This document shows, piece by piece, positions 1 through 64,000 of a stretch of 64,000 nt of DNA; the first letter of the stretch is position 1, and every line of letters begins with the position of its first letter. Location of the stretch: positions 1 through 64,000 of the forward strand of contig JACPZP010000098.1 in the NCBI GenBank assembly GCA_016195405.1, written 5' to 3'. This stretch comes from Planctomycetota bacterium. Its GTDB lineage: Bacteria; Planctomycetota; Planctomycetia; Gemmatales; Gemmataceae. A program made the translations under genes and the position numbers. Under the pieces are notes generated by a model. It did no database searches, was not told the origin of the DNA, and saw nothing but the letters and a program-made list of their open reading frames with translations.

Positions 1-70
1 ATGCATTCGACTCCATCAGGGCGGCATAGGAGCGTCCCAGGTCGACTGCATCGTTGGCTGGGGAGGTCAT
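1..70 (-). CDS. 5' end of an unidentified protein, cut by the window edge
   Basis: An ATG at 70 on the minus strand opens a frame that stays open to the window edge and reads MTSPANDAVDLGRSYAALM. It starts 11 bp after the stop of the DUF420 gene, and a GAGGAG ribosome binding site lies just upstream, overlapping that stop. It is therefore probably the next gene of the same transcript. Only 23 residues are visible, so no family can be named. Confidence 0.55.
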   Translation of the reverse strand, partial: MTSPANDAVDLGRSYAALMESNA

Positions 71-81
71 TAGGGCACTCC

Positions 82-492
82 TCAGGGCACATCATGAGGC
101 AGGAAAAACACCCCTGTAACGAAAGTGCCGGTCCAAAGCGCAAGAAAGACGACGCCGATCGGCACGTGCAGGGAACGCCGCCGTCGCAGGCCCGTAAAGA
201 GCATCAACGGCAAAAGGGCGGCGGAAGGCAAGGAGAAGCACAAGTGAACGCGCAAGGCCGATTTGGCGTCATATCTTTCGAAATGATCGTTGAAAATGTC
301 CGGGCTGATAATCCGCGCGATCACCTCCAAGCCTAAGAGCGCCGTCATCGTCAGGGCGAACACCGCCATATTGATACGGCCATGCAGGGTATAGTTGCCT
401 CGCGCCAAAGCAGTCAAGGAACCAACGAGCAGCACCGTGACGGCAACCACTGCGATTTTCAGGATAAGGATCAGCGTTCCTGCCGGTAGCAC
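82..492 (-). CDS. DUF420 family membrane protein
   Basis: This is a 136-residue integral membrane protein with four hydrophobic stretches (about residues 5-30, 42-58, 83-101 and 112-130). Histidines lie in or near the second and third segments (GRINMAVFA, RVHLCFSLP), the pattern of the DUF420/YozB family. That family is often found near cytochrome c oxidase assembly genes, but its function is unproven. The start is a GTG with GGGAGAAA just upstream. The next gene downstream follows within 11 bp, so they are likely co-transcribed. The family assignment rests on size, topology and the histidine-bearing helices. Confidence 0.6.
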   Translation of the reverse strand: MLPAGTLILILKIAVVAVTVLLVGSLTALARGNYTLHGRINMAVFALTMTALLGLEVIARIISPDIFNDHFERYDAKSALRVHLCFSLPSAALLPLMLFTGLRRRRSLHVPIGVVFLALWTGTFVTGVFFLPHDVP

Positions 493-550
493 GCAATTTC
501 TCCCTAAGAGGCGACCATGTCATGATAGGGTCCGCAAGGACTTGTCAATA

Positions 551-587
551 CCCCCAGGATTCGCTGCGCTCATCCCGGGGCTTGGGG
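551..587. repeat. Dispersed repeat, copy 1 of an inverted pair
   Basis: A 37-bp segment containing CAGGATTCGCTGCGCTCATC recurs in opposite orientation at 2619-2655 with one mismatch. The two copies flank the acyltransferase and Gfo/Idh/MocA genes. Confidence 0.8.
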
Positions 588-608
588 CGTCAGGCTTGGG
601 GCGTCAGG
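581..608. repeat. Tandem duplication of a 14-bp unit
   Basis: CTTGGGGCGTCAGG occurs twice head to tail (581-594 and 595-608). The second copy contains the stop codon of the acyltransferase gene. Confidence 0.85.
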
Positions 609-1548
609 CGGCCGCGCGCTTTTTCGCGCGGACGGCGGGTTGATGTTTCCAGCGGCGGTGCAGCCAGAAATATTGTTCGGGGTATTGGCGAACAAGATTC
701 TCGAGGGCGGTCGTGTAGCGCTGCGTCATCGCCTTGACGGCATCAGGGCGGTTCTCATATTCCTCGGGCAGGATCACGTCTTCCACCATCGCCTGGTAGT
801 GCATGGGCCGATCGAGCCGCACGGTGGCGAAGACCACGATTGGGACGCGATGTTCCAGGGCAAGGAGCGCGACCGCCTTGTGGGTCGAGGCGGGCCGATT
901 GAAGAAGTCGACGTAAAGCCCGCGCTGGCCGGCGTCCTGGTCGGCGAGCGTGCCGAGCAAGCCGCCGGACTTGAGGACCTCTTGAATCTGATCGAAGTCG
1001 CCGCTCTTGGCCAGCATCTTTTGGCCATGGATTTCCCGGAACCGGCGCAGCAACTTATCGACGAAGGGATTGTCGAGCGGCCGGGCGATAGCGTGAATAC
1101 CAAAGCCCATGAGTCCCATGATGTAACTGGACAGCTCCCAGTTGCCGAAGTGGCCCGTCGCCAACAGGATCGGCCTGCCCCATAGAATCGGTTCCATGAC
1201 GCGGCGGCCGTCTTCGGGGCTGCGGAATCTTAGGTGATGCCGGAAGTTCTCCACGTGCAGCAGCCGCGGCAGAAACATGATCTCCACCAGCATGAGCAAG
1301 AAGTGGCGGTAGACGGCCCGCACGAGCGCGTCCAGCTCGGCTTCGCTGTACTTGTCGGGAAAAGCGATCCGAAGGTTGTCGAGGGCGACCAGGCGATGCC
1401 GGCGATCGACATGGTAGGCGAGCAAGGCAAGAAAGCGCGCAAAACCGCACGCCATGCGAAACGACAAGCACTGTAAAATGCAAATGAAAACGCGGACCGC
1501 CAAGTACACGAGAAAGTCGGCGAAAAGGGATCGCTGCTTGCGCGACAT
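604..1548 (-). CDS. LpxL/HtrB-type lysophospholipid (lipid A) acyltransferase
   Basis: This 314-residue protein belongs to the LpxL/HtrB/MsbB family, inner-membrane enzymes that add a secondary acyl chain to lipid A precursors using acyl-ACP. Evidence is an N-terminal hydrophobic anchor (residues 12-46), the catalytic HX4E box HFGNWE (H133 to E138) and the later block LADQDAGQRGLYVDFF, where members carry the conserved DQ pair. Length matches the family. The ATG is preceded by GGAGTGGCTC. It lies 15 bp behind the Gfo/Idh/MocA gene and is probably co-transcribed with it. The Lys/Arg-rich C-terminus ends inside a tandem duplication. The exact acceptor and chain length cannot be told. Confidence 0.85.
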   Translation of the reverse strand: MSRKQRSLFADFLVYLAVRVFICILQCLSFRMACGFARFLALLAYHVDRRHRLVALDNLRIAFPDKYSEAELDALVRAVYRHFLLMLVEIMFLPRLLHVENFRHHLRFRSPEDGRRVMEPILWGRPILLATGHFGNWELSSYIMGLMGFGIHAIARPLDNPFVDKLLRRFREIHGQKMLAKSGDFDQIQEVLKSGGLLGTLADQDAGQRGLYVDFFNRPASTHKAVALLALEHRVPIVVFATVRLDRPMHYQAMVEDVILPEEYENRPDAVKAMTQRYTTALENLVRQYPEQYFWLHRRWKHQPAVRAKKRAAA

Positions 1549-1563
1549 GAGCCACTCCGTTGG

Positions 1564-2610
1564 CTACTTGACTTCAACCACCTGCCCCGTCTTTTGGGCC
1601 TCGTAGATTCCGAGAATGACTTCCACCGCGCGGCGTCCTTCGCGGCCGTCGACGAGCGGCGGCTTTCCGGTTTCGATGGCCCGCACGAAATCGGCGAGCT
1701 GCCTCGCATGGCCGGCGTGCGAGATCGCCGCGGGGTTGCTCGATCCACCCGAGGCGCCGGTCTTCTGGGCGAAGCGGGCCCGAATTCGTTCATCCTCCGG
1801 GGTGGCGGGATCGAACTCCCAGCGTAGCAAATCGTCTTGTTCGATGATAGCCGAGCCGCGGCTGCCGTGGACGGCGATGGTCTTCGACAGGCCCGGCCAA
1901 ACGCTGGTCGCCGCCTGGATGACTCCCAGCGCCCCGCTCGCAAAACGCAAGCAGGCGACGGCGGTGTCTTCGACTTCAATTCTTTCATGCGCCAACATGG
2001 CGGTGAAGCCGCCGACGTGCGTGACCGGGCCCATCATCCACAAAAGCAGATCGACGTTGTGGATGGCCTGGTTCATCAGGGCGCCGCCGCCGTCGAGGGC
2101 TTGCGTGCCCTTCCAGCCGCCTTCATCGTAGTAGAATTGTGGCCGCCACCACTTGCAGGTCGTTTCGCCAAGCGTGAGCCGGCTGAAACGTCCCGCGGCC
2201 ACGGCTTTCTTCAATTCCTGATTGGCGTCGCCGAAACGCGATGGGAAGATCGTGCAAAGCTTGACGTTGTTTTTGTCACAGGCGTCAATGATGCGGTCAC
2301 AGCGGTCGAGCGTGATCTCCAACGGTTTTTCGACGACGACGTGCCTGCCTGCATTGGCCGATGCCACTGCCGGTTCCATGTGGGCCCCGCTCGGCGTCGT
2401 GATGATGACGATTTGGATGTCGGACCGCTTCAGAACCGCACTGAGATCGGTGGCGATGTCGCAGGACAGCTTCAATTCCTGGACCATCTTGGCGGCGCTA
2501 GCCTGCGTGCGACTGACGACGGTGGCCAAGCGCGTCCCCGGAATCTCGGCCAAGGCGCGAGCATGAAACCGCGCGATCAAGCCGCAGCCGACGATGGCAA
2601 CACCCAGCAT
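1564..2610 (-). CDS. Gfo/Idh/MocA family NAD(P)-dependent oxidoreductase
   Basis: The 348-residue protein has an N-terminal Rossmann fold with the nucleotide-binding stretch VAIVGCGLIARFH (residues 4-16). The conserved EKP motif is at E94-K95-P96 (VVVEKPLE). These mark the Gfo/Idh/MocA family, whose members oxidise or reduce sugars, inositols or amino-sugar derivatives. The substrate is not recognisable; planctomycetes carry dozens of such paralogues. The C-terminal domain includes the LDGGGALMNQAIHNVDLL stretch with the usual catalytic-site histidine (IHNVD). It precedes the lipid A acyltransferase by 15 bp on the same strand. Confidence 0.85.
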   Translation of the reverse strand: MLGVAIVGCGLIARFHARALAEIPGTRLATVVSRTQASAAKMVQELKLSCDIATDLSAVLKRSDIQIVIITTPSGAHMEPAVASANAGRHVVVEKPLEITLDRCDRIIDACDKNNVKLCTIFPSRFGDANQELKKAVAAGRFSRLTLGETTCKWWRPQFYYDEGGWKGTQALDGGGALMNQAIHNVDLLLWMMGPVTHVGGFTAMLAHERIEVEDTAVACLRFASGALGVIQAATSVWPGLSKTIAVHGSRGSAIIEQDDLLRWEFDPATPEDERIRARFAQKTGASGGSSNPAAISHAGHARQLADFVRAIETGKPPLVDGREGRRAVEVILGIYEAQKTGQVVEVK

Positions 2611-2618
2611 CCGTCATT

Positions 2619-2655
2619 CCCCAAGCCCCAGGATGAGCGCAGCGAATCCTGGGGG
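2619..2655. repeat. Dispersed repeat, copy 2 (inverted relative to 551-587)
   Basis: This is the reverse complement of 551-587 with 36 of 37 positions identical. It lies in the 69-bp gap between pgsA and the Gfo/Idh/MocA gene. Confidence 0.8.
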
Positions 2656-2679
2656 TTAGACCCACCCCAAACTTGAACC

Positions 2680-3249
2680 TCATGACCTGAGAAGCGCGAA
2701 TGCGCGCCACAGATACTGAAGCCCGCTCAGCGCCGTCGAGGCCAACATGCCGTAAACGAGAATGTCGCGAACGACGTCGGCCCACTGCGCCGGCGATTGC
2801 AAGGCCCAGAAGATCGCAAAAAGGGCCGCACATTGCAGAACCATCTTGATCTTCCCGAGCCAATCGGCGCCAAACACCGCGCCCATGTTCTCCATGAAGC
2901 CGCGCAGGCCGGTAATGATCAGCTCGCGGGCCACGACCAGCGTTACCATCCAGGCCGCCAAGCCCGAATTTGCAACCGGCAGCAAGAAAATGTAAGCGCC
3001 GCACACCAGAACCTTGTCCACGAGCGGATCGAGATTACGGCCAAGCGTGCTGCCGAGGTTGAGCTTGCGGGCCAAAAAACCGTCCAGCCAATCCGTGAGC
3101 GCTGCCACCGCGAATACTACGATGCACGCGATCCAGAGGTCCCCCAATGCTATCAGCACGAAAAGGACGATGGCCAGCACGAACCGCGCGGCCGTCAATT
3201 GGTTGGGAATATTGAACACCGGCGGCCGGCTCGGACTGATCGTCGCCAT
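2680..3249 (-). CDS. pgsA: CDP-diacylglycerol--glycerol-3-phosphate 3-phosphatidyltransferase
   Basis: This enzyme makes phosphatidylglycerophosphate, the committed step of phosphatidylglycerol and cardiolipin synthesis, at the inner membrane. The complete CDP-alcohol phosphotransferase signature DGx2ARx8Gx3Dx3D is present, with D56, G57, A60, R61, G70, D74 and D78. Several hydrophobic helices surround it. The 189-residue length is typical, and the N-terminal FNIPNQLTAARFVL is a PgsA hallmark. Its ATG lies 3 bp behind the rimO stop, so rimO and pgsA form one transcript. Confidence 0.93.
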   Translation of the reverse strand: MATISPSRPPVFNIPNQLTAARFVLAIVLFVLIALGDLWIACIVVFAVAALTDWLDGFLARKLNLGSTLGRNLDPLVDKVLVCGAYIFLLPVANSGLAAWMVTLVVARELIITGLRGFMENMGAVFGADWLGKIKMVLQCAALFAIFWALQSPAQWADVVRDILVYGMLASTALSGLQYLWRAFALLRS

Positions 3250-3252
3250 CGC

Positions 3253-4653
3253 TCACCTCGGCTTCCCGACCGCTCGTCCCAAGAGATCGTAGCCATCACC
3301 GCCGGTGATTTTGACGTCGATGATGTCGCCGGGCCGCAAGCCTTTGCCTTTGACTCGAACCAGGCAATCGATTTGCGGTGCATCGGCGTGGCTGCGGGCC
3401 AAGAGGTGGTTGGGCACATCGGGATCGGGGCCGTCTACGATCACCTCCATCGTCTGACCGGCGCGACTTTGTGCCCAGGCGAGGGCGACTTGCTGCTGGG
3501 CGCGCATCAAACGATCACGCCGCTCTTCTTTAACTTCTTCGGGCAGATGGCCGTCGAGCTTGGTTGCCGGCGTGCCAGGCTCGAACGAGTAGGTGAACAC
3601 GCCGGCGCGCTCGAACTTCGCCGCGCCGATGAACTCGACGAGTTTCTGGAACTCGGCTTCGGTCTCGCCTGGGAAGCCGGTGATGAATGTAGTCCGCAGC
3701 GTTAGATTCGGAATGCTCGACCGCAGTCGGGTCAGCAGTTCCTCTATGTCCTGCCGGCGAACGCGGCGCTGCATCCGTTTCAGCACACGGTCATTGATGT
3801 GTTGCAACGGCAAATCGAGGTACGGAATGATCTTCTTGCTCGCAATTAGCGTGTCGATCAATTCATTGTTGAAGTGGATCGGATAGGCGTACATGATGCG
3901 AATCCATTCGATGCCGTTCACCGTTTCCAGCTCGCGCAAAAGCTCCGCCAGCCGCACCCGGCCGTAGAGATCGAGGCCATAATACGTGGTGTCCTGGGCG
4001 ACAATGACCAGCTCGCGGACGCCGTCGGCCGCAAGCTCGCGCGCCTCGCGGATCACCTCCTCCATCGGCTTGGTGACGTGCTTGCCGCGCATGCCGGGGA
4101 TGGCGCAGAAGGTGCAAGTGCGATCGCATCCTTCGGAAATCTTGAGGTAGGCATAGTGTCGCGGCGTGATGCGCAGACGCGCGGTGTCTTCCTGGGCCTT
4201 GACCGGCGCAGGGCGGAAGAGGGAACGGTGTTCGTCCTCCGTAGGGCGGGCTGCCAGCCTGCCGTTCCGCGCTGAAACGGGCACGCTGGCAGCCTGCCCT
4301 ACGACTTGCGCTATCTCTTCGCGCCCGAAGACGCCTACGATTGCATCGACGCCTGGCACCTCCGCGAGAAGCTCATCTTTCTTGCGTTCCGCCAAGCATC
4401 CGGCAACCACGACGGCGCCGATATCGCCGCGCTCTTTGCGAGCCAGCATCTCACGGATAACGCCCAGCGATTCTTGCCTGGCCGATTCAATGAAGCCGCA
4501 GGTGTTGACGACGACGACATCCGCCCCCGCGGCGTCGGGAACCAGCGTGTAGCCGTCCTGGGCCAGCTTGCCGAGCATCCGTTCGGAATCGACGAGATTC
4601 TTGGGACAGCCGAGGCTGACGAAAGCAAGGGTTCCCTTGGACTCTACGCTCAT
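3253..4653 (-). CDS. rimO: Ribosomal protein S12 methylthiotransferase RimO
   Basis: RimO is a radical-SAM enzyme that methylthiolates the conserved aspartate of ribosomal protein S12. The UPF0004 domain supplies cluster cysteines C16 (LGCPKN), C52 (NTCGFI) and C86 (AGCLAE). The radical SAM CxxxCxxC motif is C176-C180-C183 (CDRTCTFC), and a TRAM domain closes the C-terminus. The gene is 466 codons, about 25 more than E. coli RimO. The excess coincides with a palindromic repeat inserted in frame at about residues 117-138, in the linker between the UPF0004 and radical SAM domains. It overlaps nothing downstream and is followed 3 bp later by pgsA. Confidence 0.95.
   Translation of the reverse strand: MSVESKGTLAFVSLGCPKNLVDSERMLGKLAQDGYTLVPDAAGADVVVVNTCGFIESARQESLGVIREMLARKERGDIGAVVVAGCLAERKKDELLAEVPGVDAIVGVFGREEIAQVVGQAASVPVSARNGRLAARPTEDEHRSLFRPAPVKAQEDTARLRITPRHYAYLKISEGCDRTCTFCAIPGMRGKHVTKPMEEVIREARELAADGVRELVIVAQDTTYYGLDLYGRVRLAELLRELETVNGIEWIRIMYAYPIHFNNELIDTLIASKKIIPYLDLPLQHINDRVLKRMQRRVRRQDIEELLTRLRSSIPNLTLRTTFITGFPGETEAEFQKLVEFIGAAKFERAGVFTYSFEPGTPATKLDGHLPEEVKEERRDRLMRAQQQVALAWAQSRAGQTMEVIVDGPDPDVPNHLLARSHADAPQIDCLVRVKGKGLRPGDIIDVKITGGDGYDLLGRAVGKPR
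4240..4303. repeat. Palindromic REP-like element inside rimO
   Basis: Arms 4240-4263 and 4280-4303 are 24 bp each with two mismatches (GGCTGCCAGC core) around a 16-bp loop. It is read in frame as part of rimO and encodes GQAASVPVSARNGRLAARP in the interdomain linker. Confidence 0.85.
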
Positions 4654-4734
4654 TCAACTCTTCTCTTTGGCGGACCGTGGTATAGCTTGCCAACTTGCCG
4701 GAGCTAAGTTGTCGCCTTCACAAGCATAAACAGT

Positions 4735-4776
4735 TTTTATACGATTGTGTGCTGATTTTATACGATTGTGTGCTCA
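4735..4776. repeat. 21-bp tandem duplication upstream of the M48 protease
   Basis: TTTTATACGATTGTGTGCTG followed by one base is repeated at once (4735-4755, 4756-4776) with a single mismatch. It sits in the divergent gap between rimO and the protease gene, 29 bp before the proposed protease start, and so may affect expression. Confidence 0.8.
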
Positions 4777-4805
4777 GCGCGGCCCGAAAGCTCGAGCTTT
4801 CACCC

Positions 4806-5930
4806 ATGGAAATCCTGGCTCCGACGTCATCCGAAGTAAAGCGATACCAGCGGCAAAAGCTGATCGTCCTCGTCATGGGCACGGCCATCGCTCTAATCTG
4901 GCTTTCGTTGACCGCCTTTCGGTTCGGGCCGCAAGTTGGGCAATGGTTGACGGACCTGTTTGGCGAACAACCGTGGTTCCGGCTTTGGGCTGTTGCGGGC
5001 TTGCTCGGCATCAGTCTGGAACTCATCACCCTGCCGATTGATTTCTATTCCAGCTACATTCTGGAGCATCGCTACCAACTTAGCAACCAGACACTCGGAC
5101 GTTGGATCGTGCAGCGGCTCAAAGGCTATTTGGTCGGCGGCGTTTTGGGACTGATGCTTCTATCCGGCCTTTATGCGCTGTTGTGGACGACAGGCGATTG
5201 GTGGTGGCTTTGGGCGACGGCGGGATGGCTGCTGGTGAGCCTGGTGCTCGGACAGCTCTTGCCCGTGTTGATCCTGCCGATCTTCTACAAGGTCACGCCG
5301 TTGACGGATGAAACGCTTCTGCACCGCCTCCGCGCCTTGACTTCGGGAACGACGCTCACCATTCAAGGAATTTATCGCCTGGAGCTGAGCAAGGAGACGC
5401 GCAAGGCGAATGCCGCGCTCGCCGGTCTGGGCCGAACCCGCCGCGTTTTGCTCGGGGACACGCTGCTCGAACAATTCACTCCCGAGGAAATCGAAGTCGT
5501 GTTCGCCCATGAAGTCGGGCACCACGTCCATCGCCATCTCGTCAAGATGATAGCCGTCAAGGTGGTGTTGTCGCTGACCGGTTTCTTTCTCGTGGACTCG
5601 TTCTTGCGAACCGCTGCCGCGGGACTTGGATACGCGAGTTACTCCGATCCCGCCGCCCTACCATTGGTGTTGTTTGTGCTGACGCTTTTTGGCCTTGTCC
5701 TGACTCCTGCCGAGAACGCGCTGAGTCGGTTCTTCGAAAGGCAGTGCGACCGCTACGCCCTCGACCGCACTTCGAACACGGCGGCGTACCGGTCCGCGTT
5801 CATCAAGCTTGCAAAAATCAACAAATCCGACCCCGATCCGCATCGGCTCGTTGCCTGGCTATTTTACGACCATCCACCAATACGTGAACGCCTGGCCATA
5901 GCAGGTGATGCTTCCGAGCCCCTCTCATAA
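4806..5930 (+). CDS. M48 family (Ste24/CAAX protease-like) membrane zinc metalloprotease
   Basis: The frame opens further upstream, but the ATG at 4806 is preferred because residues before it are encoded by the tandem repeat. From there the protein is 374 residues. Several membrane helices precede the zinc-binding motif HEVGH at H235-E236-H239 (VFAHEVGHHVHRH). A second conserved block ENALSRFFERQCDRYALD supplies the third ligand, as in Ste24-type proteases. The C-terminal DHPPIRERL is a further M48A hallmark. Such enzymes cleave membrane-associated or prenylated peptides; bacterial substrates are usually unknown. It is divergent from rimO. Confidence 0.85.
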   Translation: MEILAPTSSEVKRYQRQKLIVLVMGTAIALIWLSLTAFRFGPQVGQWLTDLFGEQPWFRLWAVAGLLGISLELITLPIDFYSSYILEHRYQLSNQTLGRWIVQRLKGYLVGGVLGLMLLSGLYALLWTTGDWWWLWATAGWLLVSLVLGQLLPVLILPIFYKVTPLTDETLLHRLRALTSGTTLTIQGIYRLELSKETRKANAALAGLGRTRRVLLGDTLLEQFTPEEIEVVFAHEVGHHVHRHLVKMIAVKVVLSLTGFFLVDSFLRTAAAGLGYASYSDPAALPLVLFVLTLFGLVLTPAENALSRFFERQCDRYALDRTSNTAAYRSAFIKLAKINKSDPDPHRLVAWLFYDHPPIRERLAIAGDASEPLS

Positions 5931-5983
5931 ACCTTTAATCCGCCGTGTGATAGACTGTTTGTGGGTTAGTCTGTCCACTCCCC

Positions 5984-6676
5984 ATGTGGAGAACGCGCGT
6001 GCGGGTGCTGCTTATTGAAGATCACAAACCGCTGGTTAAGGCATTAAGGCGAGGCCTGGAAGAGGAAGGTTTGGCCGTCGACACCGCCGAGGACGGCGAG
6101 GAAGGCGACTACAAGGCCCGCACCGCCAGCTACGACGCCATTATCCTCGATCTCATGCTCCCCAAAAAGGACGGCTTGAGCGTCCTCAGGGATTGGCGCA
6201 AGGACGGCATCAAGACGCATGTTCTTTGCCTTACCGCCAAGGACACGACGTCCGACAAGGTGAACGGCCTCGACATCGGCGCCGACGACTACCTGACCAA
6301 GCCGTTCCAGCTTGAAGAGCTTCTCGCGAGGCTGCGGGCTCTGATTCGCCGCAGCCATCAAGTCAAGGATCCGATCATCCGGGTCCACGACTTGGAAATT
6401 GACACGGCGGCCCGCATCGTCAAGCGCGGCGGCCTGGCGATCCATCTCACGCCGCGCGAGTTCGCCCTCTTGCAGTTCCTCGCCTTTCATCGCGGCAAGG
6501 TGGTCACCCGCTCTATGATCTGGGACCATCTGTATGATGAATATGACGAGAATACGTCCAACGTCGTCGACGTTTACATTCGCTACCTTCGCACCAAGAT
6601 CGACAAGGGCTTCGAAACGCCCCTGATTTTGACGCGCTGGGGCGAAGGCTACATGCTTCGCGGCGACCGGGAGTAG
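5984..6676 (+). CDS. OmpR/PhoB family response regulator
   Basis: This is a DNA-binding response regulator of 230 residues. The receiver domain (about 6-120) has the acidic pocket ED, phospho-acceptor D56 (IILDLMLP) and the conserved lysine in LTAKD. The C-terminal winged helix (about 135-226) carries LTPREFALLQFLAFHRGKVV and DVYIRYLRTKID typical of OmpR/PhoB proteins. ATG 5984 lacks a clear ribosome binding site; the in-frame GTG at 5999, giving VRVLLIEDH, is a plausible alternative. It is followed after 33 bp by the cognate sensor kinase. The regulon is unknown. Confidence 0.92.
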   Translation: MWRTRVRVLLIEDHKPLVKALRRGLEEEGLAVDTAEDGEEGDYKARTASYDAIILDLMLPKKDGLSVLRDWRKDGIKTHVLCLTAKDTTSDKVNGLDIGADDYLTKPFQLEELLARLRALIRRSHQVKDPIIRVHDLEIDTAARIVKRGGLAIHLTPREFALLQFLAFHRGKVVTRSMIWDHLYDEYDENTSNVVDVYIRYLRTKIDKGFETPLILTRWGEGYMLRGDRE

Positions 6677-6709
6677 GATGGATTTCCAATCCGTCCTACG
6701 CAACAAGTC

Positions 6710-8560
6710 ATGCGCTCTATCCGCTTCTCGCTGATCGTTTACTTCTTGGCCCTGCTGGCGGTGTCCTTGGGCGGCATCTCCTGGCTTGCCTACCGTAGTT
6801 TGGCAGAAACACTTCGCGAGAAGCAAGGCAGCACGAACGCCCTGATCGAATCCCAGTATGTGACGCTTTGCAAGGAAGCCCGCATCGCGTTTGACAAGCG
6901 GTTGCTCAATCGAGCGCAAACTTTGGGCCACCTGGCGCGTTCTTCCAGGCCGCTTTACGAGCCGCTCAATGCTCTGGGCGCTGTCAGCAGCCCACTTCAT
7001 CCGCAGGGCGCTTGGAACGCGGCGCTTTGGGCGCAGCAGGGAGTCAATCGCGAGTTGGTCTGGATGGTGCGCAAATTGCGTATGGAGCCGCAAAAACGCT
7101 GGATCGAAGGAACCGAGATCTACATCGATGTTCCCGATGATTTCGTTTTTTCCGCGGATGCCACACATGGGCAGGAATACTTTCTGGCCTACACGCGACA
7201 CGGTCAGATGTTCCAACGATCGGAATCCGCCAAGAATCTGGAGATTACCTTTGATGAGCAATTGATTCCAACGTTTATGGAGCAGCACGCAGTTGAGCAT
7301 TTCGACAACATTGAGCCCAAGCCCGGACTACACCTTCGCCGCATAACGATCATGGAACCGGTGACCAGGTTCCGCTACATGACATTCGATAAGGAATGGC
7401 AATACTTGCGCTTCGCGACGCGTCCCCGCGCCACGCCCTCCGGGCGCACGGAGGCCAAAACGCAAAAAGAGCCGGCTGAGGCGATGCGACCACCGAGCGG
7501 TGAGGTCACCATCGCGCCCGTAATTTACATTCAATACGCCGGCTCCACCGACGTCCTGGAGCGCCGGCTAAAGGACCTAACCGATGATCGGGATGAAAAG
7601 CTTGCCGCCGTAGCAGAGGAAACGCGTGAAGCCCGTGTTGCCTTGCGCAATCGCTTTTTGTGGATTTGCTTGGCAGCATTTGCGGCCATCGTCGTTGGCG
7701 GTACGGTGTTGATCCGGCACGGTCTGGTGCCCCTCGACCGCCTTTCCGAAGCCGTCAGCCAAGTATCAGCGAAGGATTTCAGGCTCAAGATCGACCAGGG
7801 CGCGCTTCCGAGGGAGTTGCAGCCCATCGCCGCGCGTCTCTCTAAGACGCTCGACCAGCTGCAGTGCGCATTCGATCGCGAAAAGCAGGCGGCGGCCGAC
7901 ATTTCTCACGAACTGCGCACGCCGCTGGCCGCCATGATGACGACTCTGGAGGTAGCCCTGAAGAAATCGCGAACACCTGCCGAATACCGTGAGTTGATCG
8001 AAGAATGCCGGGCCAGCGGCGAACACATGGCGGACTTGGTGGAACGGCTGCTCGCGCTCGCGCGGCTCGATGCCGGCGCCGTCGCCATCAAGAGCGAGCC
8101 CGTCGACGCCGCCGGTTTGGCACGGCAATGCGCCCAGCTCGTGAGGCCCCTCGTCGAGGAGCGCGGCCTGACCCTGCGCGTTCACGCCGATGAACCCGTA
8201 CCCCTCGAAAGCGATCCCGACAAGCTGCGCGAGATCGTCACCAACCTTCTGCACAATGCCATCCAGTACAACAAGCCGAGCGGCATCATTGACCTCGACG
8301 TCTCACGGGACAACGGCCACGTCCGCCTTGAAGTGCGCGACACCGGCATTGGGATCGCGCCGGAGCAACGTCAACGCATCTTCGAGCGCTTCTACCGTGC
8401 CGATCCCTCCCGTCATTCCGACACGCCGCACGCCGGCCTCGGCCTCGCCATCGTCAAAAGCTACCTCGACCTCATGGGCGGGGCCATCAGCGTCGACAGC
8501 GGCCAGGACGGCAGCACGTTTGTCGTGGAATTGCCGGCGGATGGCCCATCACGTGCGTGA
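6710..8560 (+). CDS. Sensor histidine kinase (HAMP-HisKA-HATPase)
   Basis: The 616-residue protein is the likely partner of the preceding response regulator. It has a membrane helix at 5-30, a long periplasmic sensor region (about 31-310) without a recognised fold, a second helix (about 312-335) and a HAMP linker. The HisKA phospho-acceptor is H400 (ADISHELRTP). The ATP-binding domain shows the N box (NLLHNAIQYN), G1 box (DTGIGIAPEQ), F region (IFERFYRAD) and G2 box (GLGLAIVKSY). All catalytic boxes look intact. The signal sensed is unknown. Confidence 0.93.
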   Translation: MRSIRFSLIVYFLALLAVSLGGISWLAYRSLAETLREKQGSTNALIESQYVTLCKEARIAFDKRLLNRAQTLGHLARSSRPLYEPLNALGAVSSPLHPQGAWNAALWAQQGVNRELVWMVRKLRMEPQKRWIEGTEIYIDVPDDFVFSADATHGQEYFLAYTRHGQMFQRSESAKNLEITFDEQLIPTFMEQHAVEHFDNIEPKPGLHLRRITIMEPVTRFRYMTFDKEWQYLRFATRPRATPSGRTEAKTQKEPAEAMRPPSGEVTIAPVIYIQYAGSTDVLERRLKDLTDDRDEKLAAVAEETREARVALRNRFLWICLAAFAAIVVGGTVLIRHGLVPLDRLSEAVSQVSAKDFRLKIDQGALPRELQPIAARLSKTLDQLQCAFDREKQAAADISHELRTPLAAMMTTLEVALKKSRTPAEYRELIEECRASGEHMADLVERLLALARLDAGAVAIKSEPVDAAGLARQCAQLVRPLVEERGLTLRVHADEPVPLESDPDKLREIVTNLLHNAIQYNKPSGIIDLDVSRDNGHVRLEVRDTGIGIAPEQRQRIFERFYRADPSRHSDTPHAGLGLAIVKSYLDLMGGAISVDSGQDGSTFVVELPADGPSRA

Positions 8561-8592
8561 TACCCAATCATCCCTCGATTTTCGCTCGGCAA

Positions 8593-9264
8593 TCAGTTCA
8601 CCACCACGAATGGCTTGATCTTTTCGAGCGTCTTCGGACCGATGCCGGGCACGCGGCGGAGATCGCTAACGGAGGTGAATGGCTTCCTTGCGCGCTCGTC
8701 GAGGATTCGCTGAGAGATCTTTGGACCGATTCCGGGGAGCTTCTGCAGGTCGGCTTGGCTGGCGCTGTTGAGCGGAATCGCTTCGGTCGGAGCTTTCTTC
8801 GATTTGGCTCCGGGCCTAACAGCTGGTTCGACAAGGGGGGCGCCGGCTTGCTCTCGGGCAACCAGGAATTGCGGCGGATCGATGTAAACGAGATCTTTGA
8901 CACGGTCGAAGGTGCTCGGCCCGATGCCGGGAACTTTGCGAAGTTCCTCAATCTTTTTGAAAGGCCCACGGTCGTCGCGATGCTTGATGATGCGGGCGCC
9001 TAACTGTTCGCCGATGCCGGGCAGCAGCACGAGGTCGGCGTGGCTCGCGGTGTTGAGTTCGATGCGCGGCGCCGGAGATGGCGTAGGCCGGGCGCCAAAG
9101 CTTGTAAGCAGCGTTTGGCCAAAAAGAAGAACGGCACACGCAGCGACCAGTACGCCTACTGTAAAGCGCGCGGAACGAGGCCACGCCGCCGGTGGAGGCG
9201 CGGTTTGCGGCGGCATAGTCGCCGGCGGTTCAACAGCTGGGGAGGGAACCGTCGCAACGTCCAT
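8593..9264 (-). CDS. Membrane-anchored helix-hairpin-helix (ComEA-like) protein
   Basis: The 223-residue protein has a proline-rich N-terminus, one membrane helix (about 34-56) and two ComEA-type helix-hairpin-helix modules. Each module has paired PGIG hairpins (LPGIGEQLGARI with VPGIGPSTFDRV, then LPGIGPKISQRI with VPGIGPKTLEKI). This duplicated arrangement binds DNA backbone without sequence preference. ComEA proteins bind incoming DNA in competence, so DNA uptake or general extracytoplasmic DNA binding is possible but unproven here. No other competence gene is adjacent. It stands between the kinase gene and sucC, convergent with the former and divergent from the latter. Confidence 0.8.
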   Translation of the reverse strand: MDVATVPSPAVEPPATMPPQTAPPPAAWPRSARFTVGVLVAACAVLLFGQTLLTSFGARPTPSPAPRIELNTASHADLVLLPGIGEQLGARIIKHRDDRGPFKKIEELRKVPGIGPSTFDRVKDLVYIDPPQFLVAREQAGAPLVEPAVRPGAKSKKAPTEAIPLNSASQADLQKLPGIGPKISQRILDERARKPFTSVSDLRRVPGIGPKTLEKIKPFVVVN

Positions 9265-9367
9265 AACTTGACTGTAAACGACAGCATCTCGGATGCAAGA
9301 AAAAAATCAGCTGCCGCTTGCGGCTTCGCATATAAAAATCGCGAACTTCCATTGCTGGAGACTTTGT

Positions 9368-10569
<1,202 letters not shown>

Positions 10570-10573
<4 letters not shown>

Positions 10574-12234
10574 TCCAGCTTCAGCCACCACCACGCCAGC
10601 AACACAAATCCCACGCCAAACCCCACAAGCACGCCGCAAGCCCTCAGCACCTCGAGCAATTCCGGCGTGGGATTTGTTAACAGTTGCCGGTAGGCGTCGA
10701 GCGCCCAGGCATGCGGCGTTACGCGGCTAATCCTCTGCATCTGCTCCGGCATCAGCGCGCGGTCGCCCATGAGGGAGCCGCTCAGTCCGGCCAACACCAA
10801 CACCAATAATGTGCCGTAAATCGCCACCTGGGTCTCGGTCCGGGCGATCGCGGCCACCAGAAGAGCCAGGCCCATCGCCGCCAACGACGTCGTCGCAACC
10901 AGAAGCATTAAGTACCAAGGCGCTGGCCCCCAACTCATGCCGAACAAAACTCGGCCCATCAACAGGATGAAGAACCCTTGAAACAGCGACATCAACAAGC
11001 AGGGAATCAGCTTGCCGAGCAGGATTTGCCAGCGCATGAGTGGAGCGGCTACGAGGCGCTTCATCGTGCCCTGACGCCGCTCGGCCACGAACAGCCAGCC
11101 GACGGTCAGCACCAGAAAGAACGCGAACATTACCAGATAGGACGGCACCAAGAGTTGATACCGGATCGCGCCGCGCTTGAGCCAGCCCGCGCCCTCCTCC
11201 GTGAAGTCAACCGTCTCCGCGCCGCCGCCTTGCCTTTGCAATTCCTTGGTCAAGGCAGCCCAAGTTTTCGCGGTGAGGTTGTATTTTGGGAAAATGTTTT
11301 GCAGCGCACCTTGCAGTCCCGTGCTCAACGCCTTCTTTTGCTGAGGGGGCACGAGCGGGCTCGTCAGGAATGTTTTTACCATTCCCGGAAGTTGCTCCTC
11401 TTGGCCTAGAATTGTGAGAAACGCCGGGTCGCCGATTTTCTCGAAAGCCCGCCCGATCATCCACGGCATCACGATTCGCAGCATTGTTCCCTGCGCGACT
11501 TGGTCGATTATCGCCGCCGCGGTTTGCTGCGTGGGATCACGAATAACCTGGACGTCCAGCGTCTCCAGCCGCACGCCGTCGCGATAAAACGGGTTCAGGC
11601 CGTCCTCCAAATAGAGCGGCAGTGTCGTTTGGTTTTCTTCAAAAAAACCGGCGAGAGCGAGCAAAACCGGGTCGCCCGGCCGCGGAAATGCACATCCTTG
11701 GAGGATGCGGTCGCGCCAACCCGTCGCCAGGAAGGAACAACGCTCCACTCGCTTGCTGAACGACGGACCCAATATCAAAACCGCCGCTCGCCTGCCGCTC
11801 TTGCGTAGCTGCTCCGCTTCTTCGCGGCTGGCGATCATCTCGACCCGGATGTTGGCCGTCTCGCTCAGATCGCGCAGCACAAGTTGCGACCAGGGCTCCT
11901 GCGGAAACCAGCCGGGCCGATTGGCAAGCGATTGCGCCATTGCCCCGATAGCGGGAACGAAGCCGCTGCCGCCGCCCTGGATCAGCCCCGGTGTGTTCGT
12001 CAACCAGGAAAAGCCGTCGCGCAACATCGCCGGGCGATCGAAATAGCGCGGCAAACCTTCGTCCAGATTCAGCACCGACACGCGCAGCTTGTCCGCCGCT
12101 TTCTGGCCGAAGCCTTCACCCAGAGATACGCCGAGAACGAGAATGAAGATGAGCGGCATCGCCAACAGAATGACCAAGGCGCGGGCGTCGCGCACCAAGA
12201 GTCGCAGGTCTTTTTTGGCGAGGATCCAGATCAT
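10570..12234 (-). CDS. ABC-2 type transporter permease (large)
   Basis: The 554-residue membrane protein is the third gene of an ABC exporter operon. An N-terminal helix (about 15-38) is followed by a long extracytoplasmic region (40-345) and then five or six helices from about residue 358 on. This is the ABC-2/NatB-like layout with one helix and a large outer domain. The block WLFVAERRQGTMKRLVAAPLMRWQILLGK is the coupling region typical of ABC-2 permeases. Its start is 15 bp after the other permease gene. The substrate is unknown. Confidence 0.85.
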
Positions 12235-12249
12235 GCGAACCCTACGTCG

Positions 12250-13143
12250 TCAAAGCGGCGCCGGTAAATCGCGCTTGCAAAACGTCCACCACGCCAGCAA
12301 GTATCCGCCGCTGCCAACCGCCAGTAGCACGCCAAGCCTTTCCCAGACCACTGCTTGCTTGAACCACTCGTCTTGCAAGATCATCGGTTGCGGCTGGTAG
12401 TAGTAGAAGATCGTTGCCGGCCGCAACGGCGACGCCGGGTCCCAGATTTGGCCGATGACGTTGACGAGAAACATCACCAGCGCCACCAAGACGGCGACGC
12501 CAAGGACGCGCCAGCGAAATCGGCCCATCGATGAAATCCACATCGTCAGGCCGCTGACCGCGAAGACGAGCAGTGCCACGTTCAAGAGCGCTGGCCCAAA
12601 GCGCCACGGGTTGACTTGCAGGTTTGGATCGGCGTGGTTAAGGAATCCGAGGATCGCGACGCCGATCCACGTGCCGAGCCACATGCTTAGGCACAGAATC
12701 GGAATCGTGATTGCATCCACCACAAGATGGGCAGCGATTACTTTCGACCTGGCCACCGGTTGGGCGAGCAGCAGTTCCATGGTGCCCTTGTCGATCTCGC
12801 CCGCAATGGCTCCCGCCGCTCGGCCAATCGCCCAAACGCACAGGATGATCTGCGTCAAGGGATGCACATAGGAGATCGAGATCATGTCGAGGGCCCGCTC
12901 GATCCGGATCGATTCCCCTCCCATCAGAGCTTGCACGATCTGCCCGGGGCCGCTGAAGAGCCGTTTCCGGATGTCATCCACCGACAAGCCGAGCTGAAGA
13001 AACGACTCCAAAAGCTGATCCGGCGCCGCAATGCGATCGGTGACCTTGGCCCAAAGAAGCTGGAACAAGCACAAAAGCACCGAGACGATGACGAGGCCCC
13101 AGCGCACATCACGCAGCAGCTTGAGGACGAGAACGCGCGTCAT
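12250..13143 (-). CDS. ABC-2 type transporter permease (small)
   Basis: This 297-residue protein has about six hydrophobic helices. The segment AIAGEIDKGTMELLLAQPVARSKV is the ABC-2 permease coupling motif that contacts the ATPase. Its ATG overlaps the stop of the ATPase gene by 4 bp (ATGA), so translation is coupled. It forms a transporter with the ATPase at 13140-14012 and the larger permease downstream. The cargo cannot be deduced. Confidence 0.85.
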   Translation of the reverse strand: MTRVLVLKLLRDVRWGLVIVSVLLCLFQLLWAKVTDRIAAPDQLLESFLQLGLSVDDIRKRLFSGPGQIVQALMGGESIRIERALDMISISYVHPLTQIILCVWAIGRAAGAIAGEIDKGTMELLLAQPVARSKVIAAHLVVDAITIPILCLSMWLGTWIGVAILGFLNHADPNLQVNPWRFGPALLNVALLVFAVSGLTMWISSMGRFRWRVLGVAVLVALVMFLVNVIGQIWDPASPLRPATIFYYYQPQPMILQDEWFKQAVVWERLGVLLAVGSGGYLLAWWTFCKRDLPAPL

Positions 13144-14012
13144 GCCTCGGCTCCGTGATACTGATGATAGATGCCGGCCAACCCGAGCGGCTCGATCCTT
13201 AAGTCTTCCACTTTGTGCGCAACCAACCAGGCCAGCATTTCAGGCAGCGGTCCGTCGTATTCGCAGGTCCATTCCCGGCCATTTCGAACGGCGCCGTCCA
13301 CGCCTGGCAGATTTGGCATTGCCTCCGAAGGCTCGGCAAAAGTGGCCCGAATCCGACGGACCTCATGCAATTCCGCCAACTTCTGCAGATGCACGAGCCG
13401 GCCACGCTGCAAGATGCCGACGCGGTCGCACACCCTTTCCACTTCGGTCAGGACGTGTGAGGAAAACAGCACCGCCTGGCCGCGGTTGCGCGCTTCCACC
13501 AATTGCTTCATGAGAACGTCGCGCATCGTGGGGTCGAGCGTGTTGGTCGGCTCATCGAGAATCAAGACCGGCGTCTGCGGCAGCAGCACTTGCAAAAGGG
13601 CTACCTTGCGTTTCATGCCGGACGAAAGGTTCGCAATCGGGCGTGAGATGTCGATGTCGAAAACCTGCGCGAGTCGGTCGACGCGCTCCGTCCCATCCTG
13701 ACCGTGGAGCTGGCCAAGAAAGCGCACGAGCTGCCGGCCCGTCATGTTCTCGTAGAGCCGCAGCTCGCCGGGCAAGTAGCCGACATTGCGCCGCGCGCGG
13801 ACGCTGTCATGCCAACAATCGTGGCCGGCGATGGATGCCGAGCCCGCCGTGGGCCGCATGAAGCCCATCAAAAGCCGCAGCGCCGTCGACTTGCCCGAGC
13901 CGTTGGGACCCAGAAGACCGAAGATCTCGCCAGGGGCGATTTCGAGGTCAAGCTGGTCGAGGGCGCGGAAGGAACCGTAGTCCTTGGTCAGTTGATTGGC
14001 GCGCAAGAGCAT
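13140..14012 (-). CDS. ABC transporter ATP-binding protein
   Basis: This 290-residue ATPase energises the two adjacent ABC-2 permeases. It shows Walker A (GLLGPNGSGKSTAL), the signature LSSGMKRKVAL, Walker B with its glutamate (VLILDEPTNTLDP) and the switch histidine (LFSSHVLTEVE). The accessory C-terminal domain (about 215-290) resembles the CcmA/NatA-type exporter ATPases. It is the first gene of a three-gene operon and diverges from the gspF-like gene with a 58-bp gap. Confidence 0.93.
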   Translation of the reverse strand: MLLRANQLTKDYGSFRALDQLDLEIAPGEIFGLLGPNGSGKSTALRLLMGFMRPTAGSASIAGHDCWHDSVRARRNVGYLPGELRLYENMTGRQLVRFLGQLHGQDGTERVDRLAQVFDIDISRPIANLSSGMKRKVALLQVLLPQTPVLILDEPTNTLDPTMRDVLMKQLVEARNRGQAVLFSSHVLTEVERVCDRVGILQRGRLVHLQKLAELHEVRRIRATFAEPSEAMPNLPGVDGAVRNGREWTCEYDGPLPEMLAWLVAHKVEDLRIEPLGLAGIYHQYHGAEA

Positions 14013-14070
14013 ATTGCATTATTATGGAAAAGGGTTCGGCGGTCTTCGTTCTGACCTACAATGAAGAATC

Positions 14071-15105
14071 ATGTTGTTTTCCAAGCAACTACCTTTGCCG
14101 CGGATCATCGAGCTGTGCCGGGTGCTGCGGCATAACCTGGCGGCCGGGCTCACGTTGAAGACCGTATTCCAGCAACAGGCCAAGCGTGGATCTTTTCAGA
14201 TTCGCCCCATCGCCGATCGCGTCGCGTTGCGTTTGGAACAGGGCGAATCCTTGGTCGCCGCCCTCGAGCAGGAGCGGGACCGTTTCCCGACGTTGTTCCT
14301 TTCGCTGACCCGACTGGGCGAGGAAACCGGCCATCTGCCTGAAATCTACGCCGAACTGGAAAAGTATTACTCCCTTCAGTGGAAACTGCGGAAGGAGTTC
14401 CGCAGCAAGAGCCTGATGCCTGCGATTCAGTTCGTGCTGGCGATTTTCGTCATCGCCGGGCTCATCATGATCATGGGCATGATCTCATCCGCGGCGGGCG
14501 GCAAACCGCTCTTCGCTCCCTTTGGCTTGACCGGGCCAAGAGGGGCGCTGATGTTCCTGATCTTCGTTTTCGGCGGCATGGGCCTTCTGTATTTGGGGTA
14601 TCGCACCGTTCCCGGGATGCTCAAACAAAAAGCCGCGGTCGACGGTCTGTTGATACGCATTCCCTCGCTGGGGCCGTGCCTCTACGCGTTCGTCATGAGC
14701 CGCTTCACGATGGCGTTGCACCTGACGCTGGACTCCGGCCTGACAATCATCAAGGGCCTGCGTCTTAGCCTGAACGCGGCCGGCAACGCCGCCTTTGCGT
14801 TCAAGGCCGACGTCGTCGCGGAAACTCTGAAAAGCGGCGAACCATTGGTCGACGCCCTGGCCCGTACCCGGCTCTTCAGTGAGGAGTTTCTCAACATCGT
14901 CGCGGTCGGAGAAGAAAGCGGCCGCCTTCCGGAAGTGATGCGGCAACAGACGGATTACTGGAACGAGGAAGCGACTCGCAAGATCACAGTGCTGACCAAG
15001 CTGGCGGCAATCTCGGTTTGGCTGGTCTACGCGGTCTTCATGATCTTCATGATATTTTCCATCGCGCAGATTTACTTCAACGCACTGGGCGGCGCTGGCA
15101 GGTAA
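14071..15105 (+). CDS. Type II secretion / type IV pilus inner-membrane protein (GspF/PilC family)
   Basis: The 344-residue protein has the duplicated T2SSF architecture. Repeat 1 contains LRHNLAAGLTLKTVF and LTRLGEETGHLPEIY; repeat 2 contains ALHLTLDSGLTIIKGL and VAVGEESGRLPEVM. Membrane helices lie after repeat 1 (about 110-140 and 160-185) and at the C-terminus (about 310-335). Such proteins form the platform of pilus-like pseudopilin assembly machines. It stands alone here without an ATPase or pilin gene, which is common in planctomycetes where these genes are scattered. Confidence 0.88.
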   Translation: MLFSKQLPLPRIIELCRVLRHNLAAGLTLKTVFQQQAKRGSFQIRPIADRVALRLEQGESLVAALEQERDRFPTLFLSLTRLGEETGHLPEIYAELEKYYSLQWKLRKEFRSKSLMPAIQFVLAIFVIAGLIMIMGMISSAAGGKPLFAPFGLTGPRGALMFLIFVFGGMGLLYLGYRTVPGMLKQKAAVDGLLIRIPSLGPCLYAFVMSRFTMALHLTLDSGLTIIKGLRLSLNAAGNAAFAFKADVVAETLKSGEPLVDALARTRLFSEEFLNIVAVGEESGRLPEVMRQQTDYWNEEATRKITVLTKLAAISVWLVYAVFMIFMIFSIAQIYFNALGGAGR

Positions 15106-15165
15106 TGCACTTTTCGCGTAGCTGAATTCGAAAGACTTCGGAAATCCGAACTCTCACGAGTTCAG

Positions 15166-16833
15166 CTACCTTGAGTGGCGCCGCTCGATGACCGCCACGT
15201 CACATAGCCCCATCTCGTTAGCTTCGACGAAGCACAAATGCGGCGGTAGGCGGTTTTCCAGCGTCTTGAGCGAATTGCGGTGGCCGAACAACACCACCGT
15301 GCGCGGATTGCGGTCGAGTTCCTCCAAGAGTTGTCCCAGTTCTTTGCTGCGGTAGGTCCGAAAGTCGGACCGTCCCAAGTAGAAGGCCGCCGAATCGACA
15401 TTGCGAGGAAAGCAGATCACTGGCACCGCTCGATCCTGACAGAAAGAGCGCATTTCTTCCGGCTCGTTCATGGGCGACTTGATTTCTGCGTACCATGGAA
15501 CAAGAAATAGGTTGCTCGCCAACATGAGGCACCACCAAACGCCTGCCAATCCCCACGTCCAGCGCGATTGGCGCCACGGCGTGCGGGCCAGAAAACAACC
15601 GAGCGCCAGCGCGAACGGCGGAAACGCGGGCAGTATGTATGTGGGCAGCTTGCACCCTGACATCGAAAAGAAGAGCACGCACCAACCGCCGGCCAAAAGA
15701 CAGAACCCCATCCCCGGGCAGCGCCGGCCGCTTGTCTCCGCTCGATTCGTTAGGCAAAAGCGCACGAGCGCCGGCAACAGCAGCGTCGCCGGCAAAAAGC
15801 CGATCACGAGCAGCGGCACATAGAACCAAACCGGTCGATCGTGGTCGAACGGTTGCACGAAACGAACGACGTTGTGCTCCCAAAGAAAGTAGCGCGCAAA
15901 TTGCGGCAGCCGGCAACAGACGGCGATATACCACGGCAGCGCCACGGCTAGGACAATGGCTGCGAATGCCAGCCAGCCAAGCATGCCAATCGCGCATGGT
16001 GGTGTGGCCGGGGCTGAGTCATCGAAGCCCCGGACGCGTGGCTCGCCGGGGCTTCGCAAAGCCTCAGCCCCGGCCACACACTGCGCGCCAACAGATGAAT
16101 TCACTCGCGTGAACCAACGATGCACCCAGATCGGTGGAATGAGAAGTATTATCGCGATCGGTCCTTTGGTCAATACGCCGAGGCCGCAACAAAGCGCGGC
16201 GGCGATCCACCATCGCCAGCGCAGACGTTCTCCTTGGGCCGCGATGAAGGCGCAGTAATGCGCCAGGGTGACCCACAGCGTTAACACGCCGTCGAGCACG
16301 AGCAAACGGCCCACGCCGAGGAAGCCGGGGACCAGTGTGAGAGTGAGCGCGCCCCAGAACGCGGAGCGCTCGCCGACGATGCGCCTGCCCAAGACATAGG
16401 TCAATAGCACACACGCTTGCACGGCCAGCGCGGGAACGAGCCGGGCCGACCAATCGTGAAACCCAAAGACGGTGAAACTTGCCATCACGAGCCAGTAGAA
16501 CAGCGGCGGCTTGTCGAGGTACGGTTCGCTTTGCAGCCAGGGAACGATCCAGTCGCCGCGCGTCAGCATTTCCCGCGGAATCTGGGCGTAACGACCTTCG
16601 TCCGGCTCGAACAGATAGAACGACAAGCATGGGTACAAGAGACCCGCGGAAAGAACGAGTACCACGAAACAAGGAGTCCAGCGCCACGCTTCAGATCGCG
16701 TAGACTCACCTGGAAAAAGGACGTGGTTCCACAGCGTCCGCAGCCAATCCGACACCGAAAGCGGACGGATATTCACGGCGCGACGATCAGCTTGGCCGCA
16801 TGCACTTGAATCTCCATGGATCTGTTCATTCAT
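15166..16833 (-). CDS. ArnT-like family 39 glycosyltransferase
   Basis: This polytopic membrane protein has about a dozen helices. The first extracytoplasmic loop carries FEPDEGRYAQIPREML followed by PYLDKPPLFYWL, which is diagnostic for ArnT/PMT-type transferases that use polyprenyl-phosphate sugars. The ATG at 16833 (MNEQIHGD) is preferred over a longer frame whose first 49 residues look non-coding, and gives 555 residues. A palindromic repeat is inserted in frame at about residues 252-278, adding roughly 26 residues to a loop. The donor sugar and acceptor are unknown. Confidence 0.87.
   Translation of the reverse strand: MNEQIHGDSSACGQADRRAVNIRPLSVSDWLRTLWNHVLFPGESTRSEAWRWTPCFVVLVLSAGLLYPCLSFYLFEPDEGRYAQIPREMLTRGDWIVPWLQSEPYLDKPPLFYWLVMASFTVFGFHDWSARLVPALAVQACVLLTYVLGRRIVGERSAFWGALTLTLVPGFLGVGRLLVLDGVLTLWVTLAHYCAFIAAQGERLRWRWWIAAALCCGLGVLTKGPIAIILLIPPIWVHRWFTRVNSSVGAQCVAGAEALRSPGEPRVRGFDDSAPATPPCAIGMLGWLAFAAIVLAVALPWYIAVCCRLPQFARYFLWEHNVVRFVQPFDHDRPVWFYVPLLVIGFLPATLLLPALVRFCLTNRAETSGRRCPGMGFCLLAGGWCVLFFSMSGCKLPTYILPAFPPFALALGCFLARTPWRQSRWTWGLAGVWWCLMLASNLFLVPWYAEIKSPMNEPEEMRSFCQDRAVPVICFPRNVDSAAFYLGRSDFRTYRSKELGQLLEELDRNPRTVVLFGHRNSLKTLENRLPPHLCFVEANEMGLCDVAVIERRHSR
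16002..16079. repeat. Nested palindromic element inside the ArnT-like gene
   Basis: Perfect 17-bp outer arms (16002-16018, 16063-16079; GTGTGGCCGGGGCTGAG and its complement) enclose perfect 11-bp inner arms (16023-16033, 16046-16056; CGAAGCCCCGG). It is translated in frame. Confidence 0.9.
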
Positions 16834-17210
16834 GTGCAGAAAGTTGCCAGGAATGGAGAACGATGTCAAGCCGCGTGAACTTCGTTTCTCTCGAATTGCG
16901 TCATGGTTCAAGCCAAGGCAACGCATGGCACTTAAGAATTCGTTGTGTCGCCACCCCCCCACACACCCCTGGCGACGCAATTCAATGGCATCATTCGCAC
17001 CTTAACTTGCCAGGCGACAACGACTTACTGAATGAAGCGAACAGATTCGTCGGGGGGGGTTGGCCAGAAAAGGTCTCCCTCAATCCCGCAACTTTTCTAG
17101 CTTCACTTTCCAAGTGGCGCCGCAAGGAATTGCCGGCGACGTCGTCCATAGTAGGCGGGGAAGAGGCGCGACAACGATTTCGTCGCGCTATCTGTGTTTG
17201 GAGGTTGCGC
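16834..17210. other. 377-bp intergenic region with one hairpin
   Basis: This gap lies between two divergent genes. An open frame crosses it on the plus strand, but the composition (runs of C and G) is unlike its neighbours and no ribosome binding site is seen, so it is judged non-coding. It holds a hairpin with 11-bp arms (16943-16953 and 16970-16980, one mismatch) around a C-rich 16-base loop. Nothing else was recognised. Confidence 0.5.
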
Positions 17211-17693
17211 ATGAATCGCCAGCTTCTGTATGCGGGATTTTTGATCCTGTGTGTGCTGTTTACGAGCCGCGCGGGTGAGACCCCAAAATCCACGCTGAGC
17301 GCCGAGGAACAGAAAATCCTCGACCTGACCAACGCGGAGCGCAAGAAAAACGATTTGTCCCCTTTGCAAGCGAGTCCGCTGCTTTGTAAGCTCGCCCGCG
17401 CACATTCGGCAAACATGGCCCGGCAAGAGAAAATGACACACGACCTCGACGGCAAGACGCCTTACCAGCGCATGAAGGACGCCGGCTATGCCTATGCCCG
17501 CGCCGGGGAGAACGTGGCCCAGGGCGACGCCGGGATCACGGTCGAGCAGATTTTCAAGGGCTGGATGGATTCCAAAAGTCATCGCGAGAATATCTTGCGC
17601 AAGGAGGTCACCGAAATCGGCATCGGCCTGGGTGCTGCGAAGAACGGCGGCACTTACTACACGCAGGTTTTCGCGAGGCCGCTCGCCAAATAG
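17211..17693 (+). CDS. Secreted CAP (SCP/PR1-like) domain protein
   Basis: The 160-residue protein has a signal peptide (residues 1-22, MNRQLLYAGFLILCVLF) followed by one CAP domain. CAP hallmarks are ILDLTNAERKKNDLSPL, LARAHSANMARQEKMTHDLDG with the cavity histidine, the GENVAQG box and the SKSHRENIL box, followed by EIGIGLG. The ATG at 17211 is chosen because the signal peptide starts there. Bacterial YkwD-like CAP proteins are extracytoplasmic; their activity is largely unknown. No partner gene is evident. Confidence 0.88.
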   Translation: MNRQLLYAGFLILCVLFTSRAGETPKSTLSAEEQKILDLTNAERKKNDLSPLQASPLLCKLARAHSANMARQEKMTHDLDGKTPYQRMKDAGYAYARAGENVAQGDAGITVEQIFKGWMDSKSHRENILRKEVTEIGIGLGAAKNGGTYYTQVFARPLAK

Positions 17694-17849
17694 GAAAAGC
17701 GTAAATCGCCGTTCCGAAATTGATATTGACAAGTGATTTGCCCACGCTATCTTCCGCGCTCCAAATCGTAGGCAAGGTGCGGAATCACCAATAGGGCGCA
17801 ACCGGAATGCGCTCTTCCATCGGGGGCGCGTGCGCTCAGGAGGGGCAAA

Positions 17850-18209
17850 GTGCGTAAACTCTGGCCATTAATCAGTGGCGTGATCGTTCTGGGGATTTGC
17901 CTGCCTGTGCTGGCGCAATCTCGGCAGAATGCCGACCCTGCCACCATGATCACAGGCGCGAAACCAATCAACATTCAAAGCAATAACTTGGTGCATCCGG
18001 GCAAGGCGATGAAGGACTACAAGTTGAATAACAACTTGCGCACGCCGGCCCAGCCAAGCGTGTTCAACCTCAAGAACGTGTTCCCGAAGATTTCGCTCGG
18101 AACCTGGCCGCCCCGAGTTCCCAACGTGTCGATATTGGGCGCGAAAAACAATCCGTACCAACCCAATCCGCCTCGCGGGGTCAATCTGTTCAATCCGCCG
18201 TCGAAGTAG
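17850..18209 (+). CDS. Small secreted protein of unknown function
   Basis: A GTG start at 17850 with a strong AGGAGGGG ribosome binding site 5 bases upstream opens a 119-residue protein. Residues 1-22 (LWPLISGVIVLGICLPVLA) are a clear signal peptide ending at AQ. The mature part is rich in Asn and Pro (NNPYQPNPP, RGVNLFNPPSK), with no cysteines and no recognised domain. It precedes the cobalamin adenosyltransferase gene by 26 bp. Confidence 0.7.
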   Translation: MRKLWPLISGVIVLGICLPVLAQSRQNADPATMITGAKPINIQSNNLVHPGKAMKDYKLNNNLRTPAQPSVFNLKNVFPKISLGTWPPRVPNVSILGAKNNPYQPNPPRGVNLFNPPSK

Positions 18210-18235
18210 TAGCCTTAAGCCCATGGAGCATCTCC

Positions 18236-18808
18236 ATGGTGACCATCTCCAGGATCTACACCAAGACAGGCGATCAGGGCGAAACGGGACTTGGCGACGG
18301 CAGCCGAGTCCCCAAAGATCATGCGCGCGTCGCCGCCTACGGTACGGTGGATGAACTCAATTCCGTTTTGGGACTCGCGCTTGCAGAAGGACATCTTGAC
18401 CAGCAACTGACTGCACTTCTGCGCGGGATTCAGAACGATCTTTTCGACGTCGGCGCTGATCTCTGCCTTCCCTGCAAACCCGATGAACAACTCGGCAAAG
18501 TTCTGCGCGTTCGCCCTGAACAAGCTACGCGTCTCGAACAGGCCATCGACCGCTGCAACGCCAATCTGCAAACGCTTCGTTCCTTCGTTCTGCCGGGAGG
18601 AAGTCCCGCGTCCGCTTGGTGCCATCTCGCGCGGACAGTGTGCCGGCGGGCGGAACGCGACGTGGTCATGCTCGCTCACTCCGAACCGGTCAATCCGAAT
18701 GTGATCATCTATCTAAACCGTCTGTCCGACTTGCTCTTCGTGTTGGCCCGCGTTGGCAACGATAACGGCAAAGACGATGTGCTTTGGGTGCCGGGAGGAA
18801 GTGGGTAG
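18236..18808 (+). CDS. PduO-type cob(I)yrinic acid a,c-diamide adenosyltransferase
   Basis: This 190-residue enzyme transfers the adenosyl group of ATP to cob(I)alamin, producing coenzyme B12. It has the ATP-binding N-terminus IYTKTGDQGETGLGDGSRV, the block AYGTVDELNSVLG and the C-terminal helix CRRAERDVVML followed by NRLSDLLFVLAR, all hallmarks of the PduO/MMAB type. No cobalamin biosynthesis or B12-dependent enzyme gene is adjacent. Confidence 0.92.
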   Translation: MVTISRIYTKTGDQGETGLGDGSRVPKDHARVAAYGTVDELNSVLGLALAEGHLDQQLTALLRGIQNDLFDVGADLCLPCKPDEQLGKVLRVRPEQATRLEQAIDRCNANLQTLRSFVLPGGSPASAWCHLARTVCRRAERDVVMLAHSEPVNPNVIIYLNRLSDLLFVLARVGNDNGKDDVLWVPGGSG

Positions 18809-18833
18809 TGGTTAGTGGCTAGTGGCTAGTGGA

Positions 18834-20102
18834 CTAATCACGCACCACGCCTCCTACGATCACCGTCTGTGCGCGTCCGCGAACCTTCATCCCAGCGAAT
18901 GGTGAATTGCGACTTTTCGAGTGAAAGCGCTTGGGGTCGATGGTCCATTCGGTCTTGGGATCGATGATGGTAATATCGGCGTCGGCGCCTGGCCTAAGCG
19001 TGCCACGGTCGATTCCAAGAATCCGCGCGGGATTCACCGTGAGTTTTTGCAAGAGCTGAGGCCAAGTAAGATGGCCCGGTTCGATAAGCGTAACGACGCA
19101 AATGGGAAGGAGCGTCTCCAAGCCGACGATGCCGAAGGGCGCCAGGTCGAGTTCGCGGGTCTTTTTTTCCGATGCCAGGGGAGCATGGCCGCTGGCAATC
19201 ACATCCAAAATGCCGTCCTTGAGTCCTTCGATGAGGGCATTGATCTCTACCTTAGTACGCAGCGGCGGGTTCACTTTGAAGTTGCTGTCAAAACCCTGAA
19301 GCGCCTGATCCGTCAGGCAGAGGTGATGCGGGCTGACTTCCGCAGTGACGCGAAGGCCACGCTCCTTGGCCCGGCGAATCAGCTCGACCCCGCCGCCGGT
19401 CGACACGTTTAAGATGTGCAGCCGGCCGCCGGTCAAACGGGCCAACTCGATGTCGCGGTGGATCATCACTTCTTCGGCTTCCGGCGGCATGCCGCGCAGG
19501 CCGAGCCGCATGCTCTCAAAGCCCTCGTGCATGACGCCGCCCCGGGTCAACTCCGGATCTTCGGGATGAGTGAGGACGGGCTTGTCGAACATGCGACAAT
19601 ATTCGAGCGCCCGTCGCATGATCTCGGCGCTGACGACCGGCGCGTCGGCATCGGTGAAAGCGACGGCGCCTCCTTCGATCAGCCCGCCGATCTCCGCAAG
19701 CTCGGCGCCCCTGCGGCCTTTGGTGACGGCGCCAACGGGAAAGACGTTCGCGCTGCCAGCCCGCTCCGCCTGCAAGTAGACGAACTCGGCAGCCGCCTGG
19801 TTGTCGATTGCCGGCTCGGTGTTGGGCATGCAAGCCAATGAGGTAATGCCGCCCGCGAGAGCCGCCGCGGTACCGCTCGCTATCGTCTCATCCTCTTCGC
19901 GGCCGGGCTCGCAAAGCTGCACGTGCATATCGATCAGGCCCGGCGCCACGATCATGCCGGTCGCGTCCAGGGTTTGCGTAGCCGCGAGCGACTGCGGACC
20001 GATGCCGAGAATTCGCTCACCCTGAACCCACAATTCGGCGACACGGTCGATGTCTTGCGAAGGATCGATAATACGGCCGTTGGCGATGCGGAGTACGTTC
20101 AT
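18834..20102 (-). CDS. Dihydroorotase homologue, predicted catalytically inactive (PyrC'-like)
   Basis: The 422-residue protein aligns along its length with class I dihydroorotases (CMPNTEPAIDN, VNPPLRTK, NPARILGIDRGTL, ADITIIDP). Key active-site positions are changed. The metal HxH of the DxHxHLREPG motif reads H60-V-Q62, and the substrate arginine is C64. The later metal histidine is N232 (HILNVST), and the catalytic aspartate of TDHAPH is G305 (SGHAPL). H179 remains. In several bacteria such non-catalytic homologues (PyrC'/pDHO) are structural partners of aspartate transcarbamoylase PyrB. PyrB is not adjacent here; the gene follows the E2 gene by 69 bp. The structural role is inference. 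Confidence 0.85.
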   Translation of the reverse strand: MNVLRIANGRIIDPSQDIDRVAELWVQGERILGIGPQSLAATQTLDATGMIVAPGLIDMHVQLCEPGREEDETIASGTAAALAGGITSLACMPNTEPAIDNQAAAEFVYLQAERAGSANVFPVGAVTKGRRGAELAEIGGLIEGGAVAFTDADAPVVSAEIMRRALEYCRMFDKPVLTHPEDPELTRGGVMHEGFESMRLGLRGMPPEAEEVMIHRDIELARLTGGRLHILNVSTGGGVELIRRAKERGLRVTAEVSPHHLCLTDQALQGFDSNFKVNPPLRTKVEINALIEGLKDGILDVIASGHAPLASEKKTRELDLAPFGIVGLETLLPICVVTLIEPGHLTWPQLLQKLTVNPARILGIDRGTLRPGADADITIIDPKTEWTIDPKRFHSKSRNSPFAGMKVRGRAQTVIVGGVVRD

Positions 20103-20121
20103 GCCGTTCTCGTATGGCGAG

Positions 20122-20152
20122 GTTTAGCCGCGAGCCAGCGGCGCGCGCGGCT
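20122..20152. repeat. GTTTAGC-tipped hairpin
   Basis: GTTTAGCCGCG begins a short hairpin with 7-bp arms AGCCGCG (20126-20132) and CGCGGCT (20146-20152). It lies between the E2 gene and the dihydroorotase homologue and shares its tip with the repeats at 21424, 34121, 52277 and 63560. Confidence 0.5.
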
Positions 20153-20171
20153 TGTGGCATATCGCGGTCTC

Positions 20172-21410
20172 TCAATCAATCAGAAGCACCGCCGGATTTC
20201 GGAGCCGCTTGATGATCGCGTTGCCGAAAGCGGTGCCGACGGCGCCGTCTAGGACGCGATGGTCGAACGACAGGGACAAGTACAGCATGTCGGCGGGTGT
20301 CACTTGCCCTCGGTCGTCGAATACAGGCCGGCGAGTGATCTTGCCCACGCCGAGGATGCCTAGCTGCGGATGATGGATAATCGGCGTGGCGAAGAGTCCA
20401 CCCAAGTTGCCGATGGACGTGATGGTGAAGGTGCCACCGCGCAGATCTTCGAGCTTGGTTTTGCCGTCGCGGGTTTGATTGCCGAGGCGCTCGATGTCAC
20501 GGGCGACATCGACCAGGTCGCGCTTGTCGGCGTTTTGGACGACCGGGACGATGAGGCCCGAGGGCGTGGCGACGGCGATGCCGATGTTGTACCTGTCGTG
20601 CAGCACGATCTCGCCGGCCTGGTCGTCAAGCGAGGCGTTGACGATCGGCACTTCCTTCAGAGCGCCGACCACCGCCTTGACGAAAAACGCCAGATAGGTG
20701 ATCTTGACGCCCTTCGCCGCCAAAGGCTCGCGAAGGGAATCGCGCAACCGCACCAGATCACTGACGTCGCATTCATCGACGTAGGTGTAATGCGGGATGG
20801 TGTGCGTGGCATGCACCATGTGCTCGGCAATCTTGCGGCGCAGCCCTTGGAGCTTGATCTTGGTTCCCGGTTTGCCATAGTCCATCAGCGGCGCTTGCCG
20901 TTTCGCGCTCGCTGTATCCTTGGCTTGAAGGCGCCTGGAAAGATCCTCAACCAGAATCCTCCCCTCGGGCCCCGACCCGCGCACGCTGCCGATATCGATG
21001 CCGAGCTTGCGCGCCATGAGCCGAACCGAAGGCGCCGCTTTCACCGGAAGGGTCGCGGCAACAGTCGTGGCCCCATTGCCATCGGATAGCGCGGGCGCCG
21101 CAACTTGAACCGCCGCGGCCTTGGCCGGCGTCTTCGCCACGATTGCAGGAGTGGATGCGACGCTCTCCTTGACGCCTCCGGCCGGAATATAACTCAGGAT
21201 CGCCTGGCCGACTTTGAGGTTGTTGCCTTCCTCGGCACGCAACGCATCGATGGTCCCCGCGAACGGCGCCGGCACTTCCATGGTCGCCTTGTCGGTCAGC
21301 ACTTCGACTAGCCCTTGGCCGGCTTTGACTTTGTCGCCGGGCTTCACCAGCCAACGCGATAGCTCCGCCTCGTAGACGCCTTCGCCGATTTCTGGGAGGT
21401 TGAATTCCAT
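20172..21410 (-). CDS. Dihydrolipoamide acyltransferase (E2) of a 2-oxoacid dehydrogenase complex
   Basis: E2 carries acyl groups on a lipoyl arm to CoA. The 412-residue chain has one lipoyl domain with the lipoylated lysine at K41 (VLTDKATMEVPAP), a linker, a peripheral-subunit binding domain (about 126-162; VRLMARKLGIDIGSVRGSG) and the catalytic domain ending in SLSFDHRVLDGAV with H384. It is the last gene encoding a complex subunit in an operon with E1alpha and E1beta. No E3 (dihydrolipoamide dehydrogenase) gene is in the window. Whether the substrate is pyruvate or a branched-chain keto acid cannot be decided. Confidence 0.93.
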   Translation of the reverse strand: MEFNLPEIGEGVYEAELSRWLVKPGDKVKAGQGLVEVLTDKATMEVPAPFAGTIDALRAEEGNNLKVGQAILSYIPAGGVKESVASTPAIVAKTPAKAAAVQVAAPALSDGNGATTVAATLPVKAAPSVRLMARKLGIDIGSVRGSGPEGRILVEDLSRRLQAKDTASAKRQAPLMDYGKPGTKIKLQGLRRKIAEHMVHATHTIPHYTYVDECDVSDLVRLRDSLREPLAAKGVKITYLAFFVKAVVGALKEVPIVNASLDDQAGEIVLHDRYNIGIAVATPSGLIVPVVQNADKRDLVDVARDIERLGNQTRDGKTKLEDLRGGTFTITSIGNLGGLFATPIIHHPQLGILGVGKITRRPVFDDRGQVTPADMLYLSLSFDHRVLDGAVGTAFGNAIIKRLRNPAVLLID

Positions 21411-21423
21411 GGTTCGAGTCCCA

Positions 21424-21449
21424 CCCGGTTCTGCGAACCGGGGCTAAAC
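21424..21449. repeat. Single arm of the GTTTAGC-tipped repeat
   Basis: These 26 bp, containing CGGTTCTGCGAACCGG, are identical to the reverse complement of the left arm at 34121-34146. The segment occupies the 41-bp gap between E1beta and E2. Confidence 0.85.
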
Positions 21450-21451
21450 GC

Positions 21452-22510
21452 TTAGGCATCCTCGGTGGCGACCGCGTGCATTGCCTGCTTGATCTGCGGC
21501 AACTGCGGCACGGTGTTTTGCTCGTACACCTGGTTCAGGCCAATGCCGGGGACGTGCTTGCCCATCAGCACGCGCGGCCGGACGAGCAGATCGTAGAAAT
21601 GCTCGTCGATCACGCGGCGCAAGAGGTGCTCGCCGAAGTTGGTCACTTCGGTGTCTTCGTTGACGAAAAGCACGCGGCCGGTCTTCATGACGCTGGCACT
21701 AATCGCCTTCCAGTCATAGGGGAAGATGCTGCGCAGGTCGAGCACGTCGAACTTCAAGCCATGTTCGCTGCCCAGCTGGTCGGCGGCCTCCACACAAAGG
21801 GGCAAAGTACGGCCATAGCTGACGATGGTGGCGCTTGTGCCTTCGCGCCTCAATTCCGCCTCGCCGAAGGGGATGAAGCATTCCTTCAAATCCGGCCAGC
21901 GCGGCTGCCATTTGCTGCGGTCGCCGAGGGGGGCGTCGATCATCTTGCGAAGTTGGTCTTGGTCCGCCGGTTCGCCTGGAATGAGCTTGGCGCCGCGCAT
22001 GCGCAAGAGCGCCTTGGGCAGCAGCACCATCACGGGATTGGGATCGGCGATGGCGGACAGCATCATGCCGTAGCCGTCGAACGGGTTGGAGGGCATCACG
22101 ATCTTCCAGCCGGGCAACCGCGTCGCCCAACTCTCGAAGCTATGCGAATGGTACAGGCTGCCGCGAATGCCGGAGCCCGACGGCATCATCAGCACCATGG
22201 GCAGGTCGTAGTTGCCCGCGCCGGCCCAGCGCTGGTTGCCGGCGATCTTGAGAAGATCGATGGTGTTGAAGCCGTAATCGCAGAACTGGATTTCGCAGAC
22301 AGGTCGGCCGCCCGCGTAGGCGATGCCCATGGCTGTGCCGACGATGCCGCGCTCATCGAGCGGCGAGTTCCATGCGGTCTTGAGCCCCTGCGTGGCCGTG
22401 AAGATGCCGCCCAACGGTGGACCAACGTCCTCGCCGAAGACGTCGGTCACGCCGAGGTGCGTTTCGCCGTAATGAAGCGCCATGCGAACGGCTTGGACGA
22501 GTGTGGCCAT
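21452..22510 (-). CDS. 2-oxoacid dehydrogenase E1 component, subunit beta
   Basis: The 352-residue protein has the transketolase-type pyrimidine-binding domain (FGEDVGPPLGGIF, GIAYAGGRPVCEIQFCDY) and the C-terminal transketolase domain (VSYGRTLPLCVEAADQL, LRSIFPYDWKAI, VNEDTEVTNFGEHL). It pairs with E1alpha to decarboxylate a 2-oxoacid with thiamine diphosphate. It lies 6 bp behind a Uma2-type gene that separates it from E1alpha, and 41 bp before E2. The specificity, pyruvate or branched chain, is open. Confidence 0.93.
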   Translation of the reverse strand: MATLVQAVRMALHYGETHLGVTDVFGEDVGPPLGGIFTATQGLKTAWNSPLDERGIVGTAMGIAYAGGRPVCEIQFCDYGFNTIDLLKIAGNQRWAGAGNYDLPMVLMMPSGSGIRGSLYHSHSFESWATRLPGWKIVMPSNPFDGYGMMLSAIADPNPVMVLLPKALLRMRGAKLIPGEPADQDQLRKMIDAPLGDRSKWQPRWPDLKECFIPFGEAELRREGTSATIVSYGRTLPLCVEAADQLGSEHGLKFDVLDLRSIFPYDWKAISASVMKTGRVLFVNEDTEVTNFGEHLLRRVIDEHFYDLLVRPRVLMGKHVPGIGLNQVYEQNTVPQLPQIKQAMHAVATEDA

Positions 22511-22516
22511 GCGAAC

Positions 22517-23083
22517 TCAATTCCCGAAGACTTCATCAACGGCAATGCGCCATCCCGGAACCGCCGGCTCCGCGTCCGCAGAATCGCCGCGCTCACGAAT
22601 ATCGGGTGAGGTCGGATTATCGGCGCGATAGATATTCACGCGCTGGACCAATGGATCGACATCCCATACTACGAGCGAGCCCGCAGCAAAATAGTCGTCG
22701 CGCTTGGCGGCCATCGCCGTCTCGGCAGCGAGGGAGTAGTCATTCTCGCTTCGAACCTCAGCGGCAAAAGTCGGGGCGCCTTCAATGAAGCGCATGCGAT
22801 TCCGCGGGCGCGGCCCGACGTAGTAAGAGGCGTCTGGCGAAAACGATTCCCGCCCGGAGGGCAGCTCTGGCACCGCAAAGCCCACGCCATCAGCCTTGGC
22901 AACGCCGGTGCCCGTAGCCTTGGCGTGGCTGCGCAGGCTGACGAAGATGTTCTGGGCCACCTCGCTCGGCAAATCACCTGTAGGCATGAGGCGCTCAATT
23001 CTACCCTGAATCAATTCCGCTTTGCCCTCTTCGCGGGCGAGCTCGTCCAGGGTCGCCTTTTGAATCGTGGAAGTGGTTCCCAT
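22517..23083 (-). CDS. Uma2 family (PD-(D/E)XK nuclease fold) protein within the E1 operon
   Basis: This 188-residue protein has the Uma2/DUF820 pattern: N-terminal KAELIQGRIERLMPTGD, a PDASYY strand with the first acidic residue, the TFAAEVRSEND strand, and AAKRDDYFAAGSLVVWDVDP. Uma2 proteins share the PD-(D/E)XK nuclease fold and are extremely abundant in planctomycetes and cyanobacteria, with unknown function. It sits between E1alpha (21 bp) and E1beta (6 bp) on the same strand and must be co-transcribed with them. A role in 2-oxoacid metabolism is unlikely; an inserted passenger gene is the simpler reading. Confidence 0.85.
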   Translation of the reverse strand: MGTTSTIQKATLDELAREEGKAELIQGRIERLMPTGDLPSEVAQNIFVSLRSHAKATGTGVAKADGVGFAVPELPSGRESFSPDASYYVGPRPRNRMRFIEGAPTFAAEVRSENDYSLAAETAMAAKRDDYFAAGSLVVWDVDPLVQRVNIYRADNPTSPDIRERGDSADAEPAVPGWRIAVDEVFGN

Positions 23084-23104
23084 TGCATGTTCCGTTGTTC
23101 GTGA

Positions 23105-24202
23105 TTACTCCGGCAATCCCGTGTAATCGCCGGGGTAAATCTTGTCCACGCGGCTGTCCGCGTAGGTGTAGCGTTCGATGTCCTCAGGCTTCGGCGCAGG
23201 CTCGGCGCCTGACTCGGCGACTCCCGCCTCGACCTCGGCTTCCGCTTCCGCATGAATCTTGTCGATCGTCTCCTGGTCGATCCAGCCGTTTGCAAGCAGC
23301 TTTTCCTCGAACTGGCCGATGCAATCAGGCTCATCGGCGCGCGGAGCCCCGCTCGACGACGAATGGCCGTAAAGCCGCGACACCATCGCCTCGAGCATGT
23401 AGGGCTTTCGCTCCTTACGGCAATATTTCATCGCCTTTTCGATGGCAAACCAGCTGGCGACGGGGTCATTGCCGTCGACGACCTCGCCGGGGATGCCGAA
23501 AGGCTTGCCGCGCTCGATGACGTGCTTGACGGCATGCTGCGAGCAATGGGTGGTGGAGATGCCCCAGCCGTTGTTCATGACGATGATGAGGACGGGAAGC
23601 TCCTTGCCGGGCCGGGTGCTCCAAATCATGCACGAAGCGAAATCGCCCTCCGCCGCTCCAGCCTCGCCGCCGACGACGATGGTGAGACCGTCGCCGCCGT
23701 GCCGCTTCTGCACGTGTGCGGTGCCTGCGGCCATGGCGAACTGCACTTCGATCACCGAGCTGACCGGAATCACATTCCACGCTTTATCGGCGTAATGGCC
23801 GGGGAAATTGCGGCCCGCGGAGTGAGGGTCGGTGAACTTCATGTTCATCTGGCGGATGCCGTCGACCAAGGGCATGCCCAGGGCGACCATCGTGGCGCTA
23901 TTGCGGTAGTGCAAGTGCAGGTAATCGTAGCCGGGCCCGCAGCCCTTCTTGACCTGAAGGCCGAGAGCGGCATTGAAGGCCTCTTCGCCGGGGCCGCCGA
24001 TCCAAAAGTAACCTTCCCCCGACTTGGACATGCCAATCATGCGCTCTTCCATGAGCCGGGCCCGCACCATGATGCGATGGATCTCCAGACAGCGCTCCCT
24101 CGCAAGCGACCCCACGGATAGGGAGCGTTCACCGTTGGCTTTGGCCGGCTGGAAGACGCGAGCCTTGCCGTTGTCGGCCGGCGCTGGTGGTTTGCCGCGC
24201 AC
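23105..24202 (-). CDS. 2-oxoacid dehydrogenase E1 component, subunit alpha
   Basis: The 365-residue subunit binds thiamine diphosphate. The start is a GTG (24202). It shows GRNFPGHYADK, the cofactor-binding block around GGEAGAAEGDF (residues 178-188) with N210-N211 (MNNGWGIST), and the mobile-loop SRLYGHSSSSGAPR. The magnesium-ligand position that is Asp in the common GDG motif reads Glu (E180) here. This is conservative, and some branched-chain or uncharacterised E1 groups may share it. It is the first gene of the E1alpha-Uma2-E1beta-E2 operon. Confidence 0.92.
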   Translation of the reverse strand: MRGKPPAPADNGKARVFQPAKANGERSLSVGSLARERCLEIHRIMVRARLMEERMIGMSKSGEGYFWIGGPGEEAFNAALGLQVKKGCGPGYDYLHLHYRNSATMVALGMPLVDGIRQMNMKFTDPHSAGRNFPGHYADKAWNVIPVSSVIEVQFAMAAGTAHVQKRHGGDGLTIVVGGEAGAAEGDFASCMIWSTRPGKELPVLIIVMNNGWGISTTHCSQHAVKHVIERGKPFGIPGEVVDGNDPVASWFAIEKAMKYCRKERKPYMLEAMVSRLYGHSSSSGAPRADEPDCIGQFEEKLLANGWIDQETIDKIHAEAEAEVEAGVAESGAEPAPKPEDIERYTYADSRVDKIYPGDYTGLPE

Positions 24203-24225
24203 GCCCTGTCCTCTCTTTTGGGGTT

Positions 24226-24285
24226 CTGTTTCAAAACGGGGCCGGGACCTGTGATCTTGGAAGTCCTAACCCCGTTTTGAAACAG
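24226..24285. repeat. Perfect 16-bp inverted repeat upstream of E1alpha
   Basis: Arms CTGTTTCAAAACGGGG (24226-24241) and its exact complement (24270-24285) are separated by 28 bp. They lie 24-83 bp upstream of the E1alpha start. It may be an operator, a transcript structure or another REP-like element; a second copy was not found by eye. Confidence 0.8.
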
Positions 24286-24359
24286 GCTAGACCTCTTTAT
24301 ATTATGGCATGAGATTGGAAGCGAGAGGAGAGTTCAGGGGCTGCTTTGAGGCGCTTGCA

Positions 24360-24810
24360 TCATCCTGCCGCGGCGCGCGCGTCCGCGATGAAGCGCCGCA
24401 TCTTCTCCACGTCCTTCCGCCCCGGCGACGTTTCCACGCCGCTCGCCACGTCGACGGCATACGGCCTGACTTTTCGCACTGCTTCTGCCACGTTTTCCGG
24501 CGTCAATCCTCCCGCCAGGACCACGGGCACGCCTGGGTCGAATCCCGTCAGAAGGTCCCAAGGCGCCGTCCGACCGGTGCCGCCATGCTCGCCCGGCACG
24601 TGCCGCGATCATATGCTCAAACAATTCTTCGACAAAGAGCGCCACCGGCTCGACAAAGGGCGGCAGTAACCGGACGATGTGCTTGGCCCGTTCTTCCGGG
24701 ACAAAGCGCGGCGAGCGGGCATAGAAGTTCAGGCCGATCGCGTCGGCGCCGAGTTGACCTGCCGCGCCGGCGTCGGCTTCGTTGGTGATGCCGCAGATCT
24801 TGACACGCAT
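24360..24810 (-). pseudogene. trpF: trpF (phosphoribosylanthranilate isomerase), internally deleted and frameshifted
   Basis: From ATG 24810 the protein starts as a normal TrpF: MRVKICGITNEADAG with catalytic Cys6, then GADAIGLNFYARSPRFV and LPPFVEPVALFVEELFEH. After about residue 70 the frame becomes nonsense. The rest of TrpF continues in another frame from about 24600: VPGEHGGTGRTAPWDLL, VVLAGGLTPENVAEAV and YAVDVASGVETSPGRKD. By comparison with a standard TrpF about 50 residues between the two parts are missing, including the catalytic aspartate before the GGTG loop. The gene is about 450 bp instead of about 615. An assembly or sequencing error cannot be excluded, but a deletion of this size is not a simple indel. 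Confidence 0.85.
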
Positions 24811-24822
24811 CGTCGCTCCAAG

Positions 24823-24846
24823 CACGCGCGTCTTCGAGCGTGCGGG
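24823..24846. repeat. 24-bp dispersed repeat, copy 1
   Basis: CACGCGCGTCTTCGAGC and flanking bases recur at 43362-43385 with one mismatch. The copy starts 13 bp upstream of the trpF remnant and can fold into a short hairpin (GCACGC/GCGTGC). Confidence 0.7.
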
Positions 24847-24923
24847 GTGATTTGAGCTGCCCTATTGAAACACGTCCGCTGCTGTTTTACAATTTTCACA
24901 TCTTCCTAAAAGGAATAAAAACT

Positions 24924-25484
24924 ATGAAAACTCGCGCCGCCGACATCGCCGCGCGTCTCGCCGGAGTCGAGGATCAATTCGTCGAGCTGTGGAACAACAT
25001 GGCCGGCCTGTGGGGCATCAGCCCGACGATGGCCCGCATCCACGGCTTGCTTTACATCACCGGCTCGGCCTTGTCCATGGATGACATCATGGACCGACTG
25101 GCCATCTCGCGCGGCAACGTCAGCATGAATCTCAGCAAGCTGGTGGAATGGGGCCTGGTCCGGCGGGTCCACAGGCGCGGCGCGCGCAAGGAGTATTTCG
25201 AATCGTTGAGCGACGTTTGGGAGATGTTCACGCTGGTCGCCAATCAGCGCAAGCGCCGCGAGATCGACCTTATTCTGAACACCTTGCGCCGCTGCCGGGA
25301 CGAATTGACGCCGGAAACGCTTGGCGCTTTGGCCGCCGCGGAGCCCGCACAGAAACGCTTCCAGCGCGTCAACGAGTTGTTCAAGCTGCTGACGCTTATC
25401 GACAGCCTGGCCCAGCGCTTCTTCGAAAGCCATCGTGGCCTGCGCGAGGCGGTGGAACTCTTGGCTCAGGAAGAAGATCGCTGA
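24924..25484 (+). CDS. GbsR/MarR-type winged-helix transcriptional regulator
   Basis: The ATG at 24924 is chosen because AAAAGGAAT precedes it, giving 186 residues. The winged helix (about 25-90) contains ARIHGLLYITGSALSMDDIM followed by the recognition region AISRGNVSMNLSKLVEWGLV and the wing RRVHRRGARKEYFES. This order is typical of the GbsR family, which in other bacteria controls osmoprotectant or antibiotic-stress genes. The C-terminal half is helical, probably for dimerisation. It converges on the first transglutaminase gene with a 19-bp 3' overlap. The target is unknown. Confidence 0.85.
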   Translation: MKTRAADIAARLAGVEDQFVELWNNMAGLWGISPTMARIHGLLYITGSALSMDDIMDRLAISRGNVSMNLSKLVEWGLVRRVHRRGARKEYFESLSDVWEMFTLVANQRKRREIDLILNTLRRCRDELTPETLGALAAAEPAQKRFQRVNELFKLLTLIDSLAQRFFESHRGLREAVELLAQEEDR

Positions 25485-27871
25485 CTCATGGATGAGTCAA
25501 GCAGGGTGTCGCGCAATTCTTCGATAACACGGTTGGCGCCGGCGCACTTCTCGATCGTGATTTCCTGAGCGCCAAAGCGCACGCTGTAGAGCAAATCGAC
25601 GATCTGCCGCGGCGCGCCCGCGAGCCCAGCCGGGATGGATCGAAGCTCAAGCCGCGCCCTGGCGACTTCACTAAACTCGCGCGGGGTCTGGCCGGCGGTT
25701 GGCCGAAGCGCCAGCCGCTGCGCCAGCAGTGTCAGCAGATTCTCATACCAGGCAATATCCGGACGTGCAAACTCGCCGTTCGTCGAGCCATTCCGGCTCT
25801 TGAAGCCGGCAAAGGCCCGCCACTTGGGCCTGAACCGCCGCAACGCGAACGCCGCGCCGACGAGGCCGCCGACAACCAGCCAGGTGGACCACGATTTCAG
25901 CCGCGCGAGCAAGGCGCGTTGCGATCGGGCCTGGCGGTCAGCGGTGAAGTCGAGGACGAAGCTCCGCCAAAGCTGCGTCAGATCAATCCCATCGCTGCCA
26001 AACAGCCCCAAAGGCCCCAAGAGGCGTGACTCCTTCGCCGCCGCGCCCGGTGTCGGATCCAAGGTCAACCATTGCCATGCGTCGGTTCCGGGCGTCTTGA
26101 CGAGCGCTTGCACCCAGCTATGGGCGCTTTTCATGCGGACGCGGTATTCACCGTTTTCTCCCCCCTCCTGGCCGCGAAAGCCCATCACAATCCGCGATGG
26201 AATGCCCACGGCTCGCAACATCAGAGCCAAGCCGCCGGCAAAGCGCGTGCAGTGCCCCTCTTTCACATTCAAGAGAAAATCGACGGTCGGATCGCCCTGC
26301 TCGCGCCGGCGCAGGTTCAAGGAATAACCGTACTCGCCCGAGGACGAAAGGTGCGCGCACAAATACACGGCCGCGCGATGCTGATCCGCGACGGGAACCA
26401 AGCCGTTCTCATCCAACAGCCCCGGTTCGGAGGTCAAACCCGGCAGGCGCGGGATCAAGCTTCTAACCCACTGCGATATCGGCGGCGGCACGTCTTGCTT
26501 CAGCAACTGCTCGCGATAGCTCGCCAACAGATCGCGGGCGGCGGGCACAAGCTCGGAAGGGACCGCCGGATTCACAACCTGCCCGTAAGAGAAGAAAGAA
26601 TTCTCCGTTCCCCGCGCGCTCCGGAATGGACCCTTCGTAACGGACACTCCGCCGCCGATGACGCGCGCGAAGGTGGGTGACACCACCTTGTTCGTGCTGA
26701 CGATGTCCCAGCCGCTGGCGCGCTGAAAGTAGGGCTCGGCTGCGACTGCGTCGAGCTGCGGTCTTATGCCCAGGTCGATGTCCCTGCGCGGCGGATACGC
26801 AAGCGGCTTCGTGAATGCCAAGCCCTGGGGAACATAAAAAGTCAAGTAAACGCCGTCGGCAGCCAACGTCCTGGGAAGCGAGGGATTGCTCGCAAGTGAC
26901 TGGAAACTGGTTCGGATAGGCTCGAAGGTGTAGTTCTCCCACTTGCGCTTGCGCAGTGCCGAATACCAGTCCAGCCATTGGCCGTGATCGTAATAGTCGA
27001 GGATATTGACGAAATAGAGGGTGCTCGGAGACAGATTCGTGACCGGGCCGTCGATCGATTCGGCGGTCAGCTCAAAAGCGACGTCGTCGGTCAATTCCAC
27101 GGCGCCCGTGCTGGCCAAGTTGATGGTGTTTTCGATGCCGATGCCGACAGAGTAAGTGCCATTGGATAGCTTGTCAGGTTGCCAAGGATCGTTGGATTGC
27201 CGAGGCGCTGCCAGGAAGACACAGAAGCCAACGAGCACGACGCAGGCGCTCCACCGCACCACCTGCGCGAGGCCGCCTCTTCGCCAGGGAAACGTCGCCG
27301 CTGCGGTTGTGCGCTCGAACAGCGGCGCCCTTGAGGGGGCGGACGCTCCAAGGGCGGTCGCGCGCTGCCGCACGCAATGGTGCAGCGCGAGACACCAAAT
27401 CACGGCGGCCATGTACGCCGCCAGCAGCAGGCCAAATAGCGAATCCGACGAAAGGATGCAGGCCAGAGCGACCGCCATCAAACCAATGGCTTGCAAAGCC
27501 CAGAAATCACCGGCCCGCTTCGCCTGAAACAGCTTGAGCACCAACAAGACCATCAACAACGGGCCCAGGTAGGGCAGCAGCGCTGCCGGCCACGGCAGGC
27601 CCAGCTCGATGAAGTCCTTTTCCTCGCGCGGCATGTAGTAATACGCCCACGCTCCAATGGCGACCGCGACCACCAGCCCGACGACGTTGGACGCCCGCAA
27701 GCTGAGTTGGCGCCGCCCTTCGGCGAAGTAGGCCACCACAATCAGCACCAGCGCGCACGGCAGGACATAGCCCATCCATCCCAGGAAAAACAACTCACCC
27801 ACGGCCAGGCAACAGCAGGCCAGCGCCATGGTCGCGTAAAAACTCAACCGAAACGCGGTGTTGAGAGGCAT
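25466..27871 (-). CDS. TgpA-like membrane transglutaminase, copy 1
   Basis: The 801-residue protein starts with six to seven membrane helices (about 1-240, DUF3488-like). An extracytoplasmic region follows, and then a transglutaminase-like core with the Cys-His-Asp triad visible in VKEGHCTRFAGGLALML, MKSAHSWVQAL and LTLDPTPG. A last membrane helix (around residue 660) and a DUF4129-like cytoplasmic tail with QTPREFSEVARARLE complete the TgpA architecture. The ATG has CGGGAGAATCA upstream. It lies 60 bp behind a paralogue, and its first 365 bp are almost identical to that paralogue. Physiological substrates of TgpA proteins are unknown. Confidence 0.9.
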   Translation of the reverse strand: MPLNTAFRLSFYATMALACCCLAVGELFFLGWMGYVLPCALVLIVVAYFAEGRRQLSLRASNVVGLVVAVAIGAWAYYYMPREEKDFIELGLPWPAALLPYLGPLLMVLLVLKLFQAKRAGDFWALQAIGLMAVALACILSSDSLFGLLLAAYMAAVIWCLALHHCVRQRATALGASAPSRAPLFERTTAAATFPWRRGGLAQVVRWSACVVLVGFCVFLAAPRQSNDPWQPDKLSNGTYSVGIGIENTINLASTGAVELTDDVAFELTAESIDGPVTNLSPSTLYFVNILDYYDHGQWLDWYSALRKRKWENYTFEPIRTSFQSLASNPSLPRTLAADGVYLTFYVPQGLAFTKPLAYPPRRDIDLGIRPQLDAVAAEPYFQRASGWDIVSTNKVVSPTFARVIGGGVSVTKGPFRSARGTENSFFSYGQVVNPAVPSELVPAARDLLASYREQLLKQDVPPPISQWVRSLIPRLPGLTSEPGLLDENGLVPVADQHRAAVYLCAHLSSSGEYGYSLNLRRREQGDPTVDFLLNVKEGHCTRFAGGLALMLRAVGIPSRIVMGFRGQEGGENGEYRVRMKSAHSWVQALVKTPGTDAWQWLTLDPTPGAAAKESRLLGPLGLFGSDGIDLTQLWRSFVLDFTADRQARSQRALLARLKSWSTWLVVGGLVGAAFALRRFRPKWRAFAGFKSRNGSTNGEFARPDIAWYENLLTLLAQRLALRPTAGQTPREFSEVARARLELRSIPAGLAGAPRQIVDLLYSVRFGAQEITIEKCAGANRVIEELRDTLLDSSMSQRSSS

Positions 27872-27931
27872 TGATTCTCCCGCCGGCGCCCAGGGCCGCG
27901 TCCGCGGTTACGCAGTTACGCAGTTACTTGG

Positions 27932-30415
27932 TTACGCAGGTACGCTTCCGAGCGCGCTCCCCAGGGCGGTCCGCAGTTCCGTCACGGCCTGATGGGCTTG
28001 ATCGCTCGTCTGGGGCGTCGGCGCTTGGCCCCCGAAGCGAACGGCGTAAAGCAGATCGACGACCTGTTCGGGAAGCTTCGCAAGCGCGTCCGGAAGCGAG
28101 CGCCTCTGAAGCTGAGCGAAAACAACACGGCTGAATTCGCGCGGCGTTTGCCCTGGCGTCGGCTGGAGTTGGATCCGCTGAGCCAATAGCTGCAAGAGAC
28201 TGCGGTACCAGCTAATATCGGGTTCCGCGAGCTTACCGTTGGACGGACCCGCGCGCAGCCCAATGTCGATTCTGTTTCTCGTCAGCCAATAGCGCCGCAC
28301 GGCCAGGCGTCCCGTCGCCAGGACGCCCAAGGTGACACCCACGACGAGCCAAAACGACCATGAGCGCATCCAAGCGAGCAGGACGCGCTGCGAGCGGGCC
28401 TGGCGCTCGGCGGTGAAATCGAGGACAAAGCTCCGCCAAAGCTGCGGAATATCAATCCAATCCGCTCCAAAGTAAGCGCGCGCACGCGATTCGGCGGCGA
28501 TGGCGCCGGGCGTGGGATCAAGGACTTGCCAGTGCCAAAGTTCGGAGCCGGGCACTTTAACGAGCGCTTCGACCCAGCTGTGGGCGTTGCGCATGCGGAC
28601 GCGATATTCGCCGTTCTCTCCGCCTTCCTGGCCGCGAAATCCCATGACGATGCGCGATGGTATCCCGACGGCTCGCAACATTAAGGCCAGGCCGCCGGCG
28701 AAGCGTGTGCAATGGCCTTCCTTGACGTTCAAAAGAAAATCGACCGTGGGATCGCCCTGCTCGCGGCGGCGAAGGTTCAGCGAATAGCTAAACTCGCCGG
28801 ACGAGGATAAGTACGCGCACAGGTAAGTGGCGACGCGATAATGATCCTCGACCCGAATGCGACCGGTCTCATCAAGCAGGTTTTCTTCGAACGAAAGGCC
28901 CGGCAATCGAGGCAGCAAGCTCAACACCCACCGGACGATGGGATCGGGGAGTTCTTGACTGAGAAGTTGTTCCCGATAGGCGTCGTCCAAGGCGAACGCG
29001 GGAAACACATCCGGCTGGCTAAGTGGATTAACAACCTGCCCGTAGGAAAACGATGACGTTTCCGCGATTCTGGGCGCGTTCAGGGCGGCTTTCGATTTCG
29101 CGCCCTTCGCGGGAAACCTCGGCGCGGTGTTCACCGGCGTTGCACTCGTGCTGACAATATCCCTCCCCTTGACGAGCTGAAAGAACGAGTCCATTTTGCT
29201 CGGCTTTTCGTCGATGTAGGTGTCGAGCCCCAAGTCGGTGAGCGGGCGCGGCGGATAGCGGAGCGGCTTTCTGAACGCAAGATTCCCCGGGGGGACGTGA
29301 AACGTCAAATAGTAGCCGTCGTCGGACAGGGTCTTGGGAAGCGTCGGGTTGGCGAAGCTGGCGGAAAAGGGAGCCCGAATAGGGTCGGGCTTGTACACCC
29401 AAGTCCGCTCCCGTTGTCGCATGGCGAAGTACCAGTGGAGCCATTGTCCCTTTTCGTAGTAATCGAGAACGTCGACGAAATAGAGATTGTTAGGCGACAG
29501 ATTCCGCACCGGCCCATGAATGGACCGAGCAGTCATCTCAAAGGCGAGATCATCCGAAAGCTCAACGGCGCCGGTGTTGGCGAGGTTGATGGTGTTCTCG
29601 AAGCCGATGCCTACCGAGTAGGTGCCGTTGGAAAGCTTGTCCGCCTGCCAGGAGGTGTTGGACTGCCGCGGCGCCGTCAAGAACACGCAATAGCCGACCA
29701 CGACGATGCACGCGCTCCAACGCACTACCTGCCCCAGGCCGATTTTCCGCCACGGGACCCGCGCGGCCGCTCCGCTTCGCGCGAACAGCGCCTGAGCGGC
29801 AGCGGGGCTTGTTTGCCGTTGGGAGGCTTGCGGATGCAAGGTTTGCTGATGCAAGGTTTGCTGATGCAAGGTTTGCTGATGCAAGGTTTGCTGATGCAAG
29901 GTTTGCTGATGCAACGCCAGGTGATGCAGCGCAAGACACCAGATCACCCCGGCCATGTACGCCGCCAGCAGCAGGCCAAACGACGAATTCGACGAAAGGA
30001 TGCAGCCCAGAGCGACCGCCATCAAACCAATGGCTTGCAAAGCCCAGAAATCACCGGCCCGCTTCGGCTGAAACAGCTTGAGCACCAACAAGACCATCAA
30101 CAACGGGCCCAGGTAGGGCAGCAGCGCTGCCGGCCACGGCAGGCCCAGCTCGATGAAGTCCTTTTCCTCGCGCGGCATGTAGTAATACGCCCACGCTCCA
30201 ATGGCGAGCGCGACCACCAGCCCGACGACGTTGGACGCCCGCAAGCTGAGTTGGCACCGCCCTTCGGCGAAGTAGGCCACCACAATCAGCGCCAGCGCGC
30301 ACGGCAGGACATAGCCCATCCACCCCAGGAAAAACAAGTCACCCACAGCCAGGCAACAGCAGGCCAGAGCCATGGTCGCGTAAAAGCTCAACCGAAACGC
30401 GGTGTTCAAGAACAT
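27932..30415 (-). CDS. TgpA-like membrane transglutaminase, copy 2
   Basis: This 827-residue paralogue of the preceding gene has the same architecture: N-terminal helices, transglutaminase core (EGHCTRFAGG, MRNAHSWVEAL, LDPTPG), C-terminal helix and QTPREFSRVVFAQLQ tail. The linker after the sixth helix carries a run of LHQQT pentapeptides encoded by a 15-bp minisatellite, which accounts for most of the length difference. The catalytic core stretch around the cysteine is also nearly identical to copy 1 at the DNA level, while intervening regions have diverged. This is the upstream gene of the pair. Confidence 0.9.
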   Translation of the reverse strand: MFLNTAFRLSFYATMALACCCLAVGDLFFLGWMGYVLPCALALIVVAYFAEGRCQLSLRASNVVGLVVALAIGAWAYYYMPREEKDFIELGLPWPAALLPYLGPLLMVLLVLKLFQPKRAGDFWALQAIGLMAVALGCILSSNSSFGLLLAAYMAGVIWCLALHHLALHQQTLHQQTLHQQTLHQQTLHQQTLHPQASQRQTSPAAAQALFARSGAAARVPWRKIGLGQVVRWSACIVVVGYCVFLTAPRQSNTSWQADKLSNGTYSVGIGFENTINLANTGAVELSDDLAFEMTARSIHGPVRNLSPNNLYFVDVLDYYEKGQWLHWYFAMRQRERTWVYKPDPIRAPFSASFANPTLPKTLSDDGYYLTFHVPPGNLAFRKPLRYPPRPLTDLGLDTYIDEKPSKMDSFFQLVKGRDIVSTSATPVNTAPRFPAKGAKSKAALNAPRIAETSSFSYGQVVNPLSQPDVFPAFALDDAYREQLLSQELPDPIVRWVLSLLPRLPGLSFEENLLDETGRIRVEDHYRVATYLCAYLSSSGEFSYSLNLRRREQGDPTVDFLLNVKEGHCTRFAGGLALMLRAVGIPSRIVMGFRGQEGGENGEYRVRMRNAHSWVEALVKVPGSELWHWQVLDPTPGAIAAESRARAYFGADWIDIPQLWRSFVLDFTAERQARSQRVLLAWMRSWSFWLVVGVTLGVLATGRLAVRRYWLTRNRIDIGLRAGPSNGKLAEPDISWYRSLLQLLAQRIQLQPTPGQTPREFSRVVFAQLQRRSLPDALAKLPEQVVDLLYAVRFGGQAPTPQTSDQAHQAVTELRTALGSALGSVPA
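29833..29907. repeat. 15-bp minisatellite, five perfect units
   Basis: GATGCAAGGTTTGCT is repeated five times without mismatch (75 bp), and two degenerate units follow to 29937. On the coding strand it encodes LHQQT repeats in a transglutaminase linker. The unit length keeps the frame whatever the copy number. Confidence 0.95.
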
Positions 30416-30576
30416 TCGTTCACCCGCGGGCTACTCATTGCAATGGTGGATATAGGGGCGCGAAAGAGGCTATTATGGCCATGACACGGGGATTTGATCA
30501 AACCAAAAACCACTATCATAAACGACGCTGCCGATCCAAGATTTCTTCGGAACGATCCAACTTGCGCCGGCCTACC

Positions 30577-33500
30577 ATGACTTTCTTCGGCTTACTCTGC
30601 CGCAATCTGCTTTATCACCGGCGCGGTAATCTAGCGGTCTTTCTGGGCGTAATTCTCGGAACCGCCGTTCTGACCGGGGCCTTGCTGGTCGGCGATTCGC
30701 TCCGCGGCAGCTTGAAAAACCATGCCCTGGAGCAGCTCGGCTGGGTCGACCAAGCCATGGTCCCGCCGCGATTCTTCCGCGCCGCCCTAGCCGAAGAAAT
30801 CGCACCGACGAGCAGCCCCGTGCTGCTTCTGCAAGGCTCGGCCAAGTTCGGCGAGCGTCGCGCCGGTAAGGTGACGCTCCTCGGCGTCGACAAACGATTC
30901 TGGCGTTCAGGCGTCATGCCGCTGGACAGTGAATTCTGGCAATCCAACGAGCCCGAGGCGGTCCTCAATGCCACCCTTGCCCGGCAACTCCATCTCAAGG
31001 CCGGCGACGAATTCGACTTAAGCGTGCAGAAATCCGACAGCATGCCGCGCGAAAGCCTGCTCGGCAAACGCGGCTTCGACGACGTTCTGCAAACTGTGGC
31101 CGTCAGGGTACGTCTCATACTGCCCGATGATGGCCCGTCGGATGAAAGCCTGGCCGGATTTAGCCTCAAGCCGAGCCCGGAGCCGGTTCGCAATGTCTTC
31201 GTTCCGCTTCGGTTTCTCCAAGAAAAACTCGATCTGCCGGGACAGGCTAACGCTGTCCTGGTAGGCGAATTGCCCGCTACTTCAACATTAGCACTAAACG
31301 ACAGACTGAGGCTGGAAGACTGGGGCTTGAAGTTGCGGACGCCGGAGGATCGGGCCCGCGCACTCGCGAATTACCTGCAACCACATAGCAAACGTCAAAA
31401 ACAAGTTACCGAGATTCAAAGGATTCACTGGGATCGCAACCCCAACGCCAAGACTCCTTTTCGCGTGCCGGAGGAGCTTGCCCAGGCGCCCGTAGCCAAA
31501 GACGTCCTGCATCTGGACGATGTAGTCGCCTACTATCGCAAGCACCGCGATTACCTGAGCTTGGAAAGCGCCCAGCTATACCTCGATCCCGCCGTGGTTG
31601 ACGCCGTAAACGCGATACGCGAACAGCGCCCCGATCTCAAAATCTCACCCAGCCTCGTCTATCTGGCCGACAGCATTTCCGACGGCAACAACGAAGCGCC
31701 GTATGCCGTACTAGCGGGAGTGGAACCTTCCTCGCTTCGCTTTGTGGGCGACTCCGCTCAAGGCCCGCTCGGCGACGGTGAAATTGCCCTCGTCGATTGG
31801 GAGGACTCGCCGCTTCACCCGAAGAAACATGATCTGATCCGCGTGGAATACTACGCGCCCGACACTCACAACACGTTGAAGTTGGAAAAGCACCGGAAGA
31901 TGTTTTCCTTCCGCGGACTGGTGCCGCTCGAAGGCCCCTTCGACGATCCCGATCTAACGCCCGAATTCCCCGGTATCACCGACAAGCTCGACATGGGAAG
32001 TTGGGAGAATCCGCCCTTCCCGTACCATCCCAAACGCATCAAGGCGGCCGACGAGAATTACTGGAAGCGCTACCGTACAACGCCCAAAGCCTACGTCACC
32101 CTGGAAACCGCCCAAAAACTTTGGGGAAGTCGCTTCGGCAAATTGACCTCGTTTCGCATTTACCCTGGCGATGAAAAAACCGACAAGGTCTTTGCACAGA
32201 GTTTGTTGCAGGAATTGAAACCCGAACAGGGCGGCTTCGTATTCCAGCCGGTCAAGGAAATGGCCCTCAAATCAGGCGCCGGCTCCACCGACTTCAGCTT
32301 GTTATTCGTCGCTTTCAGCTTCTTTCTCATCGTGGCCGCGCTGCTGCTAATAGGGCTCTTGTTCCGCCTCAATCTTGAGAGGCGCTCTTCGGAAATCGGC
32401 GTCTTGATGGCGACGGGATGGGACCTTCGTCGGGTCCGGCGTTTGTTGTTGGGAGAAGGTTTGATCCTGGCGATCCTCGGCGGCTTGGTTGGACTGGCCG
32501 GGGCGATTATTTATGCAGAGCGAATGCTGGCTCTCTTGCGAAGAAACTGGCCCGGCGGTGAAAACCTGGCCTTCCTGCGTGTTCACGTCCAGCCCTTGAG
32601 CTTCGCGATCGGCTACGCGGCTTCGTTGGCAGTCAGCCTGTTGACGATCATGTGGGCGACGCGAATCTTGAGCAAGATGTCGCCCCGAGCGCTATTGGCA
32701 GGTGAGTCGTCCGACATCCTTCAACCGGAATCTACGCGCAGACGGTGGAGCACCTGGATTCTCGCGTGTTCTACCTTCGGCGCCTTCGGCTGTTTGGCCG
32801 CCGGTTTGGTATCGAAAGATTCCGAGGCCCAAGCCGGGAGCTTCTTCGGCAGCGGCGCCTTGTTTCTGACGACGAGCCTTGCCGGCTTATGGGGCTGGCT
32901 CAAGCGAACCGGCCGGCAGACTATGCCGCAACCATCGCTCGGCGCCCTTGGCATGCGCAACGCCGGCCGGCATCCGGTGCGCAGCTTGCTCACCGTCGGT
33001 CTGCTCGCGGCGGCAACGTTTCTCATCGTCGCCGTCGATTCCTTCCACAAGGAGGCCGGCGGCGATTTCTTCAAAAAGGACGGCGGCAGCGGCGGCTTTC
33101 CGCTTCTCGCCGAGACCGATATCCCCTTCTATCAGGACCTGAACAACCCCGCCGTCCGCGCGCAACTGAAGTTTCCCGACCAGCCTCGTGACAGTGAATT
33201 TTACCCCGCCCGCGTTCAAGCCGGCGACGACGCCAGTTGCTTGAATCTCTATCAGCCGCTACGGCCCAAGATTCTCGGCATCGGCCATCGCCTCATCGAA
33301 CGCGGCGGTTTTCATTTCAGCGCCAGCCTCGCAACGGATCAGGACGAAAAGGAAAATCCGTGGCGGCTCCTCGAAAAACCCACCGGTGACGACACGATTC
33401 CCGCCATCATCGACGCCAACAGCGCTCAGTGGATTCTGAAAGTTCCCTTGGGCGGCATCTATTCCGTCACCGACGAAAACGGCGAAAAGAAGAATCTCAG

Positions 33501-34110
33501 AATCGTCGCCCTCCTCGCGGAGAGCATCTTTCAAAGCGAGATTCTGATTTCGGAAGCGAACTTCCTGAAGCTCTATCCGCGGCAGGAGGGTTACCGCGTC
33601 TTCCTCATTGATTGTCCCAGCGATCGGACGTCCGCCATACAATCTGACCTGGGGAAGATCCTCGGTGATCAAGGTTTCAACGTCGTATCCACCGCGGATC
33701 GTTTGCGAGCTTACTTGGCCGTAGAAAACACCTACCTAGCGACCTTTCAAGCATTGGGCGGTCTCGGCCTCTTGCTCGGCGCTCTCGGCCTGGCGATCGT
33801 GCTTCTGCGCGGAGTCTGGGAGCGACGCGGCGAGTTGGCGCTATTGCGGGCGCTTGGATTCGCCAAGGAACGGCTTGCCTGGCTGGTGCTGGCGGAGAAT
33901 CTGTTTTTGCTGATGCTCGGCCTCGGGGCAGGAACGCTGGCCGCCTTGTTGGCCGTCGCCCCGCATTTGTTAAGCAGCGGCGGTGACGTGCTTTGGCTGC
34001 GGCTGATCGTGTTGCTCGGCTTGGTAGCGGTCGTTGGCCTAGCCGCAGGGATGGCGGCCATCGTCGGGGCGCTGCGGACCCCGCTATTGCCCGCCCTGCG
34101 TCGCGAATAG
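30577..34110 (+). CDS. Large FtsX/MacB-type ABC permease
   Basis: From ATG 30577 (MTFFGLLCRNLLYHRRGNLA) the protein has 1177 residues. It starts with one helix (about 18-40), then a long extracytoplasmic region (about 41-570). A three-helix FtsX bundle (about 570-710) contains ERRSSEIGVLMATGWDLRRVRRLLLGEG. Further helices, a second outer domain and a second FtsX bundle (about 1055-1170) with WERRGELALLRALGFAKERLAWLVL follow. These stretches are the coupling helices of LolCDE/MacB-type permeases. No ATPase gene is adjacent. Such permeases work as mechanotransmitters or lipoprotein extractors; the role here is unknown. Confidence 0.85.
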   Translation: MTFFGLLCRNLLYHRRGNLAVFLGVILGTAVLTGALLVGDSLRGSLKNHALEQLGWVDQAMVPPRFFRAALAEEIAPTSSPVLLLQGSAKFGERRAGKVTLLGVDKRFWRSGVMPLDSEFWQSNEPEAVLNATLARQLHLKAGDEFDLSVQKSDSMPRESLLGKRGFDDVLQTVAVRVRLILPDDGPSDESLAGFSLKPSPEPVRNVFVPLRFLQEKLDLPGQANAVLVGELPATSTLALNDRLRLEDWGLKLRTPEDRARALANYLQPHSKRQKQVTEIQRIHWDRNPNAKTPFRVPEELAQAPVAKDVLHLDDVVAYYRKHRDYLSLESAQLYLDPAVVDAVNAIREQRPDLKISPSLVYLADSISDGNNEAPYAVLAGVEPSSLRFVGDSAQGPLGDGEIALVDWEDSPLHPKKHDLIRVEYYAPDTHNTLKLEKHRKMFSFRGLVPLEGPFDDPDLTPEFPGITDKLDMGSWENPPFPYHPKRIKAADENYWKRYRTTPKAYVTLETAQKLWGSRFGKLTSFRIYPGDEKTDKVFAQSLLQELKPEQGGFVFQPVKEMALKSGAGSTDFSLLFVAFSFFLIVAALLLIGLLFRLNLERRSSEIGVLMATGWDLRRVRRLLLGEGLILAILGGLVGLAGAIIYAERMLALLRRNWPGGENLAFLRVHVQPLSFAIGYAASLAVSLLTIMWATRILSKMSPRALLAGESSDILQPESTRRRWSTWILACSTFGAFGCLAAGLVSKDSEAQAGSFFGSGALFLTTSLAGLWGWLKRTGRQTMPQPSLGALGMRNAGRHPVRSLLTVGLLAAATFLIVAVDSFHKEAGGDFFKKDGGSGGFPLLAETDIPFYQDLNNPAVRAQLKFPDQPRDSEFYPARVQAGDDASCLNLYQPLRPKILGIGHRLIERGGFHFSASLATDQDEKENPWRLLEKPTGDDTIPAIIDANSAQWILKVPLGGIYSVTDENGEKKNLRIVALLAESIFQSEILISEANFLKLYPRQEGYRVFLIDCPSDRTSAIQSDLGKILGDQGFNVVSTADRLRAYLAVENTYLATFQALGGLGLLLGALGLAIVLLRGVWERRGELALLRALGFAKERLAWLVLAENLFLLMLGLGAGTLAALLAVAPHLLSSGGDVLWLRLIVLLGLVAVVGLAAGMAAIVGALRTPLLPALRRE

Positions 34111-34120
34111 ACCATCCTTC

Positions 34121-34205
34121 GTTTAGCCCCGGTTCGCAGAACCGGGCGGGGCAGCGTCCCGTTATTGGATTCCGTCCCTCCCGGTTCTACGAACCGGGGC
34201 TAAAC
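34121..34205. repeat. GTTTAGC-tipped palindromic repeat
   Basis: Arms 34121-34146 and 34180-34205 are 26 bp with one mismatch. Each arm contains its own palindrome (CCGGTTCGCAGAACCGG). The element fills most of the gap after the FtsX-type gene and could also act as a terminator. Confidence 0.9.
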
Positions 34206-34242
34206 GCGGACTTGACCGTCACACGAAAAGGAGTGAATTTCA

Positions 34243-34797
34243 ATGGATAACAAAATGTGGCTCGTCTATGCCGTGCTCGCCGGGCTCTGCTGGGGCACCT
34301 ACGTTCCCTTCATACAACAAGGCATCCGTGGTCTTTCCGGCAATTCGCTTGGTTCCTTTCTTTGTGTCGGCGTCGCGTATTTTCTGATCGCGATTCTTTA
34401 TCCCGTGGCCATGTTCATGATGGAAGAGGGAAATCGGCCGAGTTGGACCGGCTACGGCATCACCTTCGCCACTCTCGCCGGCGCCGCCGGCGCGCTCGGC
34501 GCCCTCTGCGTCATCCTCGCCAACCGCGGTGCCGGCGACAATCGCCTCTACATTGCCCCCATCATCTTCGCCCTCGCCCCGGTGCTTAATACGCTCATCA
34601 GCCTTGTCTGGCACGCCAGTCCCGTCAAAGGCGCCTTTCACTTTGGCTTTGTCATGCCCGATTGGAAGCTGTTCCTGGGCGTCGTCTTGACCGGCATCGG
34701 CGCCGCCCTGGTTCTCTACTCGAAGGAAGAAACCGAAAAAGCCGCCAAAGGAACGTCTCAGAAAGCCGCCGCCGCCGTGGCGCCGAGCCAAAGATGA
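34243..34797 (+). CDS. Small multi-pass membrane protein, EamA/RhaT-like half
   Basis: AAAAGGAGTGAATTTCA precedes the ATG. The 184-residue protein has five hydrophobic helices. Its N-terminus (WLVYAVLAGLCWGTYVPFIQQG) resembles drug/metabolite or sugar transporters of the EamA/RhaT/GRP type, which normally have ten helices. It is thus about half the usual size, as in dimeric small transporters. The C-terminal tail is Lys/Ala rich (EETEKAAKGTSQKAAAA). Function is unknown; the assignment is by topology only. Confidence 0.6.
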   Translation: MDNKMWLVYAVLAGLCWGTYVPFIQQGIRGLSGNSLGSFLCVGVAYFLIAILYPVAMFMMEEGNRPSWTGYGITFATLAGAAGALGALCVILANRGAGDNRLYIAPIIFALAPVLNTLISLVWHASPVKGAFHFGFVMPDWKLFLGVVLTGIGAALVLYSKEETEKAAKGTSQKAAAAVAPSQR

Positions 34798-34846
34798 CTG
34801 CGCCTTTCGCACGCGGTTTCCGCTGAGTAATCGGAGGACCAATCCG

Positions 34847-37800
34847 ATGAACGAACTTGAGCTGTTTGAAGCCGCGATTGCGCTCACCGACCCCGTGCAA
34901 CGTGCCGCGCTGCTCGACCGTGAGTGCGCCGGCAGGCCCGAACTGCGCGCCCGCCTGGAAGAGTTGCTGGCGGCGCATGGCCAAGCGAACCCGCTCCTAG
35001 ACGAACCACTCGCATCGGGTATCACCGGCCCTGGGAAAACCGTCACTCTCGATGCCATAACGCGCGCGGAGACCGCGGGTACGATCATTGCCGGCCGCTA
35101 TAAGCTGCTGCAGCAGATCGGCGAAGGCGGCATGGGCACGGTCTGGATGGCCGAGCAGACCGAACCGGTCAAGCGGCGCGTGGCGGTCAAACTGATCCGC
35201 GTCGAGCGCGGACAGTCGAAGAGAATCCTGTCACGCTTCGAGGCGGAACGGCAAGCCATCGCGCTCATGGATCACCCGCACATTGCCCGGCTCTTGGACG
35301 CCGGGGAGGCTCCCCCCGCGCACGCAGGGGGCGCGCCGACGCCGTTCTTCGTCATGGAGCTCGTCAAGGGCGTGGCGCTGACGAACTTCTGCGACACGCA
35401 CAAGCTCGGCATCCCGGAGCGGCTCCATCTATTCATGCAAGTCTGCGCTGCCGTTCAGCACGCGCACCAGAAGGGGGTCATCCACCGCGACTTGAAGCCG
35501 TCGAATATCCTGGTCGAATCCCACGACGGCAAGCCGGTGCCGAAGATCATCGACTTCGGCCTGGCCAAGGCGACCAGCGGTCTGCAACTGACCGAGCACA
35601 CGCTGTTCACGGCGTTCGGCAGCATGATGGGCACGCCGCTCTACATGGCCCCCGAACAGGCGAACGCGAGCGCCCTGGATGTGGACACACGCGCCGACAT
35701 CTATGCGCTGGGCATTATCCTGTACGAACTGCTGACCGGCACCACGCCGATCACGCGGGAGACCATGAAGAAAGCCGCGCTGGACGAGATGCTGAAGCTG
35801 ATCCGCGAGCAGGAGGTCCCGACGCCGAGCTCGCGTCTGAGTTCCGCGGACAGCGCTCCGAGCGCGGCCGCGAACCGGCAGATGGAGCCGGCGAAGCTGG
35901 GCCGGCTTGTCAAAGGGGAGCTGGACTGGATTGTCCTCAAAGCACTGGCGAAGGAGCGCGATCGGCGTTATGAGACCGCCAACGGCTTCGCGAAGGACAT
36001 CGAGCGGTTCCTGAATCACGAGCCGGTGACGGCGGGGCCGCCGACGGCCGCGTATCGCTTTCGCAAGTTCGCGCGCCGGAATCGGGCCGCCCTTTGGACC
36101 ACGGGCGTAGTCGCGGTCGCCTTGGTGGTCGGTACGGCCGTGAGTGTCTGGCAAGCCGTGCGCGCGACAAGGGCCGAAGGTTTGGCTGATGCTCGGCTCA
36201 CTGCCGAAAAGCGCGCTCGCCAGGACGCCGACACAAACTTCCAAACCGCTCAAAAGGCGGTGGACGACTATTTTACGGTAGTCGCCGGCAGCGCGCTTCT
36301 CGACGCGCCCGGTATGGAACCATTGCGTAAGCAATTGCTCGAGACCGCGATGCGTTACAACCTGGAGTTCATCCGGCAGCGCAGCGATGACCCGAAGCTC
36401 CAAGCCGATGTTGCCGCCGCCCACATCCGCGTCGCCGAGATCACTTACCTGGTTGGAGGGCGGTTTGATCAATGGTTTTCGCATTTGCGTGATGGAGTGG
36501 ACATGATCACGCAAATGATCGCAGATGGACGCGATACGCCCGAAGTGCAACAGCGGCTGGCAAGAATTCACCTCTCCTTAGGCTCCGCCCAGCCCACGAC
36601 GGGCCAAACCCCGGACAATGAAGCGGTATTCCGTTACCTGCGCCAGCAAGCGCGAAACTGGGAGAAATTCATCCGCGATAACCCCCAGGTTCCCGACTTT
36701 CAGGACTCTCTGGCAGGAGTAAGTCTCTATCTTGGCCAAGCCATTTTCTACGGCAGCGAGGCCGCGTCATGGAGCGACCGAGCCATCGAGATTTGGGAGA
36801 AGCTCAAGCGCGAGCATCCCGACGTCCAAAGCTATCGCATGAATCTGGCGCGTGCGTACGAACTTCGTGGACACATGATGGCGCGGGCGCGGCGCACTCA
36901 GGAGTCGGACGATGCGTTTAAGCAAGCGTTGCAACTTCGCCGTGACTTGACACGCGAATCTCCGGAGAAAGCCCTTCACGGCGCCTGGTTGGCAGCCACT
37001 TACCGGGCTCTTGGCGAAGTGCAGAACACCCGTAACGAACCAATTCAGGCGGAGAAAACGCTGCGCCAGGCCCTGGCTCTTCTGGAGAAACTCGTCGCCG
37101 ACTTCCCTGGCGCCCATACCCACCAAGATGAGCTTGCTCGAACGCAACTTACTCTGGCAATCGTGCTCAAAAAGCTAAACCGATCGCAGGAAGCCCAGGC
37201 AGCTTACCGCCAGGCGCTGGGGGGCTTCGAGCAACTTGTGGTCGCTTTCCCTAGAGCGGAGCGCTACCAAAATCAGCTTCTGCAGACTGCCAAAGAGCTG
37301 GCCCAACTCCTGGAAGCCGGCGGTCAGGCGCAGAAGAAGCGTGAGGTCTTAGATGTGGTTTTTGCCGTCTTTGAAAAGCTGACCGCCCGGTCGGCAAATA
37401 GTTCGGAAGATGATCTCCGGGCGATGGCTATCGCCTACCAGAACCTGGCCAAGCTGTTCCGGGACAGCGGGCAAGCCAACGAGGCAGAGAAGGCCTACAG
37501 GAAAAGCCTGGACCTATTACGCAAGCGTGCAGCCGACTTCCCGAATTTGCCTACCGCTCAGCACGAGTTGGCAAATGCGCTCCGGAAGTTGGCCGATGAA
37601 CTCAAAAACTCCAAACGTTACCAGGACGCGGAGCCTCCTTGTCGCCAGGCCCTCGCACTGTGGCAAAAACTGGCCGCCGACTTTCCCCATGAAAGCCGCC
37701 TCGAGGCTGGTCACACGCTTTGGCAACTCGCATCGATCCTGTCGTCCACAGGCCGTCGTGACGAAGCAGAAAAGACCTTGCGCGAAGCCTTGACGCTTTT

Positions 37801-38635
37801 CAAAGCCTTGGCGGCCGACTTTCCCAAGGAGCGATACTACCGCCAGGAAACAGCATTCAGCTATCGGCTGTTTTGCGACATCTTTGCCGGCGCCGGCCGC
37901 TTGCGGGAGAGAGAGGAGTACTTGCAGCGAGCGGCCGAAATCTACGCCAATCTCGTCGCCGAAGAACCGAATAGCAACTTTTATCGCAGGGAGTTGTCGT
38001 TCGTCTGTAGCATCCTTGCACAGCAATACATCAGGCTGAGCCAATGGGACAAGGCGGCTGCCGCGTATGCAAAGGCTGACCTTTTGGCCCAGCCGCTGCG
38101 CGATGACGCCTTCGCCTACGCCTGTTTGTTCCTGATCCGCGGAGATAGCGAAGGCTACAACCGTTTCTGCCAGGGCATGATCGAGCGCGCGGCGCAGACG
38201 AAGGATCCCTTCGAGGCCTTTGTCCTGGCACGCACCTGCGCGGTCGCGCTCAAGAGCCCGGTGGATCCCTCTCAGGCCGTCCAGTGGGCGAACCAGGCCC
38301 TCGCCAGCGCTAAACACCCCTGGTATTACCATGCCCTGGGTCTGGCCCAGTATCGCGCCGGTCAGTTCGACCAAGCTCTGCAAAGTTTCTCCAAGGCCCA
38401 CGTCAAGTCCTGGACGCTCCGGGACCTCAATTGGTTCGGGCTGGCCCTGGTTCATCACCGTTTGGGCCATCCTGACGAGGCCCGGGGATGTCTGGACAAA
38501 GGCATCAAGTGGCTGGAGCAAGTAGGCTCGCCAGGGCCCGAGCGGCCTGTAAACCTCCCGTCCCAGGATTGGCTGGAAGCCCAGCTTCTCCGCCGCGAGG
38601 CGGAGGAGATGCTGAAGATAAAGCAGAGTCCGTGA
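34847..38635 (+). CDS. Membrane-bound Ser/Thr protein kinase with TPR-rich C-terminus
   Basis: The 1262-residue protein has a short helical N-terminus common in planctomycete kinases (FEAAIALTDPVQRAALLDRE). A Hanks-type kinase domain follows (about 83-370) with the glycine loop GEGGMGTVWMAEQ, VAVKLIR, catalytic HRDLKPSNILV, DFGLAKA and MAPEQ. A membrane helix lies at about 410-430 (ALWTTGVVAVALVVGTAV). The outer region consists of many TPR-like repeats (for example AYRQALGGFEQLV, AYRKSLDLLRKRA, PCRQALALWQKLA). All catalytic residues look intact. An ECF sigma factor gene follows 159 bp downstream; kinase and sigma factor pairs of this kind are frequent in planctomycetes. Confidence 0.93.
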   Translation: MNELELFEAAIALTDPVQRAALLDRECAGRPELRARLEELLAAHGQANPLLDEPLASGITGPGKTVTLDAITRAETAGTIIAGRYKLLQQIGEGGMGTVWMAEQTEPVKRRVAVKLIRVERGQSKRILSRFEAERQAIALMDHPHIARLLDAGEAPPAHAGGAPTPFFVMELVKGVALTNFCDTHKLGIPERLHLFMQVCAAVQHAHQKGVIHRDLKPSNILVESHDGKPVPKIIDFGLAKATSGLQLTEHTLFTAFGSMMGTPLYMAPEQANASALDVDTRADIYALGIILYELLTGTTPITRETMKKAALDEMLKLIREQEVPTPSSRLSSADSAPSAAANRQMEPAKLGRLVKGELDWIVLKALAKERDRRYETANGFAKDIERFLNHEPVTAGPPTAAYRFRKFARRNRAALWTTGVVAVALVVGTAVSVWQAVRATRAEGLADARLTAEKRARQDADTNFQTAQKAVDDYFTVVAGSALLDAPGMEPLRKQLLETAMRYNLEFIRQRSDDPKLQADVAAAHIRVAEITYLVGGRFDQWFSHLRDGVDMITQMIADGRDTPEVQQRLARIHLSLGSAQPTTGQTPDNEAVFRYLRQQARNWEKFIRDNPQVPDFQDSLAGVSLYLGQAIFYGSEAASWSDRAIEIWEKLKREHPDVQSYRMNLARAYELRGHMMARARRTQESDDAFKQALQLRRDLTRESPEKALHGAWLAATYRALGEVQNTRNEPIQAEKTLRQALALLEKLVADFPGAHTHQDELARTQLTLAIVLKKLNRSQEAQAAYRQALGGFEQLVVAFPRAERYQNQLLQTAKELAQLLEAGGQAQKKREVLDVVFAVFEKLTARSANSSEDDLRAMAIAYQNLAKLFRDSGQANEAEKAYRKSLDLLRKRAADFPNLPTAQHELANALRKLADELKNSKRYQDAEPPCRQALALWQKLAADFPHESRLEAGHTLWQLASILSSTGRRDEAEKTLREALTLFKALAADFPKERYYRQETAFSYRLFCDIFAGAGRLREREEYLQRAAEIYANLVAEEPNSNFYRRELSFVCSILAQQYIRLSQWDKAAAAYAKADLLAQPLRDDAFAYACLFLIRGDSEGYNRFCQGMIERAAQTKDPFEAFVLARTCAVALKSPVDPSQAVQWANQALASAKHPWYYHALGLAQYRAGQFDQALQSFSKAHVKSWTLRDLNWFGLALVHHRLGHPDEARGCLDKGIKWLEQVGSPGPERPVNLPSQDWLEAQLLRREAEEMLKIKQSP

Positions 38636-38794
38636 ATGGCCGCCTCTTGTGCGGAAAAATTTAGGGCCGGGGAGGTTCCGCAGGCATGCACGTCCCTCCC
38701 CAACCCGGCACCATCCCGGCGCTTGGTCTGCGCGCCGGGACAGAGGACCAGCAAACAAGTATTATGAGGGCAAAGCCAAGGCGCCGGAAAAGCA

Positions 38795-39307
38795 ATGACG
38801 CCCGACGAATTGCTGCCCCAGGTGTACGATGAGCTCCGCAAGCTTGCTGCCGCGAAGCTGGCCGGCGAGAGGCCGGGGCACACCCTCGACGCTACCGGAC
38901 TGGTTCACGAGGCGTTCCTCAAACTCGGCGGGGAACGGTCGTTCGCGACCCGCGGCGACTACTTGCAGGCGGCGGCCCAGGCCATGCGGCGCATCCTGGT
39001 CGATCACGCCCGCGCTCGCAACGCCGCCAAGCGCGGCGGCGCCAAGCGCGGCAGCGGAGGACGCGTCGAGCTCGAAGCGGACCACCGCGTCAGCCAACCA
39101 CCCAACGACGACATCGAGGCGCTGGACGAAGCCCTCACGAAGCTTGCCACCGAGCATCCGCAGCTGGCTCAACTCGTCCAGTTACGGCGTTTCGGCGGCC
39201 TCACACTCGACCAATGCGCCGAAGTCCTCAGCATCTCCGCCCGCACCGCCGACACCTGGTGGGCCTACGCTCGTTCCTGGCTTAGCGTCGAACTCGGCAA
39301 GCGCTAA
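38795..39307 (+). CDS. ECF subfamily RNA polymerase sigma factor
   Basis: This 170-residue protein has sigma region 2 (PQVYDELRKLAAAKLAGERPGHTLDATGLVHEAFLKL) and region 4 (QLVQLRRFGGLTLDQCAEVL, then SISARTADTWWAYARSWL). The pattern fits the planctomycete-specific ECF group usually encoded beside a Ser/Thr kinase, here the gene just upstream. Usually the sigma gene comes first; here it is second, with 159 bp between. No anti-sigma factor gene is seen. Confidence 0.9.
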   Translation: MTPDELLPQVYDELRKLAAAKLAGERPGHTLDATGLVHEAFLKLGGERSFATRGDYLQAAAQAMRRILVDHARARNAAKRGGAKRGSGGRVELEADHRVSQPPNDDIEALDEALTKLATEHPQLAQLVQLRRFGGLTLDQCAEVLSISARTADTWWAYARSWLSVELGKR

Positions 39308-39325
39308 GGTCAGGAACAGATAGGA

Positions 39326-39496
39326 TCACGACTTCCAGGCGTTGCGTTGTCGAGGTTGAAGCGTGTCCACTTCGTGACGGAAGGCGCGCTCGATCGTGAC
39401 CGCCACCTGACCGGCCTCCTCGCCCTGAATCCAGATCTCCGCGTCCAGAGTCTGGAATACGAAGCACCGCACGTCCTCCGCCAACTCGTCCACCAT
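39326..39496 (-). CDS. Possible 56-residue protein
   Basis: An ATG at 39496 opens 56 codons starting MVDELAEDVRCFVFQTLDAE and ending in RQRNAWKS. Codon use resembles neighbouring genes and the peptide is acidic and plausible (IQGEEAGQVAVTIERAFRHE), but there is no clear ribosome binding site and no recognised family. It could be a remnant of a larger gene. The rest of the 449-bp gap between the sigma factor and the branching enzyme (39308-39756) shows nothing recognisable. Confidence 0.35.
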   Translation of the reverse strand: MVDELAEDVRCFVFQTLDAEIWIQGEEAGQVAVTIERAFRHEVDTLQPRQRNAWKS

Positions 39497-39756
39497 TCAA
39501 GAACCTAAACCCGCCCTTGCCGGATGAGCCAAATGAATTTAATGTTTGGCGCACAATAACTTACGGCGGCGAATCGAATTAGGTTCCATCTGTTTCTCTA
39601 CGGCAAATATGTTTCACGACGTCGTGCGTGTGCATGCCATGAAACCAATACGCGCGCCTTGAAAACTTCACCCTGAGCGATAGGAAAAAAGCATTCCGGC
39701 CTCGGCTTCCACCTCGCCGCGGCTGATTCGCGTTACCTGCTTTTTTTGAGAGTGTA

Positions 39757-41346
39757 ATGCCCCTCGGTTATCTCTGCCTCGTCCTGCACGCCCATTTGCC
39801 TTTCGTTCGCCATCCCGAGTACGACGACTTTCTCGAAGAGGATTGGTTCTACGAGGCAATTACCGAAACCTATATCCCTCTCTTGGAAGTCATGGACGGC
39901 TTGGAGCGCGACGGCGCCGATTGGCGGCTCACCATGTCGGTTACGCCGACTCTGGCCGCCATGCTCGCCGATCCGCTTTTGCAATATCGTTATGTCCGCC
40001 ACATCGATAACTTGATTTCGCTTTCCGGCAAGGAAATCGAACGCACGCGCTGGCAGCCGGACTTCCATCACCTCGCCCACATGTACCACGACCGCTTTCG
40101 CCGCGCCCGCGAGGTCTTCGTCAACCAGTACGGCAACAACCTCGTCAACGGCTTTCGGCGCTTTTTCCAATCCGGCAAGCTCGAAATCATCACTTGCGGG
40201 GCGACGCACGGCTTCTTCCCGCTGATGCAGGCGAACTCGAACGCCGTCCGCGCCCAAATCGAGATCGGTTGCCGCGAGTTCGAGCGCCACTTCGGCAAGC
40301 GTCCCCAGGGCATCTGGCTGCCGGAGTGCGGCTACGCTCCGGGCGTCGACAAGCTCTTGCGCGACTCCGGCATCCGCTATTTCTTCGTCGACACGCACGG
40401 CGTACTCTTCGCCGAGCCACGGCCAAGATTCGGCGTCTACGCGCCGATCCTCTGCCCCGAAAGCGGCGTGGCGGCGCTGGCACGCGACACCGAGTCGTCC
40501 AAGCAAGTGTGGAGCGCCATCGAAGGCTATCCCGGCGATTTCTGCTATCGCGAATTCTACCGCGACGTCGGCTTCGACCTCGATTACGAGTACTTGAAGC
40601 CGCACCTGCACCAGAGCGGCATTCGCAGCCATCTGGGGATCAAGTATTACAAAATCACCGGCCGCGGCAACCACAAAGAGGTCTACCATCCCAAGGTCGC
40701 CCTCGACAAGTCGGCCGATCATGCCGGCAATTTCATGTTCAACCGTGAGAAGCAGGTGGAATGGCTGTCAGGCTCGATGGATGGCCGGCCGCCCCTGATT
40801 GTCGCGCCCTACGATGCCGAATTGTTCGGCCATTGGTGGTTCGAGGGGCCGGACTGGATCAACTACCTGCTGCGCAAGATCCACTGGGATCAGCAAACGA
40901 TCAAGACGATCACGGTCCCGGAATACCTCGACAAGTTCCCGAAGGTTCAGGTGTCGCAGCCGTCGTTCTCGAGCTGGGGCTACAAGGGCTACTGCGAAGT
41001 CTGGCTGGAAGGCTCCAACGATTGGCTCTATCGGCACCTGCACGAGAACGCCGACCGCATGGTCGAATTGGCCCACAGTCACGCGGATAACGGCAACCAG
41101 CTCAAACGCCGCGCCTTGAATCAAGCGGCCCGCGAGCTTCTCCTCGCGCAGTCAAGCGATTGGGCGTTCATCATGAAGACCGGCACTATGGTCGAGTACG
41201 CCCACGAGCGGACCAAGGTGCACATTCTCAACTTCAACCACCTCTACGAACAAATCAAGTCGGGCGACATCGACGAAGCTTGGCTCAGCCAAATCGAACG
41301 CCGCCACAACCTGTTCCCGGACATCGATTATCGGGTGTACGCGTAG
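39757..41346 (+). CDS. GH57 family 1,4-alpha-glucan branching enzyme
   Basis: The 529-residue enzyme is expected to introduce alpha-1,6 branches in glycogen. It starts with the GH57 block LCLVLHAHLPFVRHPEY. The nucleophile motif is WLPECGY with E190, and the acid/base motif is YDAELFGHWWFEG with D353, positions very close to those of archaeal GH57 branching enzymes. The C-terminal DUF1957-like helical domain ends with SGDIDEAWLSQIERRHNLFPDIDY, typical of this subgroup. No other glycogen gene is adjacent. Confidence 0.9.
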   Translation: MPLGYLCLVLHAHLPFVRHPEYDDFLEEDWFYEAITETYIPLLEVMDGLERDGADWRLTMSVTPTLAAMLADPLLQYRYVRHIDNLISLSGKEIERTRWQPDFHHLAHMYHDRFRRAREVFVNQYGNNLVNGFRRFFQSGKLEIITCGATHGFFPLMQANSNAVRAQIEIGCREFERHFGKRPQGIWLPECGYAPGVDKLLRDSGIRYFFVDTHGVLFAEPRPRFGVYAPILCPESGVAALARDTESSKQVWSAIEGYPGDFCYREFYRDVGFDLDYEYLKPHLHQSGIRSHLGIKYYKITGRGNHKEVYHPKVALDKSADHAGNFMFNREKQVEWLSGSMDGRPPLIVAPYDAELFGHWWFEGPDWINYLLRKIHWDQQTIKTITVPEYLDKFPKVQVSQPSFSSWGYKGYCEVWLEGSNDWLYRHLHENADRMVELAHSHADNGNQLKRRALNQAARELLLAQSSDWAFIMKTGTMVEYAHERTKVHILNFNHLYEQIKSGDIDEAWLSQIERRHNLFPDIDYRVYA

Positions 41347-41372
41347 GCCTTCAGAGCCGCGCCACTGGACTA

Positions 41373-41445
41373 CAGAGCCGCGCCCGTTAGGAAGCGAATT
41401 TGCCACGTCACGAACTGAACCCGCTTCCTGACGGGCGCGGCTCTG
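41373..41445. repeat. Palindromic repeat between convergent genes
   Basis: Arms 41373-41396 and 41422-41445 are 24 bp with one mismatch (GCCGCGCCCGT core). An extra truncated arm lies at 41352-41364. In one frame it reads LPDGRGSD. It lies between the converging branching-enzyme and hypothetical genes, where it could act as a two-way terminator. Confidence 0.9.
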
Positions 41446-41447
41446 AT

Positions 41448-42194
41448 TCAACGTGCCGCGTAGTAGAAGACTTGCGGGCCGTCGAGGAGCGCGTACTCCG
41501 GCTCGGGTGGTCCTTCGGGGCCGTCAAAAGGCAAAAGTCGCAGGACGCCGCGGTCGTGCAGGCGGCGAAGGCCGAGGTGGAAATCCCTCAAGACCAGTCC
41601 GTTTTCCTTGTCTTTCAGAACGGCGAACAATTCGGGAAGCGCGCATTTTTCGCCGAGGCCGCCGTCGCGGCGCCGTTCCAAGTAGCTGACGGCTTCATGT
41701 CCCCATGGCAACGCGCCAGCCGCGCCTTCGGGCAGCGCCGGGCCCATCTTCTCCGCTCGTTTCAGAGCCTCGACGACGCGCTCGGTCAGCGATTCCATTC
41801 GCCGATTCAAGGCCTCGACTTCATTCGCCAGTCGTTGACTCAGCGCGTCGACACTCCGGCGCAGCTCCATCAGCCAGGCCGGAATGCCGTCTTGGTTCAG
41901 TTGCAGAACCGCTTTCAGTTCTTCCATCGCCCGGATCGGCGATTCCTGGGCAAGCAAGTACTCAATGCCCTTCGCCGTCACCTTGACCCACTCGGTGGTT
42001 GTTTTGCCTTTGCTCTCCGTGCGGATGATTTCGATCAGCCCGTCACGCACGGCCTGCGAGGCGATTTCGGCGTGCAAGCTGGTGCGGCCCGTGAACAGCC
42101 CGGGCAGCTTACCGCTCTGGTAAAGACGCTGTTCGCCCTCCACGTCGGCGCCGAGCCGCAAAGCGTCCAACAGGATTTCCTTGACCCTATCCAT
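41448..42194 (-). CDS. Hypothetical protein with winged-helix-like N-terminus and coiled coil
   Basis: The 248-residue protein was not recognised. Residues 1-85 look like a winged helix (LFTGRTSLHAEIASQAVRDG, then TTEWVKVTAKGIEYLLAQE). Residues 105-145 form a coiled coil (MELRRSVDALSQRLANEVEA, LNRRMESLTERVVEAL). The C-terminal part resembles a second helix-turn-helix module (LPELFAVLKDKENGLVLRDF, RRLHDRGVLRLLPF). A DNA-binding or transcription-related role is possible but is inference. Its stop lies 3 bp from the palindromic repeat. Confidence 0.65.
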   Translation of the reverse strand: MDRVKEILLDALRLGADVEGEQRLYQSGKLPGLFTGRTSLHAEIASQAVRDGLIEIIRTESKGKTTTEWVKVTAKGIEYLLAQESPIRAMEELKAVLQLNQDGIPAWLMELRRSVDALSQRLANEVEALNRRMESLTERVVEALKRAEKMGPALPEGAAGALPWGHEAVSYLERRRDGGLGEKCALPELFAVLKDKENGLVLRDFHLGLRRLHDRGVLRLLPFDGPEGPPEPEYALLDGPQVFYYAAR

Positions 42195-42344
42195 AAGTGG
42201 ACCAGTTTACCGCTAACCCATATCAAAATACATCATCAGTTTGTACGCGAGACTGCCAAACGAAAGCACATACGCAATCGAATTATCCGTTGTACTTCCG
42301 AGTTGCGTAGGAGCAGCGCTTGCGGGCCTCGCGGGGAATATGCT

Positions 42345-43343
42345 ATGATCGCTTCCCTGCAACCTTCAAAGACCAAGCGCATCCTGAGCGGCGTGCAACC
42401 CTCGGGCAAGCTTCACCTCGGCAACTATTTCGGCGCCGTCAAGCAACACGTGGAAATGCAGCATGAAGGGCAGGCATTCTTCTTCATCGCCGATTACCAT
42501 GCCCTGACCACTCTCCAGGACGCGAACGCATTGCGGGAGTGCGTCCGGGACGTCGCCCTTGATTACCTGGCCCTCGGGCTCGATCCCAATATCGCGATCT
42601 TCTTCAGGCAATCCGACGTGCCGCAGGTCACCGAGCTGGCTTGGATCTTGTCCACGGTCACGAACATGGGACTCTTGGAGCGAGCTGTCTCTTACAAGGA
42701 CAAGGTGGAAAAAGGCCTGGAAGCGTCGGTCGGCCTGTTCACCTACCCGGTTCTGATGGCGGCCGACATCCTCATCTATCGCTCGCACCTGGTGCCGGTC
42801 GGAAAGGACCAGGTGCAACACCTCGAAATGACCCGCGACATCGCCATCAAATTCAACCGAGCGTATAAAGAGGTTTTCCCGGAGCCGCAGCCTTATGTGC
42901 CCAAGCAGGAAAGCAGGGCGAAGGTGCCCGGAACCGATGGGCAGAAAATGAGCAAGTCCTACGGCAACACCATCGACATGTTCGCGGAAGGAAAGCCGCT
43001 CGAGAAGTCGGTGATGGGCATCAAGACCGACAGTACGCCCATGGGACAGCCGCTCGACCCGGATAAGGACACGGTGTTCGCACTGTACAGCTTGTTCGCG
43101 ACCGAGGAGGAGAAAGCCGCGTTGGCCGCCGATTATCGGGCTGGGAAAATCGGCTACGGAGGCGCCAAGAAGTTTTTGAAGGCGAAGATTGAAAGCCACT
43201 TCGCGCCGTTCCGCGACAAACGGAAGGAGTTGGCCCGCGATCCAAAGACCGTGGACGACATTCTTCGCGCCGGCGCTGCCAAAGCCAGCGCCGAGGCGGA
43301 AGCAACGATGGCGCTGGTGCGCATGGCTACTGGACTGCGCTAA
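42345..43343 (+). CDS. trpS: Tryptophanyl-tRNA synthetase
   Basis: This enzyme charges tRNA-Trp. The open frame extends almost 1 kb further upstream, but that part overlaps another gene and the repeat. ATG 42345 gives 332 residues starting MIASLQPSKTKRILSGVQPS, the usual TrpS N-terminus and length. The class I signatures are PSGKLHLGNY (HIGH variant) and KMSKSYGN. ADYHALTT and PVLMAADILIYRSHLVPVGK are further TrpS hallmarks. Confidence 0.96.
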   Translation: MIASLQPSKTKRILSGVQPSGKLHLGNYFGAVKQHVEMQHEGQAFFFIADYHALTTLQDANALRECVRDVALDYLALGLDPNIAIFFRQSDVPQVTELAWILSTVTNMGLLERAVSYKDKVEKGLEASVGLFTYPVLMAADILIYRSHLVPVGKDQVQHLEMTRDIAIKFNRAYKEVFPEPQPYVPKQESRAKVPGTDGQKMSKSYGNTIDMFAEGKPLEKSVMGIKTDSTPMGQPLDPDKDTVFALYSLFATEEEKAALAADYRAGKIGYGGAKKFLKAKIESHFAPFRDKRKELARDPKTVDDILRAGAAKASAEAEATMALVRMATGLR

Positions 43344-43361
43344 GTTTGTAGCCCCAGCCCA

Positions 43362-43385
43362 CACGCGCGTCTTCGAGCATGCGGG
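43362..43385. repeat. 24-bp dispersed repeat, copy 2
   Basis: It matches 24823-24846 with one mismatch and lies in the 50-bp gap between the converging trpS and pyrF genes. Confidence 0.7.
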
Positions 43386-43393
43386 CTTGACAA

Positions 43394-44296
43394 TCACGGA
43401 CGCATTAGCGCGGCGATCGTTTCCCGGGTCGCTTTTTCCACCGCGACTTCCCAGTTCGGATCCTCGGGCGGAAACGATGCAATGATGCCGCGCGAGCTGT
43501 TGATGATCGCGCCTAGACCGTCGGACCGGAATGCGGGGGAAACGTCCTTGGCGCTGCCGCCCTGGGCGCCGAATCCCGGAACGAGAAACACGACTTGAGG
43601 CAAGAGCGCCCGCAGCATGGCAAGCTCCGCCGGATGCGTCGCGCCAACCACCGCCCCCACGTCGCCGTAACCACATTTACCCAAGTTTTCGCCGGCCCAC
43701 TTGGCCACCGCTTCGCCCACGTGCTGGAAAAACGGCTTGCCGTCACCGAGCAAGTCTTGAAACTGTCCCGCACCCTTGTTGCTGGTTCGCACCAAGACGA
43801 AGACGCCTCCCTGGCATCTGCGGGCGCTTTGCAGAAACGGTTCGATCGCATCCCGACCCAGATAAGGGTTGATGGTCAACGCGTCGGCGCCCCAGACCGG
43901 CAGGCGCTTGCCTTCGTGCAAGACGCCGGCCAGTGCAGCGTCGGCGTAGGCCTCGGCCGTCGATGCGATGTCGTTGCGCTTATTGTCGAGGATCGTCATG
44001 AGGCCGAGCTCATGTGCGCGCCTCAATATCCGTCGCAGGGCCAACATTCCAGCCGGTCCGCATGCTTCGAAAAAAGCGCTCTGTGGCTTAACCACGGGAA
44101 CAAGCGGGGCGACCACTTCAAGGATGCGCAGGCCGAATTCAGCGAAGGCTTCCGCCACATTTTCCAGATCGCTCCCAGCGTGGCGGCGACGAACCTCTAA
44201 CGGAAGCATGTCCCAGCGCGGGTCGATGCCGACGCAGACAGCGTTTCCTTTGGCGCGGACAGCGGCGCACAGTCGATCGGCGAAGTGGCTCCTCAT
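43394..44296 (-). CDS. pyrF: Orotidine 5'-phosphate decarboxylase (type 2)
   Basis: This is the last enzyme of UMP synthesis. The ATG at 44296 is preferred because GAGGAG precedes it; 300 residues result. The catalytic core DNKRNDIASTAEAYADA carries the Asp-Lys-x-x-Asp set, and the N-terminal VCVGIDPRWDMLP and LVRTSNKGAGQFQDL are typical of the longer type 2 enzymes. It converges with trpS. No other active pyrimidine gene is nearby; the dihydroorotase homologue at 18.8 kb looks inactive. Confidence 0.94.
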   Translation of the reverse strand: MRSHFADRLCAAVRAKGNAVCVGIDPRWDMLPLEVRRRHAGSDLENVAEAFAEFGLRILEVVAPLVPVVKPQSAFFEACGPAGMLALRRILRRAHELGLMTILDNKRNDIASTAEAYADAALAGVLHEGKRLPVWGADALTINPYLGRDAIEPFLQSARRCQGGVFVLVRTSNKGAGQFQDLLGDGKPFFQHVGEAVAKWAGENLGKCGYGDVGAVVGATHPAELAMLRALLPQVVFLVPGFGAQGGSAKDVSPAFRSDGLGAIINSSRGIIASFPPEDPNWEVAVEKATRETIAALMRP

Positions 44297-44428
44297 GCGA
44301 ATTGGCTCCTCGGTGAACATTCTATGAGCCACGGACCTGGCAACGCACCACTAGCCGAATCTACTCATTTCGGCTATTGTCATCCCAAATCGTCAATGGA
44401 ACGGAAACAATCCCAAGGAGCGCAAGTA

Positions 44429-44545
44429 ATGCGACCGCGAACGAAAGCTTCCAAGAAACGGCGCGTGCAGGTCAAAGCCGCCCGCAAGGCCAAGAAGACC
44501 GTCAGCCGGGTGATGCCGATGCTATCCCGGCCCAAAAAGAAATAG
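44429..44545 (+). CDS. Very basic 38-residue protein
   Basis: The start is set by AAGGAG eight bases before ATG 44429; an in-frame ATG at 44396 is the alternative. The product begins MRPRTKASKKRRVQVKAARK and ends in SRPKKK. Nearly half of its residues are Lys or Arg, and it has no acidic residue. It has the composition of a nucleic-acid-binding tail or a small ribosome-associated protein, but no family was recognised. It directly precedes the ABC-2 permease gene. Confidence 0.6.
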   Translation: MRPRTKASKKRRVQVKAARKAKKTVSRVMPMLSRPKKK

Positions 44546-44546
44546 C

Positions 44547-46688
44547 ATGTCCGTGCTGCAATCGTGCATGACCTGGTTCCGACGCATATTCGGCTGGTCC
44601 ACCAGCCGACAATCGTGGCAAGAGCGACTTAGTTTTCTCGCCCTCGCGGCGGCGGCCTTCGGCGCATGGTGGTTCGCAGATCGGCTCACCATTTTCCAAC
44701 AGGTCCTTGTTTGGGGCCTGATCGTCGTTGCGGCGCTGGTGCTTCTGCGGCGCGGCTGGCTCACCCTCTTCGGCCCGGTCCTCTTTTACGACATGATCCG
44801 GGCCGGCCGGCGCGGACGCTATTTCCTGCTCCGCTGCCTTTACGCGGGATTGCTTCTCTTTATCCTCCTCACCACCTGGCTCGGCCTCGGCAACTCGCGC
44901 GACGAAATTCAGAAAGCCACGCGGTTTGCCTCGAACTACTTCGAGACGTTCATCGTCGTGCAACTCGTGCTGGTGGTGATCCTGACCCCCGCCTACGTGG
45001 CCGGCGCCATCTCCGAGGAAAAGGACCGCAAGACGCTGGAGTTTCTGCTCGCCACCGATCTGCGTAATCGCGAGATCGTGCTCAGCAAGTTCGGCTCACG
45101 CCTCGCCAATCTGACCCTGTTTCTTTTGACGGGACTGCCGATCCTCGGCTTCTTGCAGTTTCTGGGCGGCGTCAGTCCGGAATTGGTGTTTTCCGGTTTC
45201 GCGGCCACCGGGTTGACCATGCTCGGCATCGCCAGCGTGAGCATCCTCTGTTCCGTGTATTTCAAGAAGCCGCGCGACGCCATCGGCGTGACGTATCTGA
45301 TCGTCCTCACGTACCATGCCCTTTCGATTCCGCTTCATCTCTGGCTCAAGTTCTCGGGAACCGCTGCCGCCGAACTCGATGTCCCCATCTGGTTCGGCGC
45401 CGGCGCACCCACGCTGTTTGACGCGTTCAATTGGCTCAACGCCGGCAATCCAATCGCCGCGGTCATCGACATCGCGCAAGCACAGGCGATGCGCGTCGTG
45501 GCCGGCGGTCCGAGCGGGATTGAACTGGTCCTCCCCGGGATCATGAAGCGCTATGCCGTTTTCCACCTGGTCTTGACGGCCATTTGCTTGCTGCTGGCCG
45601 TGGCCCGGGTGCGAAAGCTCGCGCTACGGCAAGCATTTGGCCGGACTCGCAAGGCGGGGGTGCGGCACCGGTCGCGCCCGGCGGTTGGCGATCTGCCCAT
45701 GTTGTGGAAGGAGATCTCGGTCGAAGGCGGCATGCGCATCAACTGGGCGGCATCCATTGTGCTTGCCACGCTTTTTCTGTTCTCGATGTCTTTTGGCGTC
45801 TGGTGGACCTTTTACCACTTTTTCGCGGCATTTGGAGAAGATCCTTTAATCCACGAAAAGATGAACGCCTGGGTGCGCATTGCCGGAGCGATCGTCGCCT
45901 ACCTCACCCTCCTTGGCGTGGCGATACGCGCCTCCACCACCATCGGCGTCGAACGCGACAAGCAAACACTCGATTCGCTCCTAACCAGCCCTTTGAGCAG
46001 CAGCTCGATTCTATGGAGCAAGTTCTTGGGCGCGATCCTAACCGTGCGGCTCGGTTGGGTTTGGCTCGGCTTGATTTGGGGACTGGGCCTAGTCACTGGC
46101 GGTCTGCACGTCCTTGCCCTGCCCTTGTTGGTCGCGGCGTGGTTCATTTACGCCACCTTCTTCGCCATTCTCGGCCTGTGGTTCTCCATGACCGCCAAAA
46201 CCACCATGCGAGCCACGGTCTACACCATGCTCGTCAGCATCGGACTGACTTTCGGCCACTGGATCGTGTGGATGTGCTGCATTCCCGTCTTTCTGATGCG
46301 CGGCCCGGGTACCGGAGAAGGACTAAAGTACATCGCCCAATTCCAGCTGGGCAACACGCCGCCCTTTGTCATCGGCGTGCTCTCGTTCATCGGCGAAAAC
46401 TTCTCGAACAACTTCGGCGGCGGCCGCGAGATGGCGGAGATGATGGGCTTCTGCATTCTCGGTCTCTTTATCTGGGGCGTCATGGCCATGATCCTGTGGA
46501 ACGCCGCCTTGGTGCCACGGTTTCGCAGATTCTGCGGTCGCGAGGAGGTTCGTTACCCGGAAGGCGAACCACCGCCCGGCGAACGGGCGCGTCGGCGCCG
46601 CTCCATGGCGCCCCCGCCCATTCCCCCGGAGGATGACGACTGGGGCGAAGCAGACGACCAATGGCGCGAACGGATTCGCAGAGACTGA
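44547..46688 (+). CDS. ABC-2 type transporter permease
   Basis: The 713-residue polytopic protein has two halves of about six helices each. Both halves contain the ABC-2 coupling block: VAGAISEEKDRKTLEFLLATDLRNREIVLSK and then GVERDKQTLDSLLTSPLSSSSILWSK. It is therefore probably a fused permease dimer. The C-terminal tail is charged and proline-rich (GEPPPGERARRRRSM, PPIPPEDDDWGE). No ATPase gene is adjacent. It starts immediately after the small basic gene without an obvious ribosome binding site, suggesting translational coupling. Confidence 0.85.
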   Translation: MSVLQSCMTWFRRIFGWSTSRQSWQERLSFLALAAAAFGAWWFADRLTIFQQVLVWGLIVVAALVLLRRGWLTLFGPVLFYDMIRAGRRGRYFLLRCLYAGLLLFILLTTWLGLGNSRDEIQKATRFASNYFETFIVVQLVLVVILTPAYVAGAISEEKDRKTLEFLLATDLRNREIVLSKFGSRLANLTLFLLTGLPILGFLQFLGGVSPELVFSGFAATGLTMLGIASVSILCSVYFKKPRDAIGVTYLIVLTYHALSIPLHLWLKFSGTAAAELDVPIWFGAGAPTLFDAFNWLNAGNPIAAVIDIAQAQAMRVVAGGPSGIELVLPGIMKRYAVFHLVLTAICLLLAVARVRKLALRQAFGRTRKAGVRHRSRPAVGDLPMLWKEISVEGGMRINWAASIVLATLFLFSMSFGVWWTFYHFFAAFGEDPLIHEKMNAWVRIAGAIVAYLTLLGVAIRASTTIGVERDKQTLDSLLTSPLSSSSILWSKFLGAILTVRLGWVWLGLIWGLGLVTGGLHVLALPLLVAAWFIYATFFAILGLWFSMTAKTTMRATVYTMLVSIGLTFGHWIVWMCCIPVFLMRGPGTGEGLKYIAQFQLGNTPPFVIGVLSFIGENFSNNFGGGREMAEMMGFCILGLFIWGVMAMILWNAALVPRFRRFCGREEVRYPEGEPPPGERARRRRSMAPPPIPPEDDDWGEADDQWRERIRRD

Positions 46689-46718
46689 GGCATGGAGGCT
46701 GCGGTATGATGAACCATC

Positions 46719-48086
46719 ATGCCCCGTTTTCTCTTTGTCACCGGCAAGCTGGCGGAGCCTGCTCTGCGCCGACTGCTCACAGAGTTGGGGCCGCGCGCGG
46801 GCTTTGAGCATTCCGTCGCCGTCCTGCCGATCACCGTAGCCGCGCTGGCCACCACTTCATGGATCGCCCGCCATCTCACCCCGCCGCCCGGGATCGACCG
46901 CATTCTCTTGCCCGGTCTGTGTAGCGGCGATTTGGACACCTTCGACGCCTGGGGGACCGTCCCCGTGGAGCGCGGCCCCAAGGACATGCGCGACCTTCCC
47001 GACTTTTTCGGCGAGCCGGACTTGGCGCGCGCCGGCTACGGGGCGCACGACATTGCTATCCTTGCCGAGATCAATCATGCGCCCACCCTGCCCTTGAGCG
47101 CTTTGACGCTACACGCGCGGAGATTCCACGCCGAAGGCGCTGACATCATTGACTTGGGTTGCGACCCCGGTTCTACCTGGGAGGAGGTCGGCGAGGCGGT
47201 CAAAATGCTGCGCGACGAAGGTCTGCGGGTTTCGATCGACACGTTCAATCCGCGCGAAGCCGAGCGGGGCGCGGCCGCCGGCGCCGAAATGGTCCTGAGT
47301 GTCAACAAAACCACCCGCGATCAAGCCCGGCACTGGGGCTGTGAAGTCGTCGCGGTGCCAGACACACCGAGCAATCTGGAAGGCCTCGATCAAACCGTCG
47401 CCTGCCTCAAATGCGATGGCGTGCCGTTCCGGATCGATCCCGTGCTGGAGCCGATCGGATTCGGCTTCGCAGCCTCCCTGGGCCGCTACCTGGAGGCCCG
47501 CCGCCGCTTTCCGGAAGTCGAAATGCTCATGGGCGTCGGCAATCTGACGGAGTTGACCGACGTCGATTCGGCCGGCGTCAACGTCGTACTGCTCGGCTTT
47601 TGCCAGGAAGTCGGCATTCGCAGCGTCTTGACAACCGAGGTCATCAACTGGACGCGCAGCAGCGTCCGCGAGATCGACTTGGCACGCCGGCTTGTCTATC
47701 ACGCGGTCAACCATCAGGTTCTTCCCAAGCATCTCGAACCTGAACTGGTCGCTCTCCGCGATCCCAAGCTTCGCATGCACGGCGACGAGTACCTGACCGA
47801 GCTTGCCCAAAACGTGACTGACAAGAACTTCCGGCTGTTTGCCGAGCGCGGCGTCCTGCATGCCATCAATAGCGAGATGCACTGGAAGGGGATCGATCCG
47901 TTCGAGCTGTTCGCGGCAATGGCCCGGCGTTCCGAGATTTCACCGGCGCACGCCTTCTATCTCGGCTACGAGATGGCCAAGATGGCGACCGCGCTGGCGC
48001 TTGGAAAAAACTACGTTCAGGATCAGGCGTTGAGCTGGGGCTTTCTGACGGCGGACGAAAAGAGCCATGGACCTTCCCAAACGTAA
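46719..48086 (+). CDS. DUF6513 / dihydropteroate synthase-like protein
   Basis: The 455-residue protein has an N-terminal DUF6513-like domain (MPRFLFVTGKLAEPALRRLL) and a pterin-binding TIM-barrel domain (about 130-400). That domain shows EGADIIDLGCDPGSTWEEV, RVSIDTFNPREAE and LMGVGNLTELTDVDSAG, the folding pattern of dihydropteroate synthase. In planctomycetes and methylotrophs such proteins are associated with tetrahydromethanopterin synthesis rather than folate. The gene is followed 9 bp later by pabB, which makes the aminobenzoate substrate, supporting a pterin-cofactor role. Confidence 0.8.
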   Translation: MPRFLFVTGKLAEPALRRLLTELGPRAGFEHSVAVLPITVAALATTSWIARHLTPPPGIDRILLPGLCSGDLDTFDAWGTVPVERGPKDMRDLPDFFGEPDLARAGYGAHDIAILAEINHAPTLPLSALTLHARRFHAEGADIIDLGCDPGSTWEEVGEAVKMLRDEGLRVSIDTFNPREAERGAAAGAEMVLSVNKTTRDQARHWGCEVVAVPDTPSNLEGLDQTVACLKCDGVPFRIDPVLEPIGFGFAASLGRYLEARRRFPEVEMLMGVGNLTELTDVDSAGVNVVLLGFCQEVGIRSVLTTEVINWTRSSVREIDLARRLVYHAVNHQVLPKHLEPELVALRDPKLRMHGDEYLTELAQNVTDKNFRLFAERGVLHAINSEMHWKGIDPFELFAAMARRSEISPAHAFYLGYEMAKMATALALGKNYVQDQALSWGFLTADEKSHGPSQT

Positions 48087-48095
48087 AATGAGTTC

Positions 48096-49505
48096 ATGAG
48101 CGTCACTCTGCAAAGAGCCATTGCAGTCCCCGCGGTTGTCGAATTGCCGGCAGGCATTACGGCAGCGTCCGTGTGCGCGCGCCTCGCCGACCTGCCCCAT
48201 TTGCTTTGGCTTGATAGCGCGCTCGGCGGGCCGCTAGGACGGTATTCGTTCGTCACCGCCGATCCTACGCGCCGACTCACGCCGACTCTGAAGAGCCAGC
48301 CGCTGGATATGTTTGAACACGCATTGGCCGACTGGCGGATGGAAACGATCGCCGGTTTGCCTCCGTTTCAGGGCGGCGCCGCCGGTCTTTTTGGTTACGA
48401 GCTGAGCCGCAGCCTTGAAGAATTGTCGCTGCCCGATTGGGATGACCTTCCGACGCCGCCCCTCGCGGTCGGCATCTACGATTGGGTGATCGGCTTTGAC
48501 CACGCCCAGGATCGGGCCTGGATAATCTCCACGGGGTATCCCGAAAAAACGCCGTCACGCCGTCGCCTACGCGCACAGCAGCGTCTCGAACGGGTTTGCG
48601 ATTGGCTGGAGCGCGAACCAATTGCGCGTACGTGGCGGCCCCAGACGCCAGCACGGGTGCTTTCCCCGCATGTGCCCTTGGTCAGTCTGCCAGGCGTGTT
48701 CACGAATCTCGACCGCGGCTCGTACCTTCGGACCATCCGGCGCGCCATCGACTACATTCACGCCGGTGACTGCTTCCAGGTCAACATCGCCCAACGCTTG
48801 CTGACGCCGGCATTAGCTGCACCGTGGGATGTGTACGAAAAGCTTCGCCAGCGCAATCCAGCCCCTTTCGCAGGTTACTTCGACCTAGGCGAATTCGTCA
48901 TCGCCAGCGCTTCGCCGGAGCGATTCCTGAAAGTGGTCGGCAATGAAGTCGAGACCCGGCCCATCAAGGGTACCAGGCCGCGCGGCGTCGGACCGGAAGA
49001 AGACCTGTTGCGGGCGGACGAACTGCAGATCAGCGACAAGGACCGGGCCGAGAACGTGATGATCGTCGATCTCTTGCGCAACGATTTGGGCCGAGTCTGC
49101 CGCTATGGCAGCGTCCACGTGGAATCACTGTGCCGGGTGGAGAGCTTTCGCACCGTGCATCATCTGGTTTCCGAAGTGCGCGGCACGCTTCGACATGGAC
49201 TAGGTCCCGTCGATCTCCTCAAGGCGGCGTTTCCAGGCGGCTCGATCACGGGCGCTCCGAAAATCCGCGCCATGGAGATCATCACCGAGTTGGAGCAAAC
49301 GGCACGAGGGCCTTACTGCGGCTGCCTGGGCTACGTCGGCTTCGACGCCAGCATGGACACCAACCTGCTCATTCGCACATTCACGATCGGCAAGGGCTGG
49401 ATGCAGTTTCCCGTCGGCGGCGGCATCGTCGCCGACTCCGATCCGGAGGCGGAATACGAGGAGACCTGGCATAAAGCGGAAGGATTGCTGCGCGCGCTTT
49501 CGTAG
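48096..49505 (+). CDS. pabB: Aminodeoxychorismate synthase component I
   Basis: The 469-residue enzyme is a chorismate-utilising synthase making 4-amino-4-deoxychorismate, the precursor of p-aminobenzoate. The PIKGT motif with K291 is the PabB-type active-site lysine; anthranilate synthases have Ala there (PIAGT). Other core motifs are AGYFDLGEFVIASASPERFL, SDKDRAENVMIVDLLRND and GSITGAPKIRAMEIITELE. It is 9 bp behind the dihydropteroate-synthase-like gene, consistent with shared use in pterin cofactor synthesis. The separate trpE gene at the window end supports the assignment as pabB. Confidence 0.9.
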   Translation: MSVTLQRAIAVPAVVELPAGITAASVCARLADLPHLLWLDSALGGPLGRYSFVTADPTRRLTPTLKSQPLDMFEHALADWRMETIAGLPPFQGGAAGLFGYELSRSLEELSLPDWDDLPTPPLAVGIYDWVIGFDHAQDRAWIISTGYPEKTPSRRRLRAQQRLERVCDWLEREPIARTWRPQTPARVLSPHVPLVSLPGVFTNLDRGSYLRTIRRAIDYIHAGDCFQVNIAQRLLTPALAAPWDVYEKLRQRNPAPFAGYFDLGEFVIASASPERFLKVVGNEVETRPIKGTRPRGVGPEEDLLRADELQISDKDRAENVMIVDLLRNDLGRVCRYGSVHVESLCRVESFRTVHHLVSEVRGTLRHGLGPVDLLKAAFPGGSITGAPKIRAMEIITELEQTARGPYCGCLGYVGFDASMDTNLLIRTFTIGKGWMQFPVGGGIVADSDPEAEYEETWHKAEGLLRALS

Positions 49506-49510
49506 CGATG

Positions 49511-50845
49511 TCACGCCCGTCCAACCAATAGCCTGGACTTGAGCGCTTCGGTTTCGCGGCGGAGTCTGTCCAGTTCTCGATCTCGCGCCTCCGTGTCGGC
49601 GGCTAACTCCGAGGCCAGGGACGGCGATATCCGCGTCGCCGCGGGTGCAATGCGCCGGCGAAGAGTCGGCTTTTGACTGCGAAACTCGATTTCGACAGCG
49701 GGCTGAGCCTTGACGGGCTTTGGCAGCGACGCGACTTGGACCGTTATCGGTTGGGGCTGCGCCGTGACCGGCGCCGGCTGAGACTGGGGTTTGACCGGCG
49801 TTGGCTGGGGTGCGCTCGTGACCGGCGTTGCTTTCGGCTGGATATTGACTGGCAGGCTGGGAGAGACGACCACCGCTGAATCCGCCTTCGTGTTCTGCTT
49901 GAGGGCTTTCCGCAGCGCCTCCAGCTCACGGCGCTGTTGAATAAGCTCGCATTCCTGCGCTTCAAACTCCGCGCGCAGCTCCGCCTCGACGGCAGCCGGA
50001 TTCAACGCCTTGCGCAGCCCCTCCATCTCGCGGCGCTCATGGGCCAGAAGCCGCTCCTGTTCTTCGAAGTCCAGCTTCATCTCGGCTTCCAGCTCGTCCA
50101 GCTCGGCCAGGCGCCGTTGGGCGGCCTTCTCCGTCTCCTCGAGTTGCCGGCAGCGCTGCTCCAGTTGATTGATGCGATCGGTGAAGTCGACCTGTTCGCG
50201 GGCCCGCGCCTCTTGATGCTCACGCAGGGCCGCTTCAATCGCCTGCAGGTCCGTGCGGGCCTCTTCCTTGGCTTTCTGCAAGTGGGCGCTTTCCGAGCGC
50301 AGCGCTTCCAAAAGCTGCCGCTGCACATCCGTGTCCTGCCGGATGGTCTCGTTGGTCTGCACAACCTGACCGAGATCGTTTTGGACGTTGCAGAAGTGCT
50401 CCATCTGCTGCGCCAGGGCGCCTTCCCGTTCGGCCAGTTCCTGTTCGCGCCGCTGCAACACCCGGCTCTGGTGCGAAAGGTACTCCTCTTGACGGGCCAT
50501 CTCCTGGAAGCGCGCGATCAGCTTCTGCTCGTTGAAATAACTTTGGCCCAGAATCGTTTGGTGCTCGGCTTGCAGGCGCTGAAATTGGCCGCGCGTATAG
50601 TTCTCCAGGCGGCGCCGCTCGGCGACGAGCCACTGATAAGCGGACTGCAAATCGGCTTCCGACTGAATCGGCGGCGGGGGATTGATTTCACCCAGCGCTA
50701 GGGGCTCGCGCGGCGTCGTCAAGGGACCGGGCATCACGGAACCTGCGCCGGCTATCGCGGGCGGATCGCCGCCGCCGATCATCTGGCTGAACAGATAATC
50801 CACGGCATTGGTGTGGGGATTGGGCGCGGAGGTGACGACACTCAT
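49511..50845 (-). CDS. Long coiled-coil protein of unknown function
   Basis: The 444-residue protein was not recognised. Residues 1-60 are Pro/Gly rich; residues 62-300 form a long coiled coil (LQQMEH-type heptads, for example RRLENYTRGQFQRLQAEH, ELDELEAEMKLDFEEQERLL). A Pro/Gln/Val-rich linker (about 305-385) follows, with degenerate QPxPVxxQPQ repeats, and a short second coil (DRELDRLRRETEALKSRLL) ends the chain. There is no membrane segment. A structural or scaffold role is possible. It converges with pabB with a 5-bp gap. Confidence 0.7.
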   Translation of the reverse strand: MSVVTSAPNPHTNAVDYLFSQMIGGGDPPAIAGAGSVMPGPLTTPREPLALGEINPPPPIQSEADLQSAYQWLVAERRRLENYTRGQFQRLQAEHQTILGQSYFNEQKLIARFQEMARQEEYLSHQSRVLQRREQELAEREGALAQQMEHFCNVQNDLGQVVQTNETIRQDTDVQRQLLEALRSESAHLQKAKEEARTDLQAIEAALREHQEARAREQVDFTDRINQLEQRCRQLEETEKAAQRRLAELDELEAEMKLDFEEQERLLAHERREMEGLRKALNPAAVEAELRAEFEAQECELIQQRRELEALRKALKQNTKADSAVVVSPSLPVNIQPKATPVTSAPQPTPVKPQSQPAPVTAQPQPITVQVASLPKPVKAQPAVEIEFRSQKPTLRRRIAPAATRISPSLASELAADTEARDRELDRLRRETEALKSRLLVGRA

Positions 50846-51024
50846 GTTCCAGTCCCTGGCAGGAGGGGTGAGTCGAGTTGTTCAACTATAGCACATCCGC
50901 GGATTGCCTGGCCGGCCTGATTTGACCGGTGCGCCGCGCCTTCCGAGCAATCAGAAATGCCCACGTGGCCGGTTTTAACGCCTGTGCCGTTTGGGCTTTG
51001 CGAATTGGATATTTCGGAGCCGCG

Positions 51025-52221
51025 CTAAGCCGCAAGCGGCAGCATTCTGCGCGCGCCCATTACGCCGCGAACAAACGCGAATATTTCGCGTTCGAAGCGC
51101 GACGCACTGAATTGGAGCGCGTGTCGCCGTAGCGCCGCCGCATCGAACGCATCGTCGTTTCTTTCAAACTGCTCAAGAGCGCTGGCCAGACAGGCAGGCG
51201 TTTGTTCTTCGAACCAGACCCCCGTCGGCGCTAGGCCGAGTCCCGCGGGATGTTGCAACGGCACGATGGTCTCCGTAGCTCCGCCCCGGCCATAGGCGAT
51301 CACCGGCGTGCCGCAAGCGTTCGCTTCCACGGGGACGATGCCGAAATCCTCTTCGCCGGGAAACAGTAGCGCCCGGCAGCGGCGCAGATGATCGCGCAGC
51401 ACGTCGTTGGACTGCCAGCCGAGGAAGTGAATCATCGGGCCGCCCAGGGCGCGAAGCTTTCGCTCGTCTTGCCCGGAACCAATGAGGACCAGGCGGCGGC
51501 CCATCAGCTTGCACGCTTCAATCGCCAGGTCAATGCGCTTGTAAGGAGCGAATGCAGACAGAACCAAATAGTGGTCCTCACGCTGTGCCAACACCCCTTG
51601 CCTCCTGGAGGAGAAGGGCTGAGGGTGAGGGGGCGCCGGCGTGTAGTACTCGGTATCGACCGGCGGATAAATGACGGCGCTGTCCCGGCCGTAACATTCG
51701 CGAATCCGATTGCGAACCGTCTCGCTGCTGGTGACGAAGTGCGTGACTCCCGAAGCCGTCCGCCGGTCCCAGCTTCGCAGCTCCGACATCAGTCGATCGA
51801 TCAGCCAGCTTTTCAAGCCGCGGCTGCGAAAATAGGACTCTCGCAGATGCCAGGCGTAGCGCATTGGCGTGTAGCAATAGCAGATGTGTGGAACGCCCGG
51901 CGGCGGCGTCACTCCCTTGGCGACACAATGGCTGGAGCTGACAACCAGGTCGCATTCGGGAAGTTGCCAGCCGACCGCCCAGGGCATGATCGGCAGTAGA
52001 TACCGGTAATAGCGATGGACGCCGGGCAGCCAGTGCAGGAAGCTGGCGTGAAGATCGAGGTTCTCGATAGCAGGAGATGTTGAGCCGCGGCGATAGAGCA
52101 AAGTGTAAAGGTTGGCGGACGGCCAGCGCCGGCACAAGACCTCCAGCACCTTTTCGCCGCCGCGCATACCGGTTAACCAATCATGCACCAGCACCACGCG
52201 CAGCCGATCGAGAGCATCCAT
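51025..52221 (-). CDS. Glycosyltransferase family 4 protein
   Basis: The 398-residue GT-B enzyme has the N-terminal acceptor domain (VVLVHDWLTGMRGGEKVLEV) and the C-terminal nucleotide-sugar domain with LVLIGSGQDERKLRAL. The EX7E motif lies in PGEEDFGIVPVEANACGTPV, followed by GGATETI. The N-terminal pattern resembles mannosyltransferases of polysaccharide synthesis, but donor and acceptor are unknown. It lies 116 bp downstream of uvrB, separated from it by a strong palindrome. Confidence 0.9.
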   Translation of the reverse strand: MDALDRLRVVLVHDWLTGMRGGEKVLEVLCRRWPSANLYTLLYRRGSTSPAIENLDLHASFLHWLPGVHRYYRYLLPIMPWAVGWQLPECDLVVSSSHCVAKGVTPPPGVPHICYCYTPMRYAWHLRESYFRSRGLKSWLIDRLMSELRSWDRRTASGVTHFVTSSETVRNRIRECYGRDSAVIYPPVDTEYYTPAPPHPQPFSSRRQGVLAQREDHYLVLSAFAPYKRIDLAIEACKLMGRRLVLIGSGQDERKLRALGGPMIHFLGWQSNDVLRDHLRRCRALLFPGEEDFGIVPVEANACGTPVIAYGRGGATETIVPLQHPAGLGLAPTGVWFEEQTPACLASALEQFERNDDAFDAAALRRHALQFSASRFEREIFAFVRGVMGARRMLPLAA

Positions 52222-52276
52222 GCTCTTCTCCTTGATCGGCGGAGTTTAGCCGAAAACGCGTTCCTCGGCATAGACC

Positions 52277-52334
52277 GTTTAGCGGGGAGCCGCAGGCGAC
52301 CGGCGGGACGGTCGCCTGCGGCTCCCCGCTAAAC
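52277..52334. repeat. Perfect GTTTAGC-tipped palindrome
   Basis: Perfect 25-bp arms (52277-52301, 52310-52334; beginning GTTTAGCGGGGAGCCGCAGG) flank an 8-bp loop between uvrB and the glycosyltransferase gene. The same element with two mismatches is at 63560-63620. Confidence 0.95.
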
Positions 52335-52337
52335 ACC

Positions 52338-54347
52338 TTATCGCCTCCTACGCCGGTTCTTCTTCACCTGGGGCGCCGGGGTCGGCTGGCCTTTGAGCTG
52401 CGCGATCTTGTCGCGCAATTGGGCGGCCCGCTCGAATTCCAGGTTCGCCGCCGCCCCGAGCATCTCGCCGTGCAGCTCTTCCAGGTACTCCTCGGTGACA
52501 TAATCCTGCTTTTGCCCGGCAACTTCCGCCACCATCTTGCGTGCGTTGATTTCTTCTTCGATTCCCATGTTGATCGCCGAGCGCACGCCCTCCGGCGTGA
52601 TGCCGTGTTTCGCGTTGTACTCCATTTGCAATACGCGGCGGCGCTCCGTCTCCTCGATCGCCCGCTGCATCGAATCGGTCGTCTTGTCGGCGTACAGGAT
52701 CACCTGGGCGTTGATGTGCCGGGCCGCCCGGCCGATCGTCTGAATCAGCGACGTGCCGCTCCGCAGGAAACCCTCCTTGTCCGCGTCGAGGACGGCCACC
52801 ATCGACACCTCGGGCAAGTCGAGTCCCTCGCGCAGCAGGTTGACGCCTACCAGCGTGTCGAAGCCCCCTTCACGCAACTCACGCAAGACTTGCACGCGCT
52901 CGATTGCATCCAACTCGGAGTGCAGCCATTTGCAGCGCAGGCCCGCCTCGCGCAGATAGTTGGTCAGATCCTCGGCCAGTCGCTTGGTCAGAGTCGTCAC
53001 CAACACGCGTTCATTCTTCGCCGCTCGCTTCCTAATCTCTTCGATAAGATCGGGCACCTGGCCGCGCGCCGGCTTGACGTGCAGCACCGGATCGACCAAC
53101 CCCGTGGGTCGAATCACCTGCTCGACCACTTCGCCGCCGGTCGTTTCCAGTTCGTAAGGCCCTGGCGTCGCCGACATGAAAAGCGCCTGATTGAGCCGCT
53201 TTTCCCATTCATCGAAGCGCAGCGGCCGATTGTCGAGCGCGCTGGGCAAGCGGAAGCCATGCTCGACCAGCGTCGCCTTGCGGCTATGGTCGCCGGCGAA
53301 CATGCCGCGCACCTGCGGCAAGGTGACGTGCGACTCATCGACGATCATCAGCATGTCTTTGGGGAAGAAGTCGAACAGTGTGTAGGGCGGCTCGCCGGGC
53401 GCCCGGCCGCTGAACCAGCGCGCGTAGTTCTCGATCCCGGGACAATGGCCGACTTCGAGCAACATTTCCATGTCGAAGCGGGTGCGGGCGCTTAAACGTT
53501 GCGCTTCGAGCAACTTGCCTTCGCGGCGAAATTGCTCCAACCGCTCCTCCAACTCCTTGCCGATGCCATCGACGGCCGCCCGGATGCGCTCTTCCGGGGT
53601 GACGAAGTGCCTGGCGGGGTAGACGTAGATCTCATCCAGCACCCGCAAGGTCTCGCCGCTGGTGGGATTGATGATCGCGAGGGCATCCACTTCGTCGCCG
53701 AAGAGTTCCAGCCGCAGTGCGAACTCCTCGTATGCGGGCCAGACTTCGACCACGTCGCCGCGGACGCGGAATCGGCCGCGCTCGAAGGCGGTGTCGTTGC
53801 GTTCGTACTGGATGTCGACGAGCTTGAGGAGCAAGTCGTCGCGCTGAATCATGTCGCCCTTCTTGACGTAGATCATCATCCGCTTGTAGTCGGCCGGCGA
53901 ACCCAAGCCGTAGATGCACGAGACGCTGGCGACGATGATCACGTCGTCGCGGCTCATCAGCGCGCTGGTCGCGGCCAGACGCAGACGGTCGATGTTCTCG
54001 TTGACCATCGCGTCCTTCTCGATATAGATGTCTCGCTGCGGGATGTAGGCTTCGGGTTGGAAGTAGTCGTAGTAGCTGATGAAGTAGTGAACCGCGTTCT
54101 TGGGAAAAAAGCCGCGAAATTCCTTGTAAAGCTGGGCGGCCAGGGTCTTGTTGTGCGAAAGGACGAGCGTCGGCTTCTGCAGGCGGGCGATGACATGGGC
54201 GGCCGTGTAAGTCTTGCCGCTGCCGGTGACGCCCATCAGCACCTGGCGGTTCTGCCCATTCGCAAGCCCGGAGACGAGCTTCTCGATAGCCTGTGGCTGA
54301 TCGCCGGCAGGCTGGAAGGGGCTGGCGATTTGGAAGTTCGCGGGCAT
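52338..54347 (-). CDS. uvrB: Excinuclease ABC subunit B
   Basis: UvrB is the helicase-like damage-verification subunit of nucleotide excision repair. The 669-residue protein has Walker A ([13 protein letters not shown]), the beta-hairpin region [15 protein letters not shown], the DESH box ([15 protein letters not shown]), helicase motif VI ([13 protein letters not shown]) and a C-terminal UVR domain ([20 protein letters not shown]). A basic tail (KKNRRRRR) ends it. The ATG directly abuts the stop of the upstream paralogue A, so the two are translationally linked. Fragments of its first codons recur behind two other paralogues of the upstream array. Confidence 0.97.
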
Positions 54348-54767
54348 TCAGTCCATTTCCTTGACTTTGCGGATATTCTCTAGGCCTAAGCACACGATCA
54401 ATTGCTCAATTGAAAGGCAAACAAAAAGGTCGTCGTATCCGGCGCTTAATTCGAGAAGCACGGGTAACGCGCTAGCGTCTGGGTTCAAAAGGGGTGGCTC
54501 CAATGGTTGCTTGACAAGAAATGGGAACTTACTCTCCAGCCACGTTGGAGATTTGTGCCATGACATGCTTCCGACCGGGCCCCAATGCGATATCGCTTCG
54601 GACCACTGCCACCTCTGTAGCTCCGTCTTCCAATACGAAGTAGGCCGTCCCTGGTAAAACGCCTCGCCGCGCAGCCAGCCCCAGACGACGCGTGTGGGTT
54701 CGAGCCAGATTCCGAGCGTCACCGCGGTAAGCAACAGCAGTAGGGCGAGCAGATGCTTTCGTCTCAA
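54348..54767 (-). CDS. Array paralogue A (Q-type), membrane-anchored, HEAT-like tail
   Basis: This is the last of five tandem paralogues and abuts uvrB without a gap. By homology with C and E the start is the TTG at 54767 (LRRKHLLALLLLLTAVTLG), preceded by AGGAGGT; an ATG at 54797 in the leader is the alternative. The 139 residues comprise a membrane helix, the family motif LEPTRVVWGWLRGEAFYQGR with PTSYW, a variable middle (WLESKFPFL) and a degenerate HEAT-like tail (LPVLLELSAGYDDLF). The function is unknown. Confidence 0.75.
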   Translation of the reverse strand: MRRKHLLALLLLLTAVTLGIWLEPTRVVWGWLRGEAFYQGRPTSYWKTELQRWQWSEAISHWGPVGSMSWHKSPTWLESKFPFLVKQPLEPPLLNPDASALPVLLELSAGYDDLFVCLSIEQLIVCLGLENIRKVKEMD

Positions 54768-54795
54768 GACAGACGCCCACCTCCTGAAACGAAAC

Positions 54796-54818
54796 ATTCG
54801 TTTCTGAAACGAATTATA
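54796..54818 (-). promoter_or_regulatory. Palindrome and -10-like box upstream of paralogue A
   Basis: On the minus strand a TATAAT box (54813-54818) runs directly into a perfect 19-bp palindrome, ATTCGTTTCAGAAACGAAT (54796-54814). The same layout with TATGAT and a shorter palindrome precedes paralogue C. No convincing -35 box was found. An operator is an inference. Confidence 0.45.
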
Positions 54819-54866
54819 GCAGGGCGGGAGGGAATCGCGTGTTCTGTCGCGCTGTGAATTGAGGTG

Positions 54867-54939
54867 CGAGCTTATCGATAGCCCGTGGCTGATCGCCGGC
54901 GGGCTGCCACGGGCTCGCGATTTGGAAGTTAGCGGGCAT
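54867..54939 (-). pseudogene. uvrB 5' fragment behind paralogue B
   Basis: These 73 bp match the first 73 bp of uvrB with eight differences. The frame reads [20 protein letters not shown] and remains open for 43 codons before a stop. It starts 2 bp after the stop of paralogue B, mirroring the A-uvrB junction, and marks a duplication boundary. Confidence 0.88.
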
Positions 54940-54941
54940 GA

Positions 54942-55373
54942 TTATTGTGGCATCCACCGCAGTTGATTAAGTGCGTGCCGCGCGCACCGCCGTACGCGTT
55001 CCGAGGGGTCGCGAGTAAGTTCGAGTAAAACATCCTTTGCTGACAAGTTGAACGAGGGCAAGTCTGGCTCAGGAAAGAGGGACGGGAACCATCTCTCTAA
55101 CGGGCCGCGGTAGAACAGATACCCGCCACCATCTCCAGAAGGAAGCTCATTTTCTTCTTCCGGAGCTACTTCGAATTTATCCAGCAAGGCGCTCCAATAT
55201 GAAGTCGGCCGTCCCTTGTAAAACGCCTCACCGCGCAGCCAGCCCCAGACGACGCGCGTCGGATCGAGCCAGATGCCAAGCGTCACCAACGCCGCGAGCG
55301 ACAAAACCGTGAGAGCCAATTTTTTCCGGAAAACGCGGCGAACCGTGTCATACTTTGCGCGCAATCTATTCAT
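54942..55373 (-). CDS. Array paralogue B (K-type), membrane-anchored, HEAT-like tail
   Basis: From ATG 55373 (MNRLRAKYDTVRRVF), overlapping the end of paralogue C by 8 bp, the protein has 143 residues; an ATG at 55406 would lengthen it. It shows a membrane helix (LALTVLSLAALVTLG), the motif LDPTRVVWGWLRGEAFYKGR with PTSYW, the middle LERWFPSLFPEP and a clear HEAT-like tail (LLELTRDPSERVRRCARHAL). The DPT and YKG variants are shared only with D. Function is unknown. Confidence 0.75.
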   Translation of the reverse strand: MNRLRAKYDTVRRVFRKKLALTVLSLAALVTLGIWLDPTRVVWGWLRGEAFYKGRPTSYWSALLDKFEVAPEEENELPSGDGGGYLFYRGPLERWFPSLFPEPDLPSFNLSAKDVLLELTRDPSERVRRCARHALNQLRWMPQ

Positions 55374-55800
55374 GTCCTTGAGCTTCGCGGATTTTTTGTA
55401 AGCCATGCTTGGCAATCGTTCCGATCTCAAGATCCGAATCTTTTGTCAACTCAATCAAAACCCCGCGTGCGCCAACGTCCCCACTCAGCACGGCTGGCAG
55501 GCCGTCCTGCCCCTCGAACCTAAAAAATGCAGGGAACCAGCTTTCCAGAAGGCCTGGATCGCGCTTCAAGACCGAAACCTCCACATAAAAAGCGCATTTT
55601 CCATCCGGTGCAATCTGCAGACGTGGTTCAAGTCTCCATTTCCAACAGGATAGTTCTTTCTTCCACCACGACGTCGGCCGTCCCTGGTAAAACGCTTCGC
55701 CGCGCAGCCAGCCCCAGACGACGCGGGTGGGTTCGAGCCAGATGCCAAACGCGACCGCGACGAGCACCAGCAAAAACACGACAAAGCGCTTTCGCTTCAA
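55366..55800 (-). CDS. Array paralogue C (Q-type), membrane-anchored, HEAT-like tail
   Basis: The start is a TTG at 55800 with AGGAGGT upstream; the same leader and start occur in E. The 144 residues include a membrane helix (FVVFLLVLVAVAFG), LEPTRVVWGWLRGEAFYQGR with PTSWW, the middle LLESWFPAFF and a HEAT-like tail (VLIELTKDSDLEIGTIAKHG). Its first 100 bases are almost identical to those of E. Function is unknown. Confidence 0.75.
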   Translation of the reverse strand: MKRKRFVVFLLVLVAVAFGIWLEPTRVVWGWLRGEAFYQGRPTSWWKKELSCWKWRLEPRLQIAPDGKCAFYVEVSVLKRDPGLLESWFPAFFRFEGQDGLPAVLSGDVGARGVLIELTKDSDLEIGTIAKHGLQKIREAQGHE

Positions 55801-55831
55801 GAAAATCGGGCACCTCCTGAAACGAATCCTC

Positions 55832-55851
55832 CGTTTCTGAAACGAATCATA
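55832..55851 (-). promoter_or_regulatory. Palindrome and -10-like box upstream of paralogue C
   Basis: TATGAT (55846-55851 on the minus strand) is followed by CGTTTCAGAAACG (55832-55844), the counterpart of the site before paralogue A. The paralogue E leader keeps only the downstream CGTTTCAGGAGGTG part. Confidence 0.4.
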
Positions 55852-55899
55852 GCAATGCGAGAGCGAATCGCATGTTCTGTCTCAATGTGAATTGGGATG

Positions 55900-55930
55900 C
55901 GAGCTTATCGATAGCCTGCGGCTGATCGCC
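55900..55930 (-). pseudogene. Short uvrB 5' fragment behind paralogue D
   Basis: These 31 bp (GGCGATCAGCCGCAGGCTAT onward) correspond to uvrB codons 15-24. They start 3 bp after the stop of paralogue D; the first 14 codons of the fragment were lost. The following spacer is similar to that behind the other fragment. Confidence 0.8.
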
Positions 55931-55933
55931 GCT

Positions 55934-56416
55934 TCATTTCGGTTTTTCCCGATCGGGCTGTGGCAAATGAGGTTGCCCGGCGTCGAGCACGTCCACCAGG
56001 TCTTCAACGGTTAATTGGGAGCGCCGCCCCCACAGTCCTTCCGCGGAAATATCTCGAACATTCTTTTCGGGGGCGGTGAGAAGCTTCCTCAGCATGGGAT
56101 TCGCATCCTCGGCCCACTCATATCGCTCATTGATCGAATAGGTAAGCGTTTTTTTCGGATCCGTCTTGAATACGAGTGTCTCAAGCCAAGTCGGCTTCCG
56201 CAGCCAAGCTTTGATCGGGTGATTTGGGGCAATAAAGTCACCGGTGTCCACGGATTCCCACCGGCTGAGTTCCAGTCGCCACCACGACGTCGGCCGTCCC
56301 TTGTAGAACGCCTCGCCGCGCAGCCAACCCCAGACGACGCGCGTGGGGTCGAGCCAAATTCCGAAGGCGACCGCGGCCATCAGCAGCAAGCAGGTAACTA
56401 TGTATTTGCGCTTCAC
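55934..56416 (-). CDS. Array paralogue D (K-type), membrane-anchored, HEAT-like tail
   Basis: A GTG at 56416, sharing one base with the stop of paralogue E, starts 160 residues; a longer upstream frame lies inside E and is rejected. It has a membrane helix (YIVTCLLLMAAVAFG), LDPTRVVWGWLRGEAFYKGR with PTSWW, the middle KPTWLETLVF and a tail with HEAT-like features (MLRKLLTAPEKNVRDISAEG). It forms a translationally coupled pair with E, as B does with C. Function is unknown. Confidence 0.72.
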   Translation of the reverse strand: MKRKYIVTCLLLMAAVAFGIWLDPTRVVWGWLRGEAFYKGRPTSWWRLELSRWESVDTGDFIAPNHPIKAWLRKPTWLETLVFKTDPKKTLTYSINERYEWAEDANPMLRKLLTAPEKNVRDISAEGLWGRRSQLTVEDLVDVLDAGQPHLPQPDREKPK

Positions 56417-56865
56417 TAACGCGCACCCCCGTTGATCAACCTTTCCAACGATTGCTTCTCGCCCAGTTCTTCGAGACCTTCCGCTGCAACCAATTGCACC
56501 ATTGGCTCGGAATCTTCCAGAAGTTCCTTCAGGACGTCGCGCGCCTCTGGCGTCCATCGGAACAAAGCGGGCCGAGGTCCGCACTGCCTTATGTCCAGAG
56601 TGGGGTGCAGACGCGACGGAAGAAGTCGATACCAGGGCTTCGGTGCCCAGTTCCAACCGCCATCACGGACAAGTACAAGAATACTCCCTCCCACTGAATG
56701 TCGTTCCCATTTTCGCAGCTCTGAACTCCACCACGAAGTCGGCCGTCCCTGGTAAAACGCTTCGCCGCGCAGCCAGCCCCAGGCGACGCGGGTCGGTTCG
56801 AGCCAGATGCCAAACGCGACCACGACGAGCACCAGCAAAAACACGACAAAGCGCTTTCGCTTCAA
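56416..56865 (-). CDS. Array paralogue E (Q-type), membrane-anchored, HEAT-like tail
   Basis: This is the first gene of the array. A TTG start at 56865 follows AGGAGGTGTCC. The 149 residues contain a membrane helix (FVVFLLVLVVVAFG), LEPTRVAWGWLRGEAFYQGR with PTSWW, the middle PKPWYRLLPSRL and a HEAT-like tail (VLKELLEDSEPMVQLVAAEG). The leader lacks the upstream palindrome seen in A and C, so its promoter may be that of the preceding gene. Function is unknown. Confidence 0.75.
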   Translation of the reverse strand: MKRKRFVVFLLVLVVVAFGIWLEPTRVAWGWLRGEAFYQGRPTSWWSSELRKWERHSVGGSILVLVRDGGWNWAPKPWYRLLPSRLHPTLDIRQCGPRPALFRWTPEARDVLKELLEDSEPMVQLVAAEGLEELGEKQSLERLINGGAR

Positions 56866-56898
56866 GAAAATCGGACACCTCCTGAAACGTGTCTTCCG

Positions 56899-58815
56899 TC
56901 ACTTCTCCACCTTCACGATCGCCCCGCAATCGCAGAAGATGAAACTGCCGTCACGGCTGATCTCCATGGAACGCACGGGAGCGCAGACGTAGCAAGTCCC
57001 GCACGTGTACGCTCGGAAAACGAATGGTCGTTCACTTATACTTAGTGCTGAAATCTCGGTCTGTCTCGTCTTCTCGAGTGCCAAAGACGTGACGGCAAAC
57101 ATGTGTCCTTGATCCGCAGAAAGTACGAAGGCGCCGAATGTATTCGAACTCCACCGCGGCGTGCCGGCCGTCGCGTTGGGATCGGCAGGAACTCGGCCCA
57201 AGTCAACGACGAAGAGGACAGGGTCTAAGTAGGAGGCTCTTAGGAAAACCTGACCTTTATCGGTCGCTTGAATTCCGCTAATGCCTTGGATGGGTGTCCT
57301 GACGGTCTTGGTTATCTGAAGCGGGTTCGTGTCAATTTGTTGCAACTCGCGGTAATCAGCGGTAAACAAAAACTTGCCGTCGGACGTTAAGCACATGCAA
57401 CTCGTGTCGGGATTGAGTTCCGCGACTTCGCCCGCTGGCTTTAACTGTGCAAGGTCAATGCGGCCCACTTTCCGATTCGTGCCGTCGAGGTAATAGAGCC
57501 AAGCATCATCGGGAGCGATCAACAGCTGGCGAACGAATGTGTCGACTGAAAAGACGAACTGCGGCTTAAGTGTGCCCTTGGGCGGGAGGTCCTTCGTATC
57601 ATAAACCAAAATGTCGGCAGGTCCGGCTTGACCTTCAGGCGACGCTGTTTTTTTTCCGGTGGCGCGCTTTGACGTCCCTTCCCTTCTAGTAGCGGCGTAC
57701 AACTTTCCTCGGCGATCCATTGCCATCATATGGCACGGCTTGTGCAAATCGTAAATGCCTTTGAGGTCGAGATCTGGCAATGAATAACAAAGCAGCTTTC
57801 CCTCAGAAGTCGTCACCCACGCAGAGGTGGAGTCAGGTGCAATGGCTGCTGCAATGTAAGGCTCAATAGACTTGACCGGCATCAATTTTATCTGGGCCGC
57901 TGGTTTGGTAATCGGACCCCACTCAAAGCCGTATGCGTCGTCGTCTTCCGCTGCTTCAGCAATCGCAAAGGAAACTTCCGGAAGATTCGGGGCAGCCGTT
58001 ACTACGATGCGGTAGGTATCGTCTGTAGGTGCGTACATGTACCAGTCGAGACCGCCTTGTCGTAAAATAGGTCGCAAATTGACAACTCCCCCATTGAGAA
58101 CACTAGCCCTGACAGTAGTTGGAATAGTTCCTTTCGACTCCTCTTTCTTGGTCCTAGCTTGAATCCGGTAAAGTCGCTGTCCTCCCAGGCTCACCAGGAA
58201 GAGCTTAGCGAGCCTTCCCCTGCTTGGGTCCACGGGATCTTTGCCGGTGAAGGTGAGGCGCGCTTCGAAAAAGCCGTTTTCCAAACTGATCTTTTGGGCC
58301 GACGAATCTCCGAACGGCACCGGCTGGACCGAAGGCTCCAGCGGCTTCACGATAGGAGGTAGTCCCATCCAATCGTTGCCAAGCGAAATGAGAATTACTG
58401 CTGCCAGCGTGGCCGTCACGAGGGCAGTGCTGCCGCCGATTCCAAGAATCCAAGGCAAGGCGCCGGCCGTTCGCCGCGCCGGGTCGCTACGGCCTGGCAC
58501 GCCATCGCTGGTAGCGGGCGCGGCCAAACAGACAAGAACCGCAAGGGTCAAACTGATCGCGCAAATCCCTATTTCAAGCAATGCGCCCAAACGCGCCACA
58601 TCGTCTTGTTGAACGCGCTGGCCTCGCGCGGCGATAATAAGGCCTATTCCGAAGCCCGCAAGGAGTGTGAGCGGCAGCGGTAGCAACAGGAAAAAACCTG
58701 CAATGCGCGCAGGTGCTCCCGTCACTGTCCTTTTGCCTGAGACCTTGAACTCGCCGATTGACAGTGCAAAGGTCCCGAAAACTAGCAGCACGACCTCAAT
58801 CACGAGAAGCCACAT
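56899..58815 (-). CDS. Membrane protein with beta-propeller-like outer domain and Cys-rich tail
   Basis: ATG 58815 with AGGAG seven bases upstream is preferred over a TTG at 58854, giving 638 residues. Four membrane helices (about 1-20, 36-58, 76-100, 122-145) precede a long extracytoplasmic region. This region contains short repeats resembling blades of a WD40/YncE-type propeller (AAAIAPDSTSAWVTTSEGKL, MCLTSDGKFLFTADYREL, MEISRDGSFIFCDCGA). The end carries five closely spaced cysteines (CGTCYVC, CDC), a possible metal site. It lies 33 bp upstream of array gene E on the same strand. No function was recognised. Confidence 0.72.
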   Translation of the reverse strand: MWLLVIEVVLLVFGTFALSIGEFKVSGKRTVTGAPARIAGFFLLLPLPLTLLAGFGIGLIIAARGQRVQQDDVARLGALLEIGICAISLTLAVLVCLAAPATSDGVPGRSDPARRTAGALPWILGIGGSTALVTATLAAVILISLGNDWMGLPPIVKPLEPSVQPVPFGDSSAQKISLENGFFEARLTFTGKDPVDPSRGRLAKLFLVSLGGQRLYRIQARTKKEESKGTIPTTVRASVLNGGVVNLRPILRQGGLDWYMYAPTDDTYRIVVTAAPNLPEVSFAIAEAAEDDDAYGFEWGPITKPAAQIKLMPVKSIEPYIAAAIAPDSTSAWVTTSEGKLLCYSLPDLDLKGIYDLHKPCHMMAMDRRGKLYAATRREGTSKRATGKKTASPEGQAGPADILVYDTKDLPPKGTLKPQFVFSVDTFVRQLLIAPDDAWLYYLDGTNRKVGRIDLAQLKPAGEVAELNPDTSCMCLTSDGKFLFTADYRELQQIDTNPLQITKTVRTPIQGISGIQATDKGQVFLRASYLDPVLFVVDLGRVPADPNATAGTPRWSSNTFGAFVLSADQGHMFAVTSLALEKTRQTEISALSISERPFVFRAYTCGTCYVCAPVRSMEISRDGSFIFCDCGAIVKVEK

Positions 58816-59338
58816 TCGAGCTCCTAAAAATGCAAACTGCCAGGATGGATGCAACGCGGGCGAGTCCGGCGCAAGCTCACTTCTCTACCTTCACGATCGA
58901 GGGCCATTATTGCTTCGCTTCCGGGCGCATGCAACAAATTTCAAAGTCACGAAGCTTGGATGAAATCACTGAGACGCTGGGGACGCTCCCAGATTGTGGA
59001 CTTCGGCCGAACGGCCCTGGACTGCGTTCTAGGGGGGGTGCGCGCGCGTGCGCGCGCAATGCAATCGAAACTTTGGCACGCGGCAGGCGGTTAAACGAAT
59101 TAAGTCCTTTACACGAATATGGTTATCGTGAATGCCTCCGTTTTTCGTTTACGAAGGTGTGTGCGGGAGCGTGCCGTTAAACGCATTCGCGCATGTCATT
59201 TACCTATCTGGTTTTGCGACTCGAAATTGCGTTTATTGACTGCTAGACGAATCTACTCTTGAGAAACCAAGGTTGCTTTGGCAGCCCCTTCCCGACAGGA
59301 TATAATGGCTCCCATCCCCTTTACCGGAGAATGCGGCC
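58816..59338. other. 523-bp intergenic region with a gene-end remnant
   Basis: Positions 58877-58899 repeat the 3' end of the preceding gene (56899-56921) with one mismatch, reading IVKVEK and stop on the minus strand. Around 59033-59066 there is a run of G and an alternating GC/GT stretch (GTGCGCGCGCGTGCGCGCGC) of the kind that can adopt Z-DNA. The ppk promoter should lie here but no clear boxes were seen. Confidence 0.55.
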
Positions 59339-61567
59339 ATGCCAGAACTCCTCGCTCCTCTTTCGCGCAAGGTCAGCGACAACGGCCAGGCCTCGGGCTA
59401 CGTGACGCCGGCGCCGGTCGCCCTGGACGATCCCGCCCTCTACTTCAACCGCGAGATGAGCTGGCTCGAATTCAACCGTCGGGTGCTCGAGGAGGCTCTC
59501 GACTCGAGTGTGCCCCTTCTGGAACGGCTCAAGTTCCTGGCCATCTTCGAGTCGAACCTGGATGAGTTCTTCATGGTCCGTGTCGGCGGCCTGCAGCAGA
59601 AGGTGCTGGCGGGCATCGCCGTCGGCTCCGGGGCGGACCGCATGCCGCCGCGCGAGCAACTGGAGCGCATCAGCAAGGCCGTTCGCCAGATGCAGGATGA
59701 TGCCTATCGCTGCCTGCGCGAGCAACTTCTGCCCGCGCTCGACAAGGAAGGCATTCTCCTGCGGGGGCTCAAGGATCTGAGCGCCGAACAGAGGCAATCT
59801 CTGACCAAGTATTTCCGCCGCGACGTTTTTCCGGTGCTGACCCCGTTGGCCATTGACGTCGGCCATCCGTTTCCGCACCTGCTCAACAAGTCGCTCAACT
59901 TGGCGGTGATCTTGCAACGGCCGCGCAGCCCGGAGAACCTGTTCGCCGTGGTGCAGGTGCCGGCCGTGTTGCCGCGCTTCGTGCCGTTGGCGGAAAAGGG
60001 CCAGTTTTTCGCGCCCTTGGAAAGCGTGATTCGGCTGCACCTGCCGGACCTGTTTCCAGGAATGAATATCGTTTGTTCCACGGTCTTCCGCGTCACCCGC
60101 AACAGCGAATACGAGATCGACGACGACGAGGTCGAGGATCTGCTCCAGACGATAGAGGAGGAGGTGCGCAAGCGCCGCCGGGCATTCGCGGTTCGCCTGG
60201 AAATTGACGCCGAAGCGCCGCCCGATGTCAGCAACTATCTGATGAAAGAGCTCGAATTGGAGCCGCAGGACGTCTATCCGGTCCCGGACATTCTCGACCT
60301 GACCGGCCTGTTCCAGATCCACGGGTTGCCGGGGTTCCCCCAGCTGCGCGATCCGCAATTCGTTTCGCAGCCGGTCGCGGAATTCTCCAATGCCCCGAAC
60401 GTGTTTGCCGCCATCCGCGCGCGCGACATCCTCGTGCACCATCCTTACGAATCGTTTGGCCCCGTGGTTGATCTCATCGAAACGGCTGCCACCGATGAAA
60501 AGGTGCTGGCCATCAAGCAGACGCTGTACCGGACGAGCAGCGAGTCGGCCATCGTCAAGGCGCTGCAACGGGCGGCGGACAACGGCAAGCAAGTGACGGC
60601 GGTCATCGAGCTAAAGGCCCGCCTCGACGAGGAACGCAACATTCAGTGGGCGCGCGAGCTGGAAAAGGCGGGCGTCCACGTCGTCTTCGGCTTTATCGGC
60701 CTCAAGACGCATTGCAAGGTCGCCCTGGTGGTTCGCCGAGAAGACGAAGGCATCCGCCGCTACGTCCATCTTGCCACCGGCAACTACAACCAGCTCACGG
60801 CCCGCGTCTACACGGACTTGGGTTTGTTCACCTGCAACCCCGATTTTTGCGAGGACGCATCGGCACTTTTCAACTACCTTACCGGCTATTGCGAATTGCC
60901 GCAGTGGAAGAAACTGGTGGTCGCGCCGAGCAGCTTGCAATCGTTCATGCTCGAGAAGATCCAGCAGGAGACCGCCAACCAACAGGCGGGAAAGACGGGC
61001 CGGATCATCGCCAAGATCAACGGCCTCTTGGAGCCGGCCATCGTGCAGGCGCTCTACCGGGCAAGTCAGGCCGGCGTGCGTATCGAGCTGATTTGCCGGG
61101 GAATCTGTGCGCTGCGTCCCGGACTCCAAGGCGTCAGCGATCACATCCGCGTCACGTCCATCGTCGATCGCTTCCTGGAGCACAGCCGCGTGTTCTACTT
61201 CCACAATGCCGGTGAGCCGCAAGTCTACATTGGCTCGGCCGACTGGATGGACCGCAACTTGAGCCGGCGCGTGGAAGTGGTGTTCCCGATCGAAACACCC
61301 GAGCTGAAACAACGCCTCATCGCGGAAGTCCTGGCGCTATCGCTGGCCGACAACGCCAAGGCGCGTGAGCTGCTGCCCGACGGCAGCTATCGGCGGGTCG
61401 CGAAGGAATCGGGACAGCCGGTACTCCGCAGCCAGGAGCGCTTCCTGGAGATCGCGCAGCAAAACGCCCAGCGGCGTCTCTTGGAAACCACGCCACAAGC
61501 CCCGCCGATCTTGACGCCGAAGCCAGTCAAGACGAAAGGCTCGCGCAAGCGGACGGCGAAGTCGTAG
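59339..61567 (+). CDS. ppk1: Polyphosphate kinase 1
   Basis: The 742-residue enzyme reversibly polymerises the gamma phosphate of ATP into polyphosphate. It shows the N-terminal domain (YFNREMSWLEFNRRVLEEAL, KFLAIFESNLDEFFMVRVGG), the phospholipase-D-like core with KQTLYRTS, the phospho-acceptor histidine region GLKTHCKVALVVRRE and HLATGNYN. A second PLD-like box (ELICRGICALRPG) and SADWMDRNLSRRVEVVFPI follow. The C-terminus is Lys/Arg rich (KGSRKRTAKS). Length and motifs are those of an intact PPK1. Confidence 0.96.
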   Translation: MPELLAPLSRKVSDNGQASGYVTPAPVALDDPALYFNREMSWLEFNRRVLEEALDSSVPLLERLKFLAIFESNLDEFFMVRVGGLQQKVLAGIAVGSGADRMPPREQLERISKAVRQMQDDAYRCLREQLLPALDKEGILLRGLKDLSAEQRQSLTKYFRRDVFPVLTPLAIDVGHPFPHLLNKSLNLAVILQRPRSPENLFAVVQVPAVLPRFVPLAEKGQFFAPLESVIRLHLPDLFPGMNIVCSTVFRVTRNSEYEIDDDEVEDLLQTIEEEVRKRRRAFAVRLEIDAEAPPDVSNYLMKELELEPQDVYPVPDILDLTGLFQIHGLPGFPQLRDPQFVSQPVAEFSNAPNVFAAIRARDILVHHPYESFGPVVDLIETAATDEKVLAIKQTLYRTSSESAIVKALQRAADNGKQVTAVIELKARLDEERNIQWARELEKAGVHVVFGFIGLKTHCKVALVVRREDEGIRRYVHLATGNYNQLTARVYTDLGLFTCNPDFCEDASALFNYLTGYCELPQWKKLVVAPSSLQSFMLEKIQQETANQQAGKTGRIIAKINGLLEPAIVQALYRASQAGVRIELICRGICALRPGLQGVSDHIRVTSIVDRFLEHSRVFYFHNAGEPQVYIGSADWMDRNLSRRVEVVFPIETPELKQRLIAEVLALSLADNAKARELLPDGSYRRVAKESGQPVLRSQERFLEIAQQNAQRRLLETTPQAPPILTPKPVKTKGSRKRTAKS

Positions 61568-61580
61568 TGCAGGAGTTGCC

Positions 61581-62228
61581 ATGATCGAAGTCAAGAACGG
61601 CGCAAGGAGTATTGATTTTCCTTACACTGTCCGCATGCACGGAATCACGGAAAAACAATTCGACGAAATTGTGGATGAGGACACCAGTGCGGAGTTGCTC
61701 GATGGAGTAATGTACGTGCATTCGCCCGCCAGCTTGGAACACGACGACCTCGGTAACTTCCTTCGCACGCTTTTTCGACTGTTCGCGCGCCGCCGAAAGC
61801 TTGGCAAAGTGTACGGCCCCGACTCGCTGGTTCGACTGAAGACGGGGCGCAAGTTGGCGCCTGACGGCTATTTCGTCGCCAAATCACGCCTGCCGCGAAC
61901 CAAGCAAAAGGTGTTTCACGGAAGCCCGGATCTGGTGCTGGAGATTCTTTCGCCGTCCAATCGCGACTTCGATCTCGAAGACAAGAGGCCGGCATATCAT
62001 CAAGCCGGCGTAAGCGAGATTTGGATCGTCGATCCGGAAAATCAGGAAGTGATCGTCGATTACAAGATCGGCCGACGCTATGACACCGTTGAAGAAGCGT
62101 CTGGAAAGATCACCTCACGCGCGCTGCCGAGGTTTTGGTTGCGTGCGGAGTGGCTCTGGGAGTATGACTTGCCCGATGAATGGGAGTGCTTGAACCTGAT
62201 TCTGGGAGAAAAGCACGAAAGGAGCTAA
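61581..62228 (+). CDS. Uma2 family (PD-(D/E)XK nuclease fold) protein
   Basis: The 215-residue protein has the Uma2 pattern: ITEKQFDEIVDEDTSAELLDG, strand LAPDGYFV, strand DLVLEILSPSN with the catalytic glutamate, and KRPAYHQAGVSEIWIVDPEN with lysine and the terminal strand. An internal ATG at 61635 is an alternative start. It lies 13 bp after ppk1 and only 2 bp before the DUF1559 gene, so the three may share a transcript. It is more typical in sequence than the Uma2 gene at 22.5 kb. Confidence 0.88.
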   Translation: MIEVKNGARSIDFPYTVRMHGITEKQFDEIVDEDTSAELLDGVMYVHSPASLEHDDLGNFLRTLFRLFARRRKLGKVYGPDSLVRLKTGRKLAPDGYFVAKSRLPRTKQKVFHGSPDLVLEILSPSNRDFDLEDKRPAYHQAGVSEIWIVDPENQEVIVDYKIGRRYDTVEEASGKITSRALPRFWLRAEWLWEYDLPDEWECLNLILGEKHERS

Positions 62229-62230
62229 CG

Positions 62231-63184
62231 ATGGCATTCGCAAGGGGAACGGAGCGTGCCGGAATCACGCGAATTGACTTCATCGTAGTGTGCATCCTGT
62301 GTGGCACGCTGTTCTTACTCTTGATGCCGGTGGTCCTGACGGCACAGGAAAAAGCCAAGGGACAAGAGTCATTGGAAAAGCTGAAGAAGATGGCCTTGGC
62401 CTGTCACAGCGCCAACGACATGTATCGCAAGCTTCCGCCGGCATGGGGCAAGTATGGGCAGTCGCCTGCGGGTTATCAGTCCGTCCATTATCACTTGCTT
62501 CCATATCTCAAGGAACAAGACCTCTACAAGAAGTACGAGCCGAGCGCGAAGGTCAGCGTGTTTCTGTGCGACGAAGATCCCGGCGCGGAGAAATCCGGCG
62601 GCGGCATTCAAAATTACGCCGCTAACTTGCGCGTCTTTACCGATTATGGAGTAATCAACGGCTTTACGTTTGCGGGTGGTCCGAAGTTCAACGACTTGTT
62701 CCCCAAGGGCGCCCCTCCCTTCGACCCCAAAAAGTCCGGACCTGACGGACCATTTGGCGACGAACCATATGGCGGCAATTCACGGATTTCGGCGACTTTT
62801 GTGGACGGCACTTCTAACACGATCATTTTCGGCACCCGGTTCGCGAACAACACTTCGAAAAAGGTCGAGTCCGGCAAGCCGAATTGTTCCGCGCACTTTG
62901 CACTACCTTACAGCGGCCAAGGCGCGTTCTTTGGACAATTGGCCGCCAAGACGACAGCGAACGCCGACACCGCGGAAGTGCCGACGTTTCAACTCGCGCC
63001 GCAACCGACGAAAGTCGATTGCTCGGGAAGCCACTACGCTCACAGCTTCGCGGCCACGAAGATCCCAGTGGTATTCGCCGACGCCAGCGCCCGGTTTATC
63101 AGCTCGAAAATCTCCGCGCGCGGCTGGAATCAAGCTCTTCAGCCTAATGACGGGCAGATTCCTGAACTCGGCGAAGGACCATAG
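62231..63184 (+). CDS. DUF1559 domain, prepilin-like protein
   Basis: The ATG at 62231 with AAAGGAGCT upstream gives 317 residues. The N-terminus (RAGITRIDFIVVCILCGTLF) is a degenerate form of the prepilin leader, where GFTLIELLV is usual. It has Asp in place of the conserved Glu at position 5 after the cleavage glycine. The DUF1559 body shows KKMALACHSANDMYRKLPP, the structural block FVDGTSNTIIFGTRF, and a C-terminal H-x-G-like region (SGSHYAHSFAATKIPVVFAD). Such proteins occur in large families only in planctomycetes and are thought to be secreted pseudopilins. Confidence 0.9.
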   Translation: MAFARGTERAGITRIDFIVVCILCGTLFLLLMPVVLTAQEKAKGQESLEKLKKMALACHSANDMYRKLPPAWGKYGQSPAGYQSVHYHLLPYLKEQDLYKKYEPSAKVSVFLCDEDPGAEKSGGGIQNYAANLRVFTDYGVINGFTFAGGPKFNDLFPKGAPPFDPKKSGPDGPFGDEPYGGNSRISATFVDGTSNTIIFGTRFANNTSKKVESGKPNCSAHFALPYSGQGAFFGQLAAKTTANADTAEVPTFQLAPQPTKVDCSGSHYAHSFAATKIPVVFADASARFISSKISARGWNQALQPNDGQIPELGEGP

Positions 63185-63217
63185 TTGGCACATGCGGGAC
63201 ACTCAGGGACCTGAAAC

Positions 63218-63550
63218 CTAGCATGCGATGCCGCTCGCCCGGCGCGCTTGCAAACATTCCGCACTTCCCGCTTCGAATTGCCGGCACGACGTGGGCCGAT
63301 CCTGGTAAATCGTGCAAGTGCAGCGGCTGCCGATGCTGCCGGAAAACGCGGCACACACACGGCGCCGTTGGGTGTTGATTCGCGTGCCCAGCAGGACAAG
63401 ACGGTCCTCCGGCGGCGCGGCGACAATTTCAAGAACCGGCAACCCCAAGCGCGAAAGATGGGCTTCCTCGTCGGGCTGTACGGGAATGTAGCCCTCGGCG
63501 TCGAATGGCGAGGCACAGCAGGCGCCGCAGGATTGGCAGTCGTAGGTCAT
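63218..63550 (-). CDS. YkgJ-type cysteine-cluster protein
   Basis: The 110-residue protein starts MTYDCQSCGACCASPF, the CxxCxxCC cluster of the YkgJ family, and has further cysteines in RRVCAAF, RCTCTIYQDRPTSCRQF. This set probably binds zinc or an iron-sulfur cluster (UPF0153/YkgJ, CxxCx(n)CC). Its biochemical role is unknown. It starts 65 bp downstream of the trpE stop, separated by a palindromic repeat. Confidence 0.85.
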   Translation of the reverse strand: MTYDCQSCGACCASPFDAEGYIPVQPDEEAHLSRLGLPVLEIVAAPPEDRLVLLGTRINTQRRRVCAAFSGSIGSRCTCTIYQDRPTSCRQFEAGSAECLQARRASGIAC

Positions 63551-63559
63551 GGTTGTTTC

Positions 63560-63620
63560 GTTTAGCGGGGAGCCATAGGCGACCGCGGGGCCAGCGGTCG
63601 CCTGCGGCTCCCCGCTAAAC
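63560..63620. repeat. GTTTAGC-tipped palindrome overlapping the trpE stop
   Basis: Arms 63560-63586 and 63594-63620 are 27 bp with two mismatches, the same element as at 52277-52334. The right arm supplies the TAG stop codon of trpE (63615-63617). Confidence 0.92.
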
Positions 63621-64000
63621 TAGTTGCGTTTCCGCGATTTCCAGCGCTCGCAATAGCCCCATCGCTTTGTTCAAGGTTTCCTCGCGTTCCTTGTCCGGCT
63701 CGCTGTCGGCGACGATGCCTGCGCCGGCTTGCACGTAGGCGTTCCGGCCTTTCAGCACCATCGTTCTCAGCGCGATGCACGTGTCCATGTTGCCGCTGAA
63801 GTCGACATAGCCAACGGCGCCGCCGTAGGGTCCGCGGCGGTTGGGCTCCAACTCATCGATAATTTGCATGGCCCGCACCTTCGGCGCGCCCGAAAGCGTT
63901 CCCGCCGGCAAGCATGAGCGCAGGGCGTCGAACGCCGACATGCCCGGGCGCAGTCGGCCGACGACGTTGCTGCAAATGTGCATGACGTGGCTGTAACGCT
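63615..64000 (-). CDS. trpE: Anthranilate synthase component I, C-terminal part (cut by window edge)
   Basis: The visible 128 codons are the C-terminal catalytic end of a TrpE/PabB-type enzyme: [75 protein letters not shown] and [20 protein letters not shown]. The R[12 protein letters not shown] end and [13 protein letters not shown] favour TrpE over PabB, and a separate pabB exists at 48.1 kb. The diagnostic PIAGT/PIKGT residue is outside the window. The stop codon is provided by a palindromic repeat. Confidence 0.85.

Follow-up and report, generated by a model that had tools for sequence, protein, structure and literature searches.

A tandem array of five membrane-protein genes abutting uvrB in a Gemmataceae genome, with signs of duplication, gene loss and front-end exchange

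Introduction

In homogeneous polyimmunity loci the hallmark is a tandem series of distantly related paralogues that no toxin genes interrupt (Zhang et al. 2012, PMC3482391), and HEAT repeats occur among immunity proteins, including those of planctomycetes (PMC3482391). Planctomycetes are also rich in alpha-solenoid proteins (PMC3837014), and duplication followed by divergence is a major source of new proteins in the Gemmataceae (PMC8567305). Here we describe an array of five related genes in the window, a 64,000-nucleotide stretch of an 80.6 kb contig (C158) that belongs to a draft genome of 6.86 Mb in 214 contigs; of the named relatives found, a MAG from the Gemmataceae is the closest.

Organization of the array

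The five genes, A to E, have the minus-strand order X (651 aa)-E-D-[uvrB′ 32 bp]-spacer-C-B-[uvrB′ 73 bp]-spacer-A-uvrB (Table 1), and are the sole copies of the family in their own genome at E≤0.01. An earlier reading made from the sequence alone had proposed five adjacent paralogues upstream of uvrB, with copies of the uvrB start behind B and D. Self-BLASTN recovered the paralogues, with off-diagonal matches to the uvrB start at both places; the copy behind B is as described, and that behind D is present but is 32 bp rather than 31 bp long. The 73-bp fragment starts at the uvrB ATG, 2 bp past the B stop. The E stop and the D start overlap by 1 nt, the ATG of B overlaps the end of C, and the stop of A (TGA) abuts the uvrB ATG. 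Gene A may start at its TTG instead of its ATG codon.

The array together with the 651-aa gene (54348-58854) has a GC3 of 0.59-0.67 (array alone 0.60-0.67), whereas the flanking genes uvrB and ppk have 0.82-0.84. Sigma-70-type promoters and terminators did not exceed those in shuffled sequence, and an Rfam search of 50-62 kb gave zero matches. Between uvrB and the glycosyltransferase gene there is a perfect 26-bp inverted repeat with a 6-nt loop (52277-52334), probably a terminator-like or dispersed element. Just upstream of the 651-aa gene is a 23-bp copy (58877-58899, 96% identity) of that gene's own 3′ end including its stop codon (56899-56921), perhaps a remnant of an earlier duplication.

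Table 1. Coordinates of the array genes, uvrB fragments and repeat copies in the window
Feature	Coordinates	Strand	Remarks
uvrB, 669 aa, source of the fragments	52338..54347	-	Pfam UvrB domains
Gene A, 139-149 aa	54348..54797	-	start TTG 54767 or ATG 54797
Repeat copy upstream of A	54757..54819	-	independent HMM, E=5.2e-13
73-bp copy of uvrB 5′ end behind B	54867..54939	-	BLASTN vs 54275-54347, 89%, E=2.6e-20
Gene B, 143 aa, ATG start	54942..55373	-	
Gene C, 144 aa, TTG start	55366..55800	-	first 140 nt 96% identical to E
Repeat copy upstream of C	55796..55850	-	HMM E=5.7e-8; covariance model
32-bp fragment of uvrB 5′ region behind D	55900..55931	-	BLASTN vs 54275-54306, 94%, E=1.6e-7
Gene D, 160 aa, GTG start	55934..56416	-	
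Gene E, 149 aa, TTG start; membrane helix, constant core, HEAT-like tail	56416..56865	-	
Repeat 3′ half upstream of E	56861..56890	-	HMM weak, E=0.03

The encoded proteins

All five proteins contain a hydrophobic helix and the block PTRVxWGWLRGEAFYxGRPTSxW, and 33 of about 140 aligned columns are invariant. Each begins with a KR-rich segment followed by the single hydrophobic helix, a juxtamembrane core (W-L-[ED]-PTRVVWGWLRGEAFYxGRPTS-x-W), a middle that is predicted with low confidence (residues 61-90) and a C-terminal helix pair, which an AlphaFold model with a mean pLDDT of 76 places at residues 106-115 and 121-144. A shared membrane helix and block had been noted before and are present throughout. 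The HEAT-like tail that was also claimed is weak in single sequences, where only E reaches E=7e-5 (HEAT_2) and this best member falls below the gathering cut-off of PF13646 (23.4 versus 27.7 bits), but a profile built from 11 members of the family finds HEAT-type designs over positions 106-137 (E=1e-8). An antiparallel helix pair is thus found by profile and by model. Several repeats forming a solenoid are not, as AlphaFold predicts one pair only, and a Foldseek search of the PDB returned only short HEAT/ARM pairs that were not significant (E≥1).

The family had been put forward as unrecognized, and we agree: none of the five proteins has a match above cut-off in Pfam, NCBIfam or PADLOC, no library searched describes the family, and the literature searched makes no mention of it. 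A to E are most likely proteins of the inner membrane that combine a constant anchor with a hypervariable middle and a single HEAT-like unit. By the positive-inside rule the positively charged N-terminus would lie inside, and the C-terminal part would face the periplasm. We infer that they are membrane-anchored binding proteins whose specificity lies in the variable part.

A dispersed repeat in the spacers

Searching with the spacer upstream of A gave matches to many other sites in the same genome, which are copies of a repeat of about 66 bp (consensus GCAGGATTCGTTTCATGAACGAAACATTCGTTTCAGGACCTGCCTGTGTGTCCTGAATAAATGAAT) with two hairpins, one of them conserved and the second seen in the consensus fold. 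An HMM trained on 30 copies from other parts of the genome, with the array copies left out, finds the copies upstream of A and C and, weakly, a 3′ half upstream of E. This half-repeat meets the end of the 651-aa gene, and over 34 bp it matches the C copy at 88% identity. As a second reading we considered insertion of the 651-aa gene into the E spacer and rejected it, since the region upstream of that gene has nothing above shuffles in common with the A and C spacers.

At E≤1e-4 there are at least 53 copies in this genome, a lower bound because not all candidates were scored (55 matches in total at this threshold, one of them in a relative); among 36 relatives there is a single marginal match, and the other 35 have none. 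The repeat is new and specific to this genome, and with many intergenic copies containing palindromes it has the character of a REP- or MITE-like element: with a crude gene caller 0 of 30 copies fall within gene calls, and of 29 copies outside the array 23 follow a gene that is encoded on the opposite strand (p=0.002), so that the array copies are in the rarer orientation. The repeat loci inspected (L030-L073) are mostly 5-60 bp behind such genes. In the array, the repeat provides A, C and E with an AGGAGGT sequence and extends into their TTG start regions.

Relationships among the copies

The regions around genes A and C are similar over about 300 bp, comprising the uvrB fragment (94% identity), the spacer (79%), the repeat element (83%), the helix region (62%) and the core (93%); the similarity proposed for the spacers behind the fragments accordingly holds, at 79-83% between A and C. 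The tails of A and C are 50% identical, and codon shuffling of the E and C tails gives a mean of 48%; the middle of A and C cannot be aligned although the spacer is about 80% identical. At the other end, the sequence made up of the last 50 nt of A and the uvrB start aligns to the C end and B start with a score of 35 (maximum of 500 shuffles, 25). C-B-uvrB′ and A-uvrB are therefore counterpart units, with the K-type gene absent from the last one, and both the proposed amplification in place carrying the uvrB start and the proposed loss of a K-type gene are borne out, the first by the repeated fragments and copies and the second by this alignment, in which the C 3′ end meets B and the A 3′ end meets uvrB.

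The relationship of E to C is of a different kind. The two share 173 bp at 95-96% identity, which falls to chance within about 20 nt (20, 20, 15, 8 and 3 matches in successive 20-nt blocks), such that the front is 96% identical and the tail 49%, versus the codon-shuffle mean of 48%. Synonymous divergence (dS) ranges from 0 to 0.11 across helix and core and exceeds 2 in the tail. Selection alone cannot yield silent sites that are identical up to a given point and random beyond it, and the front ends of E and C have thus been exchanged by recombination, most simply by gene conversion. The divergence of the A and C middles could reflect diversifying selection and indels in place of recombination. 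Between paralogues the core has dN of 0.02-0.08 and dS mostly of 0.2-0.7 (dN/dS roughly 0.05-0.3), a low dN relative to dS that points to purifying selection on the core, and the genes are probably functional.

The alternation of Q-type (E, C, A) and K-type (D, B) genes is literally there, at two residue positions (E/D and Q/K), but does not define two real subtypes. Among 129 aligned nucleotides the informative splits are CE 7, BD 6, AB 6 and AD 4, and the K pairing (BD) is no better backed than the incompatible pairing of A with B. Because of this conflict, and because relatives have D, E, R, Q or K at the Q/K site, we reject the division into two subtypes.

The family in other Gemmataceae

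Members of the family are present in 13 of 95 Gemmataceae genomes (E≤1e-5), most of them adjoining unrelated genes. In viral contigs we found no relatives and in plasmids no match, and carriage by either was rejected on these grounds. The expectation that homologues would show array structure is upheld in part, by a tandem pair in one genome and a collapsed pair in another, and that of two subtypes is not. In G095 there are two coupled tandem copies with a dS of about 0.5 in front and about 1.35 in the rear. G004 has a 33-bp, 97% identical copy of a member's own start that overlaps its stop codon, and this is a collapsed second copy; the same genome contains broken family copies (L007 6007-6130 and L018), of which one ends inside the core at a TAG, consistent with a 3-base deletion, and the other has an in-frame TGA.

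G096 and G013 are close relatives (uvrB dS 0.31, dN 0.01) that have a member at the same site, behind a gene with helix-hairpin-helix-like sequence, and the flanks are 92-98% identical; the two members nonetheless have in common only their first bases and the core of about 45 bp, with different helices and tails. G013 has about 660 bp more beside the family gene, including a DUF433/DUF5615-like pair (L165 5446-5945, identified by eye) that G096 lacks. Together, the cases in G095, G004 and G096/G013 show that it is a habit of the family to turn over in tandem and to change around a constant core. We consider this turnover a more interesting part of the finding than the uvrB fragments.

The sequence-only reading had also raised a tie to DNA repair. 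We surveyed uvrB in 56 further genomes, about 50 of which gave loci with usable upstream sequence, and just one of these, in G097, has a family member nearby (L103/L146). G097 belongs to another genus; the member lies about 160 bp upstream of uvrB, is not coupled to it, and there is no synteny with the window, although such a neighbour is unexpected by chance (p about 0.005, a rough estimate). The window neighbours GT4, X and ppk are absent from the uvrB regions of 16 of 16 relatives, and synteny around uvrB is absent even inside genus g14; the pair of G013 and G096 is the one exception. A conserved tie is not seen in these counts. We take the link between array and uvrB to be positional, a chance capture, and G097 counts against this.

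Discussion

We think it probable that a Gemmataceae gene family has here formed a young and unstable tandem array, shaped by duplication, loss of a K-type gene and front-end exchange, that provides a repertoire of binding variants and has carried uvrB as a passenger. The uvrB fragments have an ordinary cause, having been copied along with the duplicating array. We infer the order of events from this one genome. A run of Q-type gene, K-type gene and uvrB, with starts overlapping or abutting the preceding stops, would have come to lie behind a copy of the genome-specific dispersed repeat, and this copy would have supplied both the Shine-Dalgarno sequence and the start region of the Q gene. Next, uvrB′ would have been joined to the spacer by a tandem duplication, one end of which lay 73 bp inside uvrB, and further unequal exchange would have given a third unit. 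The last unit presumably lost its K gene through a deletion that reached from the K start to the uvrB start and reduced the unit to A-uvrB, and gene conversion would have swapped the front ends (spacer, helix and core), most recently between E and C, while the tails stayed distinct. As to function, the constant part would anchor the protein, and the variable middle and HEAT unit would bind different partners, which would make the array a small set of binding variants.

More tentatively, the array may be one that generates diversity, in which the selected core doubles as a homology arm for front-end exchange and the hypervariable middle provides a lineage-specific, membrane-anchored binding repertoire. 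Somewhat less credit goes to plain in-place amplification of a Q-K-uvrB′ unit followed by divergence only, with the front and tail differences due to selection alone. The unit order, the repeated uvrB′-spacer junction, the homology of the C and A 3′ ends and the missing K gene are all as this predicts, but a plain unit duplication is not a full account of an E/C identity that includes silent sites and then drops to chance, nor of an A/C middle that cannot be aligned, and the Q/K grouping is at odds with the A+B pairing.

That the array is a homogeneous polyimmunity locus, whose membrane-anchored HEAT proteins neutralize toxins from neighbours, we regard as improbable. The layout conforms, with tandem, distantly related paralogues between which only uvrB fragments and no toxin genes intervene; HEAT repeats are on the list of immunity proteins (PMC3482391) and the middle is variable. 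Against this, no known immunity-protein or defence family is matched in Pfam, NCBIfam or PADLOC, and no toxin is recognized nearby, the sole conflict module being the DUF433/DUF5615-like pair seen by eye in G013. We find it distinctly unlikely that the proteins act with UvrB in repair or its regulation, the array being a repair-linked operon: the abutting of A and uvrB and the neighbour in G097 would fit, yet the other loci of the approximately 50 surveyed have no family member, even where the genome has one at another site, uvrB has no conserved neighbours, and most members lie beside unrelated genes. An assembly artefact of a short-read metagenome bin is hardly to be credited, even though repeats are a known cause of misjoins and this is a 214-contig draft, since the longest exact repeat between copies is just 52 bp (C/E), the tails all differ and independent genomes show the same behaviour.

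Within 2.6 kb the array that we favour as a product of duplication, loss and exchange records its own making: the start of a gene was copied, a junction was repeated, a gene was lost, and recombination left a breakpoint. The instability in three other genomes and the differing versions at one locus indicate a rapidly diversifying membrane protein family, and this offers an entry point to what planctomycetes use their many expanded, uncharacterized protein families for.

Compared with described systems, the array resembles homogeneous polyimmunity loci in its uninterrupted tandem paralogues that are only distantly alike and in the presence of HEAT units, and differs in that no toxin partner or known immunity domain was found and in its membrane anchor and constant core. 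With planctomycete HEAT-repeat proteins (PF13646; PMC3837014) the array proteins share a HEAT-like helix pair, and HEAT solenoids in relatives (L010, L014, L015) have a similar membrane helix and a GxPxSxW motif before the long solenoid, whereas the array proteins have one degenerate unit, a hypervariable middle and tandem, coupled copies. The spacer element, like REP- and MITE-like repeats (cf. PMC3733652), is short, hairpin-forming and intergenic, with tens of copies per genome; unlike them, it is about 66 bp with two hairpins, is genome-specific, and in the array forms the leader of protein genes, a small and testable case of a repeat turning into a ribosome-binding region.
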